41,371 nt of DNA from Eubacteriales bacterium (lineage in GTDB: Bacteria; Bacillota; Clostridia; Lachnospirales; Lachnospiraceae), in NCBI GenBank assembly GCA_030533405.1, contig JAUNJF010000027.1, positions 1 to 41,371 on the forward strand, written 5' to 3'. The position numbers and the translations under genes were made by a program. The notes under the pieces were generated by a model. The model was given only the letters and a program-made list of their open reading frames with translations. It did no database searches and had not been told where the DNA came from. How positions within the stretch are numbered: position 1 is the stretch's first letter; each line of letters begins with the position of its first letter. This document shows positions 1 to 41,371 of the stretch, one piece after another.

Positions 1-38
1 TGGTACATAAGGTCACAAAGTACGTGACCTAAGTACCA
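1..38. other. Two-part inverted repeat at window edge
   Basis: TGGTAC (1-6) pairs with GTACCA (33-38), and AGGTCAC (10-16) pairs with GTGACCT (24-30), around the 7-base loop 17-23. The arms may continue left of the window. No T-tract follows on the + strand, so it is not a standard terminator for an upstream + gene. It could be the end of a terminator read on the other strand or an operator for the ABC operon that follows. Function unknown. In the rest of 39-148 I see no convincing promoter. Confidence 0.5.
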
Positions 39-148
39 ACATACATAAATATCCCAACTTAGATAGTTGTTTATATTGTACAACTTTAATTTACAAATCG
101 GGAGTTTCGCAATTACCTAAGTATATAAGGATAAGGGAGGATTTGACC

Positions 149-1177
149 GTGATTGAAGTCAAGAATATTGTAAAACAATATGGAGATCATTTGGCAGTGG
201 ATCACCTGTCATTTCATGTGGAAAAAGGACAGATTTATGGTTTTTTGGGACCGAATGGTGCAGGAAAATCAACGACCATGAATATGATTACTGGATATCT
301 TGCCTCAAATGAGGGAACTGTGGTAATTAATGGACATGATATTTTGGAAGAGCCGGAGGAGGCAAAGAAATGTATTGGATATTTGCCGGAGATACCGCCT
401 CTTTATGTGGATATGACGGTTATGGAGTATTTAAATTTTGTAGCTGGACTAAAAAATGTACCCAAAGCAGAAAAAGAGAGTGTGCTTTTGGATGTGATAG
501 AAAAAACATATCTGGATTCGGTGAAAGATCGTTTGATTAAGAATTTATCAAAAGGATATAAGCAGCGTGTGGGACTTGCACAGGCGTTGATTGGAAATCC
601 AGAGGTACTGATTTTGGATGAGCCGACGGTTGGTCTTGATCCAAAACAGATTATTGAGATTCGTGAGCTGGTAAAGGAATTGGCTAAGGATCATACAATT
701 ATTTTGAGTTCTCATATTTTATCAGAGGTAAGTGCACTTTGTGACCAGATTATGATTATATCGCATGGAAAATTGGTTGCGTGTGACACACCAGAGAATC
801 TGAGTCGTAGCGTAACAGGAAAAACAACATTAAAGATAAAAGTGTTGGATAAAGATCAGAAGGTTGCCAGCCTTTTGGAAAATCATTTCGCAAATCGTGC
901 TGTGATTACTGCAGATGCTTTAGATACAGAGGATATGAAGGAGAATATGTGGAGTGGAAGCATCGAAACAGATGGAAATGTGGATATTCGAGAAGAATTA
1001 TTTTATTTGTTGTCGGATGCAAAATGTCCTGTGATGCAAATGATTCCTTCAAAGTTATCATTGGAAGATATTTTCTTAGAGTTAACAGACGATACGCAGT
1101 CTGAACAGGAAATGGAAGATTTGGAAGAGTCTGCTCAGGATATGCAAGAGGAGGTAGCACATGAAAGCGATATATAA
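149..1177 (+). CDS. ABC transporter ATP-binding protein (GldA-like)
   Basis: This is the cytoplasmic ATPase of an ABC-2 type exporter. Walker A GPNGAGKST lies near residues 34-42, the signature LSKGYKQRVGLAQAL and Walker B VLILDEPTVGLD follow, and a switch histidine lies in SSHIL. The roughly 100-residue tail after the ATPase core is typical of the GldA/CcmA/NatA group. I place the start at GTG 149 because GGAGG (136-140) is 8 bases upstream; the in-frame TTG at 143 is only 2 bases from it. The stop overlaps the permease start by 17 bases, so the two are translationally coupled. The acidic C-terminus (E/D/Q-rich) is unconserved-looking. The substrate cannot be read from sequence. 342 aa. Confidence 0.88.
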   Translation: MIEVKNIVKQYGDHLAVDHLSFHVEKGQIYGFLGPNGAGKSTTMNMITGYLASNEGTVVINGHDILEEPEEAKKCIGYLPEIPPLYVDMTVMEYLNFVAGLKNVPKAEKESVLLDVIEKTYLDSVKDRLIKNLSKGYKQRVGLAQALIGNPEVLILDEPTVGLDPKQIIEIRELVKELAKDHTIILSSHILSEVSALCDQIMIISHGKLVACDTPENLSRSVTGKTTLKIKVLDKDQKVASLLENHFANRAVITADALDTEDMKENMWSGSIETDGNVDIREELFYLLSDAKCPVMQMIPSKLSLEDIFLELTDDTQSEQEMEDLEESAQDMQEEVAHESDI

Positions 1178-2024
1178 AAGAGAATTAGCGAGTTATTTCA
1201 AGTCGATGATAGGATATGTATTCATGTTTTTTGTTTTTTTCATCGTGGGTGTTTATTTTAGAGCTTACAACCTCGCGTATGCGTATCCAACGATTGCAGC
1301 GACGTTAAGTAGTATTACGTTTTTGTTTTTGGTTGCGATTCCGATTCTTACGATGCGTGTGCTTTCAGAGGAACGAAAACAAAAGACAGATCAGCTTTTA
1401 TTAACAGCGCCTGTTTCGGTTCGTAAGATTGTTTGTGGAAAGTATTTTGCACTTGGAACAGTATATGCCATCCCGATGGCGGTCATTTCCTTGTATCCTT
1501 TGATTTTGCGTTCGTTTGGTAAAATATCATATGCGCAAAATTATACTGCGATTTTGGGATTCTTTTTGCTTGGCTTGACGAATATCGCAATTGGAATGTT
1601 CATTTCCTCTTTGACAGAGAATCAGATTGTTGCTGCAGTGTTGACATTTATTGCAATGTTTGTGTGTTATATGATTACTGCGTTGGAGAGCTTGTTCACA
1701 GATACAGCAAAGGCTTCCTTTGGTGTGACAGTTGTTTTGTGTTTGATATTTGCAGCATTTTTGTATTTTATGACCAAAAGCTATGTGGTTGCTGGCTTGG
1801 TCGGTGTTGTTCTTGAAATTGTAGCGATTTTAGTATATGTAATCAAAGCTTCCTTATATGAAGGGTTTGTTACAAGCATTATGGAGATGTTTAATTTAGA
1901 TGGAAGATTTCAGTCGTTTGTCGGTGGAACAATTGATTTAAAGGCGATTTTTTATTTTCTTTCTGTAATCTTTGTGTTTGTATTTTTGACCATCCAGTCT
2001 GTGAATAAGAGACGTTGGAGTTAA
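1161..2024 (+). CDS. ABC-2 type permease (GldF-like)
   Basis: Membrane partner of the preceding ATPase. The 287-residue protein has about six hydrophobic segments: near residues 15-35, 45-65, 95-115, 130-150, 155-175 and further pairs toward the C-terminus ending at 260-280. The layout (short cytoplasmic N-terminus MKAIYKRELASYF, then a TM segment) is classic for ABC-2 permeases such as GldF. The ATG is preceded by GAGGAGG and lies inside the end of the ATPase gene. The downstream gldG-like gene begins 13 bases after the stop. Together the genes match the GldA-GldF-GldG arrangement found well outside gliding bacteria; here it is probably an export or envelope function, substrate unknown. Confidence 0.85.
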   Translation: MKAIYKRELASYFKSMIGYVFMFFVFFIVGVYFRAYNLAYAYPTIAATLSSITFLFLVAIPILTMRVLSEERKQKTDQLLLTAPVSVRKIVCGKYFALGTVYAIPMAVISLYPLILRSFGKISYAQNYTAILGFFLLGLTNIAIGMFISSLTENQIVAAVLTFIAMFVCYMITALESLFTDTAKASFGVTVVLCLIFAAFLYFMTKSYVVAGLVGVVLEIVAILVYVIKASLYEGFVTSIMEMFNLDGRFQSFVGGTIDLKAIFYFLSVIFVFVFLTIQSVNKRRWS

Positions 2025-2037
2025 GGAGGTGCGAAAA

Positions 2038-3477
2038 ATGGCGAAAAAAGAACGAAAAGCATTGCGAAATGGAAGCTACAGCGTTGTGCTTTCTATTGTA
2101 GTGATTGCAATTGTGATTCTATTGAATAAAATGGTGGATCAGATTCCTGTAAAATATACACAGTTTGATATTAGTACAGGTAAGCTGTTTACAATTGGTC
2201 AGGAAACAAAGGATATACTTGGAAAGCTTGATCAGAATATTACGATTTATTATATTACACAAAATGGAAATGAAGACAGCAATATTGAAAAGCTGTTGGA
2301 ACAGTACAAAGCAAATTCAAAGCATATCAAAGTAGAGAAAAAGGATCCGATTGTGAATCCAAGTTTTACAAAAAAATATGCGGAGGAAGGTGTTGCAGAA
2401 AACAGTTTGATTGTAGAGTGCGGAGAGCGTAATAAAATCATTTCTTATGAAAACATTTATGCATCGTCGATTGATTATACGACGTATCAACAGTCTGTGA
2501 CAGGATTTGATGGGGAAGGTCAGATTACGAGTGCTATCTCCTATGTTACATCAGACTCGTTGCCTAAGGTATATTATGTGGAAGGCCATAATGAGGTTGC
2601 ACTTCCAACGGCTGTGAAAGAGCGTATTGAGAAGACAAATGTGGAACTGGTGTCTCTTAGTTTGCTGACTTCAGATGGTATTCCAGAAGATGCCTCAGGT
2701 CTTTTGTTAAATGCACCAAGCAATGATTATTCCAATGATGAAGTGCAAAAAATTATGGATTATCTAAATGAAGGTGGTAGAGTCATGGTCTTATCTGACT
2801 ATGTGGATCGTGATTTACCAAATTATCATAGTATTTTAGACCATTTTGGCATCGAAGTGGTGGATGGTGTTGTCGTTGAGGCGGATCAGAAGCATTATGT
2901 GGAGAAACCATACCTCCTTGTCCCAAATATCGAGTATAGTGATGTGACAGCAGATATGACAAATGGTTCACAATATGTGTTGATTTCGGGTAGTGAAGGA
3001 TATCGTGTAAAAGATGAAGTTGGGGAATCCATTCAGACAAAGGAAGTACTCACAACATCGGATCGTGCGATTGTAAAAACCAATCCGAAGGAAATGAAGT
3101 CATATGAAAAAGAAGATGGTGATCAGGAGGGACCATTTGCAGTGGCAGTGACAGCAACAGAAACACTTGCAGGAGATGATCAATCGTCATCGAAGGAGGC
3201 AAGAGTGGTTGCAATCGCTTCTTCTACGATTTTAGAGGAGTCATTAAACAATTCTGTAGCAGATGGTAATTTTACATTATATGTCAATGCACTGAATTGG
3301 TTAGTGGATCAGCCGGATGCACAGGCGGTATCGATTCCAAGCAAATCATTAGAAATACAATTTTTAACAGTAACTGCTGCAAAAGGAATTTTAGTTTCTT
3401 TGATTGTGTGCTTCGTGTTGCCATTTGCATGCCTGATTGTGGGCGGAGTCATTTGTTTGCGCAGAAGAAGAAAGTAG
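2038..3477 (+). CDS. GldG-like ABC-associated extracytoplasmic protein
   Basis: 479-residue protein with an N-terminal membrane anchor (about residues 17-33) and a second one at the extreme C-terminus (about 450-473) followed by a basic RRRRK tail. The large domain between them would face the outside. It resembles the GldG / ABC-type uncharacterized transport domain: Q-F-D-I-S-x-G-K-L-F-T near the start, a DPxxNP-like element and a YYVEGHNE segment. The start is ATG 2038, 7 bases after AAGGAGGT; the in-frame GTG at 2029 is part of that ribosome binding site. It sits between the permease and the DUF4340 gene. Its role in the complex is inferred from gene order. Confidence 0.8.
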   Translation: MAKKERKALRNGSYSVVLSIVVIAIVILLNKMVDQIPVKYTQFDISTGKLFTIGQETKDILGKLDQNITIYYITQNGNEDSNIEKLLEQYKANSKHIKVEKKDPIVNPSFTKKYAEEGVAENSLIVECGERNKIISYENIYASSIDYTTYQQSVTGFDGEGQITSAISYVTSDSLPKVYYVEGHNEVALPTAVKERIEKTNVELVSLSLLTSDGIPEDASGLLLNAPSNDYSNDEVQKIMDYLNEGGRVMVLSDYVDRDLPNYHSILDHFGIEVVDGVVVEADQKHYVEKPYLLVPNIEYSDVTADMTNGSQYVLISGSEGYRVKDEVGESIQTKEVLTTSDRAIVKTNPKEMKSYEKEDGDQEGPFAVAVTATETLAGDDQSSSKEARVVAIASSTILEESLNNSVADGNFTLYVNALNWLVDQPDAQAVSIPSKSLEIQFLTVTAAKGILVSLIVCFVLPFACLIVGGVICLRRRRK

Positions 3478-3496
3478 GGCTTGGAAGGAGCGTAGA

Positions 3497-3505
3497 ATGA
3501 CATGA
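3497..3505 (+). other. Two-codon ORF (ATG ACA TGA) overlapping next start
   Basis: ATG-ACA-TGA at 3497-3505 is 6 bases from AAGGAG (3485-3490), a better spacing than the true ATG at 3502, which is 11 bases away. The TGA overlaps the real start as ATGA. It may be chance, or may set translation level by termination-reinitiation. Confidence 0.3.
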
Positions 3506-4050
3506 AAAAAGGAAAAACATTGATTCTATTAATTGTGGTGATGATTGCGTTTGTGTTGATTTATTTTAAAATGGCACAAAAGAATGTAGCTTCAGATGAG
3601 GTGGAAGAAACTGCAACACAGGAAGCGGTTTTGCAGATAAAACAGGCGGATGTAACGGCGGTATGCTTTTCGCTAGAGGGAAAGCCAGTAACCTTTAAAA
3701 AGGTAGAGAATACCTGGGTAGTAGATGGGGATGAGAACTTTGAGGTAAATCAAAGCGAGCTCAATAGTAAACTATCTACTCTGCTTGAAATGACATCTGC
3801 AAGAACGTTGGAAAATGTAGAAAGCTTAGATGAATATGGATTGAAGCAGCCGATGCAGACGGTGGAGATTACTTTGCAGGATGGAACGATGGAAACAGTG
3901 TATTTTGGTGACATCAACGATTCAACTGCAAACAGCTATGTTTATCTTGAAAGCGACCCTACAAAGGTGTACACTGTAATCTATAGTGTGGAACGCGCTT
4001 TTGAGGGTGAGTTAGAAGCGTATCGTGCCACGACGGAAACAGAAGAATAA
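3502..4050 (+). CDS. DUF4340 domain-containing protein
   Basis: 182 residues with an N-terminal signal anchor (LILLIVVMIAFVLIYFKM, about 6-23) and an extracytoplasmic DUF4340-type domain. Recognisable parts are the repeated beta units built round an F-x-K-V-E-N-T-W-V-V-D-G segment and the L-D-E-Y-G-L-K-Q-P motif followed by a V-Y-F-G-D turn; in this family this motif is usually the L.xYGLxxP element. It is the last gene of the GldA/F/G-like operon, 24 bases after the GldG-like stop. DUF4340 proteins commonly accompany this transporter type. Biochemical function is unknown. It is short for the family, which often has two repeats of the unit. Confidence 0.8.
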   Translation: MKKGKTLILLIVVMIAFVLIYFKMAQKNVASDEVEETATQEAVLQIKQADVTAVCFSLEGKPVTFKKVENTWVVDGDENFEVNQSELNSKLSTLLEMTSARTLENVESLDEYGLKQPMQTVEITLQDGTMETVYFGDINDSTANSYVYLESDPTKVYTVIYSVERAFEGELEAYRATTETEE

Positions 4051-4086
4051 TACCTAAATAATTATAAGGTGGAGAGGAGATAGCAC

Positions 4087-4623
4087 ATGCCAGATTATAT
4101 GACGACTTATGGAGGAACTCATTTTTATCCGACAAAACCGGTGATGGAGGACATTCATATTCGGGATATAGCGCATGCGCTATCTCTTCTTTGTCGTGGA
4201 AATGGTCAGGTGACACATTTCTTTTCTGTGGGACAGCATTGCATCAATTGCTGTCGTGAGGCAAAGGCGAGAGGCTATTCCAATCGACTTGTGTTAGCAT
4301 GTCTTTTGCATGATGCGAGCGAAGCGTATATGGCGGATTTGATTCGTCCGCTCAAAAAGGATATGCCGGAGTATATTAGACACGAAGAACATTTACTTCA
4401 GGTAATTTATGAAAAATACTTAGGAAGTCCTTTGTCAGAGGAAGAACAGCGACTTGTGAAGATTGTGGATGATGACATGTTGTATTTTGATATGTTGAAT
4501 TTATTAAAGGAGCCGCAAAACAGACCAGAGCCTGTGATGAAAAGCGATTTTTCGCAGGAATTTGTTCCGTTTGAACAGGTGGAACAGCAATATTTGGAGC
4601 TGTTTCATCAATATTATAATTAA
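4087..4623 (+). CDS. HD-domain phosphohydrolase
   Basis: 178-residue cytoplasmic HD-superfamily protein of the COG1896/YfbR-like type, which are metal-dependent phosphohydrolases, often acting on nucleotides. Seen in the sequence: an N-terminal TYGGTHFYPTKP segment and an I-x-D-I-A-H-A-L-S helix typical of the group, first metal histidine in F-S-V-G-Q-H-C, the catalytic HD in LLHDASEAY (about residues 78-86), and the later aspartate in K-I-V-D-D-D. The start follows GGAGAGGAG. It lies 36 bases behind the DUF4340 gene and may be co-transcribed, though it is not functionally linked to the transporter in any obvious way. The exact substrate is not known. Confidence 0.85.
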   Translation: MPDYMTTYGGTHFYPTKPVMEDIHIRDIAHALSLLCRGNGQVTHFFSVGQHCINCCREAKARGYSNRLVLACLLHDASEAYMADLIRPLKKDMPEYIRHEEHLLQVIYEKYLGSPLSEEEQRLVKIVDDDMLYFDMLNLLKEPQNRPEPVMKSDFSQEFVPFEQVEQQYLELFHQYYN

Positions 4624-4646
4624 TTATGTAATTTATTTTTTTAAAA

Positions 4647-4676
4647 AGAGTAGATGAGATGGGTTGCATCTACTCT
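4647..4676. terminator. Hairpin downstream of HD gene
   Basis: A perfect 10-bp inverted repeat AGAGTAGATG / CATCTACTCT with a 10-base loop. On the + strand no clean T-run follows (ATATATAG), whereas on the - strand a T5 run would follow. It probably ends the HD-gene transcript, weakly, and separates it from the rpoB promoter. Confidence 0.5.
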
Positions 4677-4754
4677 ATATATAGAAGAAACATTTCTTAT
4701 TAGCCCAATATCTATACATCAAAAAAATATTCATGAAATTCTTGAAAATTCTGG

Positions 4755-4783
4755 TTGACATTGGAAAATCCGAATGCTACAAT
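4755..4783 (+). promoter_or_regulatory. Sigma-A promoter of rpoB-rpoC
   Basis: TTGACA (4755-4760), 17-base spacer, TACAAT (4778-4783), with an extended -10 TGC immediately before it. This is close to an ideal vegetative promoter. The start of transcription is expected near 4790, giving a leader of roughly 88 bases. That leader holds a 7-bp hairpin (4829-4846) capped by a GAAA tetraloop. Confidence 0.9.
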
Positions 4784-4828
4784 ATTAAAATGTCATTATT
4801 GTGGGTAATAGTCTGCAATTTTACAAGC

Positions 4829-4846
4829 CGACGCTGAAAAGCGTTG
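4829..4846 (+). promoter_or_regulatory. rpoB leader hairpin with GAAA tetraloop
   Basis: CGACGCT (4829-4835) pairs with AGCGTTG (4840-4846), with one G-U pair, around a GAAA loop. It lies 31 bases before the rpoB start and is not followed by a T-run, so it is a leader structure and not a terminator. Whether it is regulatory is unknown. Confidence 0.5.
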
Positions 4847-4877
4847 AAAATACTAAATTCAAGGGGTGAATACGTCG

Positions 4878-7800
4878 ATGGAAAAGAGCAGAATTAGTCC
4901 TGTGAAAGCGGGTAAAGGAATCCGAATGAGTTATTCCAGACAAAAGGAAGTACTCGAGATGCCAAATTTGATCGAAGTACAAAAGGACTCATACAATTGG
5001 TTCTTGGAAGCAGGACTTAAAGAAGTGTTCGAAGACATTTCTCCAATCACAGATTATAGTGGTCAGTTAAGCTTGGAATTTATTGATTTCCAGCTATGTG
5101 AGGAGGATGTTAAGTACTCAATTGAGGAATGCAAGGAAAGAGATGCAACATATGCTGCACCTCTCAAAGTGAATGTACGTCTTCATAATAAGGAAACCGA
5201 TGAAATCAATCAACATGATATTTTTATGGGTGATTTGCCTTTGATGACAGAGACTGGTACTTTTGTAATTAATGGTGCTGAGCGTGTTATCGTAAGTCAG
5301 TTGGTTCGTTCGCCGGGTATTTACTATGCAATCGGACATGATAAGTTAGGAAAAACATTGTATTCATGTACAGTTATTCCAAATCGTGGTGCATGGTTAG
5401 AGTATGAAACAGATTCCAATGACGTATTTTACGTTCGTGTAGATAGAACAAGAAAGGTACCTATTACGGTATTGATTCGTTCATTAGGTATTGGAACGAA
5501 TGAAGAAATCAAAGATTTATTTGGTGACGAGCCAAAGATTATTGCAAGTTTAGAGAAGGATCCATCTACCAATTATGAAGAGGGTCTTTTGGAGTTATAC
5601 AAGAAGATTCGTCCGGGTGAGCCTTTGGCTGTGGAAAGTGCAGAGAGCTTGATCAACGCAATGTTCTTTGATCCAAGAAGATATGATCTTGCAAAGGTTG
5701 GACGTTATAAGTTCAATAAGAAGTTAGCACTTAAGAACCGTATTGCTGGTCATGTGCTTGCTGAGGATGTTGTTAGCCCAGTTACAGGTGAGATTCTTGC
5801 AAAGGCAGGAGATAAGGTAACAAGAGATTTGGCTACTGAGATCCAGAATGCTGCAGTACCATTTGTTATGATTCAGACAGAGACTCGTAACGTGAAGGTA
5901 TTGTCTAACTTAATGGTTGACATGAAAGAGTATGTTGACTTTGATGTAGAAGAATTAGGTGTAACAGAGGATGTATTCTATCCAGTGTTAGCACAGATGT
6001 TAGAGGAATATACAGATGTTGAGGAATTGAAGAGAGCAATCAAGAGAGACATTCATGATTTGATTCCAAAGCATATTACAAAAGAGGATATTTTGGCCTC
6101 TATTAGTTATAATATCCATTTAGAGTATGGCGTTGGTAACGATGATGACATTGACCACTTAGGTAATCGTCGTATCCGTGCCGTTGGTGAACTTTTACAG
6201 AACCAGTATCGTATCGGTCTTTCAAGATTAGAGAGAGTGGTTCGTGAGAGAATGTCAACACAGGATATTGATACAATTTCACCACAGTCCTTGATTAATA
6301 TTAAGCCAGTAACTGCAGCTGTGAAGGAGTTCTTTGGTAGTTCTCAGTTATCACAGTTCATGGATCAGAATAATCCGCTTTCTGAGTTGACTCATAAGAG
6401 ACGTTTATCAGCACTTGGTCCTGGTGGTTTGTCAAGAGATAGAGCCGGATTCGAGGTTCGAGATGTTCACTATACACACTATGGTAGAATGTGTCCAATC
6501 GAGACTCCTGAAGGTCCTAACATCGGTTTGATTAACTCTTTGGCTACTTATGCAAGAATTAATGAGTACGGATTTGTTGAGGCTCCTTATCGTAAGCTTG
6601 ATAAGAGTGATCCAAGCAATCCGGTTGTAACCGATGAGGTTGTATATTTAACTGCAGATGAAGAAGATAATTATGTAGTTGCACAGGCGAACGAGGCAAT
6701 TAATCCAGATGGAACATTTAAGAGAACTCGTATCGCAGGTCGTTATAGAGAAGAGACTGCTGAGTTTGATCGTACCAGAGTAGATTTGATGGACGTATCT
6801 CCTAAGATGGTATTCTCAGTAGCTACATCCATGATTCCATTCTTACAGAATGATGATGCGAACCGTGCCCTCATGGGTTCCAACATGCAGCGTCAGGCCG
6901 TTCCACTTCTTAGAACAGAGTCTTGTGTTGTTGGTACTGGTATGGAAGCGAAAGCTGCCGTAGACTCAGGTGTTTGTATCGTTGCAAAGAGAGATGGTGT
7001 TGTAGAGAAGTCTACAAGTAAGGAAATCATTGTAAAATGTGATGATGGAACAAAGGATACTTACCATGTAATTAAGTTTGCACGTAGTAACCAGGGTAAC
7101 TGTATGAATCAGAGACCTATCGTTGTAAAGGGTGATCGTGTTAAAGCTGGTGAAGTAATCGCTGATGGTGCATCTACTGCAGGCGGTGAGATTGCACTTG
7201 GACAGAATCCATTGATCGGATTTATGACTTGGGAAGGTTATAACTACGAGGATGCTGTATTATTAAGTGAAAGATTAGTACAAGAGGATGTATATACATC
7301 TGTTCATATTGAAGAGTATGAAGCAGAAGCACGTGATACAAAGTTAGGACCAGAAGAGATTACAAGAGATCTTGCAGGTCTTGGTCCAGATGTATTAAAG
7401 GATTTGGACGAGAATGGTATCATTCGTATTGGTGCAGAGGTTCGTGCTGGTGATATCTTAGTTGGTAAGGTTACTCCAAAGGGAGAGACAGAGCTTACTG
7501 CAGAAGAGAGACTTCTTCGTGCAATCTTTGGTGAGAAGGCAAGAGAGGTTCGTGATACATCTCTTCGTGTTCCACATGGTGCATTTGGTATCGTAATGGA
7601 TACAAAGGTATTTACAAGAGAAGCAGGCGATGAGCTTCCACCAGGAGTAAACAAGTCTGTTCGTGTATACATTGCACAGAAGAGAAAGATTAGCGTTGGT
7701 GATAAGATGGCTGGTCGTCATGGTAACAAGGGTGTAATTTCTCGTATTCTTCCAGTAGAAGATATGCCTTTCCTTCCAAATGGTCGTCCGCTTGATATCG

Positions 7801-8711
7801 TATTGAATCCTTTGGGTGTGCCTTCGCGTATGAACATCGGACAGGTGCTTGAGATTCACTTAGGTCTTGCTGCTAAGGCATTAGGTATTAAGATTGCAAC
7901 TCCTGTATTCGATGGTGCGAACGAGGAAGATATCATGGAGACACTCGAGATGGCAAATGATTACGTTAATACAGAGTGGGAAGACTTCGATAAGAAGTGG
8001 CGCTCACAGGTATCTGATGAAGTAATGGATTATTTATATGAGAACCGTGACCATAGAGAAGAGTGGAAGGGTGTTCCAATTAACAGCACTGGTAAGGTAA
8101 CACTTCGTGATGGTAGAACAGGTGAAGAATTTGATTCTCCAGTAACAATCGGATACATGCATTACTTGAAACTCCATCACTTGGTTGATGATAAGATTCA
8201 TGCTCGTTCAACTGGTCCATACTCATTGGTTACACAGCAGCCATTGGGTGGTAAGGCACAGTTCGGTGGACAGCGTTTCGGTGAGATGGAGGTTTGGGCT
8301 CTTGAGGCATATGGAGCTTCGTACACCTTACAGGAGATTCTTACTGTGAAGTCCGATGACGTAGTAGGACGTGTGAAGACTTATGAAGCAATCATTAAGG
8401 GTGACAATATTCCTGAACCAGGAATTCCAGAGTCATTCAAGGTATTGCTTAAAGAGTTCCAGTCACTTGCATTGGATGTCAGAGTGCTTAGAGAAGATAA
8501 CACAGAAGTTGAAATCAGCGAGAGTATTGATTATGGTAACGATGATATTCGTAACTTCGGTGATATGGATTATGATAAAGAAGAGTCAGAAATGCGTGAG
8601 CATGGTTATAGTGGCGTAGATGAGAATGACGAAGGCTTTGAACTTGAACAGGGTGAAGATTCTTACGAAGATGATAACTACGATAGCTATGATGATGACT
8701 ATGAGGAATAA
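4878..8711 (+). CDS. rpoB: DNA-directed RNA polymerase beta subunit
   Basis: 1277-residue beta subunit of RNA polymerase. The rifampicin pocket is intact at about 488-513 ([17 protein letters not shown]..., with D496, H506 and S511 equal to E. coli D516, H526 and S531), which predicts a susceptible form. Other universal blocks are visible: [31 protein letters not shown] and the C-terminal [24 protein letters not shown]. The last 40 or so residues are a very acidic, tyrosine-rich tail (D/E/Y), likely disordered. I use ATG 4878, 9 bases after AAGGGGTG; the in-frame GTG 4866 lies within that ribosome binding site. rplJ-rplL are not in front of it, as they usually are. Confidence 0.97.
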
Positions 8712-8731
8712 TGGAAGGAGAGCAAACATAA

Positions 8732-11700
8732 ATGTCAGCAATTAATAATCAGGAAACTGAACAACAAATGAATTTTGATGCGATTAAGATTGGTCTTGCT
8801 TCTCCGGAGAAGATTAGAGATTGGTCTAGAGGTGAAGTAAAAAAACCTGAGACAATTAACTATAGAACATTGAAGCCTGAGAAGGACGGATTGTTCTGTG
8901 AGAGAATTTTTGGACCAAGCAAGGATTGGGAATGTCATTGTGGTAAGTACAAGAAAATTCGTTATAAAGGTGTAATCTGTGACCGTTGTGGTGTAGAGGT
9001 TACAAAGGCAAATGTTAGACGTGAGAGAATGGGACATATCGAGCTTGCAGCTCCAGTTTCTCATATTTGGTACTTCAAGGGTATCCCAAGTAGAATGGGA
9101 TTAATTCTTGATATTTCTCCAAGAACATTAGAGAAAGTACTTTATTTTGCGTCATATGTTGTATTAGATCCAGGTGAGACAAATCTTGCATATAAGCAGG
9201 TTCTTACAGAGAAAGAGTTCCGTGATGCAGAAGAGCAGTACGGATATGGTAAGTTCCGTGTAGGAATGGGTGCCGAGGCAGTTAAGGAATTATTGCAGGA
9301 CATCGATTTAGAGAAAGAGTCTGTAGAGCTTAGTGCAGGTCTTAAGGATGCAACAGGCCAGAAGAGAGCAAAAATCATTAAGAGATTAGAGGTTGTGGAA
9401 GCATTCCGTGGTTCTGACAATAAGCCAGAATGGATGATTTTGGATGCGGTTCCAGTTATCCCACCTGATATTCGTCCAATGGTACAGTTGGATGGTGGAC
9501 GTTTCGCTACATCTGATTTGAATGATTTGTATAGAAGAATTATTAACCGTAACAATCGTTTGAACCGTTTGTTAGAGCTTGGTGCTCCAGACATTATTGT
9601 TCGTAACGAGAAGCGTATGCTTCAGGAAGCAGTAGATGCGTTGATTGATAATGGTCGTCGTGGACGTCCAGTAACAGGTCCTGGTAACAGAGCACTTAAG
9701 TCTTTATCAGATATGTTAAAGGGTAAGCAGGGTCGTTTCCGTCAGAACTTGTTAGGTAAGCGTGTTGACTACTCAGGACGTTCGGTTATCGTTGTTGGAC
9801 CAGAACTTAAGATTTATCAGTGTGGTCTTCCAAAAGAGATGGCTATCGAGTTGTTCAAGCCTTTTGTTATGAAAGAGCTTGTATCTCGTAAGTTAGCTCA
9901 CAATGTGAAGTCTGCTAAGAAGATGGTTGAGAAGTTAGAGACAGAGGTTTGGGATGTACTTGAGGATGTTATCAAAGAACATCCAGTTATGTTGAACCGT
10001 GCTCCTACACTTCATAGATTAGGTATTCAGGCGTTTGAGCCAATTCTTGTAGAAGGTAAAGCAATTAAGCTTCATCCATTGGTATGTACAGCGTTTAACG
10101 CCGACTTCGATGGAGACCAGATGGCTGTCCATCTTCCACTTTCTGTAGAGGCTCAGGCTGAGTGTAGATTTTTACTTCTTTCACCAAACAACTTGTTGAA
10201 GCCATCAGATGGTGCTCCAGTTGCCGTTCCTTCACAGGATATGGTCCTTGGTATTTACTATTTGACAATCGACAAGCCAAATGATAAGGGTGAAGGCAAG
10301 ATTTTCAAATCAAAGAATGAAGCAATTCTTGCTTATGAGAACAAAGAAATTACTTTACATGCAAAGATTAAAGTACGTGTAAATGGTACAATGCCAGATG
10401 GAACAGAAGGTACACAGATTATCGAGACTACATTAGGACGTATTCTCTTTAATGAGATTATTCCACAGGATTTAGGTGTGGTTGATCGTACAATTCCTGG
10501 TAATGAGCTTGCATTAGAGATTGATTACCTTGTTGGTAAGAAGCAGTTAAAGGGAATTCTTGATAAGTTATTTAACACACATGGTGCAACAAGAACAGCT
10601 GAGGTTCTTGATGATATCAAGAGCATCGGATATAAGTATTCTACAAGAGCTGCACTTACAGTTTCTATTTCAGAGATGACAGTGCCAGCAAAGAAGAAAC
10701 AGATTCTTGAGGATGCACAGCAGACAGTAGATTTAATCTTAGAGAAGTTCAAATATGGATATATTACAGAAGAAGAGCGTTATACAGCAACTGTAAGAAC
10801 TTGGGAAGCTGCCGATAAGGAGCTTACTAAGGCCTTGTTAGATGGTCTTGATACTTACAATAATATCAAGATGATGGCAGAGTCTGGTGCCCGTGGTTCT
10901 AATCAGCAGATTAAGCAGTTAGCTGGTATGCGTGGATTGATGGCTGATACAACTGGTCGTACAATCGAGCTCCCAATCAAGTCAAACTTCCGTGAAGGTC
11001 TTGATGTATTGGAGTACTTCATTTCTGCGCATGGTGCTCGTAAGGGTCTTTCTGATACAGCGCTTCGTACAGCCGACTCTGGTTATTTGACAAGACGTTT
11101 GGTTGATGTATCTCAGGATTTAATTATCCGTGAGGTTGATTGTTGTGAAGGTAAGGGCTTTATTCCAGGTGCTACAGTAGAAGCATTTATGGAAGGTAAG
11201 GAAATGATCGAGAGCTTCCAGGAGCGTATTACAGGTCGTTATGCAGCAGAGTCTGTATTTGATAAAGATGGTAATATGATTGTGAAAGCAAATCATATGA
11301 TTACACCAAAGCGTGCAGATGCAATTATCAATCGTGGTGTAAACGCAGAAGGAAAAGAGATTACTAAGCTTAAGATTCGTACAATTTTGAATTGTAAATC
11401 ACATATTGGTGTTTGTGCGAAGTGTTATGGTGCAAACATGGCAACAGGTCTTCCTGTTCAGGTTGGTGAGGCAGTTGGTATTATCGCTGCTCAGTCAATC
11501 GGTGAGCCAGGTACACAGCTTACAATGAGAACTTTCCATACTGGTGGTGTAGCCGGTGATGATATCACACAGGGTCTTCCTAGAGTAGAGGAGCTTTTCG
11601 AGGCTCGTAAACCAAAGGGACTTGCTATTATTACAGAGTTTGGTGGTAAGGTTCAGATTCGTGATACAAAGAAGAAACGTGAAGTTGTTGTAACAAACGA

Positions 11701-12394
11701 TGAGACAGGCGAGTCAAAAGCATATTTGATTCCTTATGATTCACGTATTAAGGTATTTGATGGTGATGTTGTAGAAGCTGGTGACGAGATTACAATCGGT
11801 TCTGTAAATCCACATGATATCCTTAAGATTAAGGGTGTTCGTGCGGTTCAGGATTACATGATCCGTGAGGTTCAGAAAGTATATCGTCTTCAGGGTGTAG
11901 ATATCAACGATAAGCACATTGAGGTTATCGTTCGTCAGATGCTTAAGAAGATTAAGATTGAAACAAGTGGAGATTCAGAGCATCTTCCAGGAACATTAGT
12001 AGATGTATTAGACTTTACAGAGATTAATGAGCAGTTAGAGGCAGAGGGTAAAGAGCCTGCACAGGGTACACAGGTTATGCTTGGTATCACAAAGGCTTCT
12101 CTTGCTACGAACTCATTCTTGTCAGCAGCTTCCTTCCAGGAGACAACTAAGGTTCTTACAGAAGCAGCAATCAAAGGTAAGATTGATCCATTGATTGGTT
12201 TGAAGGAAAATGTATTGATTGGTAAGTTAATCCCAGCTGGTACAGGTATGAAGCGTTATCGTAACGTAAAATTGGACAGCGAGGTTGAGACAATCAATTT
12301 TGATGACGAAGATTTGATGTTTGATGAATTATCAGAAGATGTAGAATCTGAAGAAACTGTTTTGGATGAATTAGAAGAAACAACAGAAGAATAA
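8732..12394 (+). CDS. rpoC: DNA-directed RNA polymerase beta' subunit
   Basis: 1220-residue beta' subunit, catalytic partner of RpoB. The N-terminal zinc site is seen in [20 protein letters not shown]. The active-site [16 protein letters not shown] holds the three Mg-binding aspartates in N456-D462. The second zinc site uses the Cys of E-V-D-C-C-E-G and [11 protein letters not shown]. Trigger loop and C-terminal blocks ([18 protein letters not shown]) are intact. Like RpoB it ends in an acidic tail (roughly residues 1185-1220). GGAAGGAG lies 11 bases upstream of the ATG; the gap from rpoB is 20 bases, so the two share one transcript. A strong terminator follows at once; rpsL/rpsG, commonly next, are absent. 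Confidence 0.97.
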
Positions 12395-12400
12395 AAGAAA

Positions 12401-12440
12401 AGGGGGGTGTCGCACTAAGAAATTAGAGCGGCGCCCCTTT
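12401..12440 (+). terminator. rpoBC intrinsic terminator
   Basis: A GC-rich stem forms between 12403-12412 and 12427-12436 (10 bp with two G-U pairs), loop 12413-12426, followed by TTTT. It begins 6 bases after the rpoC stop. Confidence 0.8.
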
Positions 12441-12456
12441 TATGGTTGTAGTGGCA

Positions 12457-12584
12457 TAAAAAAAGTTCTGTAGTTCAGGCACGCTCTCGCTGCTTTCGCC
12501 CCGTAGCGGATACTAAATTTGCGCCATGCGCTCATTAAGTACCGACGGACTCAAAGCACCTGAATCTACACGAACTTATTTTTT
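12457..12584. repeat. Large bidirectional terminator-like inverted repeat
   Basis: About 110 bases with long complementary ends: GTTC-t-GTAG-TTCAGG (12464-12478) pairs with CCTGAA-t-CTAC-ac-GAAC (12559-12575). It is bounded by A7 (12457-12463) on the left and a TTATTTTTTT stretch on the right, so it can act as a terminator on both strands. Inside there is a second hairpin built on CGG-a-TACT ... AGTA-CCG with GCGC-CAT-GCGC at the tip (12521-12531). It lies between convergent rpoC and the AMP-ligase gene. The size and internal structure exceed a simple terminator; it may be a dispersed intergenic repeat or a structured RNA. No protein-coding gene is seen in 12395-12669. Confidence 0.6.
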
Positions 12585-12669
12585 TGCCTATTCTTTCATT
12601 TTTTGGGCGCCGCAATTCATTGTTTTGTACTTTTACATGAATGAAGATTATTCATTTCGTTCTATGAAA

Positions 12670-14304
12670 TCAACCACGGTTTTGTGCATCTACTACACTA
12701 CCACCAGCATATAATTCACGAAGCTTTGGCTTCTCGATTTTACCTGTTGGATTACGTGGAATATCAGCAAAAATAACCTTCTTTGGACGTTTGTAACGAG
12801 GCAACTGCATACATAATTCGTTAATATCATCTTCGGAAATAATATGATTATCCTTTAACTCAATGATGGCAGCTGTGATTTCTCCCAAACGTTTATCAGG
12901 AAGACCAATAACAGCTACATCATGAACTGCATTATGTGTTCTAATAAAATCTTCAATCTGTACAGGGTAAATATTCTCACCACCACTGATGATAACATCT
13001 TTTTTACGATCTACTAAGAAGATAAATCCATCTTCGTCTTCCTGTGCCATATCACCCGTAAATAACCAGTCGCCTTTGAGTACTTCATTGGTTGCTTTTT
13101 TATCACGGTAGTAACAGGTCATAACACCTGGTCCCTTAACGCAAAGCTCGCCAACCTCGCCGCGATTCACTGTTTCGCCACGTTCATCTACGATTTTTAC
13201 TTCCCAACCAAAACCAGCTTTACCAATGGCACCAACCTTATGGATGTTTTCAACACCTAAGTGAACACAGCCAGGTCCGATGGATTCACTAAGACCATAA
13301 TTGGTATCATATTGATGATGTGGGAAATATTCTTTCCATTTTTTAATTAAGCTAGGTGGTACAGGCTGTGCACCGATGTGCATTAAGCGCCACTGAGAAA
13401 GTTCGTAATCCTCTAATTTCACCTTGCCACTTTCGATTGCTTCTAAAATATCTTGTGCCCAAGGAACAAGAAGCCACACAATGGAACATTTTTCCTTAGA
13501 AACAGCATCTAATATATATTCTGGCTTGGTTCCTTTTAAAAGAACTGCTTTTCCCCCTGTTAAGAAGCTACCAAACCAATGCATTTTTGCGCCTGTGTGA
13601 TAGAGCGGTGGAATGCAGAGAAATACATCGTCCTTTTGCTGTCCGTGATGATTTTGTTCTACCTTACAAGAGTGCATTAAGCTTTCGTGATTATGTAAAA
13701 TGGCTTTTGGAAAGCCAGTTGTTCCTGATGAGAAATAAATGGCAGCATCGTCTTCATCCGTTAAGCTGATGTTTGGCGAAATCGAAGCACAGTTGATGGT
13801 TTGTGAAACGTAATCCTCTGCAAACGATGGACAGTTGTCACCGACAAAGAACAATAAACGGTTTTTGCTGATTTTGTCAGCAATTTCTTCTACACGACCG
13901 ATGAATTCTGGACCAAATACTAAAATATCTGCTTCGGCCAAATTGAGACAGTACTCGATTTCATCAGATGCATATCGGAAATTCAGAGGAACTGCTAGTG
14001 CTCCTGTTTTTAAAATACCAAAGTAAATAGGAAGCCATTCCAGACAGTTCATCAATAAAATAGCAACCTTATCTCCTTTTTTAACACCACGGCTAATTAA
14101 AAGATTTGCAAAACGATTTGCTTTCTCATCCATAACGTGCCATGTGATTTCTCTTCTGTAATGTGTCGTTGGATTCGGCTCCATCAACTCGTATTCCTTC
14201 CAGGTAACGCGACGTACTTCCTTCACTTCTGGATTAATCTCCACTAAGCAAATATCATTCGCATAATTCTTCGCATTATATTCAAGTATCTCTGTAATTG
14301 GCAT
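12670..14304 (-). CDS. AMP-dependent acyl-CoA synthetase/ligase-like protein
   Basis: 544-residue class I adenylate-forming enzyme, expected to activate a carboxylate with ATP and load it on CoA. The P-loop-like A3 motif Y-F-S-S-G-T-T-G-F-P-K lies at 190-200, the A5-type segment N-Y-G-L-S-E-S near the middle, the A7 motif W-L-F-T-G-D-M, and the conserved C-terminal lysine in NPTGKIEK (about K522). It has an extra segment near residues 33-60 (W-K-E-Y then R-R-E-I-T-W) that looks like a split or repeated form of the usual single T-W-x-E-F-D element. ATG 14304 is preceded by AAGGAGAAGAG. It is divergent from the permease operon. The acid substrate is unknown. Confidence 0.82.
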   Translation of the reverse strand: MPITEILEYNAKNYANDICLVEINPEVKEVRRVTWKEYELMEPNPTTHYRREITWHVMDEKANRFANLLISRGVKKGDKVAILLMNCLEWLPIYFGILKTGALAVPLNFRYASDEIEYCLNLAEADILVFGPEFIGRVEEIADKISKNRLLFFVGDNCPSFAEDYVSQTINCASISPNISLTDEDDAAIYFSSGTTGFPKAILHNHESLMHSCKVEQNHHGQQKDDVFLCIPPLYHTGAKMHWFGSFLTGGKAVLLKGTKPEYILDAVSKEKCSIVWLLVPWAQDILEAIESGKVKLEDYELSQWRLMHIGAQPVPPSLIKKWKEYFPHHQYDTNYGLSESIGPGCVHLGVENIHKVGAIGKAGFGWEVKIVDERGETVNRGEVGELCVKGPGVMTCYYRDKKATNEVLKGDWLFTGDMAQEDEDGFIFLVDRKKDVIISGGENIYPVQIEDFIRTHNAVHDVAVIGLPDKRLGEITAAIIELKDNHIISEDDINELCMQLPRYKRPKKVIFADIPRNPTGKIEKPKLRELYAGGSVVDAQNRG

Positions 14305-14334
14305 ATCTCTTCTCCTTTATATAGTCTAAAGAAA

Positions 14335-14363
14335 ATTGTATATAATTTACAATAAAAAGTCAA
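14335..14363 (-). promoter_or_regulatory. Promoter of the AMP-ligase gene
   Basis: On the - strand TTGACT (14363-14358), 17-base spacer, TACAAT (14340-14335). The start codon is about 30 bases downstream. Confidence 0.82.
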
Positions 14364-14432
14364 GAAATCGTAAAAGTTTGTAGAATGTTTGAAAAAACGT
14401 GTAGAAAAGCAACAAAAAAAGGAAAATCGTTG

Positions 14433-14461
14433 TTGTTATTTGGAATATTATGTTATACAAT
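14433..14461 (+). promoter_or_regulatory. Promoter of the permease gene
   Basis: TTGTTA (14433-14438), 17-base spacer, TACAAT (14456-14461), 45 bases before the ATG. It is back to back with the ligase promoter across the 202-base divergent region. Confidence 0.65.
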
Positions 14462-14506
14462 AACTGTTTGGAAATATAAAATATAAAAAGAAAAGAGGTA
14501 GGAGCA

Positions 14507-15850
14507 ATGTCGTTAGCACAAATTTTGGCGATTGCAATTTTTGCAGTAATGTTCGTTTTAATCGTGCTTGATAAGATTGAAAAGCATGTTGTAACATTGG
14601 CTGCAGGACTTCTTACATTAGTATTGGTGTTTGGAGTTGCAATGCACAGTATGGATGCTGTTTGGGAGACATTAAACATTAAGAGTTTAGTTGTCCCAGG
14701 TTTTTGGATTGGAGAAGCACCAGAGTCTTCAGGTATTGACTGGGGAACCATCATCTTTTTAGGTGGAATGATGATTATGGTAGAAGGAATGGCAAAGGCT
14801 GGTTTCTTCCGTTGGTTATGTATGAGACTTGCAAAGATGGTTAATTATAAGCCAATTCCTTTGTTTGTTACATTCATGATTCTTTCTGCAATTCTTGCAA
14901 TGTTTATTGATAGTATTACCGTTATTTTGTTCCTTGCAGCAGTTACGGTAGAACTTGCGAAGTTATTGAAGTTTAATCCGGTTCCAATGATTATTTCAGA
15001 GATTTTCTGTGCGAATCTTGGAGGATCTGCAACAATGTGTGGTGACCCACCAAATATTATTATTGGTTCTAAACTTGGATATTCTTTTGTGGATTTCCTT
15101 ACAAATACAGGTTTGATTGCTGCCGTGTCATTAGTGGTTATCGTTATTTATTTCTACTTTGCATACAGAAAACAGATGGTATCAGAGGGCGAAATTGATA
15201 TTTCTGCAATGCCAGATCCAAAGGAAGCAATTAACAGCAAGAATGGATTTTTTATTAGTATTGGTATTTTCTTATGTGCCGTTGTTATGTTAGTTTCTCA
15301 TGCAGCAACACACCTTTCTGTTGCATTTATCGGTGTAGTAGCTGCTGTGTTGACAATCATTTTCAATGTAAAGCACTTAAAGGAAATTATGTCTAAGGTA
15401 GACTACAAGATTTTATTATTCTTTACAGGATTGTTCGTTGTAGTAGGTGGATTAGAGCAGACAGGAATCCTTGAGATGATTGCAAAATTCATTGAGAATG
15501 TTAGTGGTGGTAACTTAAAGGTTATGATTGCCATTATTATTTGGGTATCAGCAATTGCTTCAGCATTTGTTGACAATATTCCATTTGCAGCAACAATGGT
15601 TCCAATTATTAAGGGTCTTGCTGGAAATGATCCAGCAATGCTTGCAATTTTAGCCTGGACATTATCAATGTGTACTGATATTGGTGGTGCAGCAACTCCA
15701 ATTGGTGCTTCTGCAAACGTTGTTGGTACATCTGTTGCAGCGAAGAATGGTCATCCAATCGGATGGGGCAAATACTGTATTACAGCTGCGCCTGCAACAA
15801 TTATTGTTGTTGTGATTTCGATGTTAATGATTTATGCCCGCTATTGTTAA
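14507..15850 (+). CDS. ArsB/NhaD (SLC13-type) family permease
   Basis: 447-residue integral membrane protein with about 11-12 hydrophobic segments. It belongs to the ion transporter superfamily that holds ArsB, NhaD and SLC13 carriers. Two family hairpin motifs are visible: N-L-G-G-S-A-T-M-C-G-D-P-P-N-I-I-I-G in the first half and D-I-G-G-A-A-T-P-I-G-A-S-A-N-V in the second, with D-N-I-P-F-A-A-T before the latter. These form the paired re-entrant substrate site. Substrate could be Na+/H+, arsenite or a dicarboxylate; no ars genes are near. The start follows AGGTAGGAG. The cytidylate-kinase-like gene begins 31 bases after the stop and is probably in the same transcript. Confidence 0.85.
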   Translation: MSLAQILAIAIFAVMFVLIVLDKIEKHVVTLAAGLLTLVLVFGVAMHSMDAVWETLNIKSLVVPGFWIGEAPESSGIDWGTIIFLGGMMIMVEGMAKAGFFRWLCMRLAKMVNYKPIPLFVTFMILSAILAMFIDSITVILFLAAVTVELAKLLKFNPVPMIISEIFCANLGGSATMCGDPPNIIIGSKLGYSFVDFLTNTGLIAAVSLVVIVIYFYFAYRKQMVSEGEIDISAMPDPKEAINSKNGFFISIGIFLCAVVMLVSHAATHLSVAFIGVVAAVLTIIFNVKHLKEIMSKVDYKILLFFTGLFVVVGGLEQTGILEMIAKFIENVSGGNLKVMIAIIIWVSAIASAFVDNIPFAATMVPIIKGLAGNDPAMLAILAWTLSMCTDIGGAATPIGASANVVGTSVAAKNGHPIGWGKYCITAAPATIIVVVISMLMIYARYC

Positions 15851-15881
15851 GATTACATAGCATACGATGGAGGTAAGATAA

Positions 15882-16472
15882 ATGGAAAAACAAATAATTG
15901 TTACAGTGAATCGTGAATGTGGTGCCGGCGGTCAGGAAATCGCGATTAAATTAGCAGAACGATTAGGAATTAAAGTCTATGCAAGTAACTTGTTAGAGGA
16001 AGTTGCGAAAGAACTCGGTACAAGTGTTGAGGAAATGGAAAAATACGATGAGAAGGCAAGAAATGTTATTTTCGCTGCAAAGGCACATGGTTTTTACAAT
16101 TCCAATGAAGATATCACAGCTGAGAACCAGTTCGAGTTTTTGAAGGCTCGTGCCAATGCTGGTGAATCCTTCGTAGTGCTTGGACACTGTTCTGATATCA
16201 TTTTCAGAGATGATGCAAGATTGGTATCTGTTTATGTAACCAGTGAGATTGAAAAACGTATTCCAGTTGTGATGGAACGTGAGAATTTGAATGAAAAAGA
16301 AGCAAAGGATCTTATTTTGAAAATGGATAAGAAACGTAGAGCATATCATGACAGTCATACAGAAACATTGGATTGGTGTGATGCGCGTTGCTATGATTTG
16401 TGTATTGATGCGTTGAAGATTGGAATTGATAATGCAGTAGATGTTATTGCAGAATATGTAAAGAGATCTTAA
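15882..16472 (+). CDS. Cytidylate kinase-like family protein
   Basis: 196-residue cytoplasmic protein of the cytidylate-kinase-like family (pfam13189-type). The N-terminal strand and nucleotide-binding loop read T-V-N-R-E-C-G-A-G-G-Q-E-I-A, replacing the classic GxxGxGKS P-loop, as is usual in this family. A V-L-G-H-C-S-D-I-I strand and R-R-A-Y-H-D helix follow, typical of NMP-kinase-like LID regions. True CMP kinase activity is not certain, since Clostridia often carry several such paralogs beside transporters. It ends just ahead of a strong terminator. GGAGG lies 7-8 bases before the ATG. Confidence 0.8.
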   Translation: MEKQIIVTVNRECGAGGQEIAIKLAERLGIKVYASNLLEEVAKELGTSVEEMEKYDEKARNVIFAAKAHGFYNSNEDITAENQFEFLKARANAGESFVVLGHCSDIIFRDDARLVSVYVTSEIEKRIPVVMERENLNEKEAKDLILKMDKKRRAYHDSHTETLDWCDARCYDLCIDALKIGIDNAVDVIAEYVKRS

Positions 16473-16491
16473 CAAACGTGTGATAAAGAAC

Positions 16492-16534
16492 AAAGGTTAT
16501 ACCGTATCCAGTTGGATATGGTATAACCTTTTTT
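16492..16534 (+). terminator. Strong intrinsic terminator
   Basis: 18-bp stem (16492-16509 with 16514-16531, one G-U pair), loop AGTT, then a T6 run (16529-16534). It ends the permease/kinase operon and lies between convergent genes. Confidence 0.93.
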
Positions 16535-16601
16535 GATTTACGTGATTTTCTTGATTGGAAAATTCATTCTAATATGTGTTTGGTTATATTGTGATATTTT
16601 A

Positions 16602-17481
16602 TTATTTGAATAAGTAAAAATAAAGCAATACAAGAATACCGAGCACAATACGATACCAGCCAAATACTTTAAAGTCATGCTTTTTAATATATCCCATTAA
16701 GAATTTGATAGCAAAGATAGATACGCCAAATGCAACAACCATTCCGATGATGAGAACTGCCAATTCTGCGCCCGTGAAGGCAAGACCAAATTTTAATAAT
16801 TTGATAAAGCTTGCACCGAACATAACAGGGATTGCAAGGAAAAATGTAAACTCAGCTGCAATCTCTCTGGATGTACCGATTAAGATACCACCAATAATTG
16901 TTGAACCAGAACGGGATGTACCTGGAACCAACGATAACACTTGAAACATACCGATTAAAAATGCATCCTTAAATGTTAATTGTCTTAATGAGTTGATTTT
17001 TGGTGTACGTTTTTTGTTGTAGTTTTCAATTAAAATAAAGAAGATACCGTATAAGATTAACATCAGTGCAACAACAGTGGCATTGTGAAGATGTTCATCC
17101 ATCCAATCATCAAATGGAAGTCCGATGACCATGGCAGGAATACATGCAAATACGATTTTAATCCATATAACAGTAGTTGTTGCAAAATTGTTGAAATGTT
17201 GCCATAAATCCTTCCGTTGCTTCTTTGGCAAACCAGCTTTTTGCAGGTGCATTTTTCTTTGTATGGAATGGCCAAAGTTTTTCCCAGAAAATGACCACAA
17301 CTGCAAGGATTGCACCCAACTGTATGACAACATCAAACATTTCCATAAACGCATCGCTTTGTTTGAGTTTAACAAATTCATTTACCAAAATCAGGTGTCC
17401 TGTACTACTGATGGGTAACCATTCTGTAATTCCTTCGACAATTCCTAATAAAATAACCTTTAACCATTCAATAAAATTCAT
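16602..17481 (-). pseudogene. uppP: Undecaprenyl-diphosphatase, frameshifted
   Basis: UppP/BacA removes a phosphate from undecaprenyl diphosphate at the membrane to recycle the lipid carrier for cell wall synthesis. The gene is split over two frames. The N-terminal part (from ATG 17481, behind GGAGG) holds the first catalytic motif [14 protein letters not shown] and runs into a stop near 17158. The rest, holding the second motif [13 protein letters not shown] and five or six TM segments to the natural C-terminus at 16602, is in the frame one base over. The change lies between about 17165 and 17215; dropping one T from a TTTT run in CAATTTTGCAAC near 17185-17190 would join the frames as ...[14 protein letters not shown].... 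All else looks intact, so a recent mutation or a sequencing error is likely. Confidence 0.85.
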
Positions 17482-17520
17482 AGTGCCTCCAATCTTTTTT
17501 CGGTCTGAAATAACAAACCT

Positions 17521-17549
17521 ATTATGACATCATTTTATGTGAAGGGCAA
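17521..17549 (-). promoter_or_regulatory. Promoter of uppP
   Basis: On the - strand TTGCCC (17549-17544), 17-base spacer, CATAAT (17526-17521), 40 bases before the uppP start. Confidence 0.65.
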
Positions 17550-17584
17550 CCCTAATATTCAAATGATTATTTTTGTCGTTGGGG

Positions 17585-17613
17585 TTGAGGTTTTTAGGAT
17601 TATTGCTTATACT
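17585..17613 (+). promoter_or_regulatory. Promoter of the JetA-like gene
   Basis: TTGAGG (17585-17590), 17-base spacer, TATACT (17608-17613), 35 bases before the ATG at 17648. Confidence 0.7.
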
Positions 17614-17647
17614 AAAGAATGGAAATTGATTGGATAAGGGAGATACT

Positions 17648-19195
17648 ATGGCCGAGAAGTATATTATGATTCACGATATTATGAGTGAACATAGAGATCG
17701 AATGTTAAACTTAAAAAAATATTATCCTTTTTTTGTGTTGTGTGAAAATACCTTTTCTCAATATAAGGAAGGAAAATTTGTCGATTTGGATATGGGATAT
17801 ATTACAATGGCGACATTGCGTTTTTTCATTAACGAGAACAATTTCCATGAGAGTGAGATTACATATGAACAATATGAAGCTTTTTTGACGGAGATTTTGC
17901 GCCGTGAATTTTCTCTTTGTGTGGGAGAAGATGAGGAAAAAGAGCTGATTTTATATATTTTTGATAAAATAAAAAATGATGGTCGTGCATTTACATTTTC
18001 TTATTTTGACCCTGAGGAGAAAAAGAAAAAAGTTGCGAGAGTAAAATTGATTGACAGTCGTATTGTGGATGGTGTTGTGCTTTATCATGTTACGACAGAT
18101 GGCATCGAATTTTATTTGGATACGAAGGAAATCAAGGACGAGAGTAATATTTCTGTACAGCAGCTGTTGCTTGAGAAAATGATTCAGAGCGAGAATTTTG
18201 CAGGCGGTATCGAAGTGGTGCGTCGAATCAATAATGAAGTGGGTCGTTTGGCGTTGCAGAAAAAGGAAGCACTGGATTTGTTAAGCTATGATGTGTTTGC
18301 GGGAGCCAAGGCGAGTGAAGTATATATGGCAACGGTTGCAAAATGGTTTGATGAAGAGAGTAAACTGTTTGAAAAGAACCGCGCCTTGATTGATAAAGCA
18401 TACAAAAAGGCGAATGTGGCTGGACAGGAGAGTTTGATGAATGGACAGTCCGTTATGTTGCGTGAAATCCACAAGTTGGATACGGAATTAAAGAAGACCA
18501 TTATTCGTCATGGTGAATTGATTAAAGAGACAATTGAACTGCAAAATATTGCGGATGAGATGATTGCAAGGGCAAAGCTTCGAAAACTGAGACCGGTCTT
18601 TCAATTTAGAGATGCGCTGAAGAAAACGATGGATGTCAATGCACCACAAAATATGGGATATTTGGTAGCGCCTTTATTTATGCCGAAACTAAGTAAGACA
18701 TTTGGGGCAACCTGTATTGATCGTATGCTGGAAAGTCGTTTAGAGAAAGATAGTGATCACGAGAAGATTGAGAAAAAGAAGGTTGATTCGGATTATGTGT
18801 TTGAAGATGAAATCGAAGAAACACGAATCAAAGAGAATTTTTCTATGTTGTTTGGAGAACTGTTAGAGCAGATTTGGAAACATAACCAGACAACGCTTGC
18901 TGAACTGGTTGCCATTTATGAGATCAAATTCGGAAAAGAGATATATAAAAATGGTGATTTGTATTCATTCCTGGTGCATTTGGCGCAGAAGAATCAATAT
19001 GATTTGAAAAACATGCAGGACAAGCAGGATACTTTTTTGGAAGGGATGGTCATGGACGGACTAAGTGTGGAGAAACGAGATCGTTTTGGTAAGATGAAGT
19101 TTGAGATTACATTTTCTTCCGAGCAGGTATTGCAATTTGGAAAGGAAACAGATGGCAGTTTCACAATCACGGATATGGCGTTTTCGCAGTTATAG
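17648..19195 (+). CDS. JetA/DUF5716-like protein (kleisin-like), orphan
   Basis: 515-residue soluble protein with no signal or TM segment. From memory it resembles the clostridial family called DUF5716 / Wadjet JetA-like, whose members are thought to be MukF-type kleisins of SMC-like complexes; I could not verify this. Seen directly: an N-terminal alpha-helical region starting H-D-I-M-S-E-H-R-D-R-M-x-N-L-K-K-Y-Y-P-F-F, a middle charged helical region (about 190-335) likely to form coiled coil, a K/E-rich linker near 370-390, and a C-terminal domain that may be winged-helix (last 100 residues). No JetB, JetC or JetD-like gene is near. ATG 17648 is chosen over TTG 17630 because AAGGGAG sits 5 bases before it. 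Confidence 0.5.
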   Translation: MAEKYIMIHDIMSEHRDRMLNLKKYYPFFVLCENTFSQYKEGKFVDLDMGYITMATLRFFINENNFHESEITYEQYEAFLTEILRREFSLCVGEDEEKELILYIFDKIKNDGRAFTFSYFDPEEKKKKVARVKLIDSRIVDGVVLYHVTTDGIEFYLDTKEIKDESNISVQQLLLEKMIQSENFAGGIEVVRRINNEVGRLALQKKEALDLLSYDVFAGAKASEVYMATVAKWFDEESKLFEKNRALIDKAYKKANVAGQESLMNGQSVMLREIHKLDTELKKTIIRHGELIKETIELQNIADEMIARAKLRKLRPVFQFRDALKKTMDVNAPQNMGYLVAPLFMPKLSKTFGATCIDRMLESRLEKDSDHEKIEKKKVDSDYVFEDEIEETRIKENFSMLFGELLEQIWKHNQTTLAELVAIYEIKFGKEIYKNGDLYSFLVHLAQKNQYDLKNMQDKQDTFLEGMVMDGLSVEKRDRFGKMKFEITFSSEQVLQFGKETDGSFTITDMAFSQL

Positions 19196-19295
19196 GTTGA
19201 TGGAGATGTACCGTTTTTGTCGGGCGATGAAAAGAGACATTTTGCGCATACTACTGGAAAGTATGTGGTAGGATAGACATTTTAGGAGACAGAGT

Positions 19296-19802
19296 ATGAA
19301 GGTTAGAGCGTATTATTTTGAAGCAGATGAAAAATTAGTGGAAAGTCTAAAAAAGAGTTCGGATATGGATCGAATTGATCAGCTCGAAATGATACAGGAT
19401 TTGCATAAAGTAAAATATTATTCGATGGGAGAATGGTGGGATGCGCTACATTTTGTGTTAACAGGTGTGTCCGCGAGTATGCCGATTGAATATAGTGCGT
19501 TAAGTGAGGCGGTTGTGGGAAAACGATTGTTTGATGAAGATGAGAATGCAGCCTTTATTGCATATACCTTGCCAGAAGAGGTGGAAAAGATATTTGCGGC
19601 ATTGGACTGGTTGAAGGTAAAGGAAGTGATGTCGACATTTTCTTTGGCAGATTTGCAACAGCAGCACATTTATCCAGAGCAATGGGAGGTTGACAAGGAG
19701 GATACCTATAAACAGGAGATTGCGACGGCATTTAAGACGCTTCGAAAGTTTTATGAGGTTATGGTGCAAAACAAAAAAGGGGTTGTAATAGGTATTTATT
19801 AG
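19296..19802 (+). CDS. DUF1877 (YfbM-like) family protein
   Basis: 168-residue soluble protein. The pattern of a small alpha/beta protein with W-W-D-A-L-H-F-V-L-T-G-V-S (about residues 48-60), then a segment on P-E-E-V-E-K-I and a C-terminal F-Y-E-V-M-V-Q-N-K-K-G-V-V matches the DUF1877/YfbM family, whose function is unknown. The ATG follows TAGGAGACAG. The 100 bases between it and the previous gene hold only a weak 6-bp hairpin (CATACT/AGTATG, about 19248-19267), so the transcripts may be continuous. Thioredoxin starts 60 bases downstream. Confidence 0.75.
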   Translation: MKVRAYYFEADEKLVESLKKSSDMDRIDQLEMIQDLHKVKYYSMGEWWDALHFVLTGVSASMPIEYSALSEAVVGKRLFDEDENAAFIAYTLPEEVEKIFAALDWLKVKEVMSTFSLADLQQQHIYPEQWEVDKEDTYKQEIATAFKTLRKFYEVMVQNKKGVVIGIY

Positions 19803-19862
19803 TGTTGTGATTAAAATCCATCTGAATAGGGAAAAATACAAAAAAAAATGGAGGAAAGAGAT

Positions 19863-20180
19863 ATGGCAGTAGTACAGGTAACAGTAGATACATTTCAGCA
19901 GGAAGTATTAGAGGCGGAGCAGGTTGTATTAGTGGATTTCTGGGCAGATTGGTGTGGACCATGTAAGATGTTAGGTCCAATTGTTGACCAGATTGCGGAC
20001 CAGCATACAGATGTTAAGGTTTGTAAGGTGAATATTGATCAAAACGCTTCCTTGGCAATTGACTATCGTGTTATGAATATTCCGAACTTGATTGTGTTCA
20101 AAAATGGAGAACAGGTGGATCAGTTGATTGGTGTACATTCGAAAGATGATATTGAGGCAGTTTTGGCAGCACACAAATAA
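19863..20180 (+). CDS. trxA: Thioredoxin
   Basis: 105-residue cytoplasmic thioredoxin, a dithiol reductant for other proteins. The redox motif W-C-G-P-C is at about residues 30-34 in the standard F-W-A-D-W-C-G-P-C-K context, and the cis-proline is in N-I-P-N-L-I-V-F (family norm is I-P-T-L; Asn in place of Thr). Length is normal. The start is ATG 19863, 8 bases after GGAGG; the in-frame ATG at 19848 overlaps that site. It is followed after 11 bases by an iron-sulfur aldo/keto reductase, suggesting a shared redox operon. Confidence 0.95.
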   Translation: MAVVQVTVDTFQQEVLEAEQVVLVDFWADWCGPCKMLGPIVDQIADQHTDVKVCKVNIDQNASLAIDYRVMNIPNLIVFKNGEQVDQLIGVHSKDDIEAVLAAHK

Positions 20181-20191
20181 AGGAGAACTTT

Positions 20192-21373
20192 ATGCAATAC
20201 CGAGAGAATAAAGCAGGTGAGCCGATATCATTATTGGGATATGGGTGCATGCGATTTACAAAGAATGGTAATAACATTGATATAGACAAAGCAGAAAAAG
20301 AGGTTATGGCTGCGATTGCAGCGGGTGTCAATTATTTTGATACTGCGTATTTATACCCAGGAAATGAAGTGGCGGTTGGTGAGATTATTGCCAGAAATCA
20401 CTGCAGAGAGAAAATCAATATTGCAACAAAATTACCACAATATCTTATCAAAAAAGCAAGTGCGATTGACCGCTATTTTGATGAGGAGTTAAAACGCTTA
20501 CAGACGGATTATGTGGATTATTATTTGATGCATATGTTGACAGATGTGGCTGCGTGGGAAAAGCTAAAGCGATTGGGTATTGAAGAATGGATTGCAGGTA
20601 AGAAGGCGTCGGGACAGATTCGACACATTGGTTTTTCGTTCCATGGCAATACAGAGAAGTTTTTAGAGATTTTGGATGCATACGATTGGGATTTTTGTCA
20701 GATTCAGTATAATTATATGGATGAGACAACACAGGCAGGCCGCGTTGGGTTACAGGCTGCAGCAAAAAAAGGAATTCCGGTGATTATTATGGAACCATTG
20801 CGTGGAGGCAGATTGGTTGAACTGTTGCCAGAGCGAGCGAAAGAGATGATTGCGCAGCATCCAAAGAAACGCTCTGCTGCGGAATGGGCATTTCGCTGGT
20901 TGATGGAACAGCCAGAGGTCACCTGTGTACTATCTGGCATGAATTCGATGGAAATGGTAACAGAAAATGTTCGTATTGCATCTGAGGTATCGGTTGGAGA
21001 ATTTTCAGATGAAGATCGTGAAATGATTGAGCAGATTAAGGCGGAAATTAATCGGACGATTAAAGTAAATTGTACGGCGTGTCAGTATTGCATGCCTTGT
21101 CCAAAGGGTGTTGATATTCCTGGAACCTTTCGCTGTTATAATGAGATTTATACAGAGGGAAGTAAAAAAGCTGCGAGACACGAATATCTGCAGACGACGA
21201 TTTTGCAAAAAAATCGTAAGGATGCATACCAGTGTGTGGATTGCGGAAAGTGTGAACAGCATTGCCCGCAGCATTTATCCATTCGCAAGCATTTAAAAGA
21301 GGCGAGAAAGGAATTATTGCCGTTACATTATCGAATTGGTGTGAAAATTGTTCGATTATTTAAGTTTTGGTAA
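20192..21373 (+). CDS. Aldo/keto reductase with C-terminal 4Fe-4S clusters
   Basis: 393-residue oxidoreductase. The first 270 residues are an aldo/keto reductase barrel (L-G-Y-G-C-M-R-F start, F-D-T-A-Y-L-Y-P, then K-L-P, H-M-L and a late S-G-M segment). The tail carries two cysteine groups: C-T-A-C-Q-Y-C-M-P-C-P and C-V-D-C-G-K-C-E-Q-H-C-P, giving ferredoxin-like 4Fe-4S sites. Such fused enzymes are common in anaerobes; the substrate is not known. AAGGAG lies upstream, 11 bases after the thioredoxin stop, so co-expression with thioredoxin is likely. It ends before a bidirectional terminator. Confidence 0.9.
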   Translation: MQYRENKAGEPISLLGYGCMRFTKNGNNIDIDKAEKEVMAAIAAGVNYFDTAYLYPGNEVAVGEIIARNHCREKINIATKLPQYLIKKASAIDRYFDEELKRLQTDYVDYYLMHMLTDVAAWEKLKRLGIEEWIAGKKASGQIRHIGFSFHGNTEKFLEILDAYDWDFCQIQYNYMDETTQAGRVGLQAAAKKGIPVIIMEPLRGGRLVELLPERAKEMIAQHPKKRSAAEWAFRWLMEQPEVTCVLSGMNSMEMVTENVRIASEVSVGEFSDEDREMIEQIKAEINRTIKVNCTACQYCMPCPKGVDIPGTFRCYNEIYTEGSKKAARHEYLQTTILQKNRKDAYQCVDCGKCEQHCPQHLSIRKHLKEARKELLPLHYRIGVKIVRLFKFW

Positions 21374-21400
21374 ATTTCATATTTTGTAAAATGGAAGAAT

Positions 21401-21433
21401 AAATGGGCTGTCGCAGATTTCGACAGTCCATTT
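21401..21433. terminator. Bidirectional terminator between reductase and spoIIID
   Basis: 13-bp stem AAATGGGCTGTCG (21401-21413) with CGACAGTCCATTT (21421-21433), one G-U pair, 7-base loop. The T-tract is poor on both strands but convergent genes flank it. Confidence 0.75.
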
Positions 21434-21448
21434 GTGTTGTGTGTGTAT

Positions 21449-21715
21449 TTACTGCATGTGATTCGTATTTTGGTGTGAATACTTTTCCTTGGTTGCCATA
21501 CCGCCTCTAATATGGCGTTCCGCTTTGTTTACGTCCAAAACTTCTCGGATTTCTTCGGCTAAAGTTGGATTGATATAAAGAAGACGTTCTGCCACATCCT
21601 TGTGAACCGTAGATTTAGAGATGCCAAATGCCTTTGCAGCCTGTCTTACGGTTGCTTTCTTTTCAATAATAAAGTGGGCTACATTGATAGCACGTTCCTC
21701 AATATAGTCTTTCAA
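21449..21715 (-). CDS. spoIIID: Sporulation transcriptional regulator SpoIIID
   Basis: SpoIIID is a small mother-cell DNA-binding protein that tunes sigma-E dependent genes during sporulation. The sequence K-D-Y-I-E-E-R-A ... K-A-T-V-R-Q-A-A-K-A-F-G-I-S-K-S-T-V-H-K-D (helix-turn-helix) ... I-N-P-x-L-A-E-E-I-R-E-V-L ... R-H-I-R-G-G-x-A-T-K-x-K-Y is characteristic. The longest ORF starts at ATG 21766, but that start lies upstream of a sigma-E like -10 (21754-21747). The TTG at 21715, 9 bases after GAGG (21728-21725), gives an 88-residue protein aligned with known SpoIIID starts. Presence of the gene supports a spore-forming lineage. Confidence 0.93.
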   Translation of the reverse strand: MKDYIEERAINVAHFIIEKKATVRQAAKAFGISKSTVHKDVAERLLYINPTLAEEIREVLDVNKAERHIRGGMATKEKYSHQNTNHMQ

Positions 21716-21746
21716 TTGTGCAAACCTCAGAATGCTTGTTTGTACA

Positions 21747-21754
21747 GTGTATGA
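21747..21754 (-). promoter_or_regulatory. Sigma-E-like -10 element of spoIIID
   Basis: CATACACT on the - strand matches the sigma-E -10 consensus CATACANT. The expected -35 position is occupied by an A/T-rich stretch without a strong GTCATATT-like match. It places transcription start near 21740, just before the TTG start site. Confidence 0.6.
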
Positions 21755-21795
21755 AGAAGAAAACATTAAAATTCCTTAAAACAGTGAAAGAATAA

Positions 21796-21824
21796 TTGCA
21801 CTTCTTATCAAAATCTAATATAAT
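21796..21824 (+). promoter_or_regulatory. Promoter of the YhaO/YhaN operon
   Basis: TTGCAC (21796-21801), 17-base spacer, TATAAT (21819-21824), 42 bases before the ATG. Confidence 0.85.
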
Positions 21825-21866
21825 GGATGTATATGCGTAGCGATACCAAATGAAAGAGGTGTAATT

Positions 21867-22925
21867 ATGAAGTTCATACATATGGCGGATGTACATTTAG
21901 GAGTACAGCCAGATAAAGGGAGACCTTGGAGTGAAGATAGAGCACGAGAGATAAAAGAAACCTTTGTTAAGGTAGTAGAGACGGCAGAAGAAAAGAAAGT
22001 GGATTTGTTGTTGATTGCAGGAGATTTGTTCCACATGCCTCCTTCAGAGGGAATGATTCGCGATGTGGATTATATCCTTTCCAGATTGACACATACAAAG
22101 ACCATTATGATTGCAGGTAATCATGATTATATGAAGGCTGACAGTCCACTTGCAAATTATAAATTCTCTTCAAAAACAATTTGTTTATCAGCAGATAAGA
22201 TTAGCAATGTTTATATGAAGGATTTGAATGTTTGTGTAACTGGTTTTTCTTATGCAACCAAAGAGAATGAGGATGATGTATTAGATCACATAAAACCAGC
22301 AAAACAGGGTGCATTTAATATTTTATTGGCACATGGTGGAGATGCAAAGCATCTTCCATTTACCAGAAAGAATATTCGTGAGAACAATTTTGACTATGTC
22401 GCACTTGGACATATTCATAAGCCAGAGGTTATTAAGGAGAATGCAGTGATTATGGCTGGATCTTTGGAACCGATTGATTTTACAGATACTGGCGCCAGAG
22501 GATATGTTTATGGTGAAGTGATTGATGGTATTGTTAAGACAGAATTTGTTCCAATTGCACAGCGTTGTTATATGAATTTGTTGATTAATATTAAGCCTGA
22601 TCATACACCAGCCATGATTGTAGATTTGGTTGGAAGACAGATTCGTCAGTTGGGAACACAGCACATTTATCGTATTTTAGTGAAGGGACATAACCATAAT
22701 CGTGATGTGTTTGATTTTTCTTCGCTTACAAAGGAATACAATATTTATGAAGTAGTTTCTGAAGTGGCAGAGGAATATGATTTGAATCAGTTATATGCTG
22801 AGAATCAGGGTAACTTAATTGGTAAATTTATTGGTCAGCTTTCGGACCATTACTATAATGATGAGGTTTGCAAAAAAGCAGTGCATTATGGATTAGATGT
22901 ATTATTAAAGACGGGAGAACAGTAA
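21867..22925 (+). CDS. yhaO: SbcD/YhaO-like metallophosphoesterase (DNA exonuclease)
   Basis: 352-residue calcineurin-like phosphoesterase of the Mre11/SbcD group. All metal-binding motifs are seen: M-A-D-V-H-L-G at the N-terminus, A-G-D-L-F-H, G-N-H-D-Y, the later A-H-G-G-D and G-H-I-H-K-P. A capping domain follows (roughly 230-352). Paired with the downstream ATPase, one base after this stop, it matches the B. subtilis YhaO-YhaN arrangement and likely forms an Mre11/Rad50-like DNA end processing unit. It is preceded by AGAGGTG and a near-consensus promoter. The gene symbol is by resemblance and gene order. Confidence 0.82.
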   Translation: MKFIHMADVHLGVQPDKGRPWSEDRAREIKETFVKVVETAEEKKVDLLLIAGDLFHMPPSEGMIRDVDYILSRLTHTKTIMIAGNHDYMKADSPLANYKFSSKTICLSADKISNVYMKDLNVCVTGFSYATKENEDDVLDHIKPAKQGAFNILLAHGGDAKHLPFTRKNIRENNFDYVALGHIHKPEVIKENAVIMAGSLEPIDFTDTGARGYVYGEVIDGIVKTEFVPIAQRCYMNLLINIKPDHTPAMIVDLVGRQIRQLGTQHIYRILVKGHNHNRDVFDFSSLTKEYNIYEVVSEVAEEYDLNQLYAENQGNLIGKFIGQLSDHYYNDEVCKKAVHYGLDVLLKTGEQ

Positions 22926-22926
22926 G

Positions 22927-24582
22927 ATGAGAATTGACAAGTTACATTTACAGGATTTTGGACAATTTCATAATAAAGATATTACATTAGCTCCCGGCAT
23001 TAATTTGATTTACGGAGCAAATGAAGCAGGTAAAACCACAACAAAAGATTTTATTGTGGATATGATGTACGGTATTGAAAAAGCGCGTGGAACTGCTGCC
23101 CGCTTTGATCATTACGAGAAAAAGAAACCAATCAATGGCTCAGCATTTTCTGGTGCGATGGAAGTGACAACAGAACAGGGTAAGTACATGATTGAACGTA
23201 ACTTCTCTCGTTCTGAGAAAAAGACAACCGTTCGTGACTTGGATTCTGGTCGTGAGGTTGCATTGGCACAGCCAAATGATTTGTTGGGAACATTATTACA
23301 GACAGACAAAAATACATATTTGAACACGTTATGTATTGGTCAGTTGGGTGCTGCAACAGATAAAGAGATCGCAGACAGACTCAATAATTATATCGTGAAT
23401 ATGGCATCGACAAGAACTGGTGATATTGATGCGGTAAATGCGATTATGGCATTGAAGAATAAGAAAAAAGAATTCTCAAACAAGGAGTTAGAGCAAAAAG
23501 AGCAGGAGCTTACTGCAAAATTATCATTGGATCGTGATTTTGATGCGGAGCTTGCCAGCGTGAAAGAGGAATATGCAAAGGCTGAGGAGCAGATGAAGAA
23601 TCCGCAGGCACAGCAGTTGCAGTTTTCACCAATTAATGGAACCAAGAAAGAAGTACAGGATCCACCAGATTTGGTGTTGGATGAGATGCTTTCAAAAGAG
23701 GAACGCGAGTTGAAAATGTTGAAAAACATGGGACCAAAGAGTGTTTTGGACAATTCGTTTGTCATCTTTGTATTGGGACTTTTGATTATGGCTGTTTTTG
23801 TAGCAATTGCGTATGTGATTCCAGGCAATGTACCACAGGTTAAGATGGGTATCATGGGATTCGGTGTTGCATTTGGTTTGCTATTCCTTATGTTTGTATT
23901 TTCAAAGAGAGCAAAATTATATCGTATATTAGAAGATCTTGAGATTGAACAGGGATTTGAGGATGCGAAGGCACAGCAGAATCCAGAAGAGGATGCACAG
24001 AGACAGATGGTGAATGTGTTATCTGAGCTTAAGGTAAAAGAAGAAAGAATTATCAATGATCGTAACAATCAGGAACAGTACTTGAAAGAGTTGAATGCCA
24101 TCAAAGAAAAGAAGGCAACAAATGATGTAGAGCTGGCAGCTCTTGATTTGGCAATTGAGACCATTCAGGATTTATCAGAAGAGATTTACGATACATTTGG
24201 TAGTGTATTAAATGATAAGGTTTCTGCAATTGTGAATAGAATTACAGATGGCAAGTATACCGATGTTAAGATTGATGATCAGCTTCGTGTTATGGTCAAA
24301 AAAGGTAATTCTTATGTGAATATGGAGTATTTGAGTACAGGTACCATTGAGCAGATTTATTTGGCATTACGTCTTACAATTGCAGACATTATTATGCCAG
24401 AGCGTTTGCCAGTTGTTATGGATGATATTTTTGTTACTTATGATTATCAGAGATTAAATGGAACATTAAGCTGTTTGGGTGATTACAAGGATCACCAGAT
24501 TATTATTTTCGCAACAAACAGCGGAATTAAGGATATGTTTGCAAATATGGGAATAGAATGTAATTATATTTCACTTTCGTAA
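22927..24582 (+). CDS. yhaN: YhaN-like AAA ATPase with membrane hairpin
   Basis: 551-residue SMC/Rad50-type ATPase. Walker A is Y-G-A-N-E-A-G-K-T-T (about 29-38); the signature-like L-S-T-G-T-I-E-Q-I-Y-L-A-L-R-L is near 469 and Walker B V-V-M-D-D-I-F-V near 495. Charged coiled-coil arms flank a pair of hydrophobic segments at about 277-297 and 305-327, in the place where SbcC/Rad50 has a zinc hook. It is about half the usual SbcC length, so the coils are short. The one-base gap from the phosphoesterase implies coupling. The membrane hairpin suggests that the complex works at the membrane. Confidence 0.8.
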   Translation: MRIDKLHLQDFGQFHNKDITLAPGINLIYGANEAGKTTTKDFIVDMMYGIEKARGTAARFDHYEKKKPINGSAFSGAMEVTTEQGKYMIERNFSRSEKKTTVRDLDSGREVALAQPNDLLGTLLQTDKNTYLNTLCIGQLGAATDKEIADRLNNYIVNMASTRTGDIDAVNAIMALKNKKKEFSNKELEQKEQELTAKLSLDRDFDAELASVKEEYAKAEEQMKNPQAQQLQFSPINGTKKEVQDPPDLVLDEMLSKEERELKMLKNMGPKSVLDNSFVIFVLGLLIMAVFVAIAYVIPGNVPQVKMGIMGFGVAFGLLFLMFVFSKRAKLYRILEDLEIEQGFEDAKAQQNPEEDAQRQMVNVLSELKVKEERIINDRNNQEQYLKELNAIKEKKATNDVELAALDLAIETIQDLSEEIYDTFGSVLNDKVSAIVNRITDGKYTDVKIDDQLRVMVKKGNSYVNMEYLSTGTIEQIYLALRLTIADIIMPERLPVVMDDIFVTYDYQRLNGTLSCLGDYKDHQIIIFATNSGIKDMFANMGIECNYISLS

Positions 24583-24613
24583 GCAAACGTCATCAGAAAT
24601 GAGGTTATAAGGT

Positions 24614-26929
24614 ATGGCAGAAAAGGAAAAATCTCCCGAGAAGCTTGAAAAAAAGCGTAAACGAGAAAAACGAAGAGAGAAAAGAAGAAAGAGAAGAACC
24701 GCAAGAAGAATTATCTTAGGATATTTGTTCACTATTTTTCTTCTTGTATGTGTAATTGGTGGCTATGTTGTTTACCAAAAATATGCAAAGGATTTGTTGG
24801 TTTATCGTGATCAGGCGGTTGAAATTGTTGCAAATTCATCTGCAGATGATTTTCGTCAGGATGAAACTTCTACGGTATATGATTATAAGAGAAAGAAAAT
24901 CCGTGAGTTGAAGGGTGAAAAAGAAGTTTATTACAAGACTTATGATGAGATACCTGCAACATTCGTGGAAGCGATGGTTTCAGTAGAGGACAAGAGATTT
25001 TACGAACATAATGGTGTTGATTATGAAGGTATTATGCGTGCGGCGTATGTGTTGTTCCAAAATGGTGGAGAAAAAACACAGGGTGCGAGTACTATTACCC
25101 AGCAGCTTGCGCGTGGTATGTATCTTACCAATGAAAAAAGCTATGAGCGTAAGTTAAAAGAGATTTTTATTGCGTGGGAATTAGAGAAGAAATATACAAA
25201 ACATCAGATTTTAGAGTTTTACTTGAATAATATTTTCTTTGCAAATGGTTACTATGGAATTGGTGCTGCTGCAAAAGGATATTTTAATAAATCTTTAGAT
25301 GAAGTTACTGTATCAGAGGCAGCATTTTTATGTGCGATTCCGAATAGTCCGACGTATTATGATCCAAGAGTAAATTATGACCATACAATAGAACGTCGTA
25401 ATAAGATTTTAAATCATATGCATGAGCAAGGTTGTCTTAATGATTTGGAATATGATCTTGCAATCAACGAGGAAATCGTGTTAGCAGAGCCCAAAAAGGT
25501 TACACATGATTATATTGAGACATATGTGAATTTTTGTGCAACAGAAGCTTTGATGGAGGCATCAGGTTTCAAGTTCAAATATAAATTCGATAATATTGAT
25601 GAGCAGCATGCGTATAATGCGCAGTATAGAGAAGCATATGACAATTGTTATCAGTCGTTGTATACAGGTGGATATCAGATTTATACATCGATTGATCGTT
25701 CGAAGCAGAAGATGTTACAGCAGGTTGTAAATGATACCTTGTCAGTGGATGAAGAAAAGAATCCAGAGACAGGTGTATATAACTTGCAGGGTGCTGCGAC
25801 CTGTATCGATAATTCGACAGGACGTGTTGTTGCTATTGTTGGTGGTAGAACACAACCAGAAATTCAGGGTTATAGCTTGAATCGTGCATATCAAAGTGCA
25901 CGACAGCCGGGAAGTACAATTAAGCCATTGATTGTATATACACCACAGTTGGAAAGAGGTTATACACCAACAACGGTTGTTGATGATAACAAGTTTGATC
26001 AAAAAAATATGCCTGAAAACTCAGGTCGTTCATATTCAGGTATGATTTCATTGGCACAGGCAGTTGCTGCATCGAAAAATGTAGTAGCATTCCGATTGTT
26101 TGGCGAGTTGACACCAGAAGTAGGTAGCGATTACCTGTTAAAGATGCATTTTAACTATTTGACCATTGAGGATCGTCAGAACATGGCAGCATGTTTGGGT
26201 GGTTTAACCTATGGTGCGACAACGGTGGAGATGGCATCAGGATATGCAACCATTGAAAATGATGGTGAATATCGTAAGCCAACTTGTATTGTAAGTATTA
26301 CAGATTCTCAGGGAAATGTGATTGTAGACGATAAGATTAAGACCAAAGAAGTATATGATATGAATGCATGTCGTATGATGACATCGATGTTAAGAGGTGT
26401 ATTTACTGGTGGTACAGCAAGTGGCTTGGGTCTACAGGGTATGTCATGTGCTGGTAAAACAGGAACAACAGATAACAATACAGATGGTTGGTTCTGTGCA
26501 TTTACACCATATTATACAATGAGTGTGTGGGTAGGATATGATACACCACAGTCAACAAGAGGTCTTTGGGGTTCTACTTATCCTGGTCGTATCTGGCATG
26601 ACTTTATGGCACAGATTCATGAGGGATTAACAGATATTAAGTTCCCAGATTATGAGTGGGTTCGTTCGACAAAGGATTGGAAGGATACACGATCTAGTTC
26701 TGAAACAGAGGAAAAAGAATCTGAGTCAGAAGAGGATGAAAAGGATAAAAAAGATAAGAATAAAAAGAAGACTGAAAAAACAACAAGAGAGAAGAGTGAA
26801 AAGAAGACGGAGAAGACAACAGAAACTCCAGTGACAGAGGCTCCAACAACGACAGAAGCGTCAACAACAGAGGCTCCAGTGACAGAAGCGCCTTCTACAG
26901 AGCCACCTTCAGAAGAGCCAACAGAGTAA
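24614..26929 (+). CDS. Class A penicillin-binding protein (PBP1A type)
   Basis: 771-residue bifunctional peptidoglycan synthase. A very basic cytoplasmic N-terminus (1-32, mostly K/R/E) is followed by a TM anchor (33-54). The GT51 glycosyltransferase has the catalytic E125 in V-E-D-K-R-F-Y-E-H-N-G and the G-A-S-T-I-T-Q-Q-L motif. The transpeptidase has S434-x-x-K437, S487-K-N489 and K615-T-G. The last 90 residues are low-complexity: first K/D/E-rich, then T/E/P-rich repeats such as TEAPVTEAP, probably a wall-spanning flexible tail. It starts 31 bases after the YhaN-like gene and ends at a strong terminator. No obvious functional link to the nuclease pair. Confidence 0.93.
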   Translation: MAEKEKSPEKLEKKRKREKRREKRRKRRTARRIILGYLFTIFLLVCVIGGYVVYQKYAKDLLVYRDQAVEIVANSSADDFRQDETSTVYDYKRKKIRELKGEKEVYYKTYDEIPATFVEAMVSVEDKRFYEHNGVDYEGIMRAAYVLFQNGGEKTQGASTITQQLARGMYLTNEKSYERKLKEIFIAWELEKKYTKHQILEFYLNNIFFANGYYGIGAAAKGYFNKSLDEVTVSEAAFLCAIPNSPTYYDPRVNYDHTIERRNKILNHMHEQGCLNDLEYDLAINEEIVLAEPKKVTHDYIETYVNFCATEALMEASGFKFKYKFDNIDEQHAYNAQYREAYDNCYQSLYTGGYQIYTSIDRSKQKMLQQVVNDTLSVDEEKNPETGVYNLQGAATCIDNSTGRVVAIVGGRTQPEIQGYSLNRAYQSARQPGSTIKPLIVYTPQLERGYTPTTVVDDNKFDQKNMPENSGRSYSGMISLAQAVAASKNVVAFRLFGELTPEVGSDYLLKMHFNYLTIEDRQNMAACLGGLTYGATTVEMASGYATIENDGEYRKPTCIVSITDSQGNVIVDDKIKTKEVYDMNACRMMTSMLRGVFTGGTASGLGLQGMSCAGKTGTTDNNTDGWFCAFTPYYTMSVWVGYDTPQSTRGLWGSTYPGRIWHDFMAQIHEGLTDIKFPDYEWVRSTKDWKDTRSSSETEEKESESEEDEKDKKDKNKKKTEKTTREKSEKKTEKTTETPVTEAPTTTEASTTEAPVTEAPSTEPPSEEPTE

Positions 26930-26946
26930 TAAAAAGCAAAAAAACA

Positions 26947-26976
26947 GGCGGTAGGATGAATTTCCTACCGCCTTTT
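26947..26976. terminator. Bidirectional terminator between PBP and prs
   Basis: GGCGGTAGGA (26947-26956) with TCCTACCGCC (26963-26972), 6-base loop, T4 on the + side and a long A-rich run on the left that gives T-runs on the - strand. It serves both the PBP gene and the prs operon. Confidence 0.92.
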
Positions 26977-27017
26977 CGTATAGCGATTTATCTTAGTCAC
27001 AAAACCATTATTACAGA

Positions 27018-28211
27018 TTAATAATTTTGACGAATGGTATGTTTTTCTCTGTATTCATTTACACGATCATGGATACGATCTGTAGGATCTAATATCTTAG
27101 AAATAGAAATATCATGATTCAAGTGATCAATCAAAAGAGCAATGTATTTGCTCATATCAGCATTGATATACCAGTCGCGAGAAAGTAATTCAGGTGTCTG
27201 GTATGTAAGGTTCGTTGTAATAACCTTTTCAATAATACCATCTTTGTTTGCCTGATCAAATGCATCCAATCCGTTTGTGAACAGACCGAATGTTGACATA
27301 CAGTAAACGCGTCTTGCATTACGCTTTTTGAGTTGCTGTGCAACATCAATCATACTTTCTCCTGAAGAAATCATATCATCAATAATAATAACGTCTTTGC
27401 CATCTACAGAATCACCTAAGAATTCATGTGCAACGATTGGGTTACGTCCATTTACAATGCGAGTGTAATCACGGCGTTTGTAGAACATACCAACATCTAC
27501 GCCTAAAATATTCGCAAAGTAGATGGCACGGTTCATGGCACCTTCGTCTGGACTGATTACCATTAAGTGCTCTTTATCTAATTCTAAATCATGCTCAGAT
27601 AATAATAATGCTTTTAAAAACTGATAGGTTGGTCGAATATTCTCAAATCCGTTCAATGGAATTGCATTATTTACTCTTGGATCATGTGCGTCAAAGGTAA
27701 TAATGTTGTCAACACCCCAACTTACCATTTCCTGTAATGCTAATGCACAGTCCAAAGACTCTCTTCCGTTGCGCTTATGCTGACGTCCTTCATATAAGAA
27801 AGGCATAATTACAGTAATTTTACGAGCTTTTCCAGCACATGCAGCAATAATACGTTTTACGTCTGCATAGTGGTCATCAGGAGACATTGGAGAAGGTCTA
27901 CCGCATACTTTGTATTCGATACTGTAGTTTGTTACATCTACAAGAATATAAAGGTCTTTACCACGAATAGATTCTGCAATGGAACCCTTTGCCTCTCCGG
28001 AACCGAAACGAGGACAACATGATTTTACAATGTATGAATCCTTTTCGTATCCGTTGAATGCAATGGTAGATTTTTCTACATTATTGCGGGCTGCACGCCA
28101 TTTTGAAATATAGGAGTCTACACGAGCACCTAATTCTGTACAGCTTTCCAATGCTACAATACCTAATGTTCCTACTGGAATAGTTGATAATAAATTACTA
28201 TCTTTTGGCAT
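27018..28211 (-). CDS. prs: Ribose-phosphate pyrophosphokinase (long form)
   Basis: Makes PRPP from ribose 5-phosphate and ATP for nucleotide, histidine and tryptophan synthesis. Family marks are seen: the F-x-R-R-like flexible-loop element in Y-K-R-R-D-Y-T-R-I-V-N-G-R, V-I-S-P-D-E-G-A and the PRPP loop V-I-I-I-D-D-M-I-S-S-G-E-S. That loop differs from the usual D-D-x-x-D-T-A/G-G-T. At 397 residues it is about 80 longer than the common form, the extra length mostly in a longer N-terminal half and an extended C-terminus. I use ATG 28211, 7 bases after GGAGG; the longer ORF start at 28244 overlaps the upstream gene. It is the last gene of the dnaD-dnaI operon, 13 bases on. Confidence 0.85.
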   Translation of the reverse strand: MPKDSNLLSTIPVGTLGIVALESCTELGARVDSYISKWRAARNNVEKSTIAFNGYEKDSYIVKSCCPRFGSGEAKGSIAESIRGKDLYILVDVTNYSIEYKVCGRPSPMSPDDHYADVKRIIAACAGKARKITVIMPFLYEGRQHKRNGRESLDCALALQEMVSWGVDNIITFDAHDPRVNNAIPLNGFENIRPTYQFLKALLLSEHDLELDKEHLMVISPDEGAMNRAIYFANILGVDVGMFYKRRDYTRIVNGRNPIVAHEFLGDSVDGKDVIIIDDMISSGESMIDVAQQLKKRNARRVYCMSTFGLFTNGLDAFDQANKDGIIEKVITTNLTYQTPELLSRDWYINADMSKYIALLIDHLNHDISISKILDPTDRIHDRVNEYREKHTIRQNY

Positions 28212-28224
28212 GATTTTTCCTCCG

Positions 28225-29238
28225 TTAAATGATTGACTTTTCATTATTTATTGATTGTCTTCTTTTGGCTAGTCGTATATTACTGCCATAGAAGTTGAAA
28301 ACTTTGTATTCGGCGAAAATGCGAGTGGTAATTCGATCGGAATATCTGTCTGTCAATTCCTGAAGATTTAGGTTCGTGGAAATGATTGTAGACTTTCCAG
28401 ACCGCATTCGCGTATTCAGTATATCATAAAGTTCTGAGGAAACAAAGGAATTTGTGAATTCTGTTCCCAAATCATCGATAATTAATAGCTCACAATCGTA
28501 TAAATAGCGATATGTTTGCTGACTTTTTGCTAATTGAGATTTTTTCATAATAACGTCTGCACAGACATCTTCAAACAGGTGAATCGATGATTGATACAGT
28601 ACGGTATGATGTTCATCAAGCAATGCTTTCGCAATACAATGTGACAAAAATGTCTTACCAAGACCGGTTTCGCCATAGAATAAAAAGTTACCACCATTTA
28701 CTTTAAAGTCTTGGATAAATTGTTTACATTTATTCATAATGTTACACATATTATCATAAGGTGTATATGGATGTGTACCATCTGACTCCTTTGCATAATA
28801 TTGTAAATCAAAATGTTCAAAATTTTCTGTTTGTAAAATATGATCCAATTCTGATTGTTTATATAGAAGAGAAATGGTAGCCTGTTTGAAACAACTACAA
28901 TAACCATTTCCTGTTTTGCCTGTGTCTTTGCAGATTGGACAAGTATATATTGGCTGCAAGTAATCAACAGGATAGCCGTGTTGTTCTAACAATGTATTTT
29001 TTTCGGCCAATAACGATTTGTTCTGGGCTTTCACTGCGTCTACCTGATCAACTTGTGTCTTTAACTTGGCACGAACTGCATCAATAGAAGAAAGGGCAAT
29101 TTCTTTGTCGATTTCTTCAATACGTGGAATGGCAGAATAAATCTCCTGCTTGCGCTGATTGGCAATAGCCTGATTATTTAATTGGTTTTCGTAGTATGTA
29201 CGCATTAACTCGTCATACTGAGAATCACTAAATGCCAT
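28225..29238 (-). CDS. DnaI/DnaC-like helicase loader ATPase
   Basis: 337-residue AAA+ protein expected to load replicative helicase with the DnaD-like partner upstream. An N-terminal helical region (1-100) is followed by a zinc-type cluster C-P-I-C-K-D-T-G ... Y-C-S-C-F (about 109-127), then Walker A G-E-T-G-L-G-K-T-F-L-S near residue 190 and Walker B L-L-I-I-D-D-L-G-T-E. Sensor/arginine-finger elements lie in the I-S-T-N-L-N and S-D-R-I-T-T-R-I segments. This layout is the clostridial DnaC/DnaI family. It begins 2 bases after the DnaD-like stop; AGGAG is 14 bases upstream, a rather long spacing. Symbol left open since DnaI and DnaC names both apply. Confidence 0.88.
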   Translation of the reverse strand: MAFSDSQYDELMRTYYENQLNNQAIANQRKQEIYSAIPRIEEIDKEIALSSIDAVRAKLKTQVDQVDAVKAQNKSLLAEKNTLLEQHGYPVDYLQPIYTCPICKDTGKTGNGYCSCFKQATISLLYKQSELDHILQTENFEHFDLQYYAKESDGTHPYTPYDNMCNIMNKCKQFIQDFKVNGGNFLFYGETGLGKTFLSHCIAKALLDEHHTVLYQSSIHLFEDVCADVIMKKSQLAKSQQTYRYLYDCELLIIDDLGTEFTNSFVSSELYDILNTRMRSGKSTIISTNLNLQELTDRYSDRITTRIFAEYKVFNFYGSNIRLAKRRQSINNEKSII

Positions 29239-29240
29239 AT

Positions 29241-30389
29241 CTATTGGTTTGTCTCCTGTAAAAATAAATTTTCAAATTCACTGACAACGGTTTCATTCGT
29301 AGAGCTTTGATATTGGTTAAATTGATTGTTCATACCATTTCTACCAGAAACCTGTTTTTTCTTTTTCTCAGCCGCCCATTTACGGTCTAATTCTTCAATG
29401 TCAGAAAGCTTATGTACATTTTGTTTGTGCCAGCTCTCTAAAATGCCATTCACATAATTAAAGTTCGCTGCATGTGGATTGGCTGTGACAGCTCGTTTGC
29501 AAGCTTCTATAATAATGTTCTTATTGAATGAATATGTATTGTACCATGTATCAATAAATGAAGTTTCCGTTGGTGTTGGAACTCTTCTTGGAATACCAAG
29601 TTGCTTTAAAACGGTAACATAAATGGAGTTATAGTTTTTAGAGGCAACCTTTGCGTCTTCCGCAGTTGTGATACCAGCTTTGTACCAGTCAATGGCAACT
29701 GCTTCGATATATCGGCAGCTCTTTTTGCCAATGGAAACACAATATTCTACCAGATATTCTAATAAATCAGGTGAAAAACATAACTCACTATATATATATA
29801 GAAGAGAATTGATATCACTTTGTGTTAATGGCTTGCCAAAATAAATCTCAGTCTGGTATAAAAGATTTCCAAAATCCTCATCCTGCTGCTTGTCCTCGAT
29901 AAAAGAAGCCTTGTATGTCTTTTTCTTTGGAACGGTAATTGCTTTTTTGATTTCTTCTATTTCCTCATCTGTAGATGCATCAGAAGTCTCGGAAACTGGT
30001 AAAGTTGCAGGTGTAACATCAGCCTTTGGCGCTGTTTCGTCGAATACTCCAAGCATAGATAATAGTGTCTGATCTTCTGCGGATGCGTTTTTTGCAGACA
30101 AAGGCAATAATGTAATGCCAGTTAAGACTTTGTTCTCTGTGTATTCTAATCGCAACACACCTTGCTTAATCCAGTAGCGAATCGCACGACAGATGTCTTT
30201 TTCTGTTAAGTTAAAGTGATCCGCAATCTGCGCAACGGTAACCTGGCGATTGCTATTTAATAAACGAACTAAATATAGATAAACCTTAACAAATTCCCCG
30301 TTTGCTTCGGTCATATAATAATCGATAAAGAAGTTAGAAATTGCAGAATAGGTTTCACGATTTTCAGTTGAAATGGTAATGGTTCCCAT
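29241..30389 (-). CDS. DnaD domain-containing replication protein
   Basis: 382-residue replication initiation protein of the DnaD/DnaB(Bs) type. The N-terminal half carries a winged-helix region with V-T-V-A-Q-I-A-D-H-F-N-L-T-E-K-D-I. Two DnaB_2-type helical units follow, each with the YxxxI..W signature: one ending in C-R-Y-I-E-A-V-A-I-D-W-Y, the other in F-N-Y-V-N-G-I-L-E-S-W. Between the halves lies a variable acidic linker (150-180). ATG 30389 has GAGGGG 9 bases upstream. Another start, ATG 30434, also has GAGGG at 8 bases, so a 15-residue longer form is possible. It heads the operon DnaD-like, DnaI-like, Prs, and lies just downstream of a DnaA-box cluster. Confidence 0.85.
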   Translation of the reverse strand: MGTITISTENRETYSAISNFFIDYYMTEANGEFVKVYLYLVRLLNSNRQVTVAQIADHFNLTEKDICRAIRYWIKQGVLRLEYTENKVLTGITLLPLSAKNASAEDQTLLSMLGVFDETAPKADVTPATLPVSETSDASTDEEIEEIKKAITVPKKKTYKASFIEDKQQDEDFGNLLYQTEIYFGKPLTQSDINSLLYIYSELCFSPDLLEYLVEYCVSIGKKSCRYIEAVAIDWYKAGITTAEDAKVASKNYNSIYVTVLKQLGIPRRVPTPTETSFIDTWYNTYSFNKNIIIEACKRAVTANPHAANFNYVNGILESWHKQNVHKLSDIEELDRKWAAEKKKKQVSGRNGMNNQFNQYQSSTNETVVSEFENLFLQETNQ

Positions 30390-30522
30390 GTGTAATTTCC
30401 CCTCTCTGTAACATTTTTTTGAGGCATTTTTCATCTCAAAATCCCTCAAGCAAATGGATTATAGCACAGTGTTTTTGAAAAGAAAATAGAACGTCTGTTT
30501 TGGAGAGGCGCTGGCAAAAAAA

Positions 30523-30549
30523 TGTGGATAATGTGGATAAAGTGGATAA
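30523..30549 (-). promoter_or_regulatory. Three tandem DnaA boxes, period 9 bp
   Basis: TGTGGATAA at 30523-30531 and 30532-30540 and AGTGGATAA at 30541-30549, back to back with no spacer. The first two are perfect on the reverse-strand consensus TTATNCACA. They fall between the likely dnaD promoter and its start codon, so DnaA binding would be expected to repress this operon. Confidence 0.8.
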
Positions 30550-30565
30550 CATGTTGACATAAAAA

Positions 30566-30596
30566 AATATAATTTTTATTCTTTCTTGGATGACAA
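30566..30596 (-). promoter_or_regulatory. Candidate promoter of the dnaD-dnaI-prs operon
   Basis: On the - strand TTGTCA (30596-30591) and TATATT (30571-30566) are 19 bases apart, or 18 for TTATAT. Spacing is longer than ideal. Transcription would start near 30560 and run straight into the three DnaA boxes. Of the 348 bases between the two genes (30390-30737), the rest is AT-rich with no coding signal. Confidence 0.45.
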
Positions 30597-30679
30597 TGTA
30601 GAAACATATGAAAGACTATGCTTTTTTTAATTTCTTGTCAGGGAAAATTATAGAAAGAACAATTATTATGTAAATAAAA

Positions 30680-30737
30680 ATATCCACAATCTATCCCTGT
30701 CAAGTAGGAAAAAATAGATTGTGGATAATGTGTATAA
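30680..30737 (-). terminator. murC terminator built from DnaA boxes
   Basis: Perfect 14-bp inverted repeat: TATCCACAATCTAT (30681-30694) and ATAGATTGTGGATA (30714-30727), 19-base loop. Read on the - strand it is followed by TTTTTATTT, so it can end the murC transcript. The arms contain DnaA boxes: ATATCCACA (30680-30688) and TGTGGATAA (30720-30728), with another, TGTGTATAA, directly adjacent (30729-30737). Confidence 0.75.
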
Positions 30738-32117
30738 CTATAATCCTAAGAGTGATTCGCCTATTAAATACACGTCTCCAGCACCCATAGTTATCAACAA
30801 ATCATTTTTTTTGCAATTTTTTAATAAATAATTTTCAACTGCATCGAAGCTGCTGAAATATCTTGCATCTGTACCAGACTCTTTGATGAGTTCGGTTAAG
30901 TCTTTTGCATGAACCAATCCAGTATCTGCTTCTCTGGCAGCATAAATATCAACTAATATTACGTGATCAAATCCTTTTAATGCATCTGCAAATTCATGAA
31001 GCAATGCATGTGTTCTTGTGTAGGTATGTGGTTGGAATACCACCCATAATTCATTGTGGGGTGTGTCAGTAGCAGTTTTTAATGTAGCTTTAATTTCGGT
31101 TGGGTGATGTGCGTAATCATCGATGACAGTTACATTTCCCAAAGTACCTTTGTGTTCGAAACGACGATGTGCGCCACCGAAGCTTGCAAGTCCGAGTAAT
31201 GCATATTGACGTTCGATTCCAAGTAAATCTGCTACGGCAATTGCAGCTAAGGAATTACATACGTTGTGTGTACCACCGATGTTTAGGTGAACCTGTTCTG
31301 CCTCTGTTCCATCTATAACAAGTGTGTAGTTCATGTGTCCCATTTCATCTGCTTCAATGTTGGTTGCAGTATAGCGGTTGTTTGCCTGAAGACCAAATGT
31401 GAGAATGTTACATGAAAGGTTTGATGTAACGCGGTCGAGACAATCCATATCTCCATTTACAACTAAAGTTCCCTGATCTGGAAGATTGGTTGCAAATGTG
31501 TGGAAGCTGTCGATAATTTCATCAATGCCGCTGAAGAAATCTAAGTGATCAGCATCTACATTTAATATGATACTAATATAAGGATAGAACGCGTGAAAAC
31601 TGTTTGTGTATTCACAGGCCTCTGTTACAAAGTAATCTGATTTGCCGACACGAATATTACCACCGATGGAATCTAAAATACCGCCTACAGAAATGGTTGG
31701 GTCAACATCTGCCTCGATGAATATCTGACTTAACATAGAAGTGGTGGTTGTTTTGCCGTGTGTACCAGATACGGCAACAGAGTATTTGTAGTTATTCATA
31801 ATCTGACCAAGCAACTGTGCTCTGGTAAGCATTGGCAAATTGCGTTTGATACATTCTGCAAACTCAGGATTATCTTCGTGAATGGCAGCTGTGTACACTA
31901 CCAAGTCAATATCGTCTGTGATATTGTCTGCTACCTGACCAATATTTACGATGGCTCCCATAGAAATTAAATTGTCTATAATATCAGAACTTTTTGCATC
32001 GGAACCACTGATTCGAAAATTCTCTTTTAATAGAATTTCTGCAAGTCCACTCATGCTGATGCCACCGATTCCGATAAAATGAACGTGAATCGGTTTGGAA
32101 AAATCGATTTGATACAT
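30738..32117 (-). CDS. murC: UDP-N-acetylmuramate--L-alanine ligase
   Basis: 459-residue cytoplasmic Mur ligase that adds L-alanine to UDP-MurNAc with ATP. The N-terminal UDP-binding domain has H-F-I-G-I-G-G-I-S-M-S-G-L-A; the ATP loop is G-T-H-G-K-T-T-T-T; later H-N-V-C-N-S-L-A-A and D-D-Y-A-H-H-P-T-E-I are typical MurC marks. Length is normal. AAGAAGG precedes the ATG. It is transcribed alone, divergent from the rpmG-secE operon, from a TTGTAA/TATAAT promoter. Confidence 0.95.
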   Translation of the reverse strand: MYQIDFSKPIHVHFIGIGGISMSGLAEILLKENFRISGSDAKSSDIIDNLISMGAIVNIGQVADNITDDIDLVVYTAAIHEDNPEFAECIKRNLPMLTRAQLLGQIMNNYKYSVAVSGTHGKTTTTSMLSQIFIEADVDPTISVGGILDSIGGNIRVGKSDYFVTEACEYTNSFHAFYPYISIILNVDADHLDFFSGIDEIIDSFHTFATNLPDQGTLVVNGDMDCLDRVTSNLSCNILTFGLQANNRYTATNIEADEMGHMNYTLVIDGTEAEQVHLNIGGTHNVCNSLAAIAVADLLGIERQYALLGLASFGGAHRRFEHKGTLGNVTVIDDYAHHPTEIKATLKTATDTPHNELWVVFQPHTYTRTHALLHEFADALKGFDHVILVDIYAAREADTGLVHAKDLTELIKESGTDARYFSSFDAVENYLLKNCKKNDLLITMGAGDVYLIGESLLGL

Positions 32118-32168
32118 AATAAAATATCCTTCTTTCTGTTGTTTTTAAGAAATTTTACAATACCTTAA

Positions 32169-32197
32169 ATTATATATTATAAGGAAAGGATTTACAA
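32169..32197 (-). promoter_or_regulatory. Promoter of murC
   Basis: On the - strand TTGTAA (32197-32192), 17-base spacer, TATAAT (32174-32169). A second TATAAT overlaps the spacer end. The murC ATG is about 52 bases downstream. Confidence 0.75.
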
Positions 32198-32222
32198 GAG
32201 CGATAAAATCCTATTTTTTTAC

Positions 32223-32251
32223 TTGACTTTTCGAGGCGATTTTGGTATCGT
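32223..32251 (+). promoter_or_regulatory. Candidate promoter of rpmG-secE-nusG operon
   Basis: TTGACT (32223-32228), 17-base spacer, TATCGT (32246-32251), with TGG just before the -10 box as an extended element. A weaker alternative is TTTACA (32154-32159) with TATAAG (32178-32183). Confidence 0.55.
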
Positions 32252-32255
32252 ATGG

Positions 32256-32285
32256 GTTGCGACAGCTTTGTCGTGGCTTTTTTTT
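32256..32285 (+). terminator. Terminator-like hairpin in the rpmG leader
   Basis: GCGACA-type stem (32256-32264 with 32269-32277, three G-U pairs), GCTT loop, then T8 (32278-32285). There is no + strand gene upstream for it to end, so an attenuator of the rpmG operon is possible. A downstream TGCAAA/TTTGCA pair (32289-32294, 32314-32319) follows. Confidence 0.5.
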
Positions 32286-32380
32286 GTGTGCAAATTTTCG
32301 ATTAACGCTTGAGTTTGCAAAACAAAAAAGGAAAATCGACTATTTACAGTCGAATAAAAATGAATATGGAGGTGGAAGTT

Positions 32381-32530
32381 GTGCGAGTAAAAATTACATT
32401 GGCATGTACAGAGTGTAAACAGCGTAATTACAATCTGACTAAGGACAAGAGAGTTCATACAGAGCGTATGGAAACAAAGAAATATTGTCCATTCTGTAGA
32501 ACACACACATTACACAAGGAGACCAAATAA
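32381..32530 (+). CDS. rpmG: 50S ribosomal protein L33
   Basis: 49-residue large-subunit protein. The start is GTG 32381, 8 bases after GGAGG; upstream in-frame codons in the longer ORF (from 32309) do not match L33. The protein begins [12 protein letters not shown] and has C-P-F-C near the end, so it is the zinc-binding (four-cysteine) form. L33 in front of secE-nusG is the usual order in Bacillota. Confidence 0.93.
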
Positions 32531-32584
32531 TCAAATATGGTTGAGTAGGTAGCCGATAGGTTATGGAATGCGGAGGTAAATAAG

Positions 32585-32788
32585 ATGGGAAATGAGAATG
32601 AATCAACATCTTTTAAAAGAAGCTTTTTTACCGGTTTAAAAGGTGAATTCCGTAAGATTGTTTGGCCTGATAAGAAGCTCCTCGGTAAGCAGTCTGTTGC
32701 AGTTATCGTTGCTGCAGTCGTGATCGGATGTTTGATCGCAGCAATTGATTGGGCAATGCAGATTGGTCTTTCATTTATTGTTGGATAG
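32585..32788 (+). CDS. secE: Preprotein translocase subunit SecE
   Basis: 67-residue small subunit of the SecYEG channel. It has a short amphipathic helix with F-F-T-G-L-K-G-E-F-R-K-I-V-W-P (the conserved K-x-V-x-W-P motif) and one TM segment (about 40-62). GCGGAGG lies upstream. It sits between rpmG and nusG in the standard order. Confidence 0.95.
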   Translation: MGNENESTSFKRSFFTGLKGEFRKIVWPDKKLLGKQSVAVIVAAVVIGCLIAAIDWAMQIGLSFIVG

Positions 32789-32801
32789 GGTTGGTGATTA
32801 T

Positions 32802-33335
32802 ATGTCAGAAGCAGTAGAAAATGAAGCAAGATGGTATGTAGTTCACACTTATTCTGGATATGAGAATAAGGTTAAAACTGACATTGAAAAGACAATTGAA
32901 AACCGTAATCTTCAGGATCAGATTTTTGAAGTGTTAGTTCCATTGCAGGATGTTGTGGAATTAAAGAATGGTTCGAAGAAGCAGGTTTCGAAGAAGATGT
33001 TTCCGGGTTATGTACTTCTTAAGATGATTATGAATGATGCTACATGGTACGTTGTTCGTAATACAAGAGGTGTGACAGGATTCGTTGGTCCTGGATCAAA
33101 ACCAGTACCGCTTACAGAGTCTGAGATAAAAGGTCTTGGAATTCGAGTTCCAGAAATGGAAATTGATGTTGAAATTGGAGATACCGTAAAGGTTGTAGCT
33201 GGTGCTTGGGAAGGCACAGTTGGCGTAATTACGGATATCAACGGTGGAAAGCAGTCCGTTACGATTGAGGTTGATATCTTCGGACGTGCAACATCTGTGG
33301 AAATTAGCTTTATGGATGTTACAAAAATTGATTAA
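32802..33335 (+). CDS. nusG: Transcription termination/antitermination protein NusG
   Basis: 177-residue transcription elongation factor that binds RNA polymerase and links it to ribosome or Rho. The NGN domain is marked by A-R-W-Y-V-V-H-T-Y-S-G-Y-E and F-P-G-Y-V-L; the C-terminal KOW is V-G-D-T-V-K-V-V-A-G-A-W-E-G-T. ATG 32802 is used; the longer reading frame (from 32745) overlaps secE and lacks homology. It begins 13 bases after secE. Confidence 0.96.
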   Translation: MSEAVENEARWYVVHTYSGYENKVKTDIEKTIENRNLQDQIFEVLVPLQDVVELKNGSKKQVSKKMFPGYVLLKMIMNDATWYVVRNTRGVTGFVGPGSKPVPLTESEIKGLGIRVPEMEIDVEIGDTVKVVAGAWEGTVGVITDINGGKQSVTIEVDIFGRATSVEISFMDVTKID

Positions 33336-33358
33336 AGTAAAGATTTTATGATTTGTTA

Positions 33359-33385
33359 GTGGGAGGGTATTACCCGATTGACCAC
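33359..33385 (+). promoter_or_regulatory. L1-binding-site mimic before rplK
   Basis: GTGGGAGGGT ... ACCCGATTGACCAC folds with GTGG/CCAC closing and GGGT/ACCC inside. It resembles the L1 site of 23S rRNA (GGTGGGAG ... TACCACC). It lies just ahead of the rplK ribosome binding site, in keeping with L1 autorepression. Confidence 0.7.
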
Positions 33386-33406
33386 ATGAACATGGAGGAA
33401 ATTAAG

Positions 33407-33832
33407 ATGGCTAAGAAAGTAGAAGGTTATATTAAATTACAGATTCCAGCAGGAAAGGCAACTCCTGCACCACCAGTTGGACCAGCTCTTGGTCAGCATG
33501 GTGTTAATATTGTTGAATTTACAAAGCAGTTTAATGCACAGACAGCAGATCAGGATGGTATGATCATCCCTGTTGTTATCACAGTATATGCTGATAGAAG
33601 TTTTAGTTTTATTACAAAGACTCCTCCAGCTGCAGTTTTATTAAAGAAGGCATGTAAGCTTGATAAGGCTTCTTCAGTTCCTAATAAGACTAAGGTTGCT
33701 ACAATTTCTAAAGCTGAGGTTCAGAAAATCGCAGAGCTTAAGATGAAGGATTTAAATGCAGGTAGCATTGAAGCAGCAATTAGCATGATTTCAGGAACAG
33801 CTCGTTCTATGGGAATCGTTGTTGAGGATTAA
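33407..33832 (+). CDS. rplK: 50S ribosomal protein L11
   Basis: 141-residue L11, part of the GTPase-associated centre. The start is ATG 33407, 8 bases after GGAGG; the longer ORF (from 33353) runs through the leader. [32 protein letters not shown] is typical, of normal length and with the usual C-terminal T-A-R-S-M-G. Preceded by an L1-mimic leader. Confidence 0.96.
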
Positions 33833-33974
33833 TAGAGAACTTAGCGAAATCAAGCCGACAGGCGAAGGTTGAGCTTAGTACGAAAGTCCATCCCGATACT
33901 TAATGAGAACGAAGAGAGGTTTTAGTTTAGTAGAGTGGATGAGAGAACGTAATGAAATTAATGAAATTAATTTA
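33833..33974 (+). repeat. Unusual rplK-rplA spacer with repeat-like DNA
   Basis: Spacer before the rplA leader. It contains TACTTAATGAG (33897-33907) preceded by GTCCATCCCGA, similar to the - strand of the element at 12457-12584, and related pieces AACTTAGCGA and GAGCTTAGTAC. A direct repeat AATGAAATT twice ends it (about 33950-33970). No ORF. Confidence 0.45.
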
Positions 33975-34002
33975 GTGGGAGGGTCGCTCCCGATAATACC
34001 AC
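33975..34002 (+). promoter_or_regulatory. L1-binding-site mimic before rplA
   Basis: GTGGGAGGGTCGCTCCC then GATAATACCAC. GTGG pairs with CCAC and the inner part forms GGGA/TCCC. The AATACCAC end is very close to the 23S L1 site. It abuts AGGAGG (34003-34008), so L1 binding would hide the ribosome binding site. Confidence 0.75.
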
Positions 34003-34020
34003 AGGAGGTTATATTAGATT

Positions 34021-34713
34021 ATGAAAAAAGGTAAAAGATATGTTGAAGCTGCAAAGCTTGTAGACAAGACACAGGTTTATGATATTCCTGAAGCTGTTGC
34101 TTTAGTTAAGAAAGCAGCAAGCGCTAAGTTTGATGAGACTGTTGAAGCTCACTTAAGAATGGGACTTGATGGACGTCATGCTGATCAGCAGATTCGTGGT
34201 GCCGTTATTCTTCCTCATGGAACAGGTAAGACTGTTAAGGTTTTAGTATTTGCTAAGGGAGATAAGATTGATGAGGCTACAGCAGCAGGTGCTGATTATG
34301 TAGGTGGTGAGGAGTTAATTCCAAAGATCCAGAACGATGGATGGTTTGACTTTGACGTGGTTGTAGCAACTCCTGATATGATGGGTGTTGTTGGTCGTCT
34401 TGGTCGTGTACTTGGACCAAAGGGCTTAATGCCAAATCCAAAGGCTGGAACAGTTACTCCAGACGTTACAAAGGCTGTTCAGGATATCAAAGCTGGTAAG
34501 ATTGAATACAGACTTGACAAGAACAACATCGTACACGTGCCAGTTGGAAAAGCTTCTTTCACAGAGGAGCAGTTAGCAGACAACTTCCAAGCGTTAATAG
34601 ATGAAATTAACAAAGTAAAACCAGCAGCTGCAAAGGGACAGTACATTAAGAGTGCAACAATTGCATCTACAATGGGTCCTGGCGTTAAGTTGAATACGGT
34701 TAAATTAGTTTAA
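34021..34713 (+). CDS. rplA: 50S ribosomal protein L1
   Basis: 230-residue L1, component of the ribosomal L1 stalk and translational repressor of its own operon. The sequence has the usual [15 protein letters not shown] start and [20 protein letters not shown] core. The start follows AGGAGG by 12 bases. In most bacteria rplJ and rplL come next; here a terminator follows, then ddh. Confidence 0.97.
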
Positions 34714-34720
34714 TATTTTA

Positions 34721-34764
34721 AAAAAAGCTGTTACTTTGGCTATGGTCGAAGTGGCAGCTTTTTT
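34721..34764 (+). terminator. Terminator after rplA
   Basis: AGCTG...ACTT stem (34727-34738 with 34747-34758, three G-U pairs), flanked by A6 on the left and a T6 run on the right (34759-34764). Confidence 0.87.
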
Positions 34765-34768
34765 GGCA

Positions 34769-34797
34769 TTTACAAACCTATAATATCGTGATAAAAT
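34769..34797 (+). promoter_or_regulatory. Promoter of ddh
   Basis: TTTACA (34769-34774), 17-base spacer, TAAAAT (34792-34797), 48 bases before the ATG. Confidence 0.72.
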
Positions 34798-34845
34798 CAA
34801 TCCGACTAATAGGTAATTGTGAAATAAGAAAGAGAGGAATAAAAA

Positions 34846-35832
34846 ATGAGTATAAAAATTGGTATATACGGATATGGTAATCTTGGACGTGGTATTGAGT
34901 GTGCAATTAAGCAGAACGAAGATTTGGAGTTAGTTGCAGTATTTACAAGACGTGATCCTGCAAACGTTTCTATTTTGACAAAGAGTGCAACAGTATGTAA
35001 TGTTGCTGATGTTGAGCAGTGGAAGGACAAGATTGATGTTATGGTAATGTGTGGTGGTAGTGCAACAGATTTACCAGAGCAGACACCAGCCCTTGCAAAG
35101 ATGTTCAATGTGATTGATAGTTTCGATACACATGCAAGAATTCCAGAGCATTTTGCAAATGTTGATGCAGCTGCAAAGGCAGCAAATAAAGTAGGTATTA
35201 TTTCAGTAGGATGGGATCCAGGAATGTTCTCGTTGAATCGTATGTATGCAGGTGCCATTTTGCCAGAAGGAAAGGATTATACATTCTGGGGAAAAGGTGT
35301 AAGTCAGGGACACTCAGATGCGATTCGTCGTGTGGAAGGTGTAAAGGATGGAAAGCAGTATACAATTCCTGTAGATGCTGCACTTGAGTCAGTTCGTAAT
35401 GGAGAGAATCCAGAGTTGACAACAAGACAGAAACATATTAGAGAGTGTTTCGTAGTATTAGAAGAGGGTGCAGATGCGGCAAAGGTTGAGAATGAAATTA
35501 AGACAATGCCAAATTATTTTGCAGATTATGATACAACAGTTCATTTTATTGATGAGGAAGAACTTAAGAAGAACCATAGTGGTATTCCACATGGTGGTTT
35601 TGTAATTCGTTCAGGAAAGACAGGCTGGGATGGCGAAAACAACCATGTAATCGAGTATAGTTTACGTTTGGATTCAAATCCTGAATTTACAGCAAGCGTG
35701 ATTGTTGCTTATGCAAGAGCAGCTTACCGTATGGCAAAAGAAGGACAGACAGGTTGTAAAACAGTATTTGATGTAGCTCCAGCATATTTGAGTGCAATGA
35801 GTGGAGAGCAGTTGCGCGCTAGTTTATTATAG
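34846..35832 (+). CDS. ddh: meso-Diaminopimelate D-dehydrogenase
   Basis: 328-residue NADPH-dependent enzyme making meso-diaminopimelate from tetrahydrodipicolinate in one step, for lysine and cell wall. The Rossmann start G-I-Y-G-Y-G-N-L-G-R-G is followed by F-T-R-R-D-P and the family's V-G-W-D-P-G-M-F-S-L-N-R and F-W-G-K-G-V-S-Q-G-H-S-D-A-I-R-R segments. Normal length. GAGAGG precedes the ATG. The nucleotidyltransferase gene follows 21 bases after the stop. Confidence 0.95.
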   Translation: MSIKIGIYGYGNLGRGIECAIKQNEDLELVAVFTRRDPANVSILTKSATVCNVADVEQWKDKIDVMVMCGGSATDLPEQTPALAKMFNVIDSFDTHARIPEHFANVDAAAKAANKVGIISVGWDPGMFSLNRMYAGAILPEGKDYTFWGKGVSQGHSDAIRRVEGVKDGKQYTIPVDAALESVRNGENPELTTRQKHIRECFVVLEEGADAAKVENEIKTMPNYFADYDTTVHFIDEEELKKNHSGIPHGGFVIRSGKTGWDGENNHVIEYSLRLDSNPEFTASVIVAYARAAYRMAKEGQTGCKTVFDVAPAYLSAMSGEQLRASLL

Positions 35833-35853
35833 AAAGGATAAGTGTGTGGGTGC

Positions 35854-36753
35854 ATGCAGGATATTACCTTAGTTGTTATGGCGGCAGGAATTGGTTCCCG
35901 TTTTGGCGGTGGAATCAAACAGCTGACACCAGTAGGTCCAAATGGAGAGTTAATCATTGATTACTCTATTTATGATGCGTTAGAAGCAGGATTTAATAAG
36001 GTTGTATTTATTATTCGTAAGGATATTGAAAAAGAATTTCGCGAGATTATTGGAAATCGCATGGAGAAAAAATGCAAAGTTGCCTATGTATTTCAGGAGT
36101 TAGAGGATATTCCAAAGGAATTCCAGGTTCCGCAGGGAAGAGTGAAACCATGGGGAACGGGTCAGGCAATTTTAGCCTGCAAGGGCGTTGTAAATGAGCC
36201 ATTTGCGATTATCAATGCAGATGATTACTATGGAAAACAGGCATTTGTAAATCTTTATGATTTCTTAAAGGAGCATGCAAACGATACGTATCATTACTGT
36301 GCAGCAGGATTTATATTGAAAAATACGTTAAGTGATAATGGTGGTGTAACCAGAGGCATATGTAATGTAAATGCGGACGGGTATTTAGAAGGTGTGGATG
36401 AAACGCCTGGTGTTGTGAAAACGAAAAATGGTGTGAAGCTTCTTGATTCTGATCGTGTGATTGATGAGAATGCACATGTTTCGATGAATATGTGGGGTGT
36501 TACACCAGAATATATCGATCTCCTGGAAAACGGTTTTTCTAAGTTTTTAGAGCAGATCGATGACAATCCATTAAAAGCAGAGTATCTGCTTCCGATTATT
36601 ATGGATCAATTGATTCAGGAAAAAAAGGTATCGGTAAAAGTGTTAGAGACACCAGATCGGTGGTTTGGAGTTACGTATGCAGAGGATAAGGATACTGTGA
36701 TTCAGGCATTTCAATCGTTAGTGGAAAAAGGAGTATACACATCTCCATTATAA
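35854..36753 (+). CDS. Sugar-phosphate nucleotidyltransferase-like protein
   Basis: 299-residue NTP_transferase family protein. The pyrophosphorylase loop reads M-A-A-G-I-G-S-R-F-G-G-G-I-K-Q (variant of GxGTRxxPxTxxxPK); I-I-N-A-D-D-Y-Y-G is the metal site; then a G-G-V-T-R-G segment. Sugar substrate is unknown; it lacks the usual left-handed-helix domain. ATG 35854 is used. An in-frame GTG at 35842 sits 4 bases from AAAGG and remains an option, since ATG 35854 has no good ribosome binding site. It shares the ddh transcript and ends in a terminator. Confidence 0.8.
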   Translation: MQDITLVVMAAGIGSRFGGGIKQLTPVGPNGELIIDYSIYDALEAGFNKVVFIIRKDIEKEFREIIGNRMEKKCKVAYVFQELEDIPKEFQVPQGRVKPWGTGQAILACKGVVNEPFAIINADDYYGKQAFVNLYDFLKEHANDTYHYCAAGFILKNTLSDNGGVTRGICNVNADGYLEGVDETPGVVKTKNGVKLLDSDRVIDENAHVSMNMWGVTPEYIDLLENGFSKFLEQIDDNPLKAEYLLPIIMDQLIQEKKVSVKVLETPDRWFGVTYAEDKDTVIQAFQSLVEKGVYTSPL

Positions 36754-36762
36754 AGGGAAAAA

Positions 36763-36806
36763 GGCTATTTCGAGTGTAGAGAAAACATTTTGAAATAGCC
36801 CTTTTT
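36763..36806 (+). terminator. Terminator after nucleotidyltransferase
   Basis: GGCTATTTCGA (36763-36773) with TTGAAATAGCC (36790-36800), one G-U pair, 16-base loop, then T5 (36802-36806). Confidence 0.85.
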
Positions 36807-36807
36807 A

Positions 36808-36836
36808 TTGCACTTTTGTGGTGGATATCATATAAT
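36808..36836 (+). promoter_or_regulatory. Promoter of the cobQ-cobT-cobU operon
   Basis: TTGCAC (36808-36813), 17-base spacer, TATAAT (36831-36836). The leader of about 68 bases is too short for a cobalamin riboswitch, and none is seen. Confidence 0.85.
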
Positions 36837-36909
36837 AAAATGGAGTATATGTAAGAGAAAATGTATATGTGATAGAGGATGTTAGAAGCGAAGTTGGGAG
36901 AGATGTGCG

Positions 36910-38451
36910 ATGGCAAAGGTGATTATGGTGCAGGGAACAATGTCCAATGCGGGAAAAAGTTTTCTGGTAGCGGGATTATGTAGAATTTTTAAGCAGGATG
37001 GATATCGTGTGGCACCATTTAAATCACAAAATATGGCATTGAATTCTTTTATTACAGAAGAGGGGCTTGAAATGGGCCGTGCACAGGTTATGCAGGCAGA
37101 GGCGGCTGGACTGGCGCCAAAGGTGTGTATGAATCCAATCCTGCTAAAACCAACAAGTGATATGGGCTCTCAGGTAATTGTCAATGGCGAGGTTATTGGC
37201 AACATGAAGGCAAGAGATTATTTTGCATATAAAAAGGAACTAATTCCAGACATCAAAAAAGCATTTCGTACATTAGCAGATCAGGTTGATATTATTGTGA
37301 TAGAGGGTGCCGGAAGCCCAGCAGAGATTAATTTGAAGGAAAATGATATCGTAAACATGGGTATGGCAAAGATGGTAGATGCCCCTGTGTTGTTGGTTGG
37401 AGATATTGACCGCGGCGGTGTGTTTGCGCAGCTTTTGGGAACCATTATGCTATTGGACGAAGATGAAAAGGAACGTGTGAAGGGTTTGGTCATTAACAAG
37501 TTTCGAGGGGACAAGACCATTTTAGATCCAGGAATTGATATGTTGGAAGAAAAAGGTCTGATTCCTGTGACAGGTGTACTTCCGTATATGGATGTGCGAT
37601 TAGAAGATGAAGATAGTTTGACAACACGTTTTGATCAAAAACAAATTGCAGATATAGATATTGCTGTTGTACGTTATCCAAGAATTTCGAATTTTACAGA
37701 TTTAGATGTATTTGAGCAGATGGAGGGGGTATCGGTTCGATATATTACCTCTGTCAGAGAGTTGGGTAAACCAGACATGATTGTGTTGCCAGGCAGTAAG
37801 AATACAATTGGCGATTTGTTATGGATGCGCGAAAATGGATTAGAAGCTGCGATTCATAAATTGAAAAAGGATTGTGTTATTTTTGGAATCTGTGGCGGAT
37901 ATCAAATGCTAGGAAAAAAACTTTGTGATCCAATCGGCGTGGAACATGAAGGAGATAATGCATCACGGGAACTGATAGGTCAACAGGAAAAGAAGATATA
38001 CCGTGGTATGGGATTTTTGAATATGGATACAGTTATTCAGGAAGAGAAACTTCGAAGACAGGTAAAAGGACATTTTCAACATGTTTGTGGTGTTTTGGAG
38101 TGCTTGTCGGGAAAAGAATATGAAGGGTATGAGCTGCACATGGGAAAAACGACAGGGCAGCAAGTGCAGTCATTATTGACTGTAGAACAGGATAAAACAA
38201 CGTATTCGTATGATGGTGCGCAGACGAATCATATATATGGAACGTATGTGCATGGAATATTTGATAAAGGGAACATTGCGAACGAGATTGTAGCAGCATT
38301 GGCTTCAAAAAAGGGAATTGATTGGACTGCAAAAGGTAATTCGGATTATAAGACATTTAAGGAAACGCAGTACGATAAGCTTGCAGATATTGTTCGGGCA
38401 CATATGGATATGGAAGCTGTTTATGAAATGCTTCGGGAGGCAAAGGTATGA
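36910..38451 (+). CDS. cobQ: Cobyric acid synthase (CobQ/CbiP)
   Basis: 513-residue glutamine-dependent amidotransferase that amidates the b, d, e and g side chains of adenosyl-cobyrinic acid a,c-diamide. The N-terminal ATPase has [12 protein letters not shown] and [11 protein letters not shown]; the C-terminal glutaminase has the nucleophile C328 in [11 protein letters not shown] and a late [10 protein letters not shown]. Normal length. The start is behind GGGAGAG. The stop overlaps the cobT ATG (ATGA, 38448-38451). Confidence 0.95.
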
Positions 38452-39605
38452 CATATGAAGAATTGCTGCATATCAAACCAGCATCTGTTGATCAACATAT
38501 ATTTTGTAAAATAAAAGAAAATTGGGATTGTGTAGCAAAGCCACTTAATGGACTTGGTGCATTTGAAGAGATGATTGCCCAAATTGGTGCGATTCAAGGC
38601 AGGGAACAGGTTCAGGTAAGCAGGCGTGCAGTCATTGTGATGTGTGCAGATAATGGCGTTGTAGAAGAAAGGGTCAGTCAGTCTGGACAGGATGTAACGG
38701 CAGCGGTGACACGATTTATGGGTGTGGGACAAACCTCGGTTGGAAAGATGGGCAAGGTTGCAAAGGCAGATATCATTCCTGTTGATATTGGTGTGAATTG
38801 GAGTCAGGAACCGACAGATTTGTGGAAGATGGTGACTTGTGCAAAGGAGTTAGAAGACTGGTTGCAAAATGGAACGGATGGTGCAAGAGGAATTATCAAG
38901 CAATCTGTTTGTCGGGGAACCAGGAATTTTGCAAAAGAACCAGCTATGGCGCGCGAAGAGGTATTGCAGGCAATACAGGTTGGTATGGATATGGTGAAGT
39001 GGTGTAAAGAGGTTGGATACCATCTTGTAGCAACAGGAGAGATGGGAATTGGCAACACGACAACTTCAGCAGCAATTGCAGCAGCATTAACAGGTACAGA
39101 GGTGGAGCTTGTAACAGGCAGAGGTGCAGGCTTGAGTGATCAAGGATTGCGGAGAAAGTGTCAGGTGATTCGGGAGGCACTTAGTAAATATGGCTGGGAA
39201 GACAGATGTCAGAGTAGGGAACAGGCATTTGAAATATTACGTACGCTAGGTGGACTTGATATTGCGGGAATGGCAGGTGTGTGCATAGGTGGTGCGTTAT
39301 ATGGTGTTCCTGTTGTGTTGGATGGTGTGATTAGCGTTGTGGCAGCTTTGGTTGCACAAACATTGATGCCAGGTGTTAAGGAGTATTTAATCGCTTCTCA
39401 TGTGAGTAGAGAATGTGCGGCCAAAATGATGTTGGAAGAACTGTCATTACAGCCTGTGATATATGGTGATTTGGCGTTAGGAGAGGGAACAGGAGCTGTC
39501 ATGCTGTTTTCTATGTTAGACGTGGCAATGTCGTTATACGAGAGCGAGACGACCTTTCAAACGATGGAAATAGAGCAATATCAACACTGGGAACAGGAAA
39601 CATAA
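38448..39605 (+). CDS. cobT: Nicotinate-nucleotide--dimethylbenzimidazole phosphoribosyltransferase
   Basis: 385-residue CobT, which makes alpha-ribazole phosphate, the lower ligand of cobalamin. Typical blocks are [11 protein letters not shown]-x-[23 protein letters not shown] and the catalytic Glu (E346) in L-G-E-G-T-G-A. It is about 30 residues longer than usual, at the C-terminus. The 4-base overlap with cobQ shows coupled translation. Confidence 0.95.
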
Positions 39606-39620
39606 TATGTGGAGAAGGAT

Positions 39621-40181
39621 ATGATTTCGTTAATAATTGGAGGAAGCGGAAGCGGGAAATCAGAATTTGCAGAAAATCAGCTTTTGCAGATTACAAATGT
39701 ACAACGTAAATTTTATATTGCAACGATGATTGCTTATGGAGAAGAAGGCAGAGAGCGTGTGGAACGCCATCGACGATTGCGGGCAGGAAAAGGATTTGCT
39801 ACAATCGAACAGCCTGTGCAATTGGCCAGTATCGAGCAGATCGATTGTTTGAATGGAAATGCCGCAATGCTTGAATGTGTATCTAATTTGCTGGCAAATG
39901 AAATGTTTGCAGAGGATGCAGCGTATCGGCGGTTATGGAAGCAATCAGGGAGTATGGAACCTTTGGCACGACAGATTACAAAGGACATTTTGGAAGTTGC
40001 AAAACGATGTCAGGACTTTTTTATTGTTTCGAATAATGTGTTTGAGGATGGCATTGTTTATGATGAAGATACAAGACGTTATCAGGAGTGTTTAGCGCTT
40101 GTTAACGCATATTTGACCGAAGCAGTGGATGAAGTGGTAGAGGTCGTAGTTGGAATACCTATTCGATTAAAGGGGGCATAA
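39621..40181 (+). CDS. cobU: Adenosylcobinamide kinase / guanylyltransferase
   Basis: 186-residue CobU, which phosphorylates adenosylcobinamide and attaches GMP. The P-loop G-G-S-G-S-G-K-S is at 7-14; E-R-V-E-R-H-R-R-L-R is the R-H-R-x-x-R motif holding the guanylylated histidine. The usual S-N-E-V-G-x-G-I-V-P segment is altered to S-N-N-V-F-E-D-G-I-V-Y. ATG 39621 is used, with GGAG 6 bases upstream; GTG 39609 overlaps that site. cobS, the next step, is not in the window. Confidence 0.88.
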   Translation: MISLIIGGSGSGKSEFAENQLLQITNVQRKFYIATMIAYGEEGRERVERHRRLRAGKGFATIEQPVQLASIEQIDCLNGNAAMLECVSNLLANEMFAEDAAYRRLWKQSGSMEPLARQITKDILEVAKRCQDFFIVSNNVFEDGIVYDEDTRRYQECLALVNAYLTEAVDEVVEVVVGIPIRLKGA

Positions 40182-40182
40182 T

Positions 40183-41371
40183 ATGAATCATTTAAAGTTG
40201 GAACAGAAACGACAACTTCAAAAAATTAAAATTATTACATGGATAACGTGTGTGATTTCTACGGTAATGGTGTGTATGTCGCTTGATAAAGTTTCTGATT
40301 ATAAAGGATTTGTTTTGCAAATTCTATTATGTTTGATTGGAACGATTGCTACATTTCATAAGAAGGTATCGGTTAAGAAGGCATCGTATTATTTTTTGAT
40401 TTGGTTATTTATCAATAATATGACAAGCAGTCTTGTGGAGCGTCAAATATATGCTGTCATTATTGTATTAATATTAAATATTATTCTTTTTGAAGGATTT
40501 CAGGATCGGCTACTTGTATTTTTGCATTGTGCGGGATCTGTTTTGTTGATTCTTTACCATTTCTTGTTTGAGAATACATTTAATAAAGATGTGATTATCG
40601 ACCATATTTTGGTTACTGTGAGTGTGATATCTATTGCGAGTGGAGCCTATTACAGCATGACGCATATTAAGTTAAAGAATAAAATGGAGCGACAGCTTTA
40701 TGATTCTGTGCAGGATGCAAAAGTTGCGGAACGTGAGAAGACGGCATTTTTGGCAAATATGAGTCATGAAATTAGAACACCGATGAATGCCATTATTGGT
40801 ATGTGTGAATTAATGCTGAGAGAGCCAGATTGTAGCGACAGTGCAAAGGAATATGGAGCCTATATTCAAAATGCAGGAAGCAATTTGCTTGCGATTGTAA
40901 ATGATGTTTTGGATTATTCAAAAATTGAATCTGGAAAAATGGAGATTTTGGAAGAAGAATTCAATCTTGCATCGGTTGTAAATGATGTAGTAAATATGAT
41001 AACAATGCGTATTGGAGGCAAGGACTTAGAGTTAATTGTACACGTGGACCCAGAGATTCCAAACACATTAATGGGAGATGAGATTCGACTTCGTCAGGTC
41101 ATTATTAATTTGTTGACCAATGCGGTCAAATATACAAGAGAGGGTGCAGTGATTTTAACGATTTCCTTTATGCGTCGAGGCTATGGAATCAATTTAAATG
41201 TCAGTGTGAAAGATACAGGAATCGGCATTTCTCCTGAAAATTTAGAAAAGTTATTTTCAAGTTTTCAACAGGTAGATACCAAGCGTAATCGTGCGGTGGA
41301 AGGTACAGGATTAGGTCTTGCACTTTCGAAGAAGTTGATTATGCAAATGGGTGGATTTATCAATGTGAGTA
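40183..41371 (+). CDS. Membrane histidine kinase (partial, runs off window)
   Basis: Open frame from ATG 40183 (behind AAAGGGGG, 1 base after the cobU stop) to the window end, 396 codons without a stop. The N-terminal 175 residues are hydrophobic with about five TM segments and no clear sensor domain. Then comes HisKA with the phospho-accepting H195 in M-S-H-E-I-R-T-P-M-N-A-I-I-G, and the HATPase domain with N-box L-L-T-N-A-V-K-Y-T, G1 D-T-G-I-G-I and G2 G-T-G-L-G-L-A. The HisKA type is that of hybrid kinases, so a receiver domain may follow beyond the edge. The stimulus is unknown. Close spacing to cobU suggests read-through. Confidence 0.9.
   Translation, partial: MNHLKLEQKRQLQKIKIITWITCVISTVMVCMSLDKVSDYKGFVLQILLCLIGTIATFHKKVSVKKASYYFLIWLFINNMTSSLVERQIYAVIIVLILNIILFEGFQDRLLVFLHCAGSVLLILYHFLFENTFNKDVIIDHILVTVSVISIASGAYYSMTHIKLKNKMERQLYDSVQDAKVAEREKTAFLANMSHEIRTPMNAIIGMCELMLREPDCSDSAKEYGAYIQNAGSNLLAIVNDVLDYSKIESGKMEILEEEFNLASVVNDVVNMITMRIGGKDLELIVHVDPEIPNTLMGDEIRLRQVIINLLTNAVKYTREGAVILTISFMRRGYGINLNVSVKDTGIGISPENLEKLFSSFQQVDTKRNRAVEGTGLGLALSKKLIMQMGGFINVS

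Follow-up and report, generated by a model that had tools for sequence, protein, structure and literature searches.

Organization of the murC-dnaD locus

We analysed a stretch of 41,371 nucleotides (the window) from a Eubacteriales bacterium, which is contig C33 of a genome assembly of 94 contigs with 95.8% completeness. On its minus strand, murC (30738-32117) encodes a protein with Mur ligase domains and ends with the stop codon TAG at 30738-30740. An intergenic stretch (30390-30737) separates it from dnaD (29241-30389), dnaI (28225-29238) and a prs-like phosphoribosyltransferase gene that overlaps dnaI (27018-28244), all on the same strand. The dnaD product is a DnaD/DnaB-like primosomal protein (Pfam DnaB_2, 1.4e-44), and dnaI encodes an AAA+ helicase loader with matches to the Pfam families Bac_DnaA, IstB and AAA. 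The nearest named matches of DnaI are 65-73% identical and come from metagenome-assembled genomes labelled Lachnospiraceae or Clostridiales.

The intergenic stretch contains six 9-mers resembling DnaA boxes, all of which were found where a sequence-only reading of the window had placed them. Array 1 (30720-30737, minus strand) starts immediately 3' of the murC stop codon and consists of two abutting boxes, TTATACACA (30729-30737) and then TTATCCACA (30720-30728). Array 2 (30523-30549, minus strand) consists of three abutting boxes, TTATCCACT (30541-30549), TTATCCACA (30532-30540) and again TTATCCACA (30523-30531), all directed at dnaD. The sixth box, ATATCCACA, lies between the arrays in the inverted orientation (30680-30688, plus strand). 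Two further features from the same reading held up: the spacer is 0 bp for every abutting pair in the window, and the DNA between the two box clusters is AT-rich, with a GC content of about 22-25% in 60-base segments. When the 41-kb window was scanned with at most one mismatch, 22 boxes were obtained against 15.3 expected, and 6 of 100 shuffles reached 22; since this count is barely above expectation, it is the clustering alone that is unusual. The locus holds at least three consensus-like DnaA boxes close together outside oriC, as a DnaA-box cluster is defined here.

Conservation of the abutting boxes

In order to examine relatives, DnaI was searched in 98 genomes (the source genome and 97 relatives), and a match was obtained in every one, although the best match was judged not to be dnaI in G058 and G083. 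The upstream regions fetched numbered 95; four with short dnaD frames were dropped (G045, G061, G067 and G076) and the window was added, giving 92 regions. The murC stop and the dnaD start were placed automatically, and otherwise 400 bp upstream of dnaD was used (e.g. G035, G055 and G063). With at most one mismatch allowed, 351 boxes were counted in these murC-dnaD regions, whereas 20 dinucleotide shuffles averaged 14.6; abutting pairs numbered 113 and were absent from all 20 shuffles. At least one abutting pair is present in 64 of the 92 regions and none in the other 28. The frequent box variants, TTTTCCACA and TTATNCACA, fit the DnaA consensus TTWTNCACA.

The boxes of the murC-dnaD regions form two arrays with boxes in the same direction. 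Where murC lies upstream, both array places hold one or more forward boxes in 23 of 26 genus regions, 24 of 32 other-family regions and 10 of 24 other-order regions, and a box starts within -3 to +10 of the murC stop in 26/26, 24/32 and 14/24, respectively. Boxes are absent from the scanned stretch of some murC-upstream regions, e.g. G042, G048, G068, G078, G090 and G096. In ten genomes of the order murC was not detected; nine of them have no box in the 400 bp upstream of dnaD, and the tenth, G086, ends at a contig edge.

The tandem pattern TTATCCACANNATNCAC gave 114 matches in 58 of the 98 genomes, while the reversed pattern gave six. A total of 49 matches, from 33 genomes, fall no more than 3 kb upstream of dnaI, and every one of them has the dnaI orientation. 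As for the remainder, 26 are upstream of hpf (23 genomes), four neighbour an nlpC gene at loci without a detected hpf, and 35 are elsewhere or unassigned. The source genome has two sites, one between murC and dnaD and the other upstream of hpf.

We also searched MurC across the class, where 116 of 118 genomes matched, and inspected the best 30 of the 116, one of which is the window and which are not a random sample. Three relatives within the family carry arrays. In the 26 relatives outside the family among these best 30, no abutting pair was found in the 900 bp downstream of murC, and single boxes occur there in five of the 26. Finally, 15 of 27 DnaI-match loci from named genomes were scanned, several of which appear not to be independent of the 98-genome set: groups of boxes precede dnaD in L005 to L013, the boxes of L016 are scattered, L014 and L018 carry a single box each, and L015, L017 and L019 lack boxes. 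The sequence-only reading had staked its proposal on conservation of the boxes in relatives, and the boxes are kept.

A DnaA box within the murC terminator

The structural examination revealed a hairpin at 30681-30727 (minus strand) with an 18-bp stem and an 11-nt loop, followed by the T-rich run TTTTTATTT. On the murC/dnaD strand its stem pairs the array 1 box at 30720, in the 5' arm, with the inverted box at 30680, in the 3' arm, and the region folds with -23.4 kcal/mol (z -5.2). In six hand-picked relatives, the terminator folds better than every shuffle of its own sequence. Covariation was counted in 25 genus sequences, 24 of them distinct, with G025 omitted owing to a 1-nt length difference. 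The number of cells in which both sides of a stem pair had changed was 24. A shuffle control, which takes no account of relatedness, gave 7.9, and slid controls, which do take account of it, gave 6-9. This excess over the controls indicates that the hairpin is selected as a structure. Twenty of the 24 cells lie outside the 9-bp box and four at its first two positions, and seven box pairs in the stem are invariant across the 25 sequences. Since these pairs stay invariant within a covarying stem, a further constraint acts on the box portion, in keeping with a DnaA site. Based on these observations, the stem-loop with its T-run, under selection for pairing, is the intrinsic terminator of murC, and one sequence serves both as a stem of this terminator and as a predicted DnaA box.

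The consensus terminator scan of the window listed no terminator, probably because the 11-nt loop exceeds its loop limit of 8 nt. In the Rfam search there were two matches only, both under the gathering scores of their families. The motif CTTGACA (30698-30704) lies mostly in the hairpin loop and is kept in 18 of the 25 aligned genus sequences.

A DnaA-assisted terminator or roadblock for murC, which would insulate the dnaD promoter and leave array 2 with little effect, is improbable as the main role of the locus. Array 1 starts where murC ends, and part of its sequence belongs to the covarying hairpin; in E. coli older work described transcription termination at DnaA-DnaA box complexes. Such a roadblock does not account for the conservation of array 2, which lies downstream of the terminator, and the inverted arm of the hairpin is rarer outside the genus than the boxes are: among other-family regions the arm was seen in 11 of 32 and boxes at both array places in 24 of 32, and among other-order regions the arm was seen in 1 of 24. 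The his operon of E. coli offers a parallel to the present locus, since a DnaA-dependent attenuator has been proposed there whose boxes coincide in position with transcribed stem-loops close to a terminator. In that system, DnaA was proposed to act on leader-RNA boxes with two mismatches each (PMC10989985), whereas here consensus boxes lie in the stem of a 3' terminator.

Position of the arrays relative to the dnaD promoter

The genus alignment (26 genomes) revealed three conserved blocks with variable DNA between them. Block a comprises the murC stop, two boxes, the hairpin with the inverted box, and TTTACATAAT. In the window TTTACATAAT is at 30665-30674 (minus strand), right after the terminator T-run, and TTTACATAA occurs in 23 of 26 genus regions. 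Block b comprises TTATGTCAAC and an array of about three boxes, which is degenerate in G002, G012 and G013; TTATGTCAAC lies at 30553-30562 (minus strand), just upstream of array 2, and TTATGT[CTA]NAC is found in 24 of 26 genus regions. Block c, which sits between array 2 and the dnaD start, comprises RAAC-N4-GTTC, a T-rich stretch and TGNTATAAT, a sequence of the extended -10 class that is present in all 26 genus regions. TTATGTCAAC is approximately the inverse of TTTACATAAT, and the two flank the variable spacer between the arrays.

The extended -10 of the inferred dnaD promoter is TGCTATAAT (30458-30466, minus strand). Between the start of the last array 2 box and the start of the TATAAT there are 68 nt, and array 2 lies at about -72 to -98 relative to the inferred transcription start near 30451, with no overlap with the promoter. 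The position of the boxes relative to the promoter is conserved in 26 of 26 genus regions, and outside the genus an extended -10 follows array 2 at a measurable distance in 26 of the 66 regions. The sequence-only reading had put the cluster at 30523-30549 between the promoter and the start codon; with block c located after array 2 and before the start codon, this order is overturned and the conserved promoter is downstream of the cluster. A promoter-like pair TTTACA-TATAAT at 30674-30647, from a consensus scan, was rejected because the genus alignment shows no conservation of its -10.

The sequence-only reading had also seen an origin-like layout, with tandem boxes, an AT-rich core and a box in the opposite orientation. 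The boxes do surround a stretch of 22-25% GC, and as in the bipartite oriC of Clostridioides difficile there are two box clusters and AT-rich DNA. However, the AT-rich spacer varies in sequence across the genus alignment, and the inverted box is the 3' arm of the murC terminator. The location of dnaA, which that reading had proposed as a check, also points elsewhere: the gene is on contig C74 and not on the window contig, its product contains GGRDHTTI, which we take to be the DnaA signature, and upstream of it lie two boxes at 2-bp spacing with a DnaA-trio-like run nearby. No trio-like run is present in 30390-30740, and a loose pattern for such runs matched in 9 of the 92 regions. The C. difficile oriC is at dnaA and has a DnaA-trio (PMC7561715), and neither is true of the murC-dnaD locus. 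A replication origin or helper origin is thus highly improbable here.

Box spacing and helical phase

Among 148 close same-strand box pairs at murC-dnaD, 113 have a spacer of 0 and 21 a spacer of 2 or 3. For comparison we used 26 regions upstream of dnaA, consisting of those from 24 of 60 genomes with a DnaA_N profile match (three of them shortened) together with those of the source genome and G001. A spacer of 0 occurs in 2 of these 26 regions and a spacer of 2 or 3 in 13; with perfect boxes only, the numbers are one and two regions, respectively. Zero spacing is also seen near dnaA as tandem matches in G001, G066 and G091. In G041 (C132:559-2628), very dense DnaA-box pairs with mixed spacing surround a dnaA-like match, and this region is probably the origin of that species.

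The abutting arrangement is atypical when set against E. coli DnaA, which favours boxes separated by 2-3 bp (PMC11317965). E. coli double DnaA boxes share with the present locus that paired boxes lie close together, and the E. coli DnaA regulon includes replication genes, but the boxes of those pairs are 2-3 bp apart against 0 bp here. This difference could mean that a protein other than DnaA reads the abutting 9-bp repeats, all the more as zero spacing is uncommon upstream of dnaA in the relatives (2/26). Such a reader is improbable, as the units and their frequent variants fit the DnaA consensus and the sites are at a replication operon.

The distance from the last array 2 box to TATAAT was measurable in 49 of the 92 regions, of which 26 are outside the genus; no distance was obtained in the other 40 of the 66 regions outside the genus. 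Of these 26 distances, 12 equal 58, 68, 78 or 88 exactly, and 18 deviate from one of these values by at most 1 bp. Clustering at periods of 9.8-10.8 has a p of about 0.0006 against a uniform null, although a period of 9, which is one box length, is nearly as good as 10 on the same distances (R 0.549 and 0.562, respectively). In a subset of 16 rows with at least two boxes, chosen post hoc, R is 0.89, a value reached by 0 of 50,000 random sets. Since the subset was chosen post hoc and period 9 performs almost equally, these statistics suggest phasing of array 2 to the promoter and support, without proving, a fixed helical face. Within the genus the distances 68 (11 regions) and 77 (6 regions) differ by 9, as expected if the outermost box had decayed.

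We also considered a DnaA titration or regulatory-inactivation site of which dnaD is a mere neighbour. The E. coli datA and DARS loci are sites of this kind, and the locus has dense consensus boxes outside oriC as well as a second array site upstream of hpf. In Bacillus subtilis, deletion of six extra-origin DnaA-box clusters leads to early initiation (PMC5295017). Titration would leave unexplained why the arrays stay at a fixed position, with the murC stop on one side and the dnaD promoter on the other, why they have a single orientation to dnaI (49/49), why box-to-promoter distances cluster, and why boxes are missing upstream of dnaD in nine of the ten order genomes without a detected murC (400 bp). 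Based on these observations, we regard it as unlikely, though the likeliest of the alternatives. The B. subtilis clusters are similar in that consensus boxes are clustered outside oriC and some are at promoters, while those of the present locus abut one another and overlap the murC terminator. The numbered major DnaA peaks of B. subtilis (PMC4447404; 269 regions in all) are sda, ywlC, ywcI, yydA, trmE/dnaA/dnaA-dnaN and gcp/ydiF.

A LexA-like dyad and the hpf site

The RAAC-N4-GTTC element of block c is a LexA-like dyad, AAACAGACGTTC (30489-30500, minus strand), 25 nt upstream of TATAAT. All 26 genus genomes have it at this position, as does one genome of another genus, G027; in the genus its arms are conserved and its centre is variable, and a match of this class is found anywhere in the region in 34 of 92. 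With a narrow profile built on lexA promoters, 2 of 26 genus dnaD regions and 7 of 23 hpf regions scored above 95% of the shuffled scores. The lexA promoters also carry AAAC-N4-GTTC sites, which fall outside this narrow profile. With a wider profile, the same level was exceeded by 11 of 26 dnaD regions and 16 of 23 hpf regions but, when the dyads alone were scored, by only 5 of 26, and most dnaD dyads score below the lexA sites. This result leaves the odds of DnaA control as they are. In the source genome the LexA-like pattern has 22 matches against 60 for the reversed control. Full-length LexA was present in 14 of 26 genus genomes (that of G014, used as the query, and 13 others 92-98% identical to it). 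It was not found in the other 12, whose assemblies are incomplete, six being at least 90% complete, and all 12 retain the dyad. LexA has possibly been lost in a sublineage of the genus, and the dyad may bring a second regulator, for which LexA is a candidate, to the dnaD promoter.

The other tandem match of the source genome is at L002:1500-1571 (G000:C88 near 16757), upstream of hpf. The frame after hpf appeared SecA-like by eye in three of six relatives' loci inspected. A further box lies exactly 53 bp upstream of the tandem in 5 of the 23 hpf regions and at 52 or 54 bp in two more; since these regions were picked for having the tandem, their spacing is no independent count. The hpf upstream regions also have a GAA-N5-GTTY dyad, about 50 bp after the tandem in L002, which resembles the lexA-promoter sites of the genus. 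Both loci with DnaA arrays may therefore share a second regulator, judging from these motifs.

Proposed control of the dnaD-dnaI operon by DnaA

Taking the conservation, orientation and placement of the boxes together, we suggest that the locus serves the dnaD-dnaI(-prs) operon as a conserved DnaA operator, at which DnaA is predicted to bind; we put the probability of this reading at roughly 70%. The sequence-only reading had proposed that DnaA may control dnaD-dnaI-prs, and this proposal gains from box conservation, orientation and promoter position. The operator probably acts from upstream of the promoter: as the boxes are clear of the promoter, upstream control fits better than occlusion. 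DnaA would bind the two arrays of abutting same-direction boxes. Since the distances between array 2 and the promoter suggest a fixed helical face, DnaA on array 2 would most likely contact RNA polymerase or nucleate a filament towards it. Activation is slightly favoured over repression as the sign of this control. On array 1, DnaA may contribute to ending murC transcription or may form a loop with array 2. In this way the supply of the helicase loader would be coupled to the level or ATP state of DnaA. The alternatives considered above are compatible with a DnaA operator and with each other.

In the titles and opening abstract lines of the matches listed by our literature search, no such arrangement is described for Lachnospiraceae, for dnaD, dnaB or dnaI, or for helicase-loader regulation. 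The same holds, among the matches listed and on the same reading, for hpf and secA, for terminators and for abutting boxes.

A wider picture is possible and more doubtful than the operator. DnaA might use two spacing codes throughout the order, 2-3 bp at the origin and abutting tandems at dnaD-dnaI and at hpf, with secA next to it. It might also set both murC termination and loader transcription, linking wall synthesis, initiation and ribosome hibernation.

A DnaA-regulated promoter is ordinary in kind, and this one would be unusual in its spacing, in its target and in sharing sequence with a terminator. If the operator reading is true, a short sequence would have one role in DNA, as a binding site for a protein, and another in RNA, as a terminator stem, and the difference in box spacing from origins would offer a direct way to test how regulatory sites are discriminated from origin sites. 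In much of the order that contains the Lachnospiraceae, the initiator DnaA would then govern how much of its helicase-loading partners is available.
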